A DNA stretch of 64,000 nt from Gaertneriomyces semiglobifer (lineage: Eukaryota; Chytridiomycota; Chytridiomycetes; Spizellomycetales; Spizellomycetaceae): the NCBI GenBank assembly GCA_025558075.1, contig JAHLKF010000007.1, positions 620,001 through 684,000 of the forward strand. The letters are read 5' to 3'. Below, one piece after another: positions 1 to 64,000 of the stretch (position 1 is its first letter; each line of letters starts with the position of its first letter). Position numbers and translations under genes: made by a program. The notes beneath the pieces were generated by a model that saw nothing but the letters and a program-made list of their open reading frames with translations, was not told the origin of the DNA and made no database searches.

Positions 1-1141
1 ATATATGGCAAGATGACGCCACAGGAGCGCATGTCGCATCGGTAAGAACAACTGGTGTTTGTTAACGCCCAGACGACTTTGCTCACATGAGTATCCATTC
101 AGTCACACGATTGTAGCAAATATTATAACCGGGCTTCATTGCGTGCGAGAAAACATGACTCGATTAAATTTACAGTTCGCCAACTCGGAGGCGGAGGAAG
201 CATGGCTGACATTTCAGCGGTATGCATTTTGCATGCAAGACCTGTTCGAGCAAAAGACAACAGGATCGTTGGATGCTGGCGACCCACTCATTTGCGCAAG
301 ACGACCATCCCGACGAAGCTCAGAGCAAGCAGCGTCCAGCTGTACGACTGCTAGTACCACCATCGTAGGCACATCCCCCACTGGCTCAGCACCCTGTGAT
401 GCCAATATACGCGACCCACGGCGAATACTGCAGATTGTTGCATCTGCGGTTCAAACATTATACGAAGATCCGGCTGTACAGCGTTGCCTGTACGGCGGAG
501 TCGCCATTAACCTCATGGAATCCGTATCATACTTTATGGCCGAAGCAAGGCGTATTTTTGATCAGAGTTACGAACCTACGGATCAGGATATTCTCAATGC
601 ACGTGCAGAAACACAGACAGTAATAGAAACTCGCGCCCAAGTGAATCGAGTACCATATATTATATATGACGTGGCAGGAGCGAGATCAAAGCGACATCAG
701 TGGGCGCCGTACTTCGACGATGCCACCGCAATCATTTTCGTCGTCGCAATATCAGAGTACGATAAGACACTGAAAGAGGATCCCAGCGTAAATCGCGTGC
801 GCGACGCTATTGAGCTCTTTGAAGAGATCGCTGGTCACCCCGTTTTCCGCAAAACGTCGATTATTCTTTTCTTGAATAAGATTGACCTTTTTAAGAAGAA
901 TATTGAAACTAGACCTGTGAAACAATACTTTCCGGAGTTTGACGGAGATAATGATTTTACGTCGACGACAGGCTTCTTCGCAAAGCTGTTCGTTCAAGCA
1001 TGGGAAAGGGGGGATAACCGAGAGAAGCAACTATATACCCATTTAACGCATGCCACAGATCAGGCCGCATGCAAGATAGCAATTACTGCATGCACACATA
1101 CAATAGCTAGGATGCAGATGAGAGGTCACGGTATATTATAA
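1..1141 (+). CDS. Heterotrimeric G-protein alpha subunit, 3' part, divergent
   Basis: The gene starts before the window. Exons are <1..41 and 103..1141, with a 61-nt intron (GTAAGA...TTCAG). The first exon fragment encodes a G-alpha-like 'PQERMSHR' stretch and the join continues into the helical domain. Conserved G-alpha elements follow: 'YEDPAVQRC', switch I with the arginine finger ('DILNARAET'), switch II ('DVAGARSKRHQW'), the guanine-specificity motif 'LFLNKIDLF' and a C-terminal 'THATD' in place of TCAT. The P-loop must lie upstream. Two oddities: the catalytic glutamine of DVGGQ is alanine (codon 680-682), and a Ser/Thr/Arg-rich insert of about 45 residues (roughly nt 250-410) interrupts the helical domain. 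G-alpha proteins couple heptahelical receptors to effectors at the plasma membrane. Family assignment is firm. The loss of GTPase activity is inferred. Confidence 0.88.
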
Positions 1142-1201
1142 TTTGAAGCGTCAATAATGCTAGTGCAAGTCTCGTCAGCATGTTATTGTTCTGGTCCCAT
1201 A

Positions 1202-2327
1202 TTACCCTGGTGGCAACATGGTCGCGTCCACGGCGCCGGTTTCTTCCTCCACCAGTTCTTGTTCCTCTTCAAAGACGCCTTCCACAGGGCTACGCGGCAT
1301 AGCCATTGCGCCCGATCTAGAGGCTTCGATGATTCCGTACGGTTTCAACAGCTTGAGGAATGCATCAATGCGCGTAGGCTTTGCGGATAGTTCCAAGATC
1401 ACACCGTCTACACTAACATCCACAATGCGGGCGCCAAAAAGACGCGCAAGCTCTACAATAGCTTGGCGTTGAACGGACGCACCGAGGAGCGGCGAAAGCG
1501 ACGAAGTTGGGAACTGTATCATATACATACATTAAACAAGAGCTAATGCCACCTGGAGCACCCGCGGGAGCTTACCACATTCGCTATTCCGTCGTCATGT
1601 GTCTCGATATCGTGCTCTCCAACTTCACTCATATGCTCATGCGGGACAGTTGAAACTTTCGCAAGTAGCAGTTCGCGCTCAACGATCTTCCCGTGTGTAT
1701 AGTCCAACACCGCCCATACGGGGACCAAGTCTTCCAGCTGTTTCTTTGCTTGTTCGATGACGACCTTTTGCCCATTCAGCACGACAGTCATGCGACTCAG
1801 GTCTGGCACCTCAGTCTTTGCCACAACCAAGGATTCAATGTTGAAGCCTCTGCCAGCTAAAACTCCTGAAAGATGTGAGAGGACGCCCGGCTGACGTTTT
1901 TAGGCGATGAGTAGTGTTCTCTTTGTTGAGTAAGCCTTGCGATGCGAACGAACCTCATTGGAAACCAAACAATTTAAAACATGCCGCGTCACAGCTGCCG
2001 GGGCACTTGTTGGAGAGTTGTACAAGATGTTATCTACAGCTTCCTCAGTAGATGCGGCTATGGGAAGACCCTCGAACAATGGCTTCTTGCGTCGCCTCCT
2101 GTTGCGGTTGCTAGCGCTCAACAGGTGGGAAGGTGTAGATAGGAAGCGTACCGCTGAGACCTGGCGTGAAAAGGCGATAGCGGATGCATTACCCGCAGCG
2201 CCGGACGCAGTCTGTGCGGCAGCACGCTGTCAGTGTTTGGATGTGTTGTCCAGCCTGCTTGCTTGGCACTTACCACTAGAAACCCAGCCGCCCAATTTGA
2301 ATGAGCATACGCCCGTCTTAGCATCAT
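1202..2327 (-). CDS. ILV6: Acetolactate synthase regulatory (small) subunit, mitochondrial
   Basis: Four exons, complement of 1202..1513, 1576..1890, 1954..2160 and 2274..2327, keep one frame and give about 295 residues. The protein is the regulatory subunit of acetohydroxyacid synthase, which confers valine feedback on the first step of branched-chain amino-acid synthesis. An ACT-type region is visible ('HVLNCLVSNE', 'PGVLSHLSGVLAGRGFNIES'), then the family block 'LEDLVPVWAVLDYTHGKIV' and a conserved C-terminal ACT-like part ending in an acidic tail. The N-terminus (MMLRRAY..., RFLSTPSHLLS) is Arg/Ser-rich without acids, as in a mitochondrial presequence. The ATG at 2327 was chosen because it gives this leader in frame. 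The intron beginning at 1953 uses a GTTCGT donor. The first intron (2161-2273) is the least certain. Confidence 0.92.
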
Positions 2328-3321
2328 GGCAATCAACAACCGTCGTTCGAGCTACAATGGATATGGAAATCCCACCACAATGTGCGTCTGGAGATGGTTC
2401 TCGGGCGCAATTTCACGACTTTGAAGAATTCAAAGTGGCAATTGATCAAGATCTACGATGATGAGTCACATACACGTGACTTGCGTTATCAGTTGGGCGC
2501 AGATGGGAATTAAATCAATGATTCTGTCTGGTTATTATGACTGGTGTGATTCTAGCAAGTCTCTGAGAGTTTCTCACCGCCGCTATGACATGAATTGAAT
2601 TTAAGAGGGGGTGATCGAGGTTGAGGGGCCAGAGAATGAATGAGAAAATCAAAGGAACAACGAAGAGGGTGTTGACGGGATGAATTTGAATGGCTTCAAC
2701 ATGGTTGATGCGTGGGAGGATGTATGAGTGGCCGGCCTCCATCGAGTCATTGCCCTCGGGCGATTTTGTATGCCCAGCGGGGCGACACCGCAGATGAGAT
2801 TCTAGATTACGTTCTACGAACGACAGGATAGCGATGCTCACCGTCCACCCCCTTTTTGCTGGTCGGGGTGACGGACACGAGCCATAGCGGGAACATAGTC
2901 GCTGAAACTTCTCCAATAGTGTGTGCTATGCACTTTACAATTTTCTGTTTTGGATGTCTTGATATTCTCACCAATATTTTGGGACTTTCGGCTAATTTTC
3001 GGAGCCAGTGGAACCTTGTTAACACCTATACCGTCGGTTTCGCGGCTTCAAATGGATGAAGATCAAGAACGTGCAGCATGCATCAGCGTTTGGCAGCTGA
3101 GTAGCCTACGCAGAACAACTCACCTGTCCACAGTACTTTTAGTCAAGGCGGGATGTGTAAAATGCATAAGTACAGAACACTTCGACACTTATTCAAAGTA
3201 AGTAAGTACATAATCGCCTATACTTCCAGCTTGACTAAACTACATCCATAATTAAATAAATACCGCATCTTCTCGTACGCCTTATCATCCAATAAGTACA
3301 CTCATACGCCAAGAATCTTGG
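2328..3321. other. Intergenic region, about 1 kb
   Basis: No convincing gene was found between the ILV6 start and the 3' end of the GH5 gene. A 133-codon minus-strand reading frame (2515-2916) contains a hydrophobic stretch but shows no recognisable family and no supporting splice structure. A 34-codon plus-strand frame starts at 2356. Both are left unannotated. Confidence 0.5.
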
Positions 3322-5266
3322 TTAATCTCGCGAGGCAATAACGTTCGAGGGCGCACTCTGCTGCCCCTCCACTCCAATGGCACGTATCATATACCAATAT
3401 CTCGCCTGAGACCCTGTGCCATCAGTGTACATTGCCTCCTTCAAAACTCTGTGTGCAGAAAACCGGTCTAATACGCCAGCAGCAAGCGGTTCAGCACTCT
3501 CAATACCGTCTCTCCGGGATGAGCGATAAATGTTATAGTACGCGGCCCAAGCACTCCCGCGCCATCTCAATTGTCCATTCCTTGCCGATAATAGAACCGG
3601 AGGGATCGGTGTTGGGTGTGGGGTGTCCGCGGGTAACCCTTGAATTGCCAACGCCCGTTGTCGTAATGCCGGGATAACGGTTGCTTCTTCAGGCCCAAAT
3701 TTGTCTGCGGTATTGGCAGGGAAGCCTGGTACATGGTACGACACGATATCGTACGCCCCGGTGGTGTCAAGCTTTCCTTCGCCATGAACAAAGAAGCCGC
3801 CGTTGATGCTGTGTCCGCGCAAACTCCATATCATGCTACCGGCGATGTTGGGGTTGTTCAATGTTTCATCCATGATAGCCACATATGTTGAGGGGTTTGT
3901 AAGCCCGTATTCACCGGCAATGAAAGCTTTCCCACTATCTGCTGCCACCTGAGCATGGCGTCTCATCGGATCCTTGTCATTCACACCGTAATAATGATTA
4001 GTGAAGATGTCGATGTTTGGATCCCTCAAGCCGCGCCAACGTTGCGTTCCTCCTATTGTGCCGTCCATAACAAGTTGCTTAGCGTGCGACTTGATATGAG
4101 CTGCGATCGTAGACAGCCATTCGGCCGGAGCAGGCGCTCCTTCCCATCCACCAAGCTCGTTGCCGGTTTGCCACGCAAGTATTGTTGGGTCGTCACCGTA
4201 TCTGACGCCGGTGACAGTGTTCCGACGATTCAGAACGTAGGAAATGAACTTTTTAAAGTCCTCTATCACGACTGAATCAGTGAAGAACGCCTCCGCACGC
4301 CGAGACCCACGAAGGTTAGCGAACGCGGCATAACTGCCATAGAAGTAGGCGTCTCCTCCAGTACCATATGCGGTGATCTGCGAATACTGCGAATCAGTGA
4401 TCATGCAGTTTACTAAAGGCTAGCCAAATGACACTCACATCATGGTTTATGAACGGAATGATCAATCGAACTCCATGGCGCGAAGCTGCTGCAATGGCGT
4501 TGTCCAAGGCTACGAAACCTCGTTCGCTGTACGAGTTGGCGCCCGTGATGTGATACTTGACACTCAAGGTGTAGGTTCTGGCCACACGTCCGCCGAGGCC
4601 GGCTACAGAGCGCATCTGGTCATCTTGTTCGTATGGCTCCGGGTACACCCACCCGTTGTCGGGTTTGTCTCCATTGATGAGCAGAGATGGCACATTGACG
4701 GATATAAAACGGAACGGTTGTGACCCTTCGTAAAGAGTAGATCCACGACGAGTGATGAAAGCTTGCCTCGGTGGCTCGGACGGCACAGGCGTGGATGTCG
4801 GTGAGGGCTTGGATGTCGGCGAGGGCCTTGCCGTAGGAGTTCCAGGGGTAGTGGGCGCAACAGAGTTCACAGCAGTAGGTGCTCGCGTTGGAGTTGGGGA
4901 GGGTGTAACAGCTGTGAGAGGGACTTAACGTCAATACGGTGATGAAGTGCTGCAGTCCTCAGTTCGACCCACCTGGTGGCCTGATTGGAACCAGTATCGC
5001 AGGTACGAGCTTAATGAGGACTGCTGGACATAAGTTCAATCCTGGGCCTCAGTGAGCACAGGTTCTCCAAGTCCAAAATCCTCCAATGCAGCAAACCCAC
5101 CATTGCCCGTTGGCAGTCGATCCTTGCAGTTGGACTTTGGTCCCCACCAGTACGGCACATCCCGCAAATCAGTCTGGCGACGCACGGGACCGGACAAAAC
5201 AGAACTAGTAATCAATCCTAGCACAATGCATAGCGTAAAAACGCTGGAAAACCAAGAGAGCTTCAT
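3322..5266 (-). CDS. Secreted GH5 glycoside hydrolase, mannan endo-beta-mannosidase-like
   Basis: Proposed exons are the complement of 3322..4386, 4439..4911, 4973..5047 and 5101..5266 (about 592 residues, phases consistent); the two 5' introns are less certain. The N-terminus is a signal peptide (Lys, then a hydrophobic core up to 'SSVLSGP'). A Pro/Thr/Ser-rich linker follows ('TPTARPSPTSKPSPTSTP'), then a GH5 barrel. The acid/base glutamate sits in 'LAWQTGNELGGW' and the nucleophile in 'FIAGEYGL'. A C-terminal segment of about 90 residues ('YYNIYRSSRRDG...YWYMIRAIG') resembles a fibronectin-III-like module. GH5 enzymes of this type cleave beta-1,4-mannan or related plant-wall polysaccharides outside the cell. 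Substrate specificity is inferred from similarity to fungal mannanases; an exo-mannosidase or glucanase is possible. Confidence 0.85.
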
Positions 5267-5577
5267 ATTAAACTAATCACAAATGCAACAAAATACTAGC
5301 GAACAACAATGTACAATAACTGTCGAATATCAGACCCACAACCGCGTGGAAAGCGCAGAAGCTCTGTGCCCGAACTTCAGCTTAACTTTACCCCATATCT
5401 GACGCGTACGTGCTTCACAGCTGCTGCGTAGCCTCGCATATAGATGCCCTACTTTTGTTCAGGTTGAAGTTCGCGGGCGACGCGACGCGCTGCTTTCGTA
5501 AGCTCCGCCGCTCGCTGGCTCCGCACACCGCACGCGTCCAACCTTGTTTTCGATGGACAAGGCAGCAGATAAAACTC

Positions 5578-5587
5578 TATAAAAATA
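5578..5587 (+). promoter_or_regulatory. TATA-like element
   Basis: TATAAAAATA lies 90 bp upstream of the ATG at 5677, in the 410-bp divergent interval between the GH5 gene and the small mitochondrial gene. Assigned by sequence and position only. Confidence 0.4.
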
Positions 5588-5676
5588 GATACGAGGATAG
5601 TCACGACTCGAAGATAAAAAGTCTGAGGAGGTGGTAATGGGCCCTCTCTGAAAACGTCTTCATCATAGTGCCACGA

Positions 5677-6081
5677 ATGCGGTTCGCAAGGTCGCTGCTT
5701 CCGCAGCGCCGTATTGGGGTGCCACTCAACCAATGCTCTCGCTCTCTGCTTTCACGTTGCAGTCGAACCATATCGTCGTCACCGCAGCCCAAGAAGAGTT
5801 CGACATTGAACAAGCCAAACAGCGTCGACAAGGATCACGGTGAACAAATTGCTCTGAGCTTTTACTTTCCACGTTTTTTGCTGACGTCTCTACGTTGGTT
5901 AGACCCTGCACATGAAACCGAGTTTGATGGGTTTCCATTGTTTGCGTTGCTGGGCTTTGGCACTGGGCTTGCGGTCGCCCGTGCTTTGGATGAAAACATA
6001 TCTCATTTAAGACTTGGACAGCCTTTGCCGATCGGGCCCACGTTCATTTACTCGTACGCTGGACTGTCGAGTAACATGTAG
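5677..6081 (+). CDS. Small mitochondrial membrane protein, uncharacterised
   Basis: A single-exon frame of 134 residues from the ATG at 5677. I do not recognise the family. The first ~35 residues are rich in Arg and Ser and lack acidic residues ('MRFARSLLPQRRIGV', 'RSLLSRCSRTISSS'), typical of a cleaved mitochondrial presequence. A hydrophobic segment near the C-terminal third ('FPLFALLGFGTGLAVARAL') could cross a membrane once. A TATA-like element lies 90 bp upstream. The gene converges on the FHA-RING gene with only 61 bp between stops. Likely a small inner-membrane or matrix protein; function unknown. Confidence 0.55.
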   Translation: MRFARSLLPQRRIGVPLNQCSRSLLSRCSRTISSSPQPKKSSTLNKPNSVDKDHGEQIALSFYFPRFLLTSLRWLDPAHETEFDGFPLFALLGFGTGLAVARALDENISHLRLGQPLPIGPTFIYSYAGLSSNM

Positions 6082-6142
6082 ATAGTATAGATTCCATAGA
6101 TGTTCATAGATACTATTACACCATTGTAGAAAGTACCGACTC

Positions 6143-7329
6143 TTAAGACATTCCCTCCATACTTTGCACATCGGTATCTACGAGCTCCCTCTCCTCCATC
6201 CTTTTCTTCTTGACCCGTTCTTTAAATACCACTTTCAATGACTCTATCCGAAAAGTGTTTTCGTCTAACGCTGGGTCAGACGTCCAGTCTCCACTGTGTT
6301 CATGAATCTCATCCTCGGTAACGGAAAGAGTGTGAGGATGCTGTTGTGCATTCTGTGCACGCTTCACAACAACAGTTTCTTGTCTCCCAACACCTGCTTT
6401 TGTATCGTCGCTGCTGACCTCGTCTTCCTCGTCTGTTAACCCACCTTCTTCATCTTGGAGTATGGAATCGAGACTTTCCATACTCACACTGGCCTCCAAA
6501 TTCGCAACTTGTCTGCACATGGGACATTGAAACATGGCGCCGGAGTCCATCACTAAGCTCCTGATACACTTGAAATGATAGCAATGTGAGCATGGGGCGA
6601 GGAAGAGGGCTTGGTAAGGCCCGATGCCAGAGAGACAGATGCAACAGTCGGGGTTGCTGCCTGACGCAGAGGATACGGAAGCTGACGTGGAAAATGGGTT
6701 GGTCAGGGATAAAAGGGTGCGCAAGGTTGCTCGAAACCGGGCGTAGGTGGCTGTCTTCTTGGGAACAATGCTGTTATGCAGCGGTGTCAGGGAAATCTTG
6801 AAGTTCGGTGCTCTGTACACATCTAGATAGTCACACCCAGACTTACAATCAGTATAAGCTACTTAAATATTCGAAATTGAACGTGAAAGTTCGTACCTTC
6901 CGGCTTTCCCTGAAAGTCGATTCCCATTTGTACAATATCTCCTTCTTTGACTGGATACGGGCGACTTTCTCTCCCACTAGGACTTAACCTCATCCCATTC
7001 AAGAAAGTTCCACTACTGCTCGCCGTGTCCTTCAAGTACACCTGTCCCTCATGACACCAAATCTCCGCATGGCCTCGACTCACAACCTTGCTCTTGAACC
7101 ATATATGTTCTCCAGACATGGCTTTGTGGTTGAGTAGCACTCCAGCGGCAGTGAATGTCGGCTTCGAAGACGTAGCTGGAGCGCGCACTTGGCGACCCAG
7201 TTTGACGGGTGTTGAGGAGAGGATGCGTTCAATAGGATCAAATGGAAACACTCCATGTTTTGAGTTCGGGTCCTTGTAGGAGGTCAGACGGATAAGGACT
7301 CCTCCTCCAGCAGAAGCTTGTTCTGCCAT
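6143..7329 (-). CDS. FHA-RING E3 ubiquitin ligase, Dma1/Dma2-like
   Basis: Two exons, complement of 6143..6822 and 6897..7329, with a 74-nt intron; about 370 residues. The N-terminal half is an FHA phosphothreonine-binding domain with the expected motifs: 'KLGRQV', 'SRGHAEIW', 'SSGTFLNG'. A RING-H2 finger follows ('CCICLSGIG...APCSHCYHFKCI...CPMCRQ'), then an acidic tail. The FHA then RING order is that of yeast Dma1/Dma2 and S. pombe Dma1, checkpoint ligases acting on the septin ring, spindle position and cytokinesis; animal CHFR and RNF8 are distant relatives. An ATG at 7329 was preferred over a GTG further upstream. Regulation of mitotic exit is inferred from the family. Confidence 0.88.
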
Positions 7330-7927
7330 ATTTTGGCACTCCACAACCTAACGCTACAGTTTTCCCTGATGGAAAATGTAATAGCCGCACTATAATCAAT
7401 AGGTGGCAGCCCGCAGTCCCAGGCGCTGACAAAAAGGTCAGGAAATGCTGGTTAAACGCAGCGCAAGGAGATTTCTCAGATTCCGCTTATGACGAAACCC
7501 CGCCCAATTACGGTAATAACAAGCACTGCCTAGTTTATGGAAACGCGGGCAGTCGTTTAGGGATCCGATAAAAATAGAGAACCCGCCCAACCATCAAACT
7601 GTGGTTTTGGCGAGACCTTTAAGACCAAAAACAAACGAATCCTTATCACGGGCTACAGCAAAACCTTGCCGGGATGCTGCAAAGCCTCGCAGGCTTCTGA
7701 TGAGTCCCAGCTCTTCCTTTCGACATTCTCTGTTGATCTCGACCTAGTAAGTATATCCCAACGCGTGAATACGAGCGGAGGATTGCTGACAAAGCACCGA
7801 CTCGACGCGCGCGATACGTTTTTGGATTTGGGACCCCTTGTGGCAGCCAAAACACAGAGCTGTGGCATCTTTCAGTCCTAATAAACTCGCGAACTTTCTC
7901 ACCAAGGAACAGTGAAAGATCACCAGC
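7330..7927. other. Divergent promoter interval
   Basis: A 598-bp interval between the oppositely oriented FHA-RING gene and the gene at 7928. Reading frames here are short and show no family features. Presumed to hold both promoters and 5' leaders; no clear TATA box was seen. Confidence 0.5.
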
Positions 7928-9198
7928 ATGGACGATCCTGCTCCTCCTGCCGACGCTACATCTTCGCCACATGGAGAGTACGCGCCTGTACCTCACGATG
8001 GTGGTATAGATATCACTCCAAGCCAAGCCGTTGAACTCCACAAGCGGGCACAGGAGATCAAGAATGGATATGCTCTTTTAGCCATGAAGAAGATTGAAGG
8101 GGCGTTTCAAGGTTTGGATGATGAAAACGCCGGTGATATTGATGGGAATGGCGGAATGGGAGGTGTTGGCATATCTGAAGAGGAAGAATTCTTGAAGTGA
8201 GTGACTGTTGAAAATGATAGTACTCCCGCAATAAGGTGCTTTTTGAGGCTGCATTTCTAATATTGTGCTCCTACTACAATAGCAAGGCGGTTGCCGAGTA
8301 TGCCTCAAAGCTTGATGAGTATGGTTTGAAGAGCGGGACAGCGGAATTCACCGCTGCTATGTCATCGTTGACGCAGCCGGTTGGAGAGCCAACTGAGGCT
8401 ACGGTAGAAGAAACCCAGCCACTACTAGACGAAACCATGGCAATCGCTAAACCGAAGACACCGCAAGAGACAAGCTTGCCGTACCATGAAGTATGGGAGA
8501 CACCAAAGGATGCCCTGCCAATACAGGCTCCCGTGGAAGAAACCCAGCCGTTACTGGAGGCGGAACCAGTCGAAGAACTAGTACCTCCACCGCAGGAAGA
8601 GGTTGAAAAGGAAAAGGAAGAAGTACCACTTGTACCATCGCCTGTTATCCGCAAACCATCGCGTCTGCCACCCGTACCACAGCCTGCTCGCAAAACGCCA
8701 CTCCACCAGCACGCCAAAGCCAAACAGTCATTTACACCTCGTGCACTAGATCTCTCTTTTGCGAGTTTTGGTTTTCCCAACACATCTGACCCTCACGCTT
8801 TGCGGACGATCGTCCAGCGTGGACCGTCGCCCACTAGTATTCACAACCTCCCCACGGACGCTAATGCGTTGAGAATGGTTGGACCTTCCAGCAGCAAGCA
8901 GTTAAAAGGCGGCACGCATCTGAAAGATTCTATGGTAGCTAATTCCATCACATCGCAATACGGCGTTCAAGCAACTGGAGCAGCATCGTCCAAACGGTAC
9001 CCGCCGCATCCAACGCCGTACCATACCAAAACGGTCAAGCCCAACATCAAGGGTCGTCCAATTCCACTCCAAACCATGGGGCCCACCACGTCCGTTTTGT
9101 CGCCGAATGCAGAATTCCTGCCACCCATCGGTAAAGGCGCTCCGAATCTGAGAATCGAACAGAGGAGTTTAGATATAGCGCGTAGGAAGCTCGCTTAG
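7928..9198 (+). CDS. Hypothetical proline-rich protein
   Basis: Exons 7928..8196 and 8283..9198, joined across an 86-nt intron (GTGAGT...AATAG), give 394 residues. I do not recognise a domain. The N-terminal ~130 residues look folded: a helical stretch ('QAVELHKRAQEIKNGYALL'), an acidic loop and a second helix across the splice ('AVAEYASKLDEYGL'). The rest is Pro/Glu-rich, with a duplicated 'VEETQPLL' motif near residues 135 and 175, then a basic Pro/Ser-rich tail likely to be disordered. Such composition suits a scaffold or regulatory protein, but no function is proposed. Confidence 0.7.
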
Positions 9199-9449
9199 GC
9201 TGGTGTTAGCGTAGGGAGCTTATGTCAGTTTCCGACTGTTTTGGACATGAATGCCACCCTTTCCGTGACTTCCTTCTTGCTATCGCTCAGGACATACCAG
9301 TGTAGCCTGCTCACCCCAAGCAATACCTACATCACACGTGCTATTACCGCTAAAGATACATGTGCAGTACATCTATAAAAAAGGGGGCAAACGTCGGTAC
9401 GTTGAACGGCGGGATGAAAATCCCGGCCCGGAAATCACGAAGTTCCAAT

Positions 9450-9921
9450 TTATTCATCAGACTCATCATCCTCTGGTTCCGACTCGCTCTTCGATGCTTT
9501 GCCATTTTCCTATTAAATGCATATACATCAACAGGAGGTTAAGCACTTGCAAGGAAAACGAGCATACTCACGTTGTAGTCTTTCAGGACCTTTTCGTAGG
9601 TCTTCTTGGCCTCCTCAGATTTTTTTTGCCACTTCTACATTTTTGCAAAAGCCAATGATTAAGTGGCCAATCAGATGGGAAAAGTTAAGAAAAACCCACC
9701 GCTTTCTCGGCATCATCCATTTCTCTCCATCTTTCACCAAGAATTTTTCCAGTATCGCCGAATGTGACATCTGGATTTTCTTCCTTGACTTTCGGGCGCA
9801 TTGCTTGAGAGAAGAGCATGAAAGCAGAGAGGGGTTTCTTGGGGGCGTTAGGATCCTTCTTGGCCCGGGTACCTTTGCCACGGGTCTTGGTACTTGGTTT
9901 TGAGGCAGCAGCTTTAGGCAT
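9450..9921 (-). CDS. NHP6: Non-histone HMG-box chromatin protein, NHP6-like
   Basis: Three exons, complement of 9450..9509, 9572..9634 and 9700..9921, encode 114 residues. A basic N-terminal arm ('[19 protein letters not shown]') precedes one HMG box ('[19 protein letters not shown]...[18 protein letters not shown]'), and the C-terminus is short and acidic ('[12 protein letters not shown]'). This matches fungal Nhp6 with an added acidic tail reminiscent of HMGB proteins. The family bends DNA non-specifically and assists nucleosome remodelling and FACT. The splice junctions restore the box exactly: the second exon supplies '[16 protein letters not shown]'. The start at 9921 is the ATG directly before the basic arm. 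Confidence 0.95.
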
Positions 9922-10718
9922 TGTGTTATGTGTCAAGCGATCTGGATGAGAGGGACGAAGATGTTAGTGGCCTGCACGATGGGAAAGATCCGACGCGCCT
10001 GCTCTAGTAGATAGCACTTCAGGCCATCAGGCATACAGTACCTGTGAAAAGACGGAAGAAAAAATGTAGGTTGCGTAGACAGCAAGAAGGGGTAGGCCAA
10101 CGGTAATTGGGGTGCTGATACGGTTGTCTTGAAAAAGGTGTATGTAGATGTGTGTGTGTGTGTGTGTTGAGTAGGAGCGAGCGTACTATGTGTGTGTGTA
10201 TGGCCGTACTATGTGTCCTATGGAAGAAGGACTATATATATTGGGCGAATAGGTTGCGCAGATTGGGAAGGTGGGCGGTTGTGTTAGCGCTCCCTGTTAT
10301 TATCCCACCCAGTTTGCCCCCTTTTTGGCCACAAAGGTACAGACACAGCAAACGTGGTTAGGGTTTTGTCACGGTAGGGTTAGGTTAGTTTAGCTTATGT
10401 AACGCAGCGGGAATTGTAAACCCGCGCGCGTCGACATACGTGCTTGGATCTCTTGTCATCAGTAAATGCCAGTTTTATTTGGTATGCGTAACCAGATAAT
10501 CAATGTCTCTCAGAAAAAAAAAAAGCGATTGGAACTACGGAGGGGCAGTTTGTCCTCTCATCGCCTCAGTCGTTACCCAACCCCGCATCCACACCCGCCA
10601 ACATGCCAACTATGTATACACATAAACAAAAGAATACACATAAAGAAGTAACGCCCGATGTCCAAAGGTTCTAATAAAAAGTATGTGAAAGAAGGAGTAA
10701 GAATTGTTCATGCATGCT
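9922..10718. other. Intergenic region with TG microsatellite and telomere-like motifs
   Basis: About 800 bp between the NHP6-like start and the 3' end of the homeodomain gene. It holds a (TG)n run at 10149-10165, a second shorter one near 10189, and telomere-like GGTTAGGG and GGGTTAGG at 10356-10384. No coding exon was recognised. Confidence 0.5.
10149..10165. repeat. TG dinucleotide microsatellite
   Basis: About eight tandem TG units in the upstream region of the NHP6-like gene. Confidence 0.8.
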
Positions 10719-12887
10719 TCAGCGCCCCATATGATGATGCTCTTCGGAAGGCGACAGGGTCAAATGATAAATGTCGGGGTTGCTCATCGTACGCCTGGTC
10801 ATCATCCCTGGTGCTTCCGGATCTCCTGAGGTTTGGGAAAATCCGCATCCGCCGGGAACGAAATATGGAAACATATGATCCAAGTCCATTTGGCTCATCT
10901 CAAAGTTGGAACAGACTTCATTTTCCCGGATGGTGCCCAAGCGTCGCATCTCATCCATTGCATCCAAGCGCACGTCGCCCATTGAATCCAGGCGCATGTC
11001 CTTGAATTCCGGAAGTACGAGTCCCGCTTCATTGCCAGCTATCATGTTTCCAAGTGGCGAAACTTGTTCCGGGTGCGGGACGTTGTGGTGGTCGGTGAGT
11101 GATGGATACAAATCATCAGTAACGTGGTTCGGCATCACTAGCACGTTCCAAGGTCCCAAATTGCTGGTATCAATACCATCGGCTTGAGCAAGGCCTTGAT
11201 CCAACCCAAGATTCAAGCTGACGTTATTTATGTTGTTGCTCATCTCCACGCCAAACTTCGGTATCGAAGTTCCGTCCGCATCCGAGTTTGCCGGTATCGG
11301 AGCATTCATCATTTGTTCTAACAATTGCATCTCGTCCATTGCAGCCACATTCGAACCATCGTTGACCGGCGTTGACATCAACAGGTCAGGTTGTCGAATG
11401 GAAATGGGTAGTGGGGGTGGCGGTGGCTGTTGCGTAGGCGTGATTACTGAATGAACTTGCCCACGCATACGTTGAACAGGTTCGAATACAGAATGGCGAC
11501 GACGTGGCACGCCACCAGCAAAGTAAGGATGATGCAGCGACGCAGAGTATGAAGCACCATGGGGAGACGGAGGTAGTGGCGCTATTGCAGCGGCTGCGGA
11601 TGCAGACCGATACATATGGATCGGTTGATGTGATTGAGCTTGATGCGTCTGTCGCAGCGGAGTCGGAAACGAGGGTTGTGTAGGCAAATGCAGCGGCCCG
11701 CCGTGGTGGGGATTGTACCCACCACCAGCAGCACTTGGAGGTTGAGAGACAAAATCTCCACAATCAATCGAGTGGTGTCGAAGTAAATTGGGTGAGCCAT
11801 TAGGTGATGGATAGTTCACCGCTGTGTACATGTGGATGTTGGGTAGGGAATTATGACGCGAAGGCGGTGATGCTGCAAGGCCGTTGCTTTTCCGTCTAAA
11901 ATGCGGGGGCGCACGAGGAAGCTCATCTGTAGCTGATGCCGGAACGCCCATGCTGTCCGCAGACGGTGTTGTAGGCTCTCTCACTGCCGTCACTGCATGT
12001 GCTTCGGATTTAGCCGTACCAGGTGCCCGAACTTGGACTGGAACGAATGTCAGCATACAGTTGGTAGCTTCGTTGGTGGGCTTTCCATCTGAGGCTTTCT
12101 TGTTCTTGTCTGTCGGCGAAAACTCTACTGTTTCAAGCAACCCAGCTGTACTGCCGCGTTTACATTTCGCTCGTCGATTTTGAAACCACACCTGAACAGA
12201 ACGCGAGGTCATGCCAAGCTCGTCTGCGAGCTCAGCCCGAACCGCTGGGGTTGGCATAGGATCTCTGTCGAAGGCTTCCTGTAGTCGCATCAACTGAGCC
12301 GATGTCGTTCGCAGCCGCTTCTTCTTGGGTACCGACTTGGACAACAGTAAGTCATGCTTGACAGACTCGAGTGTGGAGTGAATGAATTGAATGCCGGCAT
12401 CACCCTCTAAGCTTTGGGGCTCAACTGGTGTCGTTGGGGCAGAAGCCGCGGTGGTATTAGCCGTACAACTAAGAACAGGGGTAGTAATGCCAATTTGTGC
12501 AGACTCTTCCTCCTTCTTCACATCAAACGGAGGGCTAGCGAGCAGGGTGGCACTTTGAGACGTCCCAGCGGGTTCTTGCGGCGTTCCAACTGGAATATTG
12601 AAGAAATGTGGCTGTTCATGAACCCACGACAAGTAGTCGGCAGAGAGAGGGGCCACAGCACTTGCAGCAATGCTCGGCGATTCCCCAAGCACATGTGATC
12701 CTGACAGAACAGGTGCAGTCATAGGACCACGAGCCAATGTACCATTGAATCGTGACTTAGGGACTCTCGCATCATTCCCAGCTCCAGCGTGAATGTCCGG
12801 AGCTGGCGGTAAGGTGAGCGTCATGGCGGGCATCTGCCGCCGCTCGTGCAGATGGCTCGGCGGCGAATGTTGATCGTAGGGCGACAT
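10719..12887 (-). CDS. Homeodomain transcription factor
   Basis: A single uninterrupted frame of 722 residues from the ATG at 12887. A homeodomain spans about residues 188-246, with a basic N-terminal arm ('KKKRLRTT') and recognition helix 'SVQVWFQNRRAKCKR'. The remainder is low complexity: Pro/Ser/His-rich regions, a Gly/His segment and a C-terminal acidic, Met/Asp-rich region that could activate transcription. It is a typical (non-TALE) homeodomain protein, as in fungal Yox1/Hoy1-type regulators; its targets cannot be read from sequence. The absence of introns contrasts with its neighbours. The upstream 360 bp contain short frames that may be leader ORFs. Confidence 0.9.
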   Translation of the reverse strand: MSPYDQHSPPSHLHERRQMPAMTLTLPPAPDIHAGAGNDARVPKSRFNGTLARGPMTAPVLSGSHVLGESPSIAASAVAPLSADYLSWVHEQPHFFNIPVGTPQEPAGTSQSATLLASPPFDVKKEEESAQIGITTPVLSCTANTTAASAPTTPVEPQSLEGDAGIQFIHSTLESVKHDLLLSKSVPKKKRLRTTSAQLMRLQEAFDRDPMPTPAVRAELADELGMTSRSVQVWFQNRRAKCKRGSTAGLLETVEFSPTDKNKKASDGKPTNEATNCMLTFVPVQVRAPGTAKSEAHAVTAVREPTTPSADSMGVPASATDELPRAPPHFRRKSNGLAASPPSRHNSLPNIHMYTAVNYPSPNGSPNLLRHHSIDCGDFVSQPPSAAGGGYNPHHGGPLHLPTQPSFPTPLRQTHQAQSHQPIHMYRSASAAAAIAPLPPSPHGASYSASLHHPYFAGGVPRRRHSVFEPVQRMRGQVHSVITPTQQPPPPPLPISIRQPDLLMSTPVNDGSNVAAMDEMQLLEQMMNAPIPANSDADGTSIPKFGVEMSNNINNVSLNLGLDQGLAQADGIDTSNLGPWNVLVMPNHVTDDLYPSLTDHHNVPHPEQVSPLGNMIAGNEAGLVLPEFKDMRLDSMGDVRLDAMDEMRRLGTIRENEVCSNFEMSQMDLDHMFPYFVPGGCGFSQTSGDPEAPGMMTRRTMSNPDIYHLTLSPSEEHHHMGR

Positions 12888-13855
12888 GATACCTAAGTAG
12901 GCACAGTTTGCTGGCTGCGTGGGGTTGAAGTCGGGGTTGCTGCGACCGCTGGACTTCCTTGGTGCCCACCGGCAAAGTTTTCCGCTCCTAAGTGCTCACA
13001 GAGTCGCTCGCCTCCTAAAAGGGTACGGTACAGATTCTTGTTTGTGGCGTATATAGTTGCCGTGCGTGGACGTGTGTGTGCGACTACTCGTATAATGCGT
13101 ATGTACGCAGGCAACAAATACCGAATGGACCAGGTCTCGAATGCGTTGATATTGAACTCGTAATAGCGGATAAAGGTAAAGAAGGTGGTCCTGGTATTAT
13201 AAGAATCCAAAGAATGAGACGGTAAAGGCAGACGGCAGTGGCCTTTAGCTAGCGCTCAAATTCGACAGGGCCTCCGGGAGAAAAAATTGGGTTGCATCTG
13301 TTAAAGCTGTTGGAACTTGGGAGCGAAGAGCGATGGTCCAGCTCTCTTCACATCACAGAACAAACCGGACTGGAAAATACCGGCGTCAGCCCCCGTCAGA
13401 CTGCCTGTCCCAGTGGTGCCTGATTGTTTATTATTACTCGCTATGTAGTGCGGGCTAAAAGATGCAAAAAGTTAACATGGACCGCTATGGACTCGTTTCG
13501 CGCGTCGAACGAACCGTTACACGACAACGCATCAAAACGACTGCTAATAACTTGATATTATGCCCGTCTTGGGTAGACTCGTTATTCCGAAGATCGGCCC
13601 GCCATGATTATTACCAAGCGTTGATATATCCTGCATATAGGAGCGGGTTTTACCGCTCAGAGGTGGCTCCGATAGGTTAATCACTTGGCGATATTAGGCT
13701 TTTCTGGCTTCCACTGAACACTTCGCGAAGGCCCGAGAAACTGCCACATGTCATGGTTATTACTATTTGATTCGAATATGGCAGCAACCGCTACCTTTTC
13801 CTTGATTATGTGCTGGCCACTGTTTTACGTTACAGGTGTATGTATGATATGTGTG
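12888..13855. other. Intergenic region and homeodomain-gene leader
   Basis: Nearly 1 kb between the homeodomain start and the 3' end of the CWF19L1 gene. A 105-codon minus-strand frame (12893-13210) directly precedes the homeodomain gene and could lie in its 5' leader. Otherwise nothing recognisable. Confidence 0.45.
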
Positions 13856-16102
13856 CTACAACTTAACCAACTGGCGCATCTCTTCCGTGAGTTTCTTTTC
13901 CTCATCTTCTGGCAGCACACAGTGCTTCCAGTTACTCCTCTGGGGATCCCCTAGAAGTGTACTCAATACAACTCTGTGAAATCAGGCACCGTTAGTTCCC
14001 GTATACGTCGCGCCACGGCGGTCACATTACACCCACTGCAAACTCACCTTCCAAACTGCAGATTGAACAGTCGTGGAGGTCGGCGTCCCGTTTCTGCTGC
14101 CTCTGCGCACCCTTGCCTCCATGCATCCATCTTGGCTGCACTTGGGCTAAACACCAGAACCCGTGTCTTTCCATCATCGCCTGGGAACTCTACACGGCAA
14201 TAAGGTGTCACCGCGTCATCGGACGGCTGCTCTTCTTCAACCGCTTCAAGGTCTTCCCTTCTGCACTCCTCTTCAAATACTTCTTCGATCTTCGACCGCA
14301 ACTCAGCGGGCACCGGCACAACCTGAACATGCATGTGCTGCAGCCGGTTACCATCAACAACTCCAGCGCCACCACCAAAGACCTCAAAGCACACCATAAC
14401 TTCCTTCCGTTCTTCGTACACTGCTGCAATGCGGCTTTTGATCTGCGCAATCTCCGCAAGTGCCGATTGTGCGGTGGTGGCTTCCTCTCCAGTGAGCATC
14501 TGCATCTGCCGCGTGGAAGGATAGTGCCCTATAGGTACAATTAACATGTGCCCTCCCCAATCTACCAAGCCCCCCTTTGCTAGCGTCAGATACACTTCGG
14601 AGCCAATAGCAACAATAAGATGCTTCTCCAGCGCAGGGTTTGACAAACAGAACCAGCATTGAGAGTTATCCCGATTTAGCACTGGATCCGCTTTTGATGA
14701 CAAGCTATGGTCAGCGTTTGGACAGTCCTTGATGTAATGGCCGGGCACATTGCATATACGGCACACATAGTGAGCCGGTGGGGCTGCTTGCGCGGTAGGA
14801 CAATCAGCAATCCAGTGTCCAGGCTGCTGACACCGATGACAAACGTAAGTCTTTGGTGGTCCTAGAGCACATGAATTAGTATATGTTGGTTAAGTGCATG
14901 AGGGGTGGTATACTTACTTCCAGTATTGGTAGCCTGCCGCTTGGGTCCTTTTTCGAAGAAAAACGTATCCATATCCTCGGTGGCTCCGCGCTTCATGCCT
15001 GCACCACCAAAGCCAACTAATAACGGGCATTTGGTCGTGTTGTTAGGCCGTGCAACCAGTTGCTTCACATCAATTTTAGTCAATGGGACGATGTTGAAAG
15101 CATAATGCCACTAAATAGTTCGCTCCGAGTTAGTAACGGCAAGAGTCGTAAATCAACGGAGCCGTCCGTACCCGTTCTTTCCCGAGCCCGAACTCTGCCA
15201 AACCAACGAAACGTGTGACATGTGCAGCCCCTTGATTGTTTCCATAAGGCTCTCTCTCCCAAAACGAGGTGCCGCTTGCAAAATGATATCTCGGTTGAAC
15301 TCCCGCGGCAAGCTCCGCGACAGGTCGAACAGCATCCTGATGTTCTTCATCAGGCACCGAGGTAGATCCTTTGGGTAATGCGCTGGAGAGATATGTTATG
15401 CCTTCTGGCCACTCGCTAGTGAGCAAGATATCCACACCGATGGGCACTTGCGGCGGTGTTGGCGGGAGCTTAGAAAGGGAGCGAATGGTGGCAGATGTAT
15501 AATGATATGGAGCATCGGCCACCTCGGGCGCATCAGTTGCTCGGTGGTAACTCTGATGAGAGTCGTGAGTCCCACTTAGGTATGCAATCTTCAGTCCTTC
15601 AGCTGTCGTCATGATCCCACTTTCACCTACGAACAAAACGTAAGCAGGGATGCTCTAACTACGGTACTAACCCGCCAAAACTTACCCAGGTACATGAGAT
15701 TGTCGCAAATTTCGCCTCCATTATCTTCAACAGCACCTTGTACCCTTGCTGGCAGAGCGTTCTTGCCTGAAATGATGTACGTCGAGATTGGCACTACAAA
15801 CTGCAATGTCAGTAGTTGAATAGCACTCGTCAGCTTAACGAAGGCGAGTACCCTGAATCTTGCCGGTCAGCAGTGCCGCGGCCGTTGCGTCGCCAGGTGC
15901 GCCGGCACCAAAAAAGTCACCGACACATAGCAGTAACTCGAATGGTCCATGCTTTGAGTTGATGGCTGTGACTTTCTTGAGTAAAGCTTCGATGCGGCCG
16001 TTAACAGCGCCGATGGCCAACCTGGAACGTTGCTTGTCAATACAGCTTACAGGCGTAAAAACAGCGAGTCACCTACACTTTGATGGGCTTCGCATCCGCC
16101 AT
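13856..16102 (-). CDS. DRN1: CWF19-like protein 1 / Drn1, lariat-debranching cofactor
   Basis: Seven exons, complement of 13856..13973, 14048..14861, 14918..15110, 15172..15626, 15686..15793, 15852..16021 and 16077..16102, give 627 residues with every phase consistent. The N-terminus is a metallophosphatase-like fold resembling the debranching enzyme ('LAIGAVNGRIEALL', 'ELLLCVGDFFG', 'LKIAYLSG'). Two CCHC zinc knuckles follow ('CHRCQQPGHWIADC', 'CRICNVPGHYIKDC'), then CwfJ C-terminal domains 1 and 2 ('CWFCLSNPALEKHLIV', 'GGHMLIVPIGHYPS', 'LQHMHVQVVPVP'). Yeast Drn1 binds the debranching enzyme and the spliceosome and aids intron-lariat turnover. The gene faces RPA3 across a 165-bp shared promoter. 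The knuckles suggest added RNA contact (inference). Confidence 0.93.
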
Positions 16103-16267
16103 CACGCCTCTCCGTTTTCTTAGAAGAATCCTCCCTCGCGGACGCGGCAGCTACGAGTAAACCAAACTCGCAAAAATAAAGTTCGCGTTGTCTGGACATG
16201 CGTCGGGGTCTTTCTCTATTGGTTCCACATTTGCGATCTATCAACGATCCGGCAACTTGAGACAGAA

Positions 16268-16854
16268 ATGGAAGTGCATCCAAGAGTAAACTCGGCAATT
16301 CTGCCCAAATGCAAGGGCGCTACTGTACGCCTGATGGGCAAAATCCTAGGAGTATGTGCGGTGGACACGACACCTACCTTATTGGCCGACCAAACCTTAC
16401 ATGAATGAAATATAGGTTAACATACAAGAGGGAGAAGCGCTGATTGAAGCCTGCGATCAGGGACAAGTTACAGTGCGACTTCTGACGGTTCGTTTTGCTG
16501 TTAGTCCAGAGCACATCAGGAAATGGACACTCACACGTTTCTGTTCAGGGATCCCTCGTTGGAACCGCACCAGGCGGGGTCGTTGAAATTCTCGTAAGGA
16601 TTATAACGGCGCTTTATGAATCTTAGACCCGTCAAACTGAACTTATCACGGTCATCAGGGTAAAGTTGATGGAAACGACTTGTCAATTCAGGAGATGAGC
16701 TCGACATTGTTCAACAACGTTTGGAGTAAGCGCAAAACCGGTTAAAGCTATGATTATCTGTGTGTCTCACAGTCTACATGTAGATCCTGATGCATACAAC
16801 AAGATGGTGCTGGCTACGATGGAGCACAACGAGATGTTCGGTTGGTGGAACTAA
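16268..16854 (+). CDS. RPA3: Replication protein A small subunit (RPA14)
   Basis: Five small exons, 16268..16351, 16416..16487, 16549..16593, 16659..16725 and 16784..16854, sum to 112 residues with consistent phases. The product matches Rpa3: 'PRVNSAILPKCKGATVRLMG' (the first strands of the OB fold), 'GGVVEILGKVDGNDLSIQ', and a C-terminal helix 'NPDAYNKMVLATMEHNEMF' equivalent to the trimerisation helix. RPA3 forms the heterotrimeric core that coats single-stranded DNA in replication and repair. None of the exons exceeds 84 nt. Intron 2 uses a GTTCGT donor. It is divergent from CWF19L1. Confidence 0.88.
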
Positions 16855-17445
16855 AGCAACCGCTAGGTTAGAGCTTCATGTTTATATTGTAGATATTTTG
16901 AGTACCATATCTTTGATCTCCCAGATCCCCCCTCCTTCGCATGTTCGTAACAGGGTGATTCTTATTAGAGTTCGGGTCATGGCAGCGTCTCGTCTAAGAC
17001 CTCCAGTTACTGGTCATTCGTGCAAAATCACAAAGGTATCATTCAGATCTTCAGATAAGCCTCAAATACAGCTCACCCAGTCCAGCGTTTCCTAAGCCAG
17101 GAAGGCTGGTTGCGATTCGTTCGCAATCCTCATACTTAGGTGGCGGCACACCCTCTCACCGCGAGCCCACCGTCAGCGAGAATACACACTCGCAATAGAT
17201 ATCTCACACCTTATTCAAAGCCGAGCCTGGCATATACAACAACCTGTGATGTACTCGGTATAGCTTCCTCCATGCGCTCTCGCCAACCTACGTCCAGTTG
17301 CTCCGCACTTTCGCACTGCTTTTATCGATTGCCGATCTGTTCCACTGCCGCACGCGTGTGCTCTGGTTAACAAGGCTCGGTGCATTTTGTTGAGAAGGCA
17401 TAATTCGATCATTGTGCATCCATCTCCCCAACCCTTTTCTGCGCA
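16855..17445. other. Intergenic region
   Basis: About 590 bp between RPA3 and the TMEM14-like gene, pyrimidine-rich towards the latter's start. A short frame from 16979 could be spliced into a tiny peptide but has no family support. Confidence 0.4.
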
Positions 17446-17962
17446 ATGTCTGCCGCCGCCACACGAACGGATTACTTTGCCTACACCTATGCCAGCCTTG
17501 TTCTGGCAGGTGGCATCATTGGGTTCATCAAAGCAGGTAAAACAAGTCTACTTGATGACGGACCTCCTTTCAAACAGCGCAGGAACTAACCGATATTGTT
17601 ATTTGGCATAGGCAGCATCACGTCGCTGATTGCAGGTACCGTGGCGGGAACTTTGTTAGGCATTGGGGCGAAACAAGTCAGTGGAAACCCGAAGCAAGTT
17701 TTATTGCTCCTAGGTAAGCTTCTTCACTACCACCGTTCGTCAGGATGTTTGGTCACTTATTTTGTGCTTATTAGCGGTGAGTCTGATATTGATGCTGGTC
17801 ATGGGCAAACGGTGGAATGGGTCAGGGAAGTTTATGCCAGCAGGAATGGTGACTGTAATGAGGTAAGGATCCTGCGAAAACCAAGTTCTGTCCGAGCCCG
17901 AGGTCTTAATCCAATGTGGTAGCATGGCGTGTTTCGTGCGATATGCCCTGCGGTTGTGTTGA
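17446..17962 (+). CDS. TMEM14-family membrane protein
   Basis: Four exons, 17446..17536, 17612..17713, 17775..17862 and 17923..17962, encode 106 residues. The protein has the small four-helix layout of the TMEM14/UPF0136 family: 'YTYASLVLAGGIIGFIKAGS', a Gly/Ala-rich second segment ('SLIAGTVAGTLLGIGA'), a third hydrophobic segment ('VLLLLAVSLILMLVMGKRW') and the 'SGKFMPAGMVTVMSMACF' end. Animal TMEM14C is a mitochondrial inner-membrane protein needed for porphyrin transport in heme synthesis; fungal members such as yeast Tmh11 are less studied. The start is the ATG whose peptide 'MSAAATRTDYFAYTYA' fits the family length. Confidence 0.85.
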
Positions 17963-18242
17963 GACGATCTTCCAGAACGAACACCGCACTACCTTTCATG
18001 TACCATATATCACCACATCGCCCACCGAGCTCCGCACACCATTACGGCATACATAAGAAACCACAAAATAATATTTGCTAGTAGTTACAAAAAGGCTATG
18101 CTAAGCTGCGTATGTACGGAATGTCTGCATAAAAACCACAAATTCTATCAATCCTCGAATGTACAATCTCACCTATCAAAAAGCATCTACATGATATCAC
18201 TCCAAAAACAAAGCAATGCTTACACTGAACTCGAAACTAATA

Positions 18243-20576
18243 TTAGACAGCAGCGGCCTTCGGGACATGACACTTCTTGCGGGGCGCGGTAGTCGCGGCT
18301 GGCACGGCTACAACGGATGTCACAGCGGAAGGCGAACTCGAGTGCGAAACAGTCACAGTGAATGCAGCCACAGGAGTGCTGACAGGATCAGGTGTGGCGA
18401 CCGGGTAAGCTGGAGTCTCCACCGGCATCGTTTGCGACGGCGCCGCTACGGTTTCAATAGGCTGTTGAGGAGGGGCGGGCATTGGATAAGCCGGCGTCTG
18501 AACAGGCGTGGCCGTAGGCATCGGGTGCGCTGATGTCGCGGGTGCAGCTACGGTCTCAACAGGCTGCTGTGGAGGCGCGGGCATTGGATAAGCCGGCGTC
18601 TGAACAGGCGTGGCCGTAGGCATCGGGTGCGCCGATGTCGCGGGTGCTGCTACGGTCTCGACAGGTTGCTGAGGAGGCGCAGGCATCGGGTGCGCTGGCG
18701 TCTGAACAGGCGTTGCTGTAGGCATTGGGTGGGATTGAGGCGGCGCAGGCATTGGGTGCGCTGGCGTCTGAACAGGTGTCGCGGTTGGCATCGGGTGCGC
18801 CGATGTCGCGGGTGCAGCTACGGTTTCAACAGGCTTCTGAGGCGGCGCAGGCATTGGATAAGCCGGCGTCTGAACAGGCGTGGCTGTAGGCATCGGGTGC
18901 GCTGATGTCGCGGGTGCAGCTACGGTCTCGACAGGCTGCTGAGGAGGAGCAGGCATCGGGTGCGCTGGCGTCTGAACAGGCGTTGCTGTAGGCATTGGGT
19001 GGGATTGAGGCGGCGCAGGCATTGGGTGCGCTGGCGTCTGAACAGGCGTTGCTGTAGGCATTGGGTGGGATTGAGGCGGCGCAGGCATTGGGTGCGCTGG
19101 CGTCTGAACAGGTGTCGCGGTTGGCATCGGGTGCGATGTCGCGGGTGCCGCAACGGTCTCAACAGGCTTCTGAGGCGGTGCGGGCATCGGGTGCGCTGGC
19201 GTCTGAACAGGCGTGGCCGTAGGCATCGGGTGCGCTGATGTCGCAGGTGCTGCTACAGTCTCAACAGGCTGCTGAGGAGGAGCAGGCATAGGGTGAGCCG
19301 GTGTCTGCACAGGTGTAGCTGTAGGCATCGGGTGCGACGTCGCGGGTGCAGCTACGGTTTCAACAGGCTTCTGAGGCGGTGCGGGCATCGGGTGCGCCGG
19401 TGTCTGCACAGGCGTTGCTGTAGGCATCGGGTGGGACGTTGCGGGTGCAGCTACGGTCTCAACAGGCTGTTGAGGAGGCGCAGGCATTGGATAAGCCGGC
19501 GTCTGAACAGGCGTGGCCGTAGGCATCGGGTGCGCTGATGTCGCCGGTGCAGCTACGGTTTCCACAGGCTGCTGAGGCGGCGCGGGCATCGGGTGGGCCG
19601 GCGTCTGAACAGGTGTCGCAGTTGGCAGCGGTGTAGCCACGGGAGCCGACTGGAAACCCTTCGTGGTCGTTTCTGGCACCACTGCCGGAGCGGTGGCAAC
19701 ATCAGAAGTGCAGGTGCTAACTGTTACCGTAGAGGTGATGGTTACCACCTCCTCGTCGTCGTTCGCAGGAGGGGCGTTGGTAGCAGCTGGTGGTGGGACC
19801 GTAGCCGAACCATCGTTTCCGCCACCGTTGTTCCCACCATTGTTGCCACCGTTGTTGCCTCCTGTGTTGCCTCCATTGTTTCCACCGTTGTTTCCACCGG
19901 TGTTCCCGCCGTTGTTGCCTCCATTGTTCCCACCGTTGTTTCCACCGTTATTTCCACCGTTGTTTCCTCCAGTGTTTCCGCCATTGTTTCCACCGTTGTT
20001 TCCTCCAGTGTTTCCTCCAGTGTTCCCACCGTTGTTTCCACCGTTGTTTCCACCGGTGTTCCCGCCGTTGTTGCCTCCATTGTTCCCACCGTTGTTTCCA
20101 CCGTTATTTCCACCGTTGTTTCCTCCAGTGTTTCCGCCATTGTTTCCACCGTTGTTTCCTCCAGTGTTTCCTCCAGTGTTCCCACCGTTGTTTCCTCCGT
20201 TGTTTCCACCGTTGTTTCCACCGTTGTTTCCGCCGGTCTTCCCATCATCCGGAGTTGGCGTATTACTGACCACGGCCTGCGCAGTAGTAGTCGCCACTTG
20301 GGTAGTTGCAGGAATGTCGGTTGAGAGACAAGTACTGACGGTAGTAGTGGTAGTCACGGTCACAACCACTTCTTCGTCGTCATTTCCAGGAACCGCAGTG
20401 TTCCCAGGAAACGCTGTCGCTAATTCCGGGACGGTAGCGCTGCTAGGCGAATCAGTGTTAGCAAGGGCTGTGGTGCTTATACCGTTGTCGTTGTTGTTCC
20501 CACCACGACCAGCGTGGGCGGAAGTCGCAAGAAGAGTTGCCACAAGGGCGGTCGAAAGAAACTTGAACTTTGCCAT
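18243..20576 (-). CDS. Secreted two-block repeat protein
   Basis: One exon of 777 residues. A signal peptide ('MAKFKFLSTALVATLLATS...') is followed by a short Ala/Thr/Val-rich module with two Cys, a long Gly-Asn block of GGNN units (about residues 110-255), a second copy of the Val/Thr/Cys module ('TITSTVTVSTC'), and a Pro-rich array of a repeat built on 'HPMPTATPVQTPAHPMPAPP' alternating with 'QPVETVAAPATS'. It ends in a basic 'RKKCHVPK' tail. No catalytic domain, GPI signal or membrane anchor is visible. This architecture fits an extracellular matrix, cell-wall or adhesive protein. The repeats are nearly identical at DNA level, so copy number probably varies between strains. Confidence 0.8.
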   Translation of the reverse strand: MAKFKFLSTALVATLLATSAHAGRGGNNNDNGISTTALANTDSPSSATVPELATAFPGNTAVPGNDDEEVVVTVTTTTTVSTCLSTDIPATTQVATTTAQAVVSNTPTPDDGKTGGNNGGNNGGNNGGNNGGNTGGNTGGNNGGNNGGNTGGNNGGNNGGNNGGNNGGNNGGNTGGNNGGNNGGNTGGNTGGNNGGNNGGNTGGNNGGNNGGNNGGNNGGNNGGNTGGNNGGNNGGNTGGNNGGNNGGNNGGGNDGSATVPPPAATNAPPANDDEEVVTITSTVTVSTCTSDVATAPAVVPETTTKGFQSAPVATPLPTATPVQTPAHPMPAPPQQPVETVAAPATSAHPMPTATPVQTPAYPMPAPPQQPVETVAAPATSHPMPTATPVQTPAHPMPAPPQKPVETVAAPATSHPMPTATPVQTPAHPMPAPPQQPVETVAAPATSAHPMPTATPVQTPAHPMPAPPQKPVETVAAPATSHPMPTATPVQTPAHPMPAPPQSHPMPTATPVQTPAHPMPAPPQSHPMPTATPVQTPAHPMPAPPQQPVETVAAPATSAHPMPTATPVQTPAYPMPAPPQKPVETVAAPATSAHPMPTATPVQTPAHPMPAPPQSHPMPTATPVQTPAHPMPAPPQQPVETVAAPATSAHPMPTATPVQTPAYPMPAPPQQPVETVAAPATSAHPMPTATPVQTPAYPMPAPPQQPIETVAAPSQTMPVETPAYPVATPDPVSTPVAAFTVTVSHSSSPSAVTSVVAVPAATTAPRKKCHVPKAAAV
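18466..19640 (-). repeat. Coding minisatellite, Pro-rich units
   Basis: Nucleotide repeats encoding 'TPVQTPAHPMPAPP' and 'QPVETVAAPATS' units in alternation, some units lacking the second part. Boundaries approximate. Contained in the secreted repeat protein. Confidence 0.8.
19816..20243 (-). repeat. Coding minisatellite, Gly-Asn units
   Basis: Tandem 12-nt units encoding GGNN or GGNT, with higher-order duplication: a segment of about 180 nt appears twice. Boundaries approximate. Confidence 0.8.
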
Positions 20577-21558
20577 CTTTGCTCTCTAGTCTATGAATCT
20601 ATACGGGGAAGATGATATTGCAAACCAGTAACACACTCTATGGCATTCCTTCTAGAACTCGTCTCTGTCGTTCACTAGATGTCGTCCTTCTCGTCCGTTC
20701 TCCTCCCTTTCAAAATCAATTCAACCTTGCCTTGGCCTCCCCCCGCCGCGAGACCCCCGCCTTCGCCCCCTCTTTAAACCAGAAAGAAAGAACCCCCGTT
20801 GCTACCCGTGCATCCAACCTAGCAACCGCCCTGTTGTTTGCCTGCCGCTGTGTGTACTAGTCTCGCTTTGCAATTGCCCCCCCGCCCCCCACCCGCACCC
20901 CCGCCACTTGGTGTCCATTTGCTTTCCCTTCTCCTCCCCCGCAACATGAAGCGTCCTGCTCCTCCGCACACACAGAACAACACACTCGCGTCGGTGAATG
21001 CTATGGCTGTGCCACTGCCCGCACAACTGTGCCGCCACATCTACTTGTGAAGCACTGTTTCAGACATCCCCGTCGCCGTCCCCGGCGCGTTTTGGCCACA
21101 TGAGCGGAATTGTGCTGTTGCTCTCGATTTTGCCCATCCAATTCAACAACGACCTTGGTGAGAATCAGATCAAACCGAGTATGACAATGACATAAGTCAA
21201 AGACGCCTGAGAAATAACTGGGTCCCACTAACAAATGCCCTGCCACTCAATTGCCTTCAAGTGTCTCGAATGGGCCTTGAATATGAAGAATTACACGATG
21301 GCTGCCGTTGGCTGAACCGCCCTTGTGATGCAACGAGCTTGAAAATGAAATTGAGCCGTGACAATGAAAGCTTGGGATAAGGCTGCACGAGATTAATGAT
21401 AACGAAACAGGGCAACGTACTGAGAAATCAATAAACGCTGCGTCGGTATGCCAACAGTGCGTTCGTTATTAATAACGAAGATCGACGACTTTGATTTTGC
21501 CGGTGAATCAACAGCGATATTTGCAAAAGCATACCAAGCATAACGGACAGATCAAGTC
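20577..21558. other. Divergent intergenic region, pyrimidine-rich
   Basis: About 980 bp between the divergent repeat-protein gene and COQ1. The plus strand from 20640 to 20960 is strongly C/T-rich, probably a promoter and leader of the repeat-protein gene read on the other strand. No gene recognised. Confidence 0.45.
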
Positions 21559-23144
21559 ATGTTTAACGCAGGCGTGAAGAGAGCCGCTGCGTCGCATGCA
21601 CCACCAAATTACGGCACATTATCAGTATGGCGCTCGTTGAATTTGGTAAGTAATTGAAAACTGCCGACTCTTTTCTGATTTTTCGGTCCTAACGAATACG
21701 CTCTGTGTAGACGAGATGGTCGGCTAGACCAACGAGATGTGCGAGGCTCGCATCGTCCTGTACCTCTGCGATGCCTGCCGCTGAAGAAAATGGCAGCAGT
21801 TGGGTTGGGAAGAAAGTGTTTAACATCAAATCAAAGATCGTGAAAAGCGCGTTACCAGAGCCAAGCGCTACGCCAACCTCCCAAGTGTGGTCAGCTGCAA
21901 TGTCGTCTGCAGAGGCGCTTGTGCATCCCACGGGAGGCTCTGTTATCAATCCTCGGGAACTGCTCGGAAAAGATCTTACGGTTCTTACTGACAACATTCG
22001 ACGTTTGCTGGGATCCGGGCACCCAGTCCTTACAACTATTAGCAATTATTACTTTCACGCCGGTGGGAAGCACGTTAGACCGCTAATTGTCCTACTGATA
22101 TCCCAAGCAACGAGCGTCGCGCCCAAAATGCCCGATTTTGGAACTTCCATATCCGCTACAACGGTTGATGAGCCAACGACTTCATCAACAGAAATCACTT
22201 TCCAAAAAGGCGACGAAACGGCGTCTGACCGTTCTGGTGTTCATATTCTTCCCACTCAGCGCCGTCTAGCTGAAATTACGGAAATGATTCACACAGCGTC
22301 ACTTTTGCATGATGACGTGATTGATGTCGCCATGACCCGTCGTTCGCAGACATCAGCAAATGCTGAGTTTGGCAACAAAATGGCCATTCTAGCGGGTGAC
22401 TTCCTTCTCGCCCGTGCATCTGTCGCGTTGGCTCGCTTGCGGAACGTCGAGGTTGTAGAGTTGCTCGCGACTGTCATTTCAAACTTGGTGGAGGGCGAGT
22501 TTATGCAGCTGAGGAACTCTGCCTTGGACGGCGAGAAATCATGGTTACATCACGCAAAGGGCATGCTGCGTGCGTCCCAGGATGACGCCCTCAATGGCAA
22601 ATTTGAATATTACATGGAAAAAACATACCTGAAAACCGCATCGCTGATAGCTAAGAGCTGCCGTGCGGCAGCTGTACTGGGCGGATGTACGGAGGATATT
22701 GCCGAGGCTGCGTACAACTATGGAAAGAGCCTTGGATTAGCCTTCCAGCTTGTGGACGACATGCTGGACTTTACAGTCAGTGCTGACGAGTTCGGCAAGC
22801 CTGTTAATGCTGATCTCAAACTCGGTTTGGCGACTGCTCCTGTGCTTTTCGCTGCGGAACAGTATCAAGAGCTATACCCTCTCATTGAACGAAACTTTAA
22901 TCACGACGGTGATGTCGCCACTGTAAGACGCAGGAACGTGTTTATCTAAAAAAGGTCCTGTCTAATAACTGATCATTCACAGGCCCTCAACTTGGTACTG
23001 AAGTCAGATGGAATACCGCGAACAAGGGCTCTTGCAGAATCATACTGCGCTCAAGCTATTAATGCCATCAAACAATTACCGCCAACTGATGCCCGCACTG
23101 CGCTGATACAATTGACGGAAGCTGTTCTTACACGAAACAAATAA
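21559..23144 (+). CDS. COQ1: Polyprenyl diphosphate synthase, ubiquinone side chain
   Basis: Three exons, 21559..21645, 21711..22922 and 22983..23144, give 486 residues. The first exon and start of the second encode an Arg-rich mitochondrial presequence ('MFNAGVKRAAASH...', 'TRWSARPTRCARLASS'). Two aspartate-rich motifs that bind the diphosphates through magnesium are clear: 'LLHDDVIDVAMTRR' and 'LVDDMLDF'. 'FHAGGKHVRPLIVLL' is the first conserved region. Coq1-type enzymes build the long isoprenoid tail of ubiquinone in mitochondria; chain length cannot be read from sequence. The upstream ATG at 21559 was preferred over 21771 because it supplies the presequence in frame with a GTAAGT...GTGTAG intron. 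Confidence 0.92.
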
Positions 23145-23328
23145 TCCTTGCTGTATCTACATGGACAGACCCTACCTTCGCGGCGTAATGTATCATAATT
23201 TTGGAGTCGGATGAAAGGAGTAAGCATGCCTGCTGCATTTTAAAGATATCCTCAAATTCAGGACTGTAAACCACATGGGTCAACACCCATAGAACAAAAT
23301 TCAATCAACAAAACTGCACATGACTGCC

Positions 23329-25076
23329 CTAGAAGAAGCTACCCTGACTATTGTTTCCTCCTGACTGACCAGCTCTCTGCACACTGAATGCTGGACCGAG
23401 ATCTTCAAATAGGTCTGGCTTGGGTTGTTGCAGCCCTTGCTGAAGATGCTGAATCGACGGTTGGTTGACATTCGATAGCTGAAACGGGGAATCGGACGAG
23501 CGAGGTATACCCGCTGCAGTCGCATGGGGAGTCATGGACGCTGTTGCAAATGGCTGGCAATCCCAAAAAACAAAGTGAGACAAACGAACGGTGCGCCCAA
23601 TAGGGTCACATAATGCAAAGGAAAAAGACCTACATTATTTTGCTGCATGCTCGCATAGACATACGACGGCTGCTGCTGCTGTTGTTGTTGCTGTTGTGGT
23701 ATCCCGTATCCCTGCATCGGCACTTGTTGCTGGAACTGTGGTTGCTGTTGCACCTGCGGTTGCTGGTATGCAAATGGATTGTTGCTCCCCATCATCATTC
23801 TCTGCTGCGACTGTGGCTGGACTCCCATTCCCATTTGCATGCCCATCATTTGAGGGTGCATCATGCCCTGTTGCTGGTACATTCCGAAATGCTGCTGTTG
23901 GCCCATGTTCATGCCAAACGCTGGTTGTTGCGGAGTGGGTGCGTTGAAAAGGGATAGGATAGATTCTTTCGAGTTCTTGGGTTGTGACTGCTGTGGCATA
24001 CTTGGATTGCCGGTAAAGGCCTGCTGCTGGGTATTGGGAAATGCATTGGACACTGGTTGTGGCGCAAAAATGTCCTCCCCTGCATTGCTGAAAGGGCCAA
24101 ACAGATCCTCATCCTGTCCTGATTTTTGTGGCTGCTGTGGCTGCTGCTGTTGCTGCTGCACCTGCTGATTTCCTGTGGGAGTCCCACGGGCGCGGTTACC
24201 ACGGTTGGCACTCGATGGCGGATCCAGAACGAATGCGGCGTTAGGAGCGGGAGAAGCGGAATCAACGCGGGGAGGCAATGGCGGTTGATCACTTCCAAAT
24301 CCAGTCGGGCCCGCACGCTGTGGTGATGGCTGTTGTTGCTGGGGTTGGGCAGAACCTGGTCGGGCTGGCAGGCTCGGTGCGGTAGTGCGCGTCGGACTGG
24401 CAAGTGAAACGACAATGTCGATGGCGGAATTGATGTTCCCATTGGTTCGTTTCAGCGCAGACAGGTTGCGAGCGTCATCGGAAAAGCCCATAGAGTGTAA
24501 CTGCTTCAGTTGTGTGGCATAAAGCTGAGCGTCGCGCGCGAGAGCTTGGTCTTGCAGCTTGGCCTACAGTACGTCAAAGTAAGTCCACAGAAAGTGCGAA
24601 CATAAGCTTCTTTCACTCACAGCTCCACCAGCCGTCTCGAAAAGTCGCTTCTCGTACTTGTTGCGAATGTACGCTTCCATGTCATAGTCGCTGTTTGACG
24701 GAACTGGGGGACTACCACCAGCCAAAAACTTTTCATTGACTCTCCGATTCCCCCATTGCTTCATTAGCTGGAGACGACAACTAATCAGACAACTGTTCAC
24801 GCATAAAGCACGGCAACTACTCACCTCAATCTGTTCGGGAGTCCAAGAATCCAGCGTGATGCTCTTGATCTTGGAGATATGTGTGCCGAGCTTACGGTGC
24901 AAACCGCCGCAACGAATGCATAGGAACGCGCCGAGGTTCACAGAAGCCCACCGCGGCCCTCTCTCGCCACAGTCAGCGCAATTCTGGTTTTCAGTTAACG
25001 AAAGAAGCTCTTGCAAGATTTTGACGTTAGCTTCATCCTTCTTGCGCTTTGCCCGCTCGATCTGAGCGGCTGACAT
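23329..25076 (-). CDS. ArfGAP-UBA protein, Gts1-like, Gln-rich
   Basis: Four exons, complement of 23329..23553, 23634..24563, 24621..24767 and 24825..25076, encode 517 residues. An ArfGAP zinc finger occupies residues ~15-130 ('CADCGERG...FLCIRC', 'GLHRKLGTHISKIKS', 'WTPEQIELMKQWGN'). A UBA-like domain follows near residue 160 ('LHSMGFSDDARNLSALKRT'). The C-terminal 300 residues are rich in Gln, Met and Pro, with poly-Q runs and an NPF motif ('SNNPFAYQQ'). ArfGAP, UBA and a Gln-rich tail in this order are seen in yeast Gts1; related SMAP proteins act on Arf at the Golgi and endosomes. The NPF suggests EH-domain partners (inference). Confidence 0.9.
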
Positions 25077-25260
25077 AGCTGGGTTTAATCTCCGTGGATG
25101 CTGTGCTCGGTGTAAGGGCTTGTTGGTCCTCGGCTAGACGAGGAGTCGGGGCGTTCTGCGTGGTCGGTCAGTCCAGCGCAAGTGTTTTTTATGCGTAAAT
25201 AACCGTCCCACATCTCATCGGTACAAGTACGCAAGAAAGCCAAGAATAGAAACAACGCGG

Positions 25261-25303
25261 GCTCAGTAGGGTGCCCTTCGGTGGGTTTGATCCCACGCTG
25301 AGC
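25261..25303 (+). other. Compact tRNA-like hairpin
   Basis: A 7-bp outer stem (GCTCAGT with GCTGAGC, one G-T pair) encloses a 4-bp mini-hairpin and a 5-bp GTGGG/CCCAC arm with a TTTGAT loop, similar to an acceptor stem plus T-arm. D- and anticodon arms are missing, so this is not a functional standard tRNA. It may be a tRNA relic or chance. Confidence 0.3.
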
Positions 25304-26030
25304 AGTTGGATGCAGCTGTCAGTTCGACAAACCGCGACTCCGACGCTCGTTATAAACTATGAACGCACGCGTGAACTACTAGATCCCTCTTTCCACAGCT
25401 GCAACCGGCTGGAAGCAAAAACCTGCCACCGATGCTCTTAGTCTGCAGAAGCGAAACGACTATTACATTCATTGCAAGCGAGAGCGCGTTTCCTATCTCG
25501 ACTTCTTGCATCACGACCGACGATACCGCATCCCCCGTTTCCGCTCTCATGTTTGGGAACCTGTGAACCAACAGTTGTTTCAGGTTGTTAGAGAGGTTGT
25601 GGGATCTACTTGGACCTGAAGTTGTATTGTATCTGGATGCCACTTCGAGCTCCCGGACCATACTTATGCGGTGCTCCATGCCCTTATATGAGTTGCGTGC
25701 ACTTCAAACCTTGATTGGAAGGCAATGTGAGGTTACCCGTTGCAGGCGAGCGAGTGTACTGGCTCTTTTCCCCTACGAGCTTGGCAGGGAGCAGTGCAGT
25801 CCGCGCGCTTTGGGTTCGGACATGACCTGGCGAGAAGCATTTATGACTCCACGGGTTGGTGCCCGGTTCATTTGGCGTCTCGTTAGTAGTGGGGTACTCA
25901 GAAGTGTCCAACCGCCGGTCCTTCCGACCATGCCGTGTTTTTGTCCCGCCGAACTGGAAGGAGACACCGCGCCTCCGTGACTTGTGCCAGTAGTTATGTC
26001 GCCACTTCTTGACATTTCTTCCCAAGCAAT

Positions 26031-26788
26031 ATGCAACAAAAAGTCCGCGAAGTTTGGAATGCGGTAAGCAACCCCTCGTTGACTTTGACCACTCGATTTA
26101 TTGATTCTTTGCACCTAAGCAGCTCAAGGTTCCCAAAGTATGCGCACCTATTTCGATCAAGGTCCAGGTCAGGAAGGTAGAGTGTCTAGGCTAACTAACT
26201 TGCACTACCACCAACGAAAGCCGGAGGGTCAAAGGGCAAGGATCCATTCACCATTGTCACTGTCGTGCCAGGGCCATCCAACGCCAGGCTCATCGAAATT
26301 TCGTAAACGAAGTAGCAAGTAAGCCCTACCGCTCCTAGCGGTGAAGCTGTAATGGCTGACCGTCAGGAAGCGGACGGTGCGAGTGGGCGTGATGCACATG
26401 TCAGCAAAGCATCTACCCAAGATGCCTGATAAGAATGACGCATGTTTGGGACAGCACGCATTCCTTCACCACTTCCAGGCACTCATCCGACAAATGAAAG
26501 AATACATGCTAGCATGGATGATCTAAGTAGATCTCAACCCTCTTCTAATGTATTGTTAACAGCGGCGACAATTCGTTTCTGCTCGTCCCCACCGCAGCTA
26601 CCGACAAGTTTGACCTATTGCCTGGTGACTACTTTCGAGTGAAGTTGGGCCTTGATACGCACCCGGACCTATCAACTTCTCCTTGAACAGCTGCTGGAGG
26701 ACGCCAGTTGCACAAACCTTGCCCGCATTGTGCAATCGATCTACCAACTCAGCAGGCCCACCGATGCTTCTCTGATTTTAAGGTCAAA
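26031..26788 (+). other. Possible multi-exon gene, unresolved
   Basis: Several short stretches read like protein and are flanked by splice-like signals. These are 'MQQKVREVWNA' before GTAAGC at 26064, 'LKVPKVCAPISIKVQ' after a CTAAGCAG acceptor, 'GSKGKDPFTIVTVVPGPSN' near 26226-26310, 'FLLVPTAATDKFDLLPGDYF' after TTAACAG at 26571, and 'LARIVQSIYQLSRPTDASL' ending at a stop at 26788. I could not join them with consistent phases and recognise no family. It may be a real gene, a pseudogene, or coincidence. Confidence 0.25.
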
Positions 26789-28425
26789 ATAATGCTTCTG
26801 AACAAGTAACTTGCTCAAGCATCATGTCCAGAAAGAACCTCTTGGAGAGAGAAGGACTGTGAAGGCACCTGCACGACCGGATCGTTTGGTGAGTGTAACG
26901 AGTCCGATAGAGAAGTAGCTGACTTTGAGAACTTTATCATGGAATTTCGGTGTTCCCAATTGCGGACAGAATATACTGAATGTTCAGACCCGAAAAGAGA
27001 AGAGAAGTGGAGAGTTCCAGTTGTTCCTGGTTCGCTGGTCCTGCCCACTGGAGCCTTCCCGCGAAGGAAGAGCCAGGTGGACAAGATGTCGTAGCACACA
27101 CTGCATATGAACATCATCATTAGGACCTTTATTGTCGCACCTCATGAGCTATAGTAGAGCTCATCCCAGGATGACATCAAAATCCACTCTCCTGTTCAAT
27201 CCACCGACGTTCTTGTTTATCTCAACCGAATCGTGCTGGGAGAAGCCCATTCGCCTGCATGGAGATCAACTTTCGAAAGCAGTGACTCCAACCTCCAACT
27301 TCCATTCCCAACTCATGTTAATGGCTGCCCTGGCAAATTGTAAACGTTCTGCTTCGGGTGGCCGTGACCATCTGCGATTGAAATAGCACGCTTATATTAG
27401 GCCATCATCCATACTCGCACAGTGAATGCACACATGAGTATGACACTGATTTAACTCTAACAGCAATCAGCCATGGTGAAGCTTAGGTCATTGCGGATTG
27501 TTGCAGCTCCAAGTTAATTCAACGAGGTCACAAATATTGGAACGCAGAGAGAGCATCATTGGTGCTGCAATAAGAAGTCAACAAGAAGCAGCAGCTCTTC
27601 TCCTAGTGTCAGTGCTCGTGCTGGTGCTGGTGGTGCTGTTCAGATTGCTTCGGGTTGTAGCGTAACGTTCCATGTGCATTAATCATTGAACGTCTGTTCA
27701 CCGCGCGTAGGGCTATTTACAAACTATCAGTGCCCTCGAACCACTGCTTGGTGGTCTCGTGCAGTGTAGAATAGCCCTCGACCTTCAGTCTCAGGCGATT
27801 AGTGTTCTGCACTCGCAAACGCCGCTCTTGGGCCTGATAGTCGTAAAGAGCCCATCGCGCGGTACTGTAACTGGTACTAATTTTTCCAACTCGGCAGCTT
27901 GATGGATCGGTAATTCCGATTGATGTCGTGCTCCAGACCGTAGGAGCAAAAGGAAAGGAGACTGTACTCGACCACGGGATTGATCCACAAATCATGAGGG
28001 AAATGAGGGAAAGCTTCGCTTCAATGGTTCGCCGATTATTCATGCGATGACATTCCGGAAAGAACTCGGCCTTTCCTCTACTGCCCGCAAGACTAGGTTG
28101 GGAAAGTGATTGAACCATGTCACCACATAGCCATTGTGCAGTGCGGCCCCTTCCTGGCTTTTTCCGGAGACGGGCCGAAGTGGGTCTCAAAATAGTCAAG
28201 TACGATAGCCTCAGCGCTTTAAATAGCACCACGATGGCGTGCCTCGGGGTACCTTCCATTCATGACTAAACCTGCAGCTGGGTGAGTGGTATTCAGATTT
28301 CGAGAACAATGTAATCTTTCCGCTAATCGACGTAAACATAAATAGAAAGACAAGAAGAATCCTAAATGATAAGTATCTATTCACAAGACGACCATGTCGA
28401 GACTCATTGATGTGCGCCTCCAAGG

Positions 28426-28432
28426 TATAAAG
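28426..28432 (+). promoter_or_regulatory. TATA box of the surface-receptor gene
   Basis: TATAAAG lies 113 bp upstream of the ATG at 28545, at a position consistent with a transcription start in the A/C-rich leader that follows. Confidence 0.45.
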
Positions 28433-28544
28433 CTACCGTCTCCCGCTCTGCGAAATTCCCTCCAGTTTGTCAAAACAATCAAGAGTCACCAATTGATTCG
28501 CACAATATCATACCCGGATAACCAGATCACTTCACGACATCAAC

Positions 28545-31457
28545 ATGCGTTCTGAACGCAAAAGCACCAAGTGGGCGACCGCCGCCTTCCTTGGGGTGCT
28601 CGCGGCTGCTATGCCAGTCGTGCGGGGTGCTACATCCAATCCCGGATGTACTACTCGTGAAGTCACCCGTTACGATCAAACCGATTTCCTCTTTCTTCTC
28701 GACGGATCTGTTTCTATGTGTCCGTACATCGAGCAGATCACTTCGCGCATGTCCAACTTTGTCCAAAACATCAAGGCGAAAAACATCACGGATGCCCGCT
28801 TTGCTATTGCTGCTTATGGTGATGCACCGGAACTCAAGCTCGGGTTTACTGCCGACATTTCGAAAACGGTCGCCGCATTACAGAAGTTCGGTTGCTCACA
28901 AGGTGGTCAGGAAGCAGGTTTCGAAGCCATTCGTGTTGCTCTAGCTGATAACGACGGCGCGGACTTTTACAAAACTTGCAACAGCAGGAAGTGTTCAGGC
29001 TGGGAATGTTGGATCACCTCCATTGTCGTTGACAGCGATCAAACTGGTTGCGATCTTAAATGGCGGCCCAATGGTACCCGCTCCATTATCATGATCACCG
29101 ATGAAGATTCCGATCTTCCCTATCTCGAGAAGTACCGTATGCCAAATCAGAGCCCCGACACATCCCTCTGCTGGACCGGCAATTGTGCGGCCAGCAATAG
29201 AATGGAACCCGACTTTGAACCCAAAGCGTATAACAGTAATGACAAGCAGTACCATCGCAGCGCCTCTACCCCAATTGTCCTTGGCGCTCCCTGGAGAGCG
29301 GAGATTGTAGAGACCGCTCAGATCATCAATCGCAAGGGTGTGCAGATGAACGTCATGATCAAGACCAACGGCAATGCCAACGGAAACGGTCCCATATCCT
29401 CGTTCCACAATACCTCCAACCCGATCTGGGCGTCGAAACGGAAGAACGCCACTGACGTTGACCCTATCAAATCTGACACCATTATTGCCCAGTTCGGTCA
29501 CCCCGACTGGAACGTGCAGCTGGCCAACTTCAGCAACTTCAATCCTCAGGCTACGTACAACAATTTGATCAACAAGAATCTCCGTAACTCCCTTCAGGCC
29601 AAGGTTCTCGAGGGCAACGGTATCATGCGTCTGTTCAAATTACAGGACATTATTTCAGACAAAGGAAATACCGTCACCGACAGTTTCTTCCAAGCTGCAG
29701 TGGACATGGTTGAATACTGTCCTCCTGTAGTCACTGTCGTCCCTGACCCTGAAGTTACGACTACCACCACTACGGTTAAGCCTACAACCACTACCACCAC
29801 TACTACCACTACCTCTACCACTACAACCACCACTACTACTACCACTACTACAACAACAACTACCACCAAGGTTGAGCCCACTACCACGGTTGAGCCCACA
29901 ACAACCGTCGAGCCTACCACAACCGTCGAGCCTACAACAACCGAGGAGACCACTACTACTGAGGAGACTACCACGGTTGAGCCTACAACCACCGAGGAGA
30001 CTACTACTACCGAGGAGACTACCACGGTTGAGCCTACAACCACCGAGGAGACTACTACTACCGAGGAGACTACCACGGTTGAGCCTACTACAACAGTTGA
30101 GCCTACAACAACCGAGGAGACCACTACCACCGAGGAGACTACCACGGTTGAGCCTACTACAACTGAGGAGACCACTACTACTGAGGAGACTACCACAGTT
30201 GAGCCTACAACAACCGAGGAGACCACTACCACCGAGGAGACTACCACGGTTGAGCCTACTACAACAGTTGAGCCTACAACAACCGAGGAGACCACTACAA
30301 CTGAGGAGACTACCACGGTTGAGCCTACAACCACCGAGGAGACTACTACTACCGAGGAGACTACCACGGTTGAGCCTACAACCACCGAGGAGACTACTAC
30401 TACCGAGGAGACTACCACGGTTGAGCCTACAACCACCGAGGAGACTACTACTACCGAGGAGACTACTACTACCGAGGAGACTACCACGGTTGAGCCCACT
30501 ACAACTGAGGAGACCACTACTACTGAGGAGACTACCACAGTTGAGCCTACAACAACCGAGGAGACCACTACCACCGAGGAGACTACCACGGTTGAGCCTA
30601 CTACAACAGTTGAGCCCACTACAACTGAGGAGACCACTACTACTGAGGAGACTACCACAGTTGAGCCTACAACAACCGAGGAGACCACTACCACCGAGGA
30701 GACTACCACGGTTGAGCCCACTACAACTGAGGAGACCACTACTACTGAGCCCACTACCACAGTTGAGCCCACCACCACAGTTGAGCCCACCACCACAGTT
30801 GAGCCCACCACCACGGTTGAGCCCACCACCACGGTTGAGCCCACCACCACGGTTGAGCCCACCACCACGGTTGAGCCCACCACCACGGTTGAGCCCACCA
30901 CCACGGTTGAGCCCACCACCACGGTTGAGCCCACCACCACGGTTGAGCCCACCACCACGGTTGAGCCTACCACCACGGTTGAGCCTACCACCACGGTTGA
31001 GCCTACCACCACGGTTGAGCCTACCACCACGGTTGAGCCTACCACCACGGTTGAGCCTACCACCACGGTTGAGCCTACCACCACGGTTGAGCCTACCACT
31101 GTTGAGCCGACGGTTGAGCCGACGGTTGAGCCTACTACAGTTGAGCCCACCACCATCGAAGTACCGTCTTCTGTCGAGCCAACTCCAACTTCTACTGAGG
31201 AGCCTCCTGTTGGAGCTCCTCCCAGTGGTGGTAACACTACTACTTATATCGCTGCAGGTGTCGGTGCTGCAGGTGTGGCTGGTGCTGCCGCTGCCACCTT
31301 CTTCTACAAGAAGGGTACCTTCTCCTCTGCAATTGCTCAAGCAACAACTGGCCAGTCGGCATTTGCCAACGCGCAAGCCAACCCGTTGTACGCATCACCT
31401 ACTCAGATGCACGAGAACCCGCTCTACCAACCCATGGTGGACGATCCAATGCCGTAG
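28545..31457 (+). CDS. vWA surface receptor with Thr stalk, one TM helix and paired NPLY tail (integrin-beta/Sib-like)
   Basis: A single exon of 970 residues. A signal peptide ends near 'MPVVRGAT'. A von Willebrand A domain (about residues 45-290) has a MIDAS-type start 'DFLFLLDGSVSMC' and the later strand 'SIIMITDEDSD'; several Cys pairs are present. A stalk of about 460 residues follows, built from TTT, EETTTTEETTT and VEPTTT units, likely heavily O-glycosylated. A Gly/Ala-rich transmembrane segment ('AAGVGAAGVAGAAAATFFYKK') leads to a tail with two NPLY motifs at residues 946-949 and 958-961. Dictyostelium Sib adhesion proteins share the vWA, Gly-rich membrane segment and two cytosolic NPxY motifs that bind talin. 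Integrin-beta tails have the same motif pair. Adhesion or phagocytic attachment is inferred. Confidence 0.85.
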   Translation: MRSERKSTKWATAAFLGVLAAAMPVVRGATSNPGCTTREVTRYDQTDFLFLLDGSVSMCPYIEQITSRMSNFVQNIKAKNITDARFAIAAYGDAPELKLGFTADISKTVAALQKFGCSQGGQEAGFEAIRVALADNDGADFYKTCNSRKCSGWECWITSIVVDSDQTGCDLKWRPNGTRSIIMITDEDSDLPYLEKYRMPNQSPDTSLCWTGNCAASNRMEPDFEPKAYNSNDKQYHRSASTPIVLGAPWRAEIVETAQIINRKGVQMNVMIKTNGNANGNGPISSFHNTSNPIWASKRKNATDVDPIKSDTIIAQFGHPDWNVQLANFSNFNPQATYNNLINKNLRNSLQAKVLEGNGIMRLFKLQDIISDKGNTVTDSFFQAAVDMVEYCPPVVTVVPDPEVTTTTTTVKPTTTTTTTTTTSTTTTTTTTTTTTTTTTTKVEPTTTVEPTTTVEPTTTVEPTTTEETTTTEETTTVEPTTTEETTTTEETTTVEPTTTEETTTTEETTTVEPTTTVEPTTTEETTTTEETTTVEPTTTEETTTTEETTTVEPTTTEETTTTEETTTVEPTTTVEPTTTEETTTTEETTTVEPTTTEETTTTEETTTVEPTTTEETTTTEETTTVEPTTTEETTTTEETTTTEETTTVEPTTTEETTTTEETTTVEPTTTEETTTTEETTTVEPTTTVEPTTTEETTTTEETTTVEPTTTEETTTTEETTTVEPTTTEETTTTEPTTTVEPTTTVEPTTTVEPTTTVEPTTTVEPTTTVEPTTTVEPTTTVEPTTTVEPTTTVEPTTTVEPTTTVEPTTTVEPTTTVEPTTTVEPTTTVEPTTTVEPTTTVEPTTTVEPTTVEPTVEPTVEPTTVEPTTIEVPSSVEPTPTSTEEPPVGAPPSGGNTTTYIAAGVGAAGVAGAAAATFFYKKGTFSSAIAQATTGQSAFANAQANPLYASPTQMHENPLYQPMVDDPMP
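29755..31150 (+). repeat. Coding minisatellite of the Thr/Glu/Pro stalk
   Basis: Starts as ACN-rich poly-Thr, continues as irregular EETTT/VEPTTT mixtures with higher-order repeats of about 90-150 nt, and ends (30760-31100) in about 19 nearly identical 18-nt units encoding VEPTTT. Confidence 0.9.
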
Positions 31458-31844
31458 GCTTACGTTTACGGTATAGATGAGTAGAAATATACCAATGCTA
31501 TGTGTGAGGGTGTGGGATAATCGTGATGTGGACGTAGAACGATTTATGCTTTTTTGTTGACTACTGTAGAGCGTTATTTTAGAATTGGACCGTTGACTAC
31601 AGTAGGGTATATTACAGAGTTTCAATAGACATTGTCCAATTCCACAATCGGCAATCGGTGTTTTTTCCCATGGCATTTGCCTCCACATTCTGTGTTTTTC
31701 CAACTGCTATTGTACCTGTTATGCAATATCCGATGCACATCATAAAGCAGCCTTCATACGTCACATACTAGAACGTGGGAGTTGCAGAATTCTATATACA
31801 ATGGAGGGTATGACACGCACTAGCGAAATCTGTGTCACAGCTAC
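31458..31844. other. Convergent 3' interval
   Basis: 387 bp between the stops of the receptor gene and the OTC gene. AT-rich, presumably both 3' UTRs. No gene seen. Confidence 0.5.
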
Positions 31845-33062
31845 CTATTTAGCCCAACGCATCAACATTTCATAAACAGCCATGACCGTGTACTTGCGGT
31901 TCTCCGCTTCTCCCCACACTAGAGATCGTTTCGGATTGTAGAATACCTCATCATCGACCTCCTCACACTTACGAGGTAAGCAATGCATAAATCGCCAACT
32001 CTTTTTGGCCCCACCGCGAGCAGCCATTTCTTCCGTGATCTGATAACCGGCAAAGTCCTTCAAGCGCTTTGCCTTTTCTGCCTCCTGGCCCATGGACACC
32101 CATGTATCAGTTACAATAACATCTGCATCTCTAACGGCTTCGCGAGGATCATGCGTAAACACGACCGTTCCACGCTCTGATCCTCCTGACGCTTCACCAA
32201 TGGCATAGTCTACGACATCAGCATCGCAATTGTATCCACGGGGCGTAGCCACAGTGAGCTGAATTGGACCCAGACGCGGTAATGCGACCAAAAGGGAATG
32301 GATAATGTTGTTGGCGTCGCCAACCCATGCGATATTTTGCGCGGGGAGGAGTGGTAGCGGCAAGCCCGCTGGTGGAGATAGACTCAAAGCCTCCGGTAGA
32401 GATGCCTCATATAGGGTCATGATATCAGCAAGTCCCTGAAGCGGATGGAACTTTGCAGTTAACGCATTTATGACTGGAACGTTAGAGTTCTCGGCAAGTG
32501 TCTATTGAAAAGCGAAGCCGGAGCTTAGTGTACGCACCATATCCGCAATAAAAACTACTCGTACCTCAATTTCTTCATGACCGCCAACCCGGGCGAGTAA
32601 GCAGTCTATCATGCTGGAAACCACAATAGCAGTGTCCTTCAGTGGCTCGCCGCCTCCTATCTGGATATCTTCTTTGCCAAGAAACATGGGATGCCCTCCG
32701 TAATAAGCCCAGCCAGTTTCGGAGGAGACGCGCGTACGAGTGCTTCGCTTGGTAAAAATCATGCCTAGCGTCTTTCCCGTAAGAAACTTTTCGTCGTCGG
32801 TTAACCCAGTGCTCAACCCTTGGCGCTCTTTCCTAATCATCTGCTTGATTTCCAAGGATCGTCGTACTAGAGCGAGGATTTGCGGGGCAGTGAGATCACG
32901 CAAGGTAATCAAGTGCTTCGTGCCCTTGAAGCTAACTGTGGGCACTGGTAAGTTGGTTGACAACTGTCGAGCTTGAGGACACCATGACGATGATTGCGCT
33001 GGTGATGCCCTGAAAACTGTAAAGGGTAGCAGCTTGCTATAGGAGCGTGATAGCACGACCAT
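31845..33062 (-). CDS. Ornithine carbamoyltransferase, mitochondrial
   Basis: Two exons, complement of 31845..32501 and 32565..33062, encode 384 residues. The enzyme makes citrulline from ornithine and carbamoyl phosphate. The carbamoyl-phosphate site 'STRTR' (here 'KRSTRTRVSSETGWAYYGG'), 'HPLQGLAD' and the ornithine-binding 'HCLPRK' loop are all present. The N-terminus ('VVLSRSYSKLLPF...ARQLSTNLP') is a mitochondrial presequence. Compared with typical OTC of about 340 residues it has the leader plus a Pro/Leu-rich insert of roughly 16 residues before 'NIAWVGDANNI'. The intron is GTACGA...AATAG. It is divergent from CSM1, 312 bp apart. Confidence 0.95.
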
Positions 33063-33374
33063 GATGCCAAAGTAGAATACGTCAACTGCTCGTTAGGGCT
33101 AAATCAGAATCTGCCGTCGTCCACAAGTAAGAGCTTCCTTCCTCACAGGAAAACATCATTTAAAAAGTCTCTGACTGGGGAGATGGATGAGATGCGCCCG
33201 TCGCGTAACAGCGTGTCAGATTATTACATAATCTCACAGTGGGGTTAGGGTTCGTTCGGACAAGTGAAGCGCGCGACAAAGTAACGCGTCGGTGCCAAAG
33301 CTGTTTGTTTGTCCTCAACGGACCGAAGTCAGAAGCACACCAGACGCAGGAACCTTCCCGAGCCATTTGCAGGA
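33063..33374. promoter_or_regulatory. Divergent OTC/CSM1 promoter with telomere-like motif
   Basis: 312 bp between two divergent start codons. It contains GGGGTTAGGG at 33241-33250, similar to the fungal telomere repeat bound by Tbf1/Teb1-type factors. No clear TATA box. Confidence 0.4.
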
Positions 33375-35059
33375 ATGCCATCCAAAAAGGTTTGCTCATC
33401 TTTTTGAGTCTCCAACGGAAGGGCTCAAAAGTTAACGCTTTTGCAAATATCAGAAGCATGCAAAACGGAAGCTGGACAGAAAGGATACCATCGCCGATCA
33501 CAGCGCGGTGAAAACGCGAGCACCCCTTGAGAGCTTGACGCTGACGAACAAGTTTCTGACGAAGGTACGGAATGAAGATGAGCCACCGGCGGGGGAGTCT
33601 GAGGACGATTTAACGGCGCTAGGTAAGAGCCGATCTTTTTTGCTCAACCTTTCAACGTCTCATCATGTCAACACCCACTTGACAGTACCGCCTACGAGAA
33701 AACGCAAACATGTTGAAGAGCCATTGACAGTTTCTGATGACGATTTAGAAAATGACGCATCCATGGATGAAACTCCAGGTCTGGCGGAACGCCAGTCATC
33801 GAACAACGTTACACTCGGCTCGAGTAACAACAAGGAGCGCATATGTGAAGAGGTTCCTTCAAAAGAGCCGAGAAAGGAAGCAAAAAAGGAAATTACCATT
33901 GATATGAGCGGTCTGCGCAAAATCATGGACGAAGCGTTGTACAGGATAGCGGATGAGTTACAGTCTCAAAGACCTAACGCCCAGCGAGTTTATGACTCGG
34001 TAAGGAAGCATCTGCAGACTGATGTACGCGAAGCTCCTAAGACTTGTACCGTCAGCTTTCCCTCTGCAAACAGGCAGAGTTGCGCCATGAGCACTTTTTG
34101 GAAGTTATCAAGCCACAAAATGAAGCAGTTATGGATGGTTATAGACGTGCTGCTGACCAGCGGGTCAAAGCTGCGGAAGATCTCAACGCGATATTAAGAA
34201 AGAATTTGGCTGACACGCGCGAGGTTGTCTCGAAGTGCCACGAAGAACAAGCGCGAATGCGAAAGGAACTTAAAGCAGCAAATGAAAAGGCATTGAAATT
34301 AGAGCAGCAATTATTCAAATCGCAACTCCACGAACGGGAAAATGCGGTTGAGGACAAAGAGACAGAAGAAGAGAAAGCCCTTCGAGAAGCGCAGAGAAAG
34401 AAGGAGAAAGATACGATTCACCACCTGAAGCAACAACTTGAGGAAGCCAAAGGGCGGGAAGCCGCATTACAGGGCCATGTGGAGCAATTAACCGAAGAAA
34501 GTATGTGGTCCTGTTCAAGGAAGCTATTTGAAATCATTGGTTGACAGCTGTTTCGTTAGATCATAAATTGAAGGAGGCGAACAAAACAGCGCCGGAGGCA
34601 ACGAAGTCAAAAGAAAACGATCGCTATCTGACCATGGTAGAGCGCATGATTCGCATGTTTGAAACCTTGACGGGGGTAACAATCGAAAGCGTTGAGGATG
34701 GAAAGAGAACCGTGGAGACTGACGACGGAGGCACGGAGGAGGAAGATGAGATCGTGTATCGGTGTAGGCAGAAGGGCAAGAAAGGAGGTAATATTGTGGG
34801 ACTGTTTTGCGTTGCCCTCCTCATGCGCTAATTTATCGTTTACCACAAACTTTTTGAAGAAATCTCCTATAAACTGTTGACCCCAGGGGATGCAACACCG
34901 GCAGCAGAACAGGAGATAACCTATGAACCGCATAGTGCAACGATTCCTGACTTACCAACATGGATTCGCGGGGCAGCAGGCGAATCAGGCGCAATCACTT
35001 TCGAAAGGAACATGGCCCAAATGTTTTTCTGGAGGATTTACGATGTTTTAATGAAATAA
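33375..35059 (+). CDS. CSM1: Monopolin subunit, Csm1/Pcs1-like chromosome segregation protein
   Basis: Five exons, 33375..33389, 33454..33999, 34074..34500, 34560..34787 and 34860..35059, give about 471 residues. The N-terminus is basic and Lys-rich ('MPSKKKHAKRKLDRKD'), and a long coiled coil runs through roughly residues 190-330 ('LRKELKAANEKALKLEQQ'-type heptads). The C-terminal globular domain has the pattern expected for Csm1/Pcs1: 'MVERMIRMFETLTGVTIES', 'DEIVYRCRQKGKKGEISYKL', 'ITYEPHSATIPDLPTWI', 'MFFWRIYDVLM'. Monopolin clamps kinetochore microtubule sites and binds rDNA. The assignment rests on coiled coil plus C-terminal pattern. The first intron uses GTTTGC and is the weakest junction. 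Confidence 0.75.
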
Positions 35060-35218
35060 ATGATTTTGGGCAAATGTATCCATGAACGGAATAGTAAGAT
35101 GTACAAGGGTATGCAATAGGGCAAGAACTTATGGCACCCAAAAACTGACGACCTAATACAAGAACCACGTCTAGACGGCCTACACTACTTTCTCGATAGC
35201 TACAGAGCATCTTCTCCA

Positions 35219-35971
35219 TCACCGCATGTGCTTTGGACTCTCGCTACGGCGTCCTCTTGCAGGGGACGACATGCTGGCTCGTTGCGGACTTTCAGGCCGT
35301 CGGTCAGGGACGACGACCACTGGCATGGTCGCGTGAGATGTGCAGTAGGACGATACGGAGCCAATCAACATGCTGGACGGGGAAGTCAACGGTTATGAGA
35401 CTAGGTAAGCTAGAAGCTCAGATAGAGGTGACACATACCTTTTAACAAGAGACATCCCTCGGCTTCCCAGGACCAATGTGTGCACACCCGTTTCCTGCGC
35501 CGTGTCGCAAATGACGGATTTCGCATCCCCAATCTTCACAATGACTTTCAAAGTTACATTCCTCAGTGTTGGGTCCAACGCTAACATTCTCTGGTGGAAG
35601 GTATCCCTCAGTTTCTCAGCGACAATGTCCAAATCCACCTGTTCCGACTCCAAATCTGCTTTTTGCATAACGTGAATAAGCAATAGGTCATCACAATCCC
35701 GTAGAAGGGAATGTATGCACCAATCGAAGGCCCGCACGGATGAAGAAGAGGTATCTAATGCTACCATATGAATTCCTCGTGGACGACGGATGGACAGACG
35801 TGCGTCACCGAGTGAAAGGAAAGGCATAACCCCATGATGAGAACCTGGTAGAATATGATCTGGCATGGGTGGTGTGCCCGGAGGTGGCGGTTCAAAAATG
35901 TCAGACGAGGATGGAGAAGTAGTTGGCGTTTGGAAATGTTCCATTGGATGGGGAACGGGCGGAGTGTGCAT
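35219..35971 (-). CDS. Universal stress protein domain protein
   Basis: Exons complement of 35219..35372 and 35439..35971, 228 residues. A Pro/Ser-rich N-terminal extension of about 65 residues precedes one UspA domain: 'GIHMVALDTSSSSVRAFDW' (first strand and helix), 'DLLLIHVMQKADL', then the nucleotide-binding signature 'LVLGSRGMSLVKRSMLIGSVS', which fits G-2x-G-9x-G-(S/T) only across the splice, followed by 'MPVVVVPDRRPES'. USP proteins bind ATP or are redox/stress regulators; fungal members include S. pombe Usp-type phosphoproteins. The tail is short and basic with SP sites. Confidence 0.85.
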
Positions 35972-36431
35972 CTTTGCGATAAATCAGTTGCGGTCGTGAG
36001 TAGGTGCTTGCTGATAGTATATATGGATCAGGCAATGGATAGACTTCTCCTGTTCAACCGCCCTTCTTATGGTGTTGCTGGAACGGCGCGTGAATACGGT
36101 GAAGAACGCCAAGAATAGAAAGCAAGCTCCGGGACGGATCTTTAAAGCGTCCGCAGCAACTTCACACGAGAAAAACCTGCTAACGATGGCTACGCATAAC
36201 AAATTGACCCTTCGACGAAACTCTCATGGCGCGGGAGGATCACGGTTATCCGTGTTTTTGACATGGACGCGATAGCAGCGTCTATCACTCAAATGCAGAC
36301 GTCCCAGAACATCATGGTTGATGGGCACCAAACATCGAATCTTGCGCAGTGTGGTTTCTTACTATAATTAGCCCATGTAAAAAGTCTGCGCAAATGTCTC
36401 ATCAGGTAGCGGAAAATTCAAAAAGTTAGTT
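35972..36431. other. Intergenic region upstream of the stress-protein gene
   Basis: 460 bp between the USP start and the tRNA. Short overlapping frames on both strands lack family features. Presumed promoter. Confidence 0.45.
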
Positions 36432-36523
36432 CCTCCGGGCAGATTTGAACCGCCGACCTCCGCATGGCATAGATAGTTCTTATCTATAAGTACGGCGCTC
36501 TGACCAGCTAAGCTACGGAGGAG
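36432..36523 (-). tRNA. tRNA-Ile (anticodon UAU) with intron
   Basis: All four arms fold on the minus strand. The acceptor stem is TCCTCCG/CGGAGGA. The D-arm is GCTT/GAGC, with AGCTGGTCA between. The anticodon stem is CCGTA/TGCGG. The T-arm is GGCGG/CTGCC with loop TTCAAAT. The anticodon loop reads C-T-T-A-T-A then, after a 19-nt intron in the canonical 37/38 position, A. Removal leaves 73 nt. The anticodon TAT decodes AUA; fungal tRNA-Ile(UAU) genes commonly carry an intron. Confidence 0.93.
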
Positions 36524-37214
36524 AATTCAGTTACGTAAGCTGCCACTGAAATGTAACATGTGGTCCCTGTTTAAAATTAAGGAGATCACAGACATTCCTT
36601 TGGGGAAGGCTGGCTTAATTCAAGGCAAGCTCAATCAGACGCAGACAAGATCTTGCCTGTGGATTGGTGCTTCCTGTGTGGACGTCCACGACGTGCTTAT
36701 CAGTATGGTTCCGATCGAGAGCAAGACGGATACGGGAGTCAACGTCGCGAAGGATTTTCCCATGGTGAACTACTTATTCTCGAAGTGATGGTGAACAATT
36801 TATTCTCGAAGTGACGGCTCTTTGTACTGAACATACGCAACCTGAAACGAAAGTCAAAAGATTTTAAACCCCATCAATGCGAAGCTTAGTGTAGTTCATG
36901 CCTTGATCGCATTCTGCTAGGTTTGGAGAACACAGATCCGCTCACACCTCACACGATCGAGAATCCCTGGGATGTAGAACGTCGTCCTGTTGAACGGTTC
37001 TTAGTATATAGTGGATTGTTCCACCCGTGTGAATATTGTTACGCACACACCCCAAAACTTCCCGACAGACAGTTATATTTGAGATGTCGCAGTCAAACAC
37101 ATAACAGCTGATAGCGCATGAAACAGAGCAATTCCATCCTGCAGTGCCCGCGACTGCTACCTAATGACAATACTCTCCAAAGCTATCATACAGCACTCCA
37201 AACATCACTGACCA
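36524..37214. other. Intergenic region with a short tandem duplication
   Basis: About 690 bp between the tRNA and the 3' end of the next gene. A 76-codon frame from 36558 is not supported by any family. It ends in a 26-nt tandem duplication (36762-36813). Confidence 0.4.
36762..36813. repeat. 26-nt tandem duplication
   Basis: Two adjacent 26-nt copies beginning ATGGTGAAC and ending CGAAGTG, differing at two positions. Confidence 0.85.
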
Positions 37215-38741
37215 TCATTCAAAGTAAACAAAGAACTTGCTTCTGTCAGGATCCATGGGTTTTCCAGTAGATCGCTCAACAAGCGCGGGTCGGATAGTGA
37301 AATACACGTGCGACTGTTCCGAAGGTTCTCCGCACCGAGGAGGTGCCTCACAGCACGCAGGGTCAAAGCGCGAAAAAGGATACTGCGCAACAACGATATT
37401 CTCACGAGTGAAAGCCTTGCATCCAAGTGCTAGCTGAAGCGCTGCCTTTGCAACATTTTCCAGTAAAGGCGGTCCAAAAAGCATGTTGAACTGCCAGGCT
37501 TCTACCGCTAACAGTTCCGCAATTGCAGTAATGGCGAATTGTTGCACTTCAGCTGCAGTAAACATGGCAAGCGATCTGCCTGACCCAGGTAGCGGCATGT
37601 CAGATCCATTCATTATTGCCACATACATACTAGCCAGGTCGGCTTTCAGCCTCGGCCACGCCTGAGCAATCACCGCAACTCCATCCAACGTTATCGCGCA
37701 GTTGTAAGGAAGGCATTCGACGACGTTGTTAAATACAGTCTCTTGCAGACGTTTGTAGATATGGTGTTGAAGAACAGCTTGAGCGCGAAACTTACAGAAG
37801 GTAGGGGTCGGTGGCGGTGTGGGAGGCACCAAATGCCAGTAAGCGTGGTGAGCATTGAGCATTCGGATGGGCGTCTCCGTAGCCGAAGCCGCTGTATCCC
37901 AGTTGATATTCCTCAGTGCTTGAATCAGAGCATCATACAAGTCCATCAGCTTTTCCCTGGTGACCTGATCATCACGATACATGTTGCCCGCGCCAAGTGC
38001 AGCTAGCTGTTCTTCGGCGGTAGATAAGGAAGTCCTCAGGATCTTCATCTCTCGCCGGCAATCCTCCACGTACTGGGTGACTGCCGTCGGAAGGGTACCG
38101 GTCTGGTACTCGATCGGTAATTGCTTGCGGATGAGATGCAGCGCATCTTCCTGCTTTTGAGCCACACCATAGAAGGCTTCCTGGTGCTTCTGCAATTCAT
38201 TCAAGGCATGGTCCAACCCACGCTGTCTGTGGGATACCAGTGCCATAACGGCTTGCACATCCTGCACTCGGGCTTGGCGCTTGGCACGGTGAGACCCTGA
38301 CCGTTGATCTTCTGTCAACTGCTTCTCATGGTGTCGTGAACCAGGAGCTTGTTGCCCATTGTGAATCTCCGCCCACGCAGTCGTATGTGGTGCACGCTCT
38401 TGTCCACTTGCGCGTCCTTGAAATTCTTGCTGGGATGACCCGGCGCTTCCCATACTCCGAGTTGACTTACCACCACCACAGCTGTTTGAACGCTTATGGA
38501 TATGTAGCTGCTGCTGGTGCTGATTGATATCAGGCTGACTAGGCGCTGGATAGTTTGTTGAAGGCGTTGAGGAAGGCGCTTCAATGATGTTGCCACCCGA
38601 TGGCTGCTTTGAGGAAAGGCCTTGACTGTTACGGTTGGACGATTCCTTCCTAGCGACCGGCTGGTTTGGGCGGGCGCTGGCAGAATCAGTGGAGTCAACC
38701 GACTGTTCGGCAGGTCTTTTACTGCGTTCTGGAGGGGTCAT
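37215..38741 (-). CDS. Hypothetical coiled-coil protein
   Basis: A single exon of 508 residues from the ATG at 38741; the frame stays open a little further upstream but without an ATG. I do not recognise the family. Residues 1-150 are Ser/Gln/Pro-rich and likely disordered. A basic stretch ('SHRAKRQARVQDVQAVM') leads into a coiled coil around residues 165-260. The C-terminal 240 residues look globular and partly hydrophobic ('AITAIAELLAVEAWQFNMLF', 'RSKFFVYFE'). A disordered head, coiled coil and folded tail suggest a structural or regulatory partner; no function is claimed. Confidence 0.7.
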   Translation of the reverse strand: MTPPERSKRPAEQSVDSTDSASARPNQPVARKESSNRNSQGLSSKQPSGGNIIEAPSSTPSTNYPAPSQPDINQHQQQLHIHKRSNSCGGGKSTRSMGSAGSSQQEFQGRASGQERAPHTTAWAEIHNGQQAPGSRHHEKQLTEDQRSGSHRAKRQARVQDVQAVMALVSHRQRGLDHALNELQKHQEAFYGVAQKQEDALHLIRKQLPIEYQTGTLPTAVTQYVEDCRREMKILRTSLSTAEEQLAALGAGNMYRDDQVTREKLMDLYDALIQALRNINWDTAASATETPIRMLNAHHAYWHLVPPTPPPTPTFCKFRAQAVLQHHIYKRLQETVFNNVVECLPYNCAITLDGVAVIAQAWPRLKADLASMYVAIMNGSDMPLPGSGRSLAMFTAAEVQQFAITAIAELLAVEAWQFNMLFGPPLLENVAKAALQLALGCKAFTRENIVVAQYPFSRFDPACCEAPPRCGEPSEQSHVYFTIRPALVERSTGKPMDPDRSKFFVYFE

Positions 38742-39454
38742 CTTAAGATCAGCAATGTGGACGAACTCGATGGCTCCGAAGGACTGAGAAGGAAGGCTAC
38801 CGAATACACAGTGGATTCTCCAACGAATTTGTTTTTTTGCACCTCTGTATGGTGTTCTGCGCTCTGAGGAGGTGTCTGTGCAGCAAAGAGGTTCCCAAGC
38901 TGTTACGTGGCAAACAAGGGGCCTTGAAAGCGTCAAGCACCTTCGAGTGGGTAGCCTAAAAATTTGAATTCACAGAGCATCACATTTGCATAACGAGGGG
39001 AATCACCGAAGCTGTCTGCGACAGCTTATTAACGAAGACCTCCTGGTACCATCGGAGATGGGTGACACCTGTCAGGCCATGAGAATATTCTCATTGGGAA
39101 ACGACTCGTACTCGAGCTTAGCAAATCCCATGGCAGCTCTCTGCTCACACACAGGATGCGGTGTCCCCCCGTTGTCGACTTTCACAGCTTGGTTTCGCAG
39201 GAGACTGCCATGTATGCACACGTGAATTCACATGGCTGAGCCCGCTGAACGCTTCTTGGAGTTTCCAAACGGTACAAAAACAGATTTGAATTGAAGGAGT
39301 GCTCTTGGAAGTAGGCAGCTCTTCTTATCTGCAAGTGTACCAGAACCTGCTCTTCCTATCCAATATTTGGGTCATCGACGACAACCAGTTTGGGACGTAC
39401 CTCGCGTTTGGCACCTTCTGAATTCAATTGTGATTGTTAAGAATCACAGCGACA
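38742..39454. other. Divergent intergenic region
   Basis: About 710 bp between divergent start codons of the coiled-coil gene and the Hsp70-like gene. No exon or strong promoter motif recognised. Confidence 0.4.
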
Positions 39455-41461
39455 ATGTCAGAATCCGATCGGCGAACAAAGAGAGCCATCATTTCTCTTG
39501 ACTTTGGGACGGCCTTCAGCGGCTTTGCGATCATGCACAAGGCCCAGGACGGAACATCAAGTGCCATATACAATTACGAAGGCAAATGGTAGACTTGCCG
39601 TGACTCACATGCCAACGCAGTGAACCATGCGGCTAATATCATCATTTCAGGGGATCAAACAGCTTGCTGGGATCGTACCCTAAAACGCACACCGCACTGC
39701 TGTATGAGAGGAACGGATCTAAATACACTGTGAAAAGTTGGGGTGCGCCTGCCGTGCAAGATCATCACAACAATCTTGATCTTCGGGATCCTACCCGATA
39801 TGTGTTCTTGAGTAACTTCAAGCTTTCGTTGGACGAAGATGGTTTGTGCTGAAATTCCCAGTGAACTTGCCCATACTCTATTCTCACGGTTTCTTCTGGT
39901 AGCTCGCTTGATAAATAGTCCACTACCAGCCGGTCTTACTATCACCCGCGTCATCGGTGATTACTTGGGCAAACTAGTGGAAGTAGCCTTGGGCGAATTG
40001 CCGAAGGTGCTTGGATCTCACCTGACGAAGGCAGACGTGCAGTGGTAAGCACAATACTTTTCGTGTACATGCGTTTGACCGTGCGCTCAGCATACGTTAG
40101 GGTATTGACTGTACCTGCAGTTTGGACCATGCCAGCAAAGCAGGTTATGCGAGACGCAGCCGTCATTGCTGGAATTATTACGCAGGCGCAAGCCAACAGC
40201 CGCTCTGGAGATCTAGATATTGTCAAGGAACCCGAGGCCGCTATGGTGTACATGCTTTCGAAGCCCGAATTTAGCTGGCAAGACAAGGACATCGTTTTGA
40301 TTGCGGACTGTAAGTGCTTCATCACCCCTAGTTCTCGATCGTTTGCTGATGCGTTTCCGGAGGTTAGGCGGCGGTGGTACCATTGACTTGTCGCTGCAAC
40401 GCATCGAGAGCGACCAAGACGACAAATATCTACGCGAACTGGCTATAGCAAATGGTCAAACATGCGGGTCCATATTTATCGATCAGAGGTTCATGCACTA
40501 CGTTCAAGAGCTCGTTGGCGACTATCACTGGAACTGGTTGCAAGCAAATCGCCCTGGCGATGTTTTGAAATTGCAACTGGAATGGGAGAAAGTGAAAAAG
40601 CAAGACGAAGTCCCATCAACCGCAAAAGTTTATATCGATGTTCCCCAGTCTTTGCTACGTCGTCTCACTCCTGCAGATTTGCAATACCTTGACGCCGCCA
40701 ACAATGGCCATGATATTATGGATGATGGTCTTGTTCTGACCGGTTCTCAGATTGCAGAGTTCGCGGAGGAGTTTGTTGGCGAGACGATCAGACTTATCGA
40801 TGATCAATTGCATAACCTGCCAAGATTTCAACGATGCAAGGCTATATGTCTCGTAGGTGGTGGCGGCCAGCATGCCATACTCGGTCGCCGAGTCAAGGAA
40901 CGTTTTGAGGGTGCCGGCCGGGTTCGTCAAGTCTATACGCCTCCGGGAGCCGCCTTGGCGGTTTTGCATGGTGCTACCATCATGGGACTGAGGCCTTCAA
41001 TTATCAGATATCAAGTCATGCCACATACGTATGGAATTGCCACGACTAGGCCGTTTCGTGCTGATCGCGACCCTCAGGAAGACGCAATTCCTCATCCTGA
41101 TAAACCAGGAACATTTTACGTCGACAATATCTTCGACTTGCAAGTGCGAGCGGGGCAAACTGTACATTATGGCGAAGCTATCACAAGCACATACTGGCCG
41201 CTTACCGAGACTCAAACCCAGACTGCAATACTCTTGTACGAGTCTGACGGACAATGCCCGAAACGAGCTACGGATGACGGCGTTCGGTATATTGGACGGA
41301 TCGTGCTAGATCATCCATCCGTACAGAGCTACGGAGGGCCTTACAACATCTCTACCGAGATTTTCTTTGGGAGGACCGAGATTCAGTTGAAGGCTCAAGG
41401 CGCTGACGGCAGGAAGGTGCAAGCATCAATACGGGTGGCAGGTTCCCTCACGATGAACTGA
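39455..41461 (+). CDS. HSPA12-like Hsp70-family ATPase
   Basis: Five exons, 39455..39588, 39651..39841, 39903..40044, 40101..40309 and 40368..41461, give 589 residues. The actin/Hsp70 ATPase fold is visible: phosphate 1 'AIISLDFGTAFSGFAIMH', 'VPAVWTMPAKQVMRDAA', phosphate 2 'LIADCGGGTIDLSL' (formed exactly by the fourth splice), and the adenosine motif 'ICLVGGGGQHAIL'. No substrate-binding domain of classical Hsp70 is present. This is the HSPA12 pattern, a divergent Hsp70 group expanded in many fungi and molluscs with unclear clients. Intron 2 uses a GTTTGT donor. Confidence 0.85.
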
Positions 41462-41786
41462 GGGCTTTTTGATCAGCGAGCCAAATGTCAGCTGGCTTTG
41501 TTGTCATTCTTTATCAGTGATCTCTGTACGTACCAGCTTAGGGCCGCTTTATCATTGAGTTTTGTATGTACATCGGTCCTATCTTCAATGAAATGTGATA
41601 AAAACGTGAATCATCTCGCCGACATCGTTGCGAAGATCCCAAGAGAGCGGGAAGCTAGGACTTTCTTCTCAAAAAGCCTGCCTTGACTCGAGAGGAACAG
41701 TCGCGCATGCGGCACAGTCATCAAATAACTCTCACATTGGTTTTTTCGAGTTCAATTGCGCGGAGGCTTCCTCGAGACAAAGCACA
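41462..41786. other. Intergenic region
   Basis: 325 bp between tandem plus-strand genes. Nothing recognisable beyond presumed 3' UTR and promoter. Confidence 0.45.
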
Positions 41787-43379
41787 ATGGAAGAACAAGA
41801 TCTAGCTGTCGACGACTTCAAAAGATGGTTGGGTCGCAACGATGTCAACACGTACGGTGTTGCCATTGAGAACTCCACAACGGCCCCGCATTCTCGGGGT
41901 TTGTTCACATCGGACGCACTATCCTGCGCCAACGACGACGTACTCGCAGATGTGCCATCTCGACTGCTCATAAGCTATTCTTTAGTCGAAAGGATTTCAA
42001 ATGAAGGAAAGGGTGTCGCTGCGTCTAGATTGCATGCATGCCTTTGTGACATGCGAAGGCAGCATGGTCACCGGTTCCAAACGAAACCCAACCGGGAGCG
42101 AATTTATATAATAACTTTCCTCGTTTGGCTGGCATACAATGCAGACCAAGAAGCATCAGAAGAAGCTGGTGAATTTTGGACACCGTCGTATTGGAGGCCG
42201 TACTATCAGATCCTTCCCAATATGGAGAGGTATGATACGGTTCTTCTGTGGCCCACAGATACCTTGGCTCTTCTCGCTGGAACGGATCTTGATACGGCGG
42301 CATGCGCCAAGAGACAAACCCTTCGTCGCGAATATGAGGAATTACACGCGTGCTTACTAAAATTGCCGCTGCAAGGGGATGTGTCCTGGGAACGATACCT
42401 CTGGGCTGATCAGGTCTTCTGGAGCCGTGTTCTGGATTTGGGCACGGCATTTGCGTGCGAAGGCATCGCATCAAAGGGCGATGATTACCACCTCGTTCCT
42501 CTGATTGATTTTTGTAACCATTCCTTTGACATTCAAATCAGATGGCACGTTGCTGCGACAGATGACGATTGGAAGATAGAACTGCGAACTACCAATGCTG
42601 AGCCGCGCACTTTCCAAGCCGGCACCGAATTGTTCATCAGTTACGGCGATAAGCCCAATGCGGAACTGTTCTTTGTTTATAACTTTGCTGTTCAAGACAA
42701 TCCTTATGATTCAATCCGCGTGCGACCACCGTTCATCGAAGACGGGATGCCAGATGACGACGTGAAGGAAGGTCATGAAGTCGAAACCGAAGTTGCCGAT
42801 TCCGGATTGTCTCCGTTGTCTGTCCAAGACAAGATTGCGTTCATGAAAGCCTTGGACTTACCAAGTCAGCTTGAATTGCGCACGGTATCGAGGGAGGAAT
42901 ATGCCGATGACCTCACAAAAGGGTTGTTGTCCAGAGAGGCTCTCCTCATCATGTACATCTGTGTTCTGACAGCTGACGACGGATTTTGCCGAGTAAACCA
43001 GCAGGAGCAGCAGGACGATATCGAAGGACCCAAATATACCCTACAGGACATGCCAATATGGCCAGCCACACAGGAGACTTTCAAGCACTTCGTCGAGTCG
43101 TTGCCTCATTTTGAAGTCATCCAACTGAGAGTATGGGCAGTGTTACTGCAGGTGGTTACATACAGATTGGGAATGCTTTCCGAGGTGCAGGTGCAACAGC
43201 ACCTTGAAGAACCGGCGGATGACCTCCATGCCGCGAGGCTGTCAACTATACAAACACTAAGAACTAGTGCTTTCCATTTACTTGTGGATGCCCTGACACT
43301 ACTGCAAGAGCTTCAAGAGCAGTGGGCGGAGTTGGAAGTAGTCCAGCAGTACTTGGAGAGCATGCAGCTGGCGGACTAG
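41787..43379 (+). CDS. SET-domain lysine methyltransferase (SETD3/SETD6/Rkm type)
   Basis: A single exon of 530 residues from the ATG at 41787. A split SET domain is present: an N-terminal 'HSRGLFTSDAL' element, a long inserted iSET helical region with 'RERIYIITFLVWLAYN' and 'ERYLWADQVFWSRV', then the catalytic core 'YHLVPLIDFCNHSFD' and 'TELFISYGDKPNAELFFVY'. An all-helical C-terminal domain like the Rubisco-LSMT substrate-binding domain follows ('ALLIMYICVLTADDG'). These enzymes methylate non-histone proteins such as ribosomal proteins or actin. The substrate is not predictable here. Confidence 0.88.
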   Translation: MEEQDLAVDDFKRWLGRNDVNTYGVAIENSTTAPHSRGLFTSDALSCANDDVLADVPSRLLISYSLVERISNEGKGVAASRLHACLCDMRRQHGHRFQTKPNRERIYIITFLVWLAYNADQEASEEAGEFWTPSYWRPYYQILPNMERYDTVLLWPTDTLALLAGTDLDTAACAKRQTLRREYEELHACLLKLPLQGDVSWERYLWADQVFWSRVLDLGTAFACEGIASKGDDYHLVPLIDFCNHSFDIQIRWHVAATDDDWKIELRTTNAEPRTFQAGTELFISYGDKPNAELFFVYNFAVQDNPYDSIRVRPPFIEDGMPDDDVKEGHEVETEVADSGLSPLSVQDKIAFMKALDLPSQLELRTVSREEYADDLTKGLLSREALLIMYICVLTADDGFCRVNQQEQQDDIEGPKYTLQDMPIWPATQETFKHFVESLPHFEVIQLRVWAVLLQVVTYRLGMLSEVQVQQHLEEPADDLHAARLSTIQTLRTSAFHLLVDALTLLQELQEQWAELEVVQQYLESMQLAD

Positions 43380-43620
43380 CGACCTGCAACGGGCAGAGCG
43401 GACACTGGTAGCACTACATAATATGCAGCAATTATTTAATTTAATCATTGACCACCATCTTCCAGTCGCATTAAGCAGCATGGCAGCTCCTTCAGTGCCC
43501 GCTTTTAACGTATTATGGTGCGCGGAAAAATTGTGTCAAGATTAAAACGCTCGCGGACATGACCGGACACTTTCGTGAACTTTTCGGTTCTTATAGCTAG
43601 CGCATGTGACAGTAGAAGGA

Positions 43621-46600
43621 ATGGAACCTGATCCGAATGACATTGATCTCTGGGAGGCGGAATATGGGGACGACTTGGAGGCTATGGCCTCCATGGATGC
43701 GGAGGCCGGAAATAGCCAGTCTCGTATGTACTGCTTTCTTTACGGCTTTCCTTGGTAGCTCCTAAGTGCAGTCATGCAGGTTTCTTCCAAAGTAAACCAA
43801 TGCGACCGCAGGATCCTGACCGTGCATTATTCAATTCAAATGGTGTGATAGAAGGTGATTTACTCCGAGTTTGTTTTCAAGAGAGCCGTACATGACGGAA
43901 CCATTGATAGACGCAACGAGAAGACCACGAGCAAGCAATGTGACAAGCCCGTTCTCATCATCTCCGCCCGGTTTTAGCTCTCCGAGCTACCGCATGGATC
44001 AACCAATGCCTATTCCCAGTGACCTCGATATTATCCGCCGCAAACCCCCAGCAACTTCTGTTGGTAGCGTTACCATAAGTGATACGCAGTTCACCGCATT
44101 AAGCTTCGAAGATTCGCCTCCCTCTGGCGGCTTGGTGGGCGTTCTGGAAGATACTCAGCGGTCACCGCTACGAAGTCTGGGGTTAGGATGGGGGGATGAT
44201 TCTGACGCTGAGGATGAAACACATCCCTTAACCACTCGCGACGTTACCCTGCAAAGCCCGCATCGCACATTGCGTGATTCCCTGTTCAATTGGGAGACGG
44301 CTGATATGATAGATAACACACTTGCTAATCAAAGCACGGACTCGTTTCGCGCATTATCGCCATCGCGCGAGACAGCGACAAAGGACCGTGGTGGAATGAT
44401 TCAACAGGCGCTGCTGGAAGATGCGTTCGGCAAAACTGCTACCCTACATACGGGCTTTGACGATCGTGGCCATTCTGTTGTGGGGGACTCCAGAAAGCGT
44501 GGTCCCACACACGACTTGTCGCACGAGAGTCCCAAACGTCGCAACATGGGCACAGAGGGTCGACAGTCTACTTCTCGAGGAATTGGAGAAGCCTATGCTC
44601 CAAGTACCCTACTGTACTCGGATTCAGATGAAGACGATTCAGCTAATGTGACACCCGCATCGTCTAGCTACCGGGCTCTGGAGCAAGCGTCCGACCCGCC
44701 AAATGAAGAGACTCCTAGTACAGTTGACCCATTTGTTGAAAGAATGAGGAAACGAAAGGCACATCGCGATGGTTCAACCTTGCTACTTCGTAATTATTCG
44801 CTTGTGCCAACCGATACTGCCCGGTTTCGCATCGCCACTTCGACGGATGGCAAGCGGCTATATTTACCGAATCGGCGACGTAGTCCCCCGGATTCTACTG
44901 ACTATGCGTCGTTTGGAGACAGACCTCAGCTTTTGGACACATCTATTTATCGAATGATTGAGGAACTTGAACGGCAGCGGCAAAGGTCCGCTGAAGATGA
45001 AGCCGCCCGGGTTCGAGTGGAAGAGGCATACCGTTTGAATGGGATGACTGCTGGTTTGGATGACTTGGATGCAGTGGAAGAGGTGCAGCGCGCTGGGTCA
45101 AGCAAAGCACCACTGGGTCAGCTTTGGGTCGACAAATATGCGCCTAGACAATACATTGACCTGGTGGGAGACGAACATATCAATCGAGAGGTGCTTACAT
45201 GGGTTAAAGAATGGGACTGGTGTGTCTTCAAAAAGGAGCGGCGAGGCGCTCAAAGGTCACAAGCCAGATCACAAAAGTATGAAAAATTCGAAAGTGAGAA
45301 AGATCCGTTGCGACGACCAGATAAGAAGGTACTGCTCCTCACGGGCCCTCCAGGACTGGGCAAAACGACGCTTGCTCATGTCATTGCTCGACAAGCTGGG
45401 TACAACGTGGTGGAAATAAACGCGAGTGATGACCGTACGGGCGACGCCGTTCGGACAAAGCTTGTTGGAGCTTTGGAAACGCAATCTGTGTTGGGTTCCC
45501 GCAAACCGCACCTTGTGGTGATAGACGAAATTGATGGCGTCAGTGCCACTGGGCAGGGGGACAATAATTTCATAAAGCTGCTGATCAGTTTCATCACTGG
45601 AGAGCATGGTGTATCAAGCAAAAACACAGGAAAGCCATCTGGCGGAGCAAACAAGGCTGCTCCCAGGCGGAAGGCATTGCTAAGACCTGTAATTTGCATA
45701 TGCAATGATCCATATGCCCCGGTACTGCGTCCTCTTCGACCGTATTGCCAGATGTACACCTTCCGCACACCGCCGCTCAAGATTCTTGCGCGAAGACTGC
45801 ATGAGATTTGCGCGTGGGAGGGGTTGAAAACGGATATGCCGACACTTACCGCACTTTGCGAACTGACAGAAGGGGATATCCGGTCATGCCTCAACTCGCT
45901 TCAATTTCTCAGACAGAAGACGACACTCTTAACAATTGACATGGTCAGCAATTTGAACGTTGGACATAAAGACATGTCGAAAGGCTTGTTTAAGGTGTGG
46001 GAAGAAATATTTGTCACTTCGAATGCCAGAAAAAAAAAGGTGATGGAGAGCATGGACAGCAGTAGCTCTGATGGTAGGTGCAAGTAGGCCGCACCATAAC
46101 CTCATTGAGGCTTAGTGTTGATTGCAACGATTTAGCAACATCTGGACGATATCTGCAGAGCCTACACGCGCTGATTAGTGCCAGTGGCGAGTATGATCGT
46201 ATAATGCAAGGTATGTCATCCGTTACCTATTACATATTTCGCACGATGTAACGGGTTCGCGGGTAGGTTGCTTCGAGTCCTATCTTCATACGAAAATCTT
46301 CGACACCGTAGCTAGTGCCAAACTTAGGATAGGCGAGACGGCAGCAACGAAAATTGAGCAGATTTTGGACTGGTTGAGCTTTTACGACAAAGTGGACCAT
46401 TCTGTTCACTCCAAGCATGTCTACGAGCTCTCCGGCTACCTACCATATTCGCTGGCAAATTTCCACCGGTTCTTTGCCAGCGCAGTCAGGATTAGGTTCG
46501 AATTTCCACGCACGGAATATCTGGTGAGATACTTACACTGAAAGGCAAATGGTGAATGATATGCTGACCTCTCTATTTCAGAATTTCGTAGCTCATCAAG

Positions 46601-47687
46601 CACACCGCAACGTGCTAGGTTCACTGATCTCTGGATTACCCCCATTGACCAGACGACAATGGAACAGTCCGGCTAGCGCCGCGGTAGAGCTCGTGTCATT
46701 TCTCTTGCGAATACTCGGTGTCGAGATTCGGGCGGTTGGTGGAAATCTTCATGCGTCGGTGTTGGATGTCGCCATGCTCATACAACTCCCCATAGGTGAA
46801 CATTCAATTGATCAAACCTGCTGAGCGCGAAGCTCTTCAGAGGCTAGTGGCCGTCATGGTTTCCCTTGGGTTCAAGTTTCACCAGGAGAAACTTGAAGAT
46901 GGGCAATACACTCATCGGCTGGATCCGTGAGTGTCCCATCCGGCAGTGTTTGTGCTTGCAGTCACACTGATATTCCTAATCCGTAGACCCATCGACCGCT
47001 TTGTGCAATCGCTGTTGATGGACGTCCCGGGGGGTCCCGATCTGTGGCCATTATCTTCCAAAAGAGTGCTCGGGGCGTCATACGCTATTAAGCAAGTCGT
47101 TTCACAAGAGGTATCGCTCTGGCAATAGCTACCCGCAACTTGACGTATGGTAGTTAACACAGTATGGTAGATTGACAAAGAGGTGCTGCGTCGATCAGAA
47201 GCTACTCATGCTGAGCGCGAAAAGGCATCGGGTAAGGCCAGCTCCTTAGGCACTGTGAGCACCACGCAACGGTAGGTGACACACTTCAGTGCATGCCCTA
47301 GCTAAGCAACCATCTCACGATATGATGCAGCGCGGCGAAGCCAATGGTGATAAAAGAGTTAAATGTGAAGCAGGTAGACGAGGAAAAGGTACGTGACAGC
47401 CCTGGTTCAGAGAAAGGCAAGCTCGAAAATGTTGACAGCGAGCATATCTTTCCACAGCCCGCTCGCGACTTCTTTGGTCGCCTAATTGTAAATAATGCTG
47501 AAACAACTGTTTCACCTGCTGACGGAGGTTCGTCTCATGAAAATCGATTTCTGCTGCAGTTGAAACTTATCATCCTGTTGTTAAAGATGATACCCTAGCG
47601 CAAGCGAAGCCAACCGTGATATTCAAGTTTAACGAAGGGTTTTCCAACGCCGTGCGAAAGACCGTTTTTGTAAAAGACTTTCTGTGA
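43621..47687 (+). CDS. CTF18: Ctf18, alternative RFC clamp-loader large subunit
   Basis: Eleven exons: 43621..43723, 43780..~43791, ~43884..46073, 46136..46210, 46267..46523, 46582..46734, 46796..46926, 46987..47110, 47171..47271, 47331..47527 and 47599..47687, about 1,140 residues. An acidic/Ser-rich N-terminus leads to 'LWVDKYAPRQYIDLVGDE' and an AAA+ module with Walker A 'LLTGPPGLGKTTLAH', Walker B 'HLVVIDEIDGV' and the 'CLNSLQFL' sensor-2 region. The C-terminus ends 'VIFKFNEGFSNAVRKTVF', the conserved Ctf18 tail that binds Ctf8 and Dcc1. Ctf18-RFC loads PCNA for leading-strand synthesis and cohesion. The end of exon 2 is uncertain: a donor at 43792 or 43843 both keep frame. Confidence 0.92.
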
Positions 47688-48032
47688 CATTGACTAATTG
47701 CCGAGGAAAATGGCAACCTACCTCGCCATACTCCTGATGACTCCATTAAAAGCCGTATAACCATGCAGTTGCATTTTGCTTTTGCCCATGGGCAACTCTC
47801 TGGTCCTCCTTTGACGGTACGCCCTCCCAGAATGCCCGCTCCTCCCTTGACGTGCCCGGCTCCTCCCTTGTCGGCACCCGCTCTTCCTCCCTTGTCGAGA
47901 GCTGCGCGCCCTTTTTTTTTTGACGTGACTTGCTCTTCCTCCTTTAACGACGTTCCTGGGTTCTCGTTATTCAAAGCTACATGTGCAGGGTCTTTAGACA
48001 CGGACAGAGAAAGAGAGTACAATACTGAATAC

Positions 48033-48601
48033 CTTTGAGACGCTTCGAACTCCTTAAGCTGGAGCTTGCCTTCCTTTCGCCATGCCCTCGTGGAGGAGCT
48101 CCAAACCCATCACAACTTTATGAGAATCATGAATTATCTACGTTTTGCAATTAATTCGTTGTCCTCCTTTCAGCGGTACCACTCATTTGCGACTCACAAA
48201 TTGTGCCTCCTGTTGCTTGCTCGCCCAAAATTTAATCCATTCAACATCACAATTATACTGATGTTGCTGGGCCAAATTGCACGCATGATGCATCCGCGCG
48301 GCGGCTTTTCGCTTTTTTTGCGAGCATTGCTGATCGTCCCTCAGGTTCTTGTAATCTTCCGATAAGTCTTTCAAAGCTTGTTGAATGACATCCTTCGCTA
48401 CAGCTTCGGTTGGTAATTTAAACCGATTTTGGAAGAGCACGGGATGGAGGCTGACAGATCGCGAAAGGCGTTTTTTACGAAACTCTTGATAGTCCTGCCC
48501 AAAAAGAGAAAGGGCAGGGGGTGAATTAATATTGATGGTAATAGAAGGCAAACATCAAGGACAGGGTTGGGAGCGGCGACACGGGTGTCGAAGAGTGGCA
48601 T
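48033..48601 (-). CDS. Unrecognised multi-exon gene, 5' part
   Basis: Three exons join in phase: 48554..48601 ('MPLFDTRVAAPNPVLD'), 48198..48494 (99 codons without a stop, rich in Lys, Gln and Glu, e.g. 'VIQQALKDLSEDYKNLRDD') and 48033..48073 ('EGKLQLKEFEASQ'). The first donor is GTTTGC. Downstream the minus strand runs into a repetitive Glu/Arg/Gly-rich segment (about 47780-47980) that is open in all three frames and contains an A10 homopolymer, so I could not fix the C-terminus. I recognise no family; the composition suggests a helical or disordered protein. Its start codon lies inside the duplicated unit at 48575-48771. Confidence 0.4.
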
Positions 48602-48680
48602 GGGTATACCACAGGTTCAAGCAATCCGACGTCGTCTTACCAAATGCCCCATAGAGGAGGCAAGTGGCCGTTCCCCGAGC

Positions 48681-48719
<39 letters not shown>

Positions 48720-48985
48720 ACCAGTGCATCCATCATGTGCAGGAATTACGAGGGCTCAAAACTCGCTAGCGTGTAGTGGCTAGTGCCTATCCAATGCCTT
48801 TTCAAGAGTGTAGGAAGGGCGACACGGGTGCTGAAGAGTGGCATGCACATACCACAGGTTCAAAGCAATCCGACGTCGTTTTACCAAATGCCCCCATAGA
48901 GGGAGGCAAGTGGCCGTTCCCCGAGCAGTCCCCCTCCACCAGTGCATCATGTGCAGGAATTACGAAGGCTCAAAACTCGCCAGCG
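48575..48985. repeat. Diverged tandem duplication (two units)
   Basis: Unit 1 (48575-48771) and unit 2 (48818-48985) align along their length with scattered indels. Unit 1 carries a 36-nt poly-C where unit 2 has five C. Both units contain an ATG on the minus strand beginning Met-Pro-Leu-Phe. Confidence 0.9.
48684..48719 (+). repeat. Poly-C tract of 36 nt
   Basis: An uninterrupted run of 36 C residues (poly-G on the minus strand) inside unit 1 of the tandem duplication. Confidence 0.95.
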
Positions 48986-49242
48986 GTGAGTTGCTGGTGC
49001 TCTTGAAACTGGCTTACGATGACTATTCACCTCACCTTTTTGGTGTTCTTCTGTGCAGTGGTTCACACGGAAGGACAACTGTCTCAAGATTCAGACGCGT
49101 TCCCAACACAGGCCCAAAATTATAAGATCGCTTCGGTTTTACATTACCTCTATGTAGCGTTGTAATCCACCAGCTCATATCGCAGTGGCGGGTCAGCGTC
49201 TGGTCCAGTATCCCAAAGTTGCTAAAGTTGAAGGGGAATGCA

Positions 49243-49854
49243 ATGGCCGGCGAAGCGTCTGGTCATGGGGAGCTGGGTATGAAAAAGGTTCGCTGCAGGA
49301 GCTACCGTCTCCATCAGTAGCAGATCGGTTTTCATAGCCAGCTCATCTACCTTTATTCTGTCCGACGTAGCGTTTGGAAGCAGCAGTTCATTACACAGTT
49401 GCCAAGATTTGTGAAGAAGAAGGTGAGGAGAACTGGTTCAAGCCCGAAAACGATGTGGGAGACTAGAAGTTTCGTTGCTTGGCAGGGGCGACAGATGACG
49501 TGAAGGCGTCGCCGCACTTCTTACATGCTCTGTCTCTTATAGTAATGTCACATGCTGGTAAGGTCCCTCGCTCTAGGCGCATCGCTCGCATGGAGCCTCT
49601 GCTGATGAGGTTCATGGTGATAGAGACAATGGCGACAGATATGGAAGCCTTTGCAAAGTGAGTTGGGAATGCAATGCGGAGCAAATGACCGCTATGCCTA
49701 ACTGATGCCGATCATATCTAGACACGCAAAGCGATCCACAATCTCGGTGGATGACGTGAAATTATGTGCCAGACGAAACGAAAGCCTGTCAAGTACGCTG
49801 CACGAATTTGCAGAACAAAGAGGCTTGGGTAAGAAGCGAGGGACTGCAAAGTAG
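49243..49854 (+). CDS. MHF1: CENP-S / MHF1 histone-fold protein
   Basis: Five exons, 49243..49287, 49371..49422, 49486..49557, 49624..49657 and 49722..49854, encode 111 residues with consistent phases. The product matches CENP-S: 'RLEAAVHYTVAKICEE' (first helix), 'ASPHFLHALSLIVMSHAETM' and 'DMEAFAKHAKRSTISVDDVK' followed by 'LCARRNESL', the histone-fold core. CENP-S pairs with CENP-X in kinetochores and in the FANCM/Mph1-MHF complex that remodels stalled forks. The longest exon is 133 nt, so no ordinary ORF reveals it. The first donor is GTTCGC. A weaker part is the 15-codon first exon. Confidence 0.88.
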
Positions 49855-49968
49855 ATGGACTTGGAGCGGCGAAAACTTCATATAGATCTGATATTCAAGC
49901 ACAATGACACCGTTTTTGAGGGCATGAAGGCTCATGTCGAGAATCGTCAGTGCGGAGCAGAATGACGC

Positions 49969-50481
49969 TCAGAGTAGATCCTTGTTGCCCGGAATACCTG
50001 GAAATCACGTAGTTAGTATCAAGACTCATGTCATTACCGAGACAGCAGTCAACCTACCATCCTCAATCACCACACCCGCAATCCCTGCATCACTTCCATC
50101 CGGCCTCAAAAATTTGTTATCCACCCTATCCTCCGGTGAACCCTTCGACAACGCATCATCCATCCCCATTGGCACAGTCGTGCGCTTCAAGTGCAAACTC
50201 TCATCTGTCCTTGCACCTTGGGTTTGCGAGCTGCGTGAAACCGTTACTTCCTCCACTTCTTTCATATGTTGCTGCACTTCCTGTAAAGATTCAGACCGGC
50301 CGGTGATGGGATCCCATTCCTTCACGTATTTAAGATTGAATTTATGCTTTGGAACTGGGTTTTCGCTCTGAAGCGGCGTGTCAGGGTAGCTGGTGTAGAT
50401 AGATCGGCTGATCACCGGTGGAAGCTTACGCGAGAGCGTGCGTGAAGATGCGTATGGTTGCAGGCGAACAATTCGGAGCAT
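49969..50481 (-). CDS. Small mitochondrial protein, uncharacterised
   Basis: Exons complement of 49969..49997 and 50058..50481, 150 residues. The N-terminus is Arg/Ser-rich and lacks acids for about 30 residues ('MLRIVRLQPYASSRTLSRKL'), a clear mitochondrial presequence. The mature part is hydrophilic with a motif 'KHKFNLKYVKEWDPITGR'. The C-terminal exon adds only 'IPGNKDLL'. I do not recognise the family. It converges with MHF1, 114 bp between stops. Matrix location is inferred. Confidence 0.6.
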
Positions 50482-50979
50482 GGTTGACTTCTTATGCTGT
50501 TGTGTTCTGGTCTGGTTTGGTTAAAAGAAAGCAATGCCTCTCTCAATAGTAACTGTGGAGAACACCGCATCGCTTTTATATGCTGTGCAAATGCTGGTCA
50601 CAGACGTTTCTTCAACGCTAATCAGCCGGAGCAGTTACCCGCCCACAGCCCTGATGGTTGTAAATGGGCACCTGTTCAAGATTTCATGAATCATCAACGA
50701 GGCTTTGAATCTGGATGGAACTGGTTTTGGGGGAAAACGCGCCGTGATGTAGGGATGCCCCAGCAATCACCCTAACATTGAGTATACTTGTGTATTCCGC
50801 CGCAGTATGGAATTCCCAACTTGTCAATCCTGATGACAGCTCTCGGCGGCTTTCTCTGGATGCAACGCAGAGGTCACTCACGCGTTCACGCAAACGTATT
50901 ACGTAATATATATATACTCGATTATTATGCACAAACTCTTACGGTCAGAGAAATATCCAAAAAAAACTTCAATCCGTCG
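50482..50979. other. Intergenic region
   Basis: 498 bp between the start of the small mitochondrial gene and the 3' end of IRE1. Nothing recognised. Confidence 0.45.
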
Positions 50980-53900
50980 TCAACGTCCATACCCATGCAT
51001 GCCATCAATGGCAAAGAATTCCTTTAGCGCCCGCACTTCACTTTTGCCGTCTACCATTTCCTTCACGACACTCCAAACCCACACGACCAACCCAGGCACG
51101 CGTTGCTCAAAATATTCTACAACCCCTTCCCCGATGGTTTTGCGAACTCCGGGATCCAAATCTCGCCAATGATGAACGACATTTCTAATCGCTCTCAGTA
51201 GATGCATTATCGACGTCGGATCATACTTACGATATTTGTTCAGCGCTTGAAGAAGATCTGGGTGGACTTTGGCGGTCCAATTGGAGGCAAAGAGTTTGTG
51301 TGCTCCACGTTCCAATGATTTGACGAACGCATGAGTACACGTGTTGGTGATGGGGTCTTTAGGAAGTGATTCACAAAGATCCGACACCGAAGAAAGGAAT
51401 TGGGCGGTTTTGCTGTTAGACCAAAAGAATGGGTGGGAAAGGCACTCGACTGATGTAGGACGTTTGTGGTATTGGTGATGGATGCTGCGCTTGATGAGGT
51501 CCTTAGCATTCGATGTGAGATGAGGGCTAGTGTCAGTCAGTCGGTAGGTATTTCTGAGAATGTTATGCTCTCGGGTGTAAGTCGGGTTGAAGGGATGTGA
51601 GCCGGATGTGAGTGCATAATAGCACACCAGACCAGTTGAGAAGATGTCTAATGCTGGTGTGAGATGGATGGTAGACGGGTCGGGCGCGGCAGATGACGTG
51701 GGAGTAAAGGACGCGGTATTCTCATCTTGAGCATCCGTGTTGTTCACAAGTGTTTGGAAGTGATGATGGGCGCGTATGCATTCAGGGGCGCGCCAGCCTG
51801 AGGTTCCTCCTGCAGTTAAATGCGTGTTGTGAAACGAAGACTGATCATCTGCGAGCCGCTTTCCGAGACCAAAGTCCGATATCAATATTCGTGGCTGTTT
51901 CTGCTTTGCGGACCTGGGTGCCGCAATCAGGATGTTCTGGTACGGAAAGGGAGCGTTAGCGTTGCCAGGTGGTGGCAGCAAGTAGCCATGCTGATGTACC
52001 TGAGGTTTAATATCCCGATGAACAATTTTCAAACCATGCAAATGCGCAACTCCATTCATAACCTGCCAGCACACATTTTTCCAATCTACGCCGCGTCGAA
52101 CCCCCTCCCATTTTTCCACGTCTTCCAGATCCCTCGCTTCTCTTCTCTCAACCAAATCCGCCAATGTTCCCATACACAATTCCAACGCAATATACATGAA
52201 CCCTTTATGACATTCTTGGTAAAAATATCGCACAACATTGGGATGATCGTCACTTTCTTGCAAAATTCGCACTTCATGTGAAGCAAGAGTGTGGAAATCA
52301 AGAAGAAGGCGCTTGATGGCAACACGCCGCGACTGAAAAGTACCAAGGTAAACGACAGTTCCATGCGAGCCATAACCGAGAATGGTGGACGTCAGGGTGA
52401 GATGGCGTAGAGGCGTGGACGATGATGCGTCAGCTGAGGTATCCACTTCAGTGTCTGGATTAGATAGAGCGGGCTCAAGAGTGGGGCCTGAGGATGTAGA
52501 TCCAGATGTGGTTTCTGCTGCGCTTGTGCTGCTTGTTGCCGTACTTGCCGAGGTTGAAGTTTGTTTCGTAGACTTAGGCTTCCGACGCTTCTTCGCTTTC
52601 GATGGGCTTTGCTGCGAAGACGGTGCATTGTCGTTGTTTGACGCCCGCAACGCTGAATCAACCACACTCAAATGATCATTTTCGTATTGGCTTGTAAAAC
52701 CATCGGTAAGAATAGTGGCTGCCAAGAGTCGGCCAGATGAGTCTTCGCCGCTGGCGGGAGTATCATGATTGAGTGCTTCGGTATTGACGGCACCCGGTTC
52801 ATTGATCTGCATGGCATCTGCATCCTCACTCACACCGCGGGTGCCACTCGAAGTTTGGGTCAAGCTTCCCGTATCAGATATTTGATTCAGGACTTTCCAT
52901 TGTTCTTGGCCATTTTTCCAAACCTTATATGCCCATAAGCTAAGCAATGACAGAACGCCAAAAAGGCCTAAAAGTATAACTGAACCGGCGGGTTCGGTGG
53001 CGCTCCGCTCAACCGGCGTCTCATTCTCCAAAACGGGATGGCTTCCGACCAAGCAGTCTGCAAGTGCTCTGCCGTCGCTAGAGGAGCACAATTTTGCACT
53101 GCCTTCTAGAGTATCGGAAGCAGGAAGTGTTGGCCCTGCGATCAAAGCCGGAGACGTGCCACCGACCTCTGGGAAATTCTTTGCCGAAAGGATGTAGAAC
53201 GTTCCGTTGATATGCCCAATGTACGCTTCCGTGTTTCGAAGCGCTTTAATGGATGGAGATACGGGCAATGATGGACTCGTCTTTGTAAGGGAGAACGTGG
53301 GCGCATCTTCATTTGACGACGCAGAGTGGCGGATTTGAAATGCGCCCACCGCCGGTGTGTCAAAGCGCATTTTGATGGTTGACATGTCGTGCGCAATGCC
53401 ACCGTTCTGTGCGGACGAATCGGATAAGGTCACAGCTCCGTCCGGGGAAGGTGTAAACTGAATGCTTGGTCTCAGCGGGCTAATAACGCGCTGAGAGCCC
53501 ACACCTTCCGTGGCAAATCTGCCGGCCTGCATGATGACTTCATCGTTCAACGATGTTGCAGGCATTGAAGGGACCGAATATTCACCGTAGGTGATATTCC
53601 AACGCAACTGCGACGACTTGCGATCATACATGTTGAGAATGTATTGCGTACGTCCAATATAAATGATATTGGGATTAGCCGCCATGTCGGCTTCCGCGAG
53701 GATGGAGGAAGCATCGGAGGAATGATCGCCTTCGCCTCCATATGATCGGATGACATCTCCGGTTAAGGCGTCAAGGGCAGACAGTCGGTTGACTTTCTTG
53801 CCGGTGAACACGTAGTCGTCAAATATAAAGGCATGATTATCATCCACAATCTTCTTAATCGGGAGCGGAAGCTTCCGGATGGGTTTCCCCGGTTCATAAT

Positions 53901-54396
53901 AGTAAAGGTCTCCATTGCCAGTGGGCTCAGGAATGTATATACCTTGGCTGAAAGGATTGTAGGTTGGTTGCGGGGGTATAGTACTCTCCTCCTCGTCGTC
54001 ATCATCATTCAGAGCACCTTCGTCTGTGTCGCGCTTCCGCGCGAGAATCGCAGAGCTAAAGGAAGCGGGCTCAATGTCGGTCACTCGTACAAGAGGACCC
54101 CAAGAATCATCTTGCGTTGACCAGAGAACCTCTCCGGTTGCTTTGTCTACGCCGTGAAGAGAGCCGTCGAGTGTAGTGACAACGACGAGATCCGCTGGTG
54201 TGATGAGGTCTGCTTTTTGTCCATTATGCGTACGTCCGTGAGGTACAAGGTCTTTCCCCTGCTCGAAGTATCTCGGTTCTGCCTGCGCGTGATGAAGGTG
54301 CTCTGGCGAAAAAGAAGCCAGAAGTAGCAGCGAGAGGAGCAAGAGGAAGATAGTGGTAGCAGTGCTGGCAGCCAAGGAGCCTATCAATGGTACCAT
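50980..54396 (-). CDS. IRE1: IRE1, ER stress sensor kinase/endoribonuclease
   Basis: Read through, the frame gives 1,138 residues, but a 63-nt intron (51937..51999) is in phase and stop-free; removing it joins 'IVHRDIKPQ' directly to 'NILI', giving 1,117 residues from exons 50980..51936 and 52000..54396. Order: a signal anchor, a luminal PQQ-like sensor ('VVTTLDGSLHGVDKATGEVLW'), a transmembrane helix near residues 470-493, a Ser/Thr-rich linker, a kinase from about 668 ('ILGYGSHGTVVYLG', 'VAIKRLL', 'ISDFGLGKRL', 'GTSGWRAPE') and the KEN RNase ('DLLQALNKYRKYD...MHLLRAIRN'). IRE1 splices HAC1/XBP1-type mRNA in the unfolded protein response. Confidence 0.95.
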   Translation of the reverse strand: MVPLIGSLAASTATTIFLLLLSLLLLASFSPEHLHHAQAEPRYFEQGKDLVPHGRTHNGQKADLITPADLVVVTTLDGSLHGVDKATGEVLWSTQDDSWGPLVRVTDIEPASFSSAILARKRDTDEGALNDDDDEEESTIPPQPTYNPFSQGIYIPEPTGNGDLYYYEPGKPIRKLPLPIKKIVDDNHAFIFDDYVFTGKKVNRLSALDALTGDVIRSYGGEGDHSSDASSILAEADMAANPNIIYIGRTQYILNMYDRKSSQLRWNITYGEYSVPSMPATSLNDEVIMQAGRFATEGVGSQRVISPLRPSIQFTPSPDGAVTLSDSSAQNGGIAHDMSTIKMRFDTPAVGAFQIRHSASSNEDAPTFSLTKTSPSLPVSPSIKALRNTEAYIGHINGTFYILSAKNFPEVGGTSPALIAGPTLPASDTLEGSAKLCSSSDGRALADCLVGSHPVLENETPVERSATEPAGSVILLGLFGVLSLLSLWAYKVWKNGQEQWKVLNQISDTGSLTQTSSGTRGVSEDADAMQINEPGAVNTEALNHDTPASGEDSSGRLLAATILTDGFTSQYENDHLSVVDSALRASNNDNAPSSQQSPSKAKKRRKPKSTKQTSTSASTATSSTSAAETTSGSTSSGPTLEPALSNPDTEVDTSADASSSTPLRHLTLTSTILGYGSHGTVVYLGTFQSRRVAIKRLLLDFHTLASHEVRILQESDDHPNVVRYFYQECHKGFMYIALELCMGTLADLVERREARDLEDVEKWEGVRRGVDWKNVCWQVMNGVAHLHGLKIVHRDIKPQVHQHGYLLPPPGNANAPFPYQNILIAAPRSAKQKQPRILISDFGLGKRLADDQSSFHNTHLTAGGTSGWRAPECIRAHHHFQTLVNNTDAQDENTASFTPTSSAAPDPSTIHLTPALDIFSTGLVCYYALTSGSHPFNPTYTREHNILRNTYRLTDTSPHLTSNAKDLIKRSIHHQYHKRPTSVECLSHPFFWSNSKTAQFLSSVSDLCESLPKDPITNTCTHAFVKSLERGAHKLFASNWTAKVHPDLLQALNKYRKYDPTSIMHLLRAIRNVVHHWRDLDPGVRKTIGEGVVEYFEQRVPGLVVWVWSVVKEMVDGKSEVRALKEFFAIDGMHGYGR

Positions 54397-54964
54397 GACC
54401 GTTCCAAATCACGCCTCTTCATGCCCAACAAGTGAGTTGACTCCAAAAGGAAGCTGTAAGAGTATGATACCAAATACGACAGGTACTACTGTGCATATGA
54501 GGGAACCACAACGTAGGTGCGGGTGTTAGGTGGAAACGAACAAGTATTTGAATATTTTATGGAGCGTCCGTAAATAGAAGAGGGAAAATCCCTCGCAGCC
54601 TTTGTGGCGTCGCGCGCAAGTCCAGCCTGTGCCACAAACCTTTATAACGTAATCTCGCTTAGCTCAGCAGTATTACGTGATCATACCAGGAAGGACAGGA
54701 CTCTGCAGATGATGGGCTCTTGCAGCCGTTCGAATACTTGTCCGAGAGACGTCTCAGGAGGGGAGGATTGGGGTGCATGGTGTTGGGTAACTATATCAGA
54801 GGAGACCGAGCAATCACTTCTATTATCGTGCATGCACATACGTACCGCATGAATTCCTCTTCTCCGCAAGCACTTTTCATTACCTTCAAAGAAGGCATCG
54901 ACTTATAATTGGTCGAGAGGGCTTAGCGTATGATCCAGTGGATCCAAAAGCTTCCTCTACGATT
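54397..54964. other. Intergenic region upstream of IRE1
   Basis: 568 bp upstream of IRE1. Only short antisense-overlapping frames. Presumed IRE1 promoter; nothing else recognised. Confidence 0.4.
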
Positions 54965-55438
54965 ATGTCAAAGTCTTCGTCTGCAACAAAATCAACGCGG
55001 AAGCAACTGGTGGGCCACAGGTCCCAAAATGAGTAGGCGCGACTATTGCAGCGGTTCATTCAAGGCCTGGCACATTGCCTGCAACTGAGCTGGTGGGCGG
55101 GAGGTAGAACTTTCTAGTCTCATGGAATGGCGTTTCTCGGGCGCTATGCACAGAAAGGCAAGCAGTCCCGGCACTCAGCACAGCAGCAGGCAACGCACAA
55201 GTTTCAGGCCGTCATATGGCTCCTGCGAAAGATGGTTGAATGTCCTTGTAGGAATCTCCGCTGTAGCTCCCAAACAGCTGATGATAGTCTTCGGAACGTT
55301 AAAGCTCCTCTGAACACTTTAATCTTGAGAAGCCTGCCATCACTGGCGGCTCGGATGTTACGCGCTATTGCGGCTTACGCAAGCAACATTGCCCGCGGCC
55401 TTTCCACCTCAGAAGCTTCCTCGTCACTCGCATCTTGA
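54965..55438 (+). CDS. Possible small protein gene
   Basis: An ATG at 54965 opens 15 codons ('MSKSSSATKSTRKQL') ending at a GTGGGC donor. A TTTCTAG acceptor at 55117 joins in phase to 'SHGMAFLGRYAQKGKQ...KFQAVIWLLRKMVECP'. The frame stays open to 55438 (about 121 residues), and a further in-phase 57-nt stretch (55246-55302) could be an intron. The peptide is basic at its start and alanine-rich at the end ('ARMLRAIAAYASNIARGL'). No family recognised. Support is only open frame and splice signals. Confidence 0.3.
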
Positions 55439-55731
55439 GACTACTAATAATCTCCGCAAGTCAGCCAGCGGACGCTGCTGCATCATATATCCTAGACTGT
55501 TTCTTTAAGACGATTTCTGTAGAGAGCCGGTTTGGCTTGTTTGCGGGCTGTCCAAAGGCGGTATAAGAACGGGCCTCCGCAAGAGCTTGGAGGCGCCCTA
55601 TTTTTGCCACCATACCCTTGGGACCTTTGTGAGGACGGCTCAGTATCGACTACACAGATTTATTTACCCCAGTCTCTGCCTTCATTGTGTCTGTCACAAG
55701 CGTTCCTGTTGTGCATGTGCTAGCGTCTCGC

Positions 55732-58700
55732 ATGAACTTCCTGCACAAACTCCAACAGCCCTTGGCGCGGCTGGAGTCGACATCCCAATCTAATACACAT
55801 GGTTCAATTAGTGGAGCTTCCAGTGGGAGTGGGACGGCCAGGCCCAGTAGTGGAGTGAGTGTGCGGTCTTCCGGAGGGGCGGGCGGAGTTGCTGGTCCTC
55901 CAGGTAAACAATGAACATTTACCTCAATTTTGAACTTTACCTAGCTAATGCTGTGTGCCCTGTTTGTTCACCTAGGTAGTTATCCTCCGGGAAGTGTTCT
56001 GACAGTCAATCAGCAAAAGGCCGTTGTCGAACGCTTTCTGGCGCAAGGTAAGAATCTGCCGCAGGCGGTCGTTTGGACAGGCTCTGGTCGTTAAGCCGTA
56101 CGCCAACTGGCTAAATCCTACTGCAGGCGGTTTTGCACATGTCTACCTTGTCGTTGTCGGTCCAAACCAAGTCCCAGCTGTGTTGAAGCGGGTCGCGTGT
56201 CCAGACCAAGAGGCGCTGAAGGAATTAGAGAAAGAGATACAATATATGGTATGGAGGCCATTCATGACGACTAATTGCGCCTGACGAGAGCTCATACCGA
56301 TGGTTTAATATAGAGACTGTTAACTGGACATAAAAATATTGTGACATATCTAGATTCAGCTTCACAACCGCTGCGACAAGGAGGGTACGAAGCCTTGATT
56401 CTGATGGAGTATTGCCGTGGTGAGTTTGTGTGTGCCATCCATTGCATTAGTGAATGCGGTAAATGACTCAGTAGATGGAACGGTCCATTAGGCGGGCATC
56501 TTGTCGATTTCCTTAACACCCGTCTCTCCAACCGCCTGCACGAGTCGGAAGTTCTTACTATCTTTTCTGACATATGTGAAGCTGTCGCACACATGCACTA
56601 CCACTCCCCACCCATCATTCACCGCGATATCAAAGTTGAAAACGTTCTCATCGCCAACGATGGTACACATAAACTTTGCGATTTCGGATCCGCAACCACG
56701 CGAGTTGTTCTACCAAATATGCCGCTTTCCGCGGCAGAGATTCGTATTCTGGAGGAGGAAATCGGGAAACATACAACTTTGCAATACCGCGCGCCCGAAT
56801 TGTGTGATCTGTATCAGAAAAAGGGACTTACCGAGAAGATGGATATGTGGGTATGTTTTCCAGCTGTTTTGAACGAAACCACGCAATGTGCTTGTCTCTC
56901 TATCATCAACATCATTAACTGACGCTGCCATATCAATTTCAGGCACTGGGGGTCTTACTGTATAAACTGTGCTACTTCGTGAGTACAATGAACTCCCCAC
57001 GGCGTAAAACCTGCTTGGAATAGCTTCTTATATCGCACCATTCCCTAGACGACGCCGTTTGAAGACGCTGGTGTTCTTGCGATCGTGAATGTCAGATACA
57101 CAATGCCTACCCGGCCTCAATATTCTCGCCAACTACAGGGTTTGATCGGTAAGTGGGCCTCTACACCCCGCTGAGTTTCCTCATTCTCACCAAGGCATCC
57201 TTAGAATCAATGCTTGTGGCGGATGTCAATAAACGGGCCAACATCTATCAGGTCTACTCCGCCGTATGTCGGTTGAGACAGGTGCCATGTAATCTGCCCA
57301 ATGTGAGTATTGTACGTTCCCGTACAGCTCTGTTCACGTGCTGACCGTTTGAATCTTCGCAGAAATATGAAGCAGTAACACCGACAATTGCATCACCAGC
57401 GGCGACTCCTCCACCGCTACCCATCGATTGCCGGGAAACGGGCCGGTCTGCATCACAGCCATCTCCGCTTCCGCTCGCTGGAACAGCTTATCGGCCGGCG
57501 CATTCGTCTGGTGATATTTATATGAGCTCTCAATCGAACGTCAGTGCGACTGGTGGGACTGTGCCGAGTATGCGCCGCGGAAGGCCCACCCCAAAGCACG
57601 GCAAAGCGCCATCTGTCACAAGCTTGGTGGATCTCTCGTCGAGCAGTGCGTCGCTTAACTCTACGTACAATCCCTTTGCAGATCCAGGCTCAAATTTGAA
57701 TATCAATTCCAATTGCGGTACTCGGACGCAAGCCTCAAATCGACTAACTGCCCCTCCGGAGTTTTTCAACAGTGTGGATGCGATCCCGCGGAATCCACAG
57801 AGCGCAACAATGACCACCACCAACAGACTTACAGCACCTCCGGATTTTTTTGCTGGTGCTGACACGGACTTTTCACATATATCGCCTACGACACCACGCC
57901 ATCACCTGATGAGCCCGAGCCACAGTTCTCATCCTCCGCATCAGATGTATCCGACCCACGCGCCACCATTACCATCCCATCGACCAGCTCAAGATATGCA
58001 GCGATTGCAGAGTCAACTGCAACAGCTTCAACAATTTCAGCAGCAACAGCAGCTTCCTGATTCTCCGCAACACCAATACCCGTCGAATCTGCAGTACAAC
58101 CCGCCATCTCCGAATCCGTTTGATCCGTTTAATTCAAACCCCAACGTGAGAAAGGATGATACCCGCTCAATACCCAATCTCAAAGTCAACACCAACTCCA
58201 GTCCCACCACAATGGGAATGCACCAGCTCGGCACAACGCGTCCTTTCCAGAAATCCAGCAGCGAAATCCGTTTGAACATGTATGAGCCGACAAGCCGGCA
58301 ACACGGGCATTCTCGCAACAAGTCTTGGGCTCAGGGAGCTCTTCAACCAGACTCGGATGGGAGCAATTCCTCATCAGTAGGAGGGTCTTCACTAAACTCA
58401 TCCGTGAACGTAGCCGAGCTGGTGAAGCAATTCTCGAATGTCAGCGTGAGCAGTCAGAATTCGGACAATCAGCACGCCCATATGAGCTTCAGTCGACGAT
58501 CATCAGGCTTTCAATCCATGACATCCACGCCCGTGAGCAATGGCACACCCTATAGTGTCACTATGGGCCAAATACCAATGGTTGCTGGCACGCGCTCTAG
58601 TACTGGAAGCCTCATGGGCATGGTCCCTCCAGGTGCCGTTGGGGGGTACAATGGCCTCCGACCCATAGTGGATCTACTCAACCTGTGCTTTCTCCGTTAC

Positions 58701-59125
58701 CTGCTTCTGATCCGCCTGCGAAACCACCGCGGACCGGCTCAGGTTCTTCATCCCAACGGGGAATAACAACTCCCGCAACCGCACCTATAATACATGCTGA
58801 ACCACAGAGTATCCATTTGCAACCTTCTTTTAGTGCAAATGGAAATGATTTGAAGGACCCTTTCACTGTTTTCCACAGTCCTGTTGTGCCTTCGCACCAG
58901 CAATCTCTCGCATCACCTTCGGATGTATGGATGCCCTTGCGCCAAGGAAGTAATTCTGGCCAGAATTGGGATGCGTTGCAGCAGCGACATTCGCAAGCGC
59001 CACCGCTACAACAGCAACAGCAACATCAACAGCAGCAGCAACACCATCAACAACAACAACAACAACAACAACAAGCTCGCAGAGGGGATATGTTTATCAA
59101 GCATCTAATGGACGGTGCGCAATAG
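55732..59125 (+). CDS. Ark/Prk (NAK-family) Ser/Thr kinase, apparent frameshift in tail
   Basis: Nine exons: 55732..55903, 55976..56047, 56127..56248, 56314..56419, 56492..56850, 56943..56978, 57049..57148, 57205..57302, and 57363 to the end. The kinase has 'AQGGFAHVYLV', 'AVLKRV', 'PPIIHRDIKVENVLI' and the NAK hallmark 'KLCDFGSATT'. Yeast Ark1/Prk1 and animal AAK1/GAK phosphorylate endocytic adaptors and actin-patch proteins. The C-terminal tail is Pro/Ser/Gln-rich. The frame ends early at 58766, but a +1 frame from near the G6 run at 58641-58646 continues with similar composition and poly-Q to 59125. Taken with that shift the protein is about 940 residues; without it, 822. Confidence 0.85.
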
Positions 59126-59468
59126 GCAATGTGTGCTTTTAACGATTTCGATGTGCATATTCGTTTTAGTTTACCTACCGTTATATCATATGAGATGCTG
59201 TTGCGCGCTTGAAGCAATCTTTGGCTGTTGGTGTTTATATCTTCGATGACCGAACTTACACGTGCACGAAAGGCCACAATGATGCACAGTATTGAAAAGT
59301 TTTCGTGGGTATACTATATTTTTTCCAGGAGTTCATTTTTACAATATCAGAATGTTGACTCAAATGGTGCGAATTACTCTTGAGGAACACGGCGCTCAGC
59401 AAACCGTCTGGTTTGGTCACGTAGTTTGTCAATCGGTGCAATGGGTAAACCAGCTAAGATATTATCAA

Positions 59469-60378
59469 TCAGGACAGATTCAACGTCTCAACAAATGCAT
59501 GTCTTTGTGTATGCTTACCGAGCAACTCCAGTATGGCAGGCTTGTCGGGGGCGCTCGGGTGAGAGTGGGTTGGAGCAATGACTTTGTGGCGGAGGAAGGA
59601 TTTGGAGAGCTCAATACGGTCGGCTTCGGAGAGTTGTTTGGCAAGGGCCGGAAGCTCCTTGGTTTCCTCCTCATGAGCATGTTCTGTGAAATACAAAGTG
59701 AGCTCAGATCAACGCTTACGATCTTCTGATGAAAATTACCTTTCAACGTTTGGATGGTCTTTGTGAAGAGCTTTTCGAAGCCTTCATCACCCACTTTCAT
59801 CTGATCGAGCTGATACAAAAGATCCTTTACTTGTGCGTGATCGGCCCGCAGATGGTCAGCAATCTGCTCTCCGCTGCCTAGCAAGTTCACTTTTTCGATT
59901 TTCTGTCAAATTCAGGATACGTTTAGTCAACGTAGGGTCGGAAAAGCGCAAAAAATGATCGCATGCACGTACGGGGTAGACCACAAGCTCTTCGGCAATT
60001 GAATGTTGTGCAACTTCACGGATGAATTCATTTACAATTGCCTGTCATCAAGGCGAAGTAAGTAAACAACGAAAACCGTTGAACACGTCGCATGCCGTTC
60101 CACTAACACACCTGCTGTTCATCCTGGTTGCCTTTGTGCTGAAAGAACCTATCGTACAGCTCCTCAAATGACCGATGATCATTGGTGATAAGCGCCTCCA
60201 CAGGCTTGCGTGCATGGAAACTATGCTTGGCAATATCCGCTTGGTTGAAACTGGTGCTGTGACTGCTGTTGTCGCGTACGGGAGACATGCGGGCACTGAG
60301 GGACGGAACAGCCGCCAAAGCACGCGCCTTGTTGAGTGGGAGTCTACGAGAAGCGATGACGAGTCTGCTAACGTACAT
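59469..60378 (-). CDS. Hemerythrin HHE-domain protein, probably mitochondrial
   Basis: Four exons, complement of 59469..59683, 59740..59902, 59973..60041 and 60112..60378, 237 residues. An N-terminal presequence-like region ('MYVSRLVIASRRLPLNKARA') precedes an HHE cation-binding four-helix bundle: 'VEALITNDHRSFEELYDRFF', 'EFIREVAQHSIAEELVVYP', 'HLRADHAQVKDLLYQL' and 'EHAHEEETKELPALAKQL'. The spaced His/Glu residues are the usual di-iron ligands. Fungal HHE proteins are implicated in iron, oxygen or nitric oxide handling; the substrate here is unknown. All phases are consistent across introns of 56-70 nt. Confidence 0.88.
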
Positions 60379-60759
60379 TGGGCTAGCTTGTTAGAGTGAG
60401 TAAAAGTAAATCTGTGTTATGCTGGCTGATGCCGGTTGCTTGCTGCTTGCGGTTTTGGCAGAGTGGACGAGTTGCTTGTAGGATGTAGGGGAGAGAGGGT
60501 TCTGATCTACCCCACAAGCGACCCCACCGTGCCCTTTTTATATTCCCCTTCATCTTTCATACCATGTCGTCAGTCCAACAAACCTGACGACGAAAGTCTG
60601 ACGCGGTTGCGCATATAAAGCCTCGCTTACGTCAACTCCGCGCAGGGGAGCTTTGGACCAGCGCGTCATTCTTAGCAAAGTGTCGATATTTCGGCCACAC
60701 TTATACAAAAGCAGGCCAGTGAGCGCATCAGCAAAGTCTATGTGGATGTGTGTCCTTCT

Positions 60760-61284
60760 TCAAATGCGCCCAGGGAACTTCGCCTTGGACCCAGAGAGTG
60801 TTCCTGGCGAATCTGGTGCAGAGTTATGCTCAACATTCCATCCGCGAACGGAGTCTCCCGCGGCATATCCATAGCCTCCAGCCACTCCGTAACTGATCTG
60901 TCGATTTTGCACAGGGTCAATGCTGGAAGTTGCATCCTTGCTATCAAATGTTCCTGAGCCAGCTCCAGATGGGTTTGCGTGCCCTGAAAGAATGATGTTA
61001 TTGTTGCCGAACGACACCCAAAACAGGCTCAACGTACGGTTACTTTTGGGGTGCTCAGCCTCTGGGTGATTGCGAGCAGATGACTGGGTTCTCATTTGCT
61101 CGGCATTGGCATGAGGCTTGACATGAAGCGACTCTACAATATCGCGAGCACCGGCACTCCAGTCATCCTCTTCGTTTCGAGTGCTTCCTGTGACAGGACT
61201 GGTGTATGTTCTCACAGCCGCGGGGCGGGTGAAATTCGAGCCGGACGTACGGAAAGCGCAGGCTAAGCCCTTGCGAAGTGACAT
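60760..61284 (-). CDS. Small mitochondrial protein, uncharacterised
   Basis: Exons complement of 60760..60983 and 61038..61284 give 156 residues from the ATG at 61284. The intervening 54 nt (GTACGT...TTTCAG) is a multiple of three and stop-free, so an unspliced reading would add 18 hydrophobic residues. The N-terminus ('MSLRKGLACAFRTSGSNFTR...RTYTSP') is a mitochondrial presequence. The rest is Gly/Ser-rich and hydrophilic with 'YGVAGGYGYAAGDSVRGW'. Composition recalls fungal mitochondrial stress-linked proteins, but I make no firm assignment. Confidence 0.6.
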   Translation of the reverse strand: MSLRKGLACAFRTSGSNFTRPAAVRTYTSPVTGSTRNEEDDWSAGARDIVESLHVKPHANAEQMRTQSSARNHPEAEHPKSNRTLSLFWVSFGNNNIILSGHANPSGAGSGTFDSKDATSSIDPVQNRQISYGVAGGYGYAAGDSVRGWNVEHNSAPDSPGTLSGSKAKFPGRI

Positions 61285-61981
61285 TTTATGAACTGTGTGT
61301 ACCAAAAAAGGTTGGCTCACGGAAGTGAATGCGCACAAGGCAACTAGCCGGGCATAACCAGTTTTATATTTTCATTCAACCAAATGTTTGCCCAAACCAT
61401 CATTTGTTCATTAGAATGGACTGTAATGAGGTAACAGACATGATTCATGTCAAAGCCTCGAAGGGACGATTTGCCGGCCACATGAATGTTGCCGCTCGCC
61501 TGTCACTTCAGTTCCCTATACCCTCACTCAAAGCATTTATGTCCTCAGTAGGTTCACCAGAATAGAACAGATGAGGCCGGCGAGACCGAAGGATGTGACA
61601 TTAGATTTGTCGAATGCTCTGCATTTCTCACGTATCAGTGCAGTTCCGAATACTAAAATCGTCAGGGGAGTTCAAATAATGTTCAGATCCACAGGAAACC
61701 AATCCATTGAAGGCGCAGAGCAACTGCTGTTTGTATCATTCAACGGTAGTGGCAATCTGTTATAAAACTAACGCCGGCTGCTGCGAGCGTCAGGTTTGTG
61801 AAAAACTGTCGGACATGACATCACGCTCACACGCGCTTCTTCCTTCCGTCGTGGACAGACCAGAAAATCATAAACAGGCTTGGCCTGCCAAAAGGCAGCA
61901 GCCGACGAAGGAGATGGGTATAAACGAGGTCAAATCATTCAGTAAAAGAATTAGGAGATTGTAAATAGCTTCAGCAACGGA
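61285..61981. other. Divergent intergenic region
   Basis: About 700 bp between divergent genes. A 64-codon frame from an ATG at 61571 has protein-like composition but no splice or family support. Otherwise nothing recognised. Confidence 0.4.
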
Positions 61982-64000
61982 ATGGCCGCCAGAAAACACG
62001 AATCTGAAAGAACTGTCCCAGGATATGTATCTCCCAAGGAATCCCCCAAGGCTCAGAGAAAAAAAGCGAACACCCGCGATGCCAACGATAGGAAAAATGC
62101 ACTTGTTGCCAAGCTCAGATCATCAGTACCAGGATCTCCCCTGCTCGTACGAAAGCCGACGGGCATTCCGCCGTTCATAGCACTGACGAATCAGCGTCTG
62201 CCGACCATCATCGATGCCTTGCAAACACCACCTCTGGCTCGGCCCCAAAGCTATGTTGACTCATTTGCGATGACAATGACCGTCATACCACAGACAATGA
62301 CAACGTCGACCGAAGCGGCATCGCGGGCGCTTGCCGCTGGAGCCATCACGGTCGCGGACGCAGTGAAGAATTCGCTTCCTTTCGATGTGGAGCTGTTCAA
62401 AGACCTGGCAAACATGTTGATGACTGTCTTGACCCGTAACGCACACGAGGTGAGGCGATTATATGATTTGTAGTTGTTTGTCACCCATCCCAACGAATAC
62501 AACGCAGATGCCTCCCTTGGATATAGGAGAACTTTTGCTTTGCCTTGGCATGTACTGCCATTACCAAATCCAAAAGCGTTTGGATGAAGAAGACACCGTG
62601 GAACTACAAGAAATATTGAGAGAAACACCGCGAGTCACTGATCGAGAACCCTACGAACGGTAAGACCCAATTTGCCCTTTATTGTAGTTTCGACAATTGA
62701 AAAAGCCCCAGATTTCTATATTGCATAGACTTTGCGGAGGCTGCCTACTATCCCAACGTAGAAGGCATCTTGAAAATTTGCCGGCAGTTGCAGTCTTCAT
62801 GGATCATAGACGCTAAACACGAGTCCGACGAGGATTGCCCCGCTTTCTTTTTAGCCACTGATCACCAGAATTGGACGGTAACCTTGATGTCAATTCAAGC
62901 TTTTTGACACCTGCATAGCTGATCCATCGTGGCCGCAGATAGTGATCGCCATACGGGGAACCGCCAGTCTCCATGACGCGATTGTTGACTTGAAAATGGA
63001 CTGTGAGCCTTTTCTACATGGATATGCACATCAAGGCATGGCTCACTTGGCCCGCAAGCTCCTCGACCGAATATTGCCACATATGCACTTGCTGCGATTG
63101 AAGCATCCGAACTACAGGACAATTGTTACTGGTCACTCCCTAGGAGCTGGCATAGCGTCACTACTCACCCTTTTGCTCACTTCTCCTCCTTATGCGACCT
63201 ACTTTCACGACGTCCGTGGTGTCTGTTATGCGACGCCAGCCTGCTGTACCGAAGAACTTACCGATCGAGCGGCGAAAGTTGTTGACTCGTTAGTCTTAGG
63301 ATACGACGTAGTGCCTGCTTTGAGTGAGAAGACACTCATATGGTTATTGAGGGAACTCCAAAGATTCAGCAAGGAAAATCAACATCGTAAGCTTCTCAGC
63401 GAAACGTGGAACAAGCAGATGGAGGCTATGTACGAGAACTTGAGCAGTAACCCACGAACTGGATTTTTGATTAGCGCTTGGGAAAGTGAGGCCATGAGTA
63501 CAGTGAGAAATTCAATTGGTACTGCAGCGTAAGCATCTCTTCGTGCGGTTTTATGGTATCTGCTGAACCCTCACCGTCCACGTGCAGCAATGTAGCCGCT
63601 GGCGCACTTGTCGCCGTGTCGGACACGGCGCAAGAAACTGCCGCTCAAGTCGTAATTCGTGCTGGGGAAACGGTACAGACGTTGCAACAGGCTGGCTTCG
63701 TGCCGCCCGAACCGACAGTCCTCAGTCGTTACAGACGCCGATTATGTCGTTGGGTCTCCGACTTCTACGATGTAAGCACACGATTCATTGCTCCGCACTT
63801 AACTGCTACTCACACTTACGGGCAGGATGTCGGTGAAACTTCGACCATGCTAACCATTGCATTAACTTACACATCTCGTGTCATATTGCGGCGGTACTCT
63901 TGGAGGTTCAGTGCAGCTTCGGCGACAACCGCGGTCCTCGGTCAAGTTATGTACCTAAGGTGGAAACGGCATACGGAACAAAAATTGGAAAGAGACTTGG
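61982..64000 (+). CDS. Class-3 (diacylglycerol-type) lipase, 5' part
   Basis: Exons 61982..62449, 62508..62659, 62712..62877, 62939..63528, 63588..63771 and 63826..>64000; the gene runs off the window. After a basic, Ser-rich N-terminus, the alpha/beta-hydrolase core shows 'FAEAAYYPNVEGIL', 'IVIAIRGTASLHDAIVDLK', 'HGYAHQGM', the nucleophile elbow 'TIVTGHSLGAGIASLL' (GxSxG) and an Asp-containing strand 'SLVLGYDVVPALS'. This order matches fungal and animal sn-1-specific diacylglycerol lipase (DAGL)-type lipases, which release fatty acids from DAG at membranes or lipid droplets. No signal peptide is visible. The 3' end and any C-terminal targeting region are outside the window. Confidence 0.88.

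Follow-up and report, generated by a model that had tools for sequence, protein, structure and literature searches.

Basal fungi have been reported to carry the integrin scaffold but to lack integrins, and an unidentified functional homologue was left possible (PMC5042518). In the parts of this 2016 paper used here, the scaffold is considered as a remnant, as having a non-adhesive role or as working with such an integrin analogue, with the Orpinomyces authors leaning towards non-adhesive roles; Spizellomyces, Batrachochytrium and Allomyces are among the basal-fungus representatives with scaffold genes. The INT1-type proteins of Candida and Pneumocystis have been termed integrin-like from short motifs (PMC6685044, where the term NPxY is absent from the main text). 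According to the sections of PMC9197732 and PMC12686525 used here, Dictyostelium also has talin and no canonical integrin in the cell, and its proteins SibA-SibE combine a vWA ectodomain, a single Gly-rich membrane helix and two NPxY tail motifs. Talin A comes under tension only when SibA is present (PMC12686525), talin binding by SibA requires its proximal NPxY, and a talin A/myosin VII complex meets the Sib tails (PMC9197732). Acanthamoeba MBP and the Entamoeba lectin likewise place an integrin-like tail in a talin-bearing cell without integrin heterodimers, as far as the same literature describes them, with a lectin ectodomain in place of vWA (PMC12686525). Among the literature matches listed, judged by titles and the starts of abstracts, no vWA/NPxY receptor was described in fungi.

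We found a protein with this general layout in the chytrid Gaertneriomyces semiglobifer, encoded in a 64,000-nucleotide window (contig JAHLKF010000007.1, positions 620,001 to 684,000), whose positions are used below; all features lie on the forward strand. The coding sequence (28545-31457) is an unbroken, single-exon ATG frame of 970 residues (P0001), and the surrounding open frame in the genome spans 986 residues with zero internal stops. A putative signal peptide (approximately residues 1-28; 28545-28628), recognized by a hydrophobic core from residue 12 and with a cleavage site that is not program-predicted, precedes the ectodomain (residues 29-398; 28629-29738), which Pfam, AlphaFold2 and family comparison identify as a vWA domain interrupted by large insertions and bearing conserved cysteines. 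Pfam VWA_2 matches residues 49-132 above its cut-off (E 1.6e-6), and a MIDAS-type DxSxS motif, DGSVS, occupies residues 53-57 (28701-28715). It is followed by a tandem-repeat stalk of Thr, Glu, Pro and Val (29754-31160), which is presumably O-glycosylated and is a Thr/Glu/Pro repeat unlike the Sibs; matches to NCBIfam models fell mostly within these repeats, far under their cut-offs. The best 19-residue hydropathy window (residues 902-920; 31248-31304) marks a Gly/Ala-rich membrane helix with four glycines, after which come the 50 residues of the predicted cytoplasmic tail (921-970; 31305-31454). Two NPLY motifs, read from the sequence and the tail alignment, lie in this tail, one membrane-proximal (residues 946-949; 31380-31391) and one membrane-distal (residues 958-961; 31416-31427), and they start 12 residues apart. 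The NPxY spacing of integrin beta is also 12. This layout, from signal peptide to paired NPLY motifs, confirms what the earlier note had read from the locus. A GPI-anchored fungal adhesin was rejected, as there is no hydrophobic segment at the very C-terminus and 46-72 residues follow the helix in nine members of the family described below.

P0001 belongs to a family of 18 proteins, comprising the window protein and 17 relatives (fungal, aphelid, or metagenomic and fungus-like) recovered by three protein searches, which also returned nine bacterial relatives. The named sources are Rhizophlyctis, Phlyctochytrium, two Synchytrium species, Irineochytrium, Chytriomyces, Piromyces and the aphelid Amoeboaphelidium occidentale. 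There was no named match from Dikarya, nor from Spizellomyces, Batrachochytrium or Allomyces, in searches of which two scored the best 8000 candidates and in which many matches are unnamed metagenomic proteins, so that little can be read into a missing species; taken at face value, the absence of the latter three genera means that the receptor may not occur wherever talin does. Sibs, at about 1900 residues, exceed the candidate length limit of these searches, and we liken them to the fungal protein by their described features, not by sequence. In a family tree, the window protein and P0002 join a Rhizophlyctis rosea protein at 94/98, the Synchytrium rows form one group (100/100), as do the aphelid row and four metagenomic rows (99/99), and the 17 fungal-group rows (window protein included, P0004 excluded) split from the nine bacterial rows at 100/98. 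The tree fits vertical descent, although 11 of its 23 internal branches are shown as open and the branch leading to Piromyces is long. Within the 20.9 Mb genome (66 contigs), the ectodomain has no paralogue up to E 10, giving one copy found as against the five Sibs of Dictyostelium (PMC9197732, in the part used here). Layout and tail are conserved from chytrids to Amoeboaphelidium, 14 of the 15 members that span the DxSxS site have the motif and Piromyces P0015 lacks it (P0004, P0012 and P0027 start after or inside the site), and TDEDSD occurs in 17 of the 18.

Conservation is most informative in the tail. Ten of the 18 members extend past a membrane helix, defined as a 19-residue hydropathy of at least 1.7, and nine of these, including the window protein, keep both NPx[YF] motifs, with exactly two motifs in each tail and starts 11 or 12 residues apart, in proteins that are about 28-58% identical to the window protein where measured. 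The tenth, P0004, is a metagenomic near-copy of P0002 from a contig of 1691 bases and reads NPW before it ends, while the other eight (P0003, P0005, P0011-P0015 and P0026) do not extend as far as such a helix; two of these are marked as partial by their sources, and the Piromyces P0015 model stops ahead of any tail. Across the nine aligned tails, the invariant columns are the N and P of motif 1, the N, P and L of motif 2 and one glycine of the helix, whose glycine content ranges from 2 to 7 of 19 residues. Upon shuffling the 50-residue tail of P0001, two NPx[YF] motifs 10-13 residues apart arose in 10 of 200,000 permutations, and shuffles of each of the nine tails gave the paired pattern in 0-30 of 200,000 per tail. 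Together with the conservation in nine of ten tails, these shuffles lead us to reject chance as the origin of the P0001 pair.

When all six frames of the 20.9 Mb genome were searched with the Pfam model Integrin_b_cyt (PF08725), four places matched, among which the P0001 tail had the best E value (0.012), although its scores (14.7 bits in the protein search, 20.2 bits in the genome search) lie under the cut-off of 23.4. A place on contig C16 (E 0.047) exceeds the cut-off, at 23.6, solely when its in-frame neighbours are added, and it holds one NPIY in a 78-residue frame, near which no gene is seen. On the reverse strand of C22 lies one NPLY in a 31-residue frame, and on the reverse strand of C1 (E 0.85) an NPLY and an NPKY stand 12 residues apart in a 60-residue frame, both with no receptor-like frame beside them by eye. 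As the non-genic pair on C1 demonstrates, chance is enough to produce such a motif pair in a genome of this size; the stronger evidence for the P0001 tail is its conservation across the family and not the motif pair as such.

The predicted reader of such a tail is encoded in the same genome. We found a talin whose F0, F1 and F2 share one exon and which further has an F3 (IRS/PTB) domain, a rod and an I/LWEQ end, as well as a full-length vinculin that is closer to vinculin than to alpha-catenin. The talin F3 domain aligns to the solved talin-1 F3 (2h7d_A) at E 2.6e-33 with 54 of 83 residues identical (65%) and keeps the RWAAS stretch; it also keeps Tyr and Ile positions that we take to line the NPxY site, and an Asn stands at what is presumably the position of talin-1 Leu325, which we understand to be needed for integrin activation. 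IRS-type PTB lobes occur once in talin and twice on contig C13, in an apparent single MyTH4-FERM gene in which no motor is seen because the contig ends; in Dictyostelium, Sib tails are met by the complex of talin A with myosin VII (PMC9197732, in the part used here). One additional FERM_M match falls within a stop-containing frame on C16, where none of three frames matched a Pfam family. The genome search for kindlin (PF18124) returned as its sole match the talin F0 exon, under the cut-off, which indicates that the search is able to see a distant relative, while a search for PID/PTB adaptors gave no match up to E 1, its controls being silent as well, so that this negative does not amount to absence. 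Five chitin synthase matches were also present in the genome.

We consider it likely that P0001 and its relatives are type I plasma-membrane adhesion receptors of zoosporic fungi that work like integrin beta or SibA, coupled to talin and probably without an alpha partner. In such a mechanism, the vWA domain would grip a substrate or host surface via its metal site, held off the membrane by the long and probably glycosylated stalk, while the paired NPx[YF] tail would be held by the PTB-like F3 lobe of the fungus's own talin. The I/LWEQ end of talin would bind actin and the talin rod would recruit vinculin, allowing a wall-less zoospore or germling to pull on the surface to which it is attached. 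We infer the surface location, ligand, talin binding, force and life stage of the receptor from this architecture and its partners. Aphelid zoospores, which crawl with pseudopodia, attach to algae (PMC3975115), and chytrid zoospores form actin pseudopods (PMC5461030), and this zoospore biology, as described in the portions of these papers used here, agrees with an adhesion receptor. Batrachochytrium zoospores crawl when confined and stick to concanavalin A, with no attachment to coats of collagen, fibronectin or keratin in the part of the report used here (PMC5461030), which speaks against a general role, since crawling in chytrids may do without a receptor of this kind. Further points against the adhesion reading are the Asn at the Leu325 position, the lack of DxSxS in P0015, the non-genic NPxY pair on C1, the preference of the Orpinomyces authors for non-adhesive scaffold roles and the lack of named matches from Spizellomyces, Batrachochytrium and Allomyces. 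The earlier note had proposed an adhesion receptor and had named three findings that would speak against it, namely orthologues without the NPxY pair, a genome without talin or FERM proteins and a C-terminal hydrophobic segment acting as a GPI signal. Its proposal is supported, as none of the three held: nine of ten members that reach the tail keep the pair, the tenth being truncated; the genome has vinculin and a talin whose F3 is well conserved; and a conserved tail of 50 residues follows the helix. What had been treated as a single protein is a family extending to an aphelid; and where the note had suggested looking for talin, kindlin, vinculin and FERM/PTB proteins, talin, vinculin and the MyTH4-FERM protein were found, but no kindlin gene.

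Part of the evidence could also be read as pointing to a genuine integrin beta subunit that fungi have kept and that has escaped notice, which we regard as very improbable. The AlphaFold2 model of the ectodomain (mean pLDDT 82.1, pTM 0.86) was compared with the PDB by Foldseek, and integrin entries make up 48 of the best 50 of 244 matches (E <= 0.001), headed by 6djp_B at E 5.9e-8, with chains that we take to be beta subunits; the remaining rows among these 50 are the related Pactolus I-domain and CMG2. To this may be added that the tail holds the genome's best E value to Integrin_b_cyt, and the fungal protein further shares with metazoan and filasterean integrin beta the DxSxS motif, two NPx[YF]-type motifs and, as predicted here, talin F3 as the reader. 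The TM scores by query of the same best 50 matches are nevertheless only 0.30-0.36, with rmsd values of 7.8-14.4 Å, and for a predicted model the integrin-first order is a ranking and not proof of kinship. PF00362, the beta-I model, is not among the three Pfam families that match P0001 up to E 10, nor are the EGF, PSI and hybrid domains that integrin beta carries along with a different stalk. Profile comparison gave probabilities of 100% for a bacterial vWA set, 75% for alpha-I and 24% for beta-I, the integrin yardsticks being two or three hand-entered sequences, while profile searches placed collagen VI and Mfa5 first, with integrin beta-8 at E 0.2-1.1 only, and phmmer of the ectodomain against PDB sequences returned only noise (TGF-beta receptor, E 0.56). 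Genome searches for integrin beta (PF00362) and integrin alpha (PF08441) gave no match, with controls that were also silent, so that these negatives do not amount to absence; neither an alpha subunit gene nor a kindlin gene, as known from integrin systems, was found in this genome. Judged by sequence, the vWA domain appears nearest, among non-fungal relatives, to bacterial PEP-CTERM-type vWA proteins (P0016-P0023 and P0024 from Candidatus Binatia bacterium). Like the fungal family, all nine show D-x-[ST]-x-S and TDE[DN]SD, and eight of the nine show PEAGLEAIR, but they lack a tandem NPxY tail, with one stray NPTF in P0019; their bacterial assignment is by name for P0024, by Pfam PF07589 for five, by TIGR02595 for P0017 and by the tree alone for P0021 and P0023. 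Orthology to integrin beta was hence rejected despite the Foldseek ranking, on the unmatched PF00362, the missing PSI, hybrid and EGF domains and the low beta-I probability. The label integrin-beta-like from the earlier note survives for layout, tail and Foldseek ranking, and not for sequence membership, with PF00362 unmatched and the nearest non-fungal vWA relatives bacterial.

NPxY is also an endocytic signal. The protein might accordingly be a cargo receptor in the style of the LDL receptor, its NPx[YF] motifs serving as sorting signals for clathrin adaptors and its vWA domain capturing nutrients or particles, an alternative that is unlikely in our view. It draws on the use of NPxY as an endocytic signal noted for integrin beta5 (PMC6450878) and on the endocytosis-like vacuoles of developing chytrid zoospores (PMC8887899), each as given in the part of the source used here. 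Sorting, on the other hand, would not require two motifs at a fixed spacing of 11-12 residues, the IRS-type PTB lobes that were found sit in talin F3 and the C13 MyTH4-FERM gene, and the adaptor search with its equally silent controls offered no PID/PTB candidate. We likewise give a low probability, slightly below that of the cargo receptor, to a sensor of wall or turgor comparable to yeast Wsc and Mid, in which stalk and vWA domain would lie in the wall and the tail would tie the membrane through talin to actin at the rhizoid or hyphal tip of an encysted or growing cell. A Ser/Thr-rich stalk with a single helix does recall sensors proposed as functional integrin analogues (PMC6685044), and scaffold-gene transcripts peaked in germinating Orpinomyces spores (PMC5042518), as these sources state in the parts used. 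Against this, the conserved metal site of the vWA domain speaks for ligand binding, and the family persists in Amoeboaphelidium, which is described, in the part of the paper used, as having crawling amoeboid zoospores (PMC3975115).

Returning to the talin-coupled adhesion receptor, we propose, as a tentative scenario with somewhat less than even chances, that a bacterial-type vWA domain was joined to a talin-binding tandem NPx[YF] tail independently of integrins, that the resulting receptor was already there in the common ancestor of aphelids and chytrids, and that it was lost together with talin in Dikarya. It would then be the missing membrane anchor of the integrin-less fungal scaffold and a third talin-coupled vWA receptor beside integrins and Sibs. 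With its conserved tail motifs, the family provides a concrete and testable candidate for the integrin analogue that was considered in the part of PMC5042518 used here. If the adhesion reading is true, talin-based adhesion was already working in early fungi, and tandem NPxY tails occur on vWA receptors in three lineages (animals and their kin, Dictyostelium and fungi) whose mutual kinship is unproven, so that common origin versus convergence becomes testable. The receptor would also offer a molecular handle for the study of zoospore attachment.

The nearest non-fungal relatives of the receptor's ectodomain (window 28629-29738) were bacterial vWA proteins (P0016-P0024), most of which carry PEP-CTERM anchors. 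Because its closest kin outside the fungi are bacterial, an ancient exchange of the vWA domain between bacteria and fungi, in either direction, is hinted at. Within the receptor family, the relative from the anaerobic gut fungus Piromyces sp. E2 (P0015) lacks the DxSxS motif, has an acidic insert at its N-terminus and gave a weak chitin-binding match, below the cut-off; its gene model ends ahead of any membrane helix, so that the 3' end of the model is in doubt. Five other homologues (P0006, P0007, P0009, P0010 and P0027) end in Val, with an acidic residue two positions ahead of it in three of the five (STETV, STDSV and EESV), which resembles a PDZ ligand; the window protein ends in DPMP.

Immediately downstream of the receptor gene, and convergent with it, lies an ornithine carbamoyltransferase-type gene (31848-33062, minus strand; OTCace match in exon 31848-32420), and a 722-residue frame with a homeodomain (E 1.9e-19) occupies 10719-12887 on the minus strand. 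Elsewhere in the same genome, a 60-residue frame on contig C1 (134200-134256, minus strand) holds an NPLY and an NPKY motif starting 12 residues apart. The surrounding stretch contained no receptor-like frame, and we take the pair as chance, but it might belong to an unrecognised last exon.

On contig C13 (369-2864), a MyTH4-FERM gene that contains two FERM modules begins at the contig end, and a myosin motor may be absent from the assembly; another MyTH4 match lies at C3:126244-126641. The talin F3 on C28 has Asn at the position that we take to correspond to talin-1 Leu325, a residue important in integrin activation, and nevertheless retains the NPxY site. This raises the testable idea that the fungal talin has putative NPxY binding without activation of the metazoan type.
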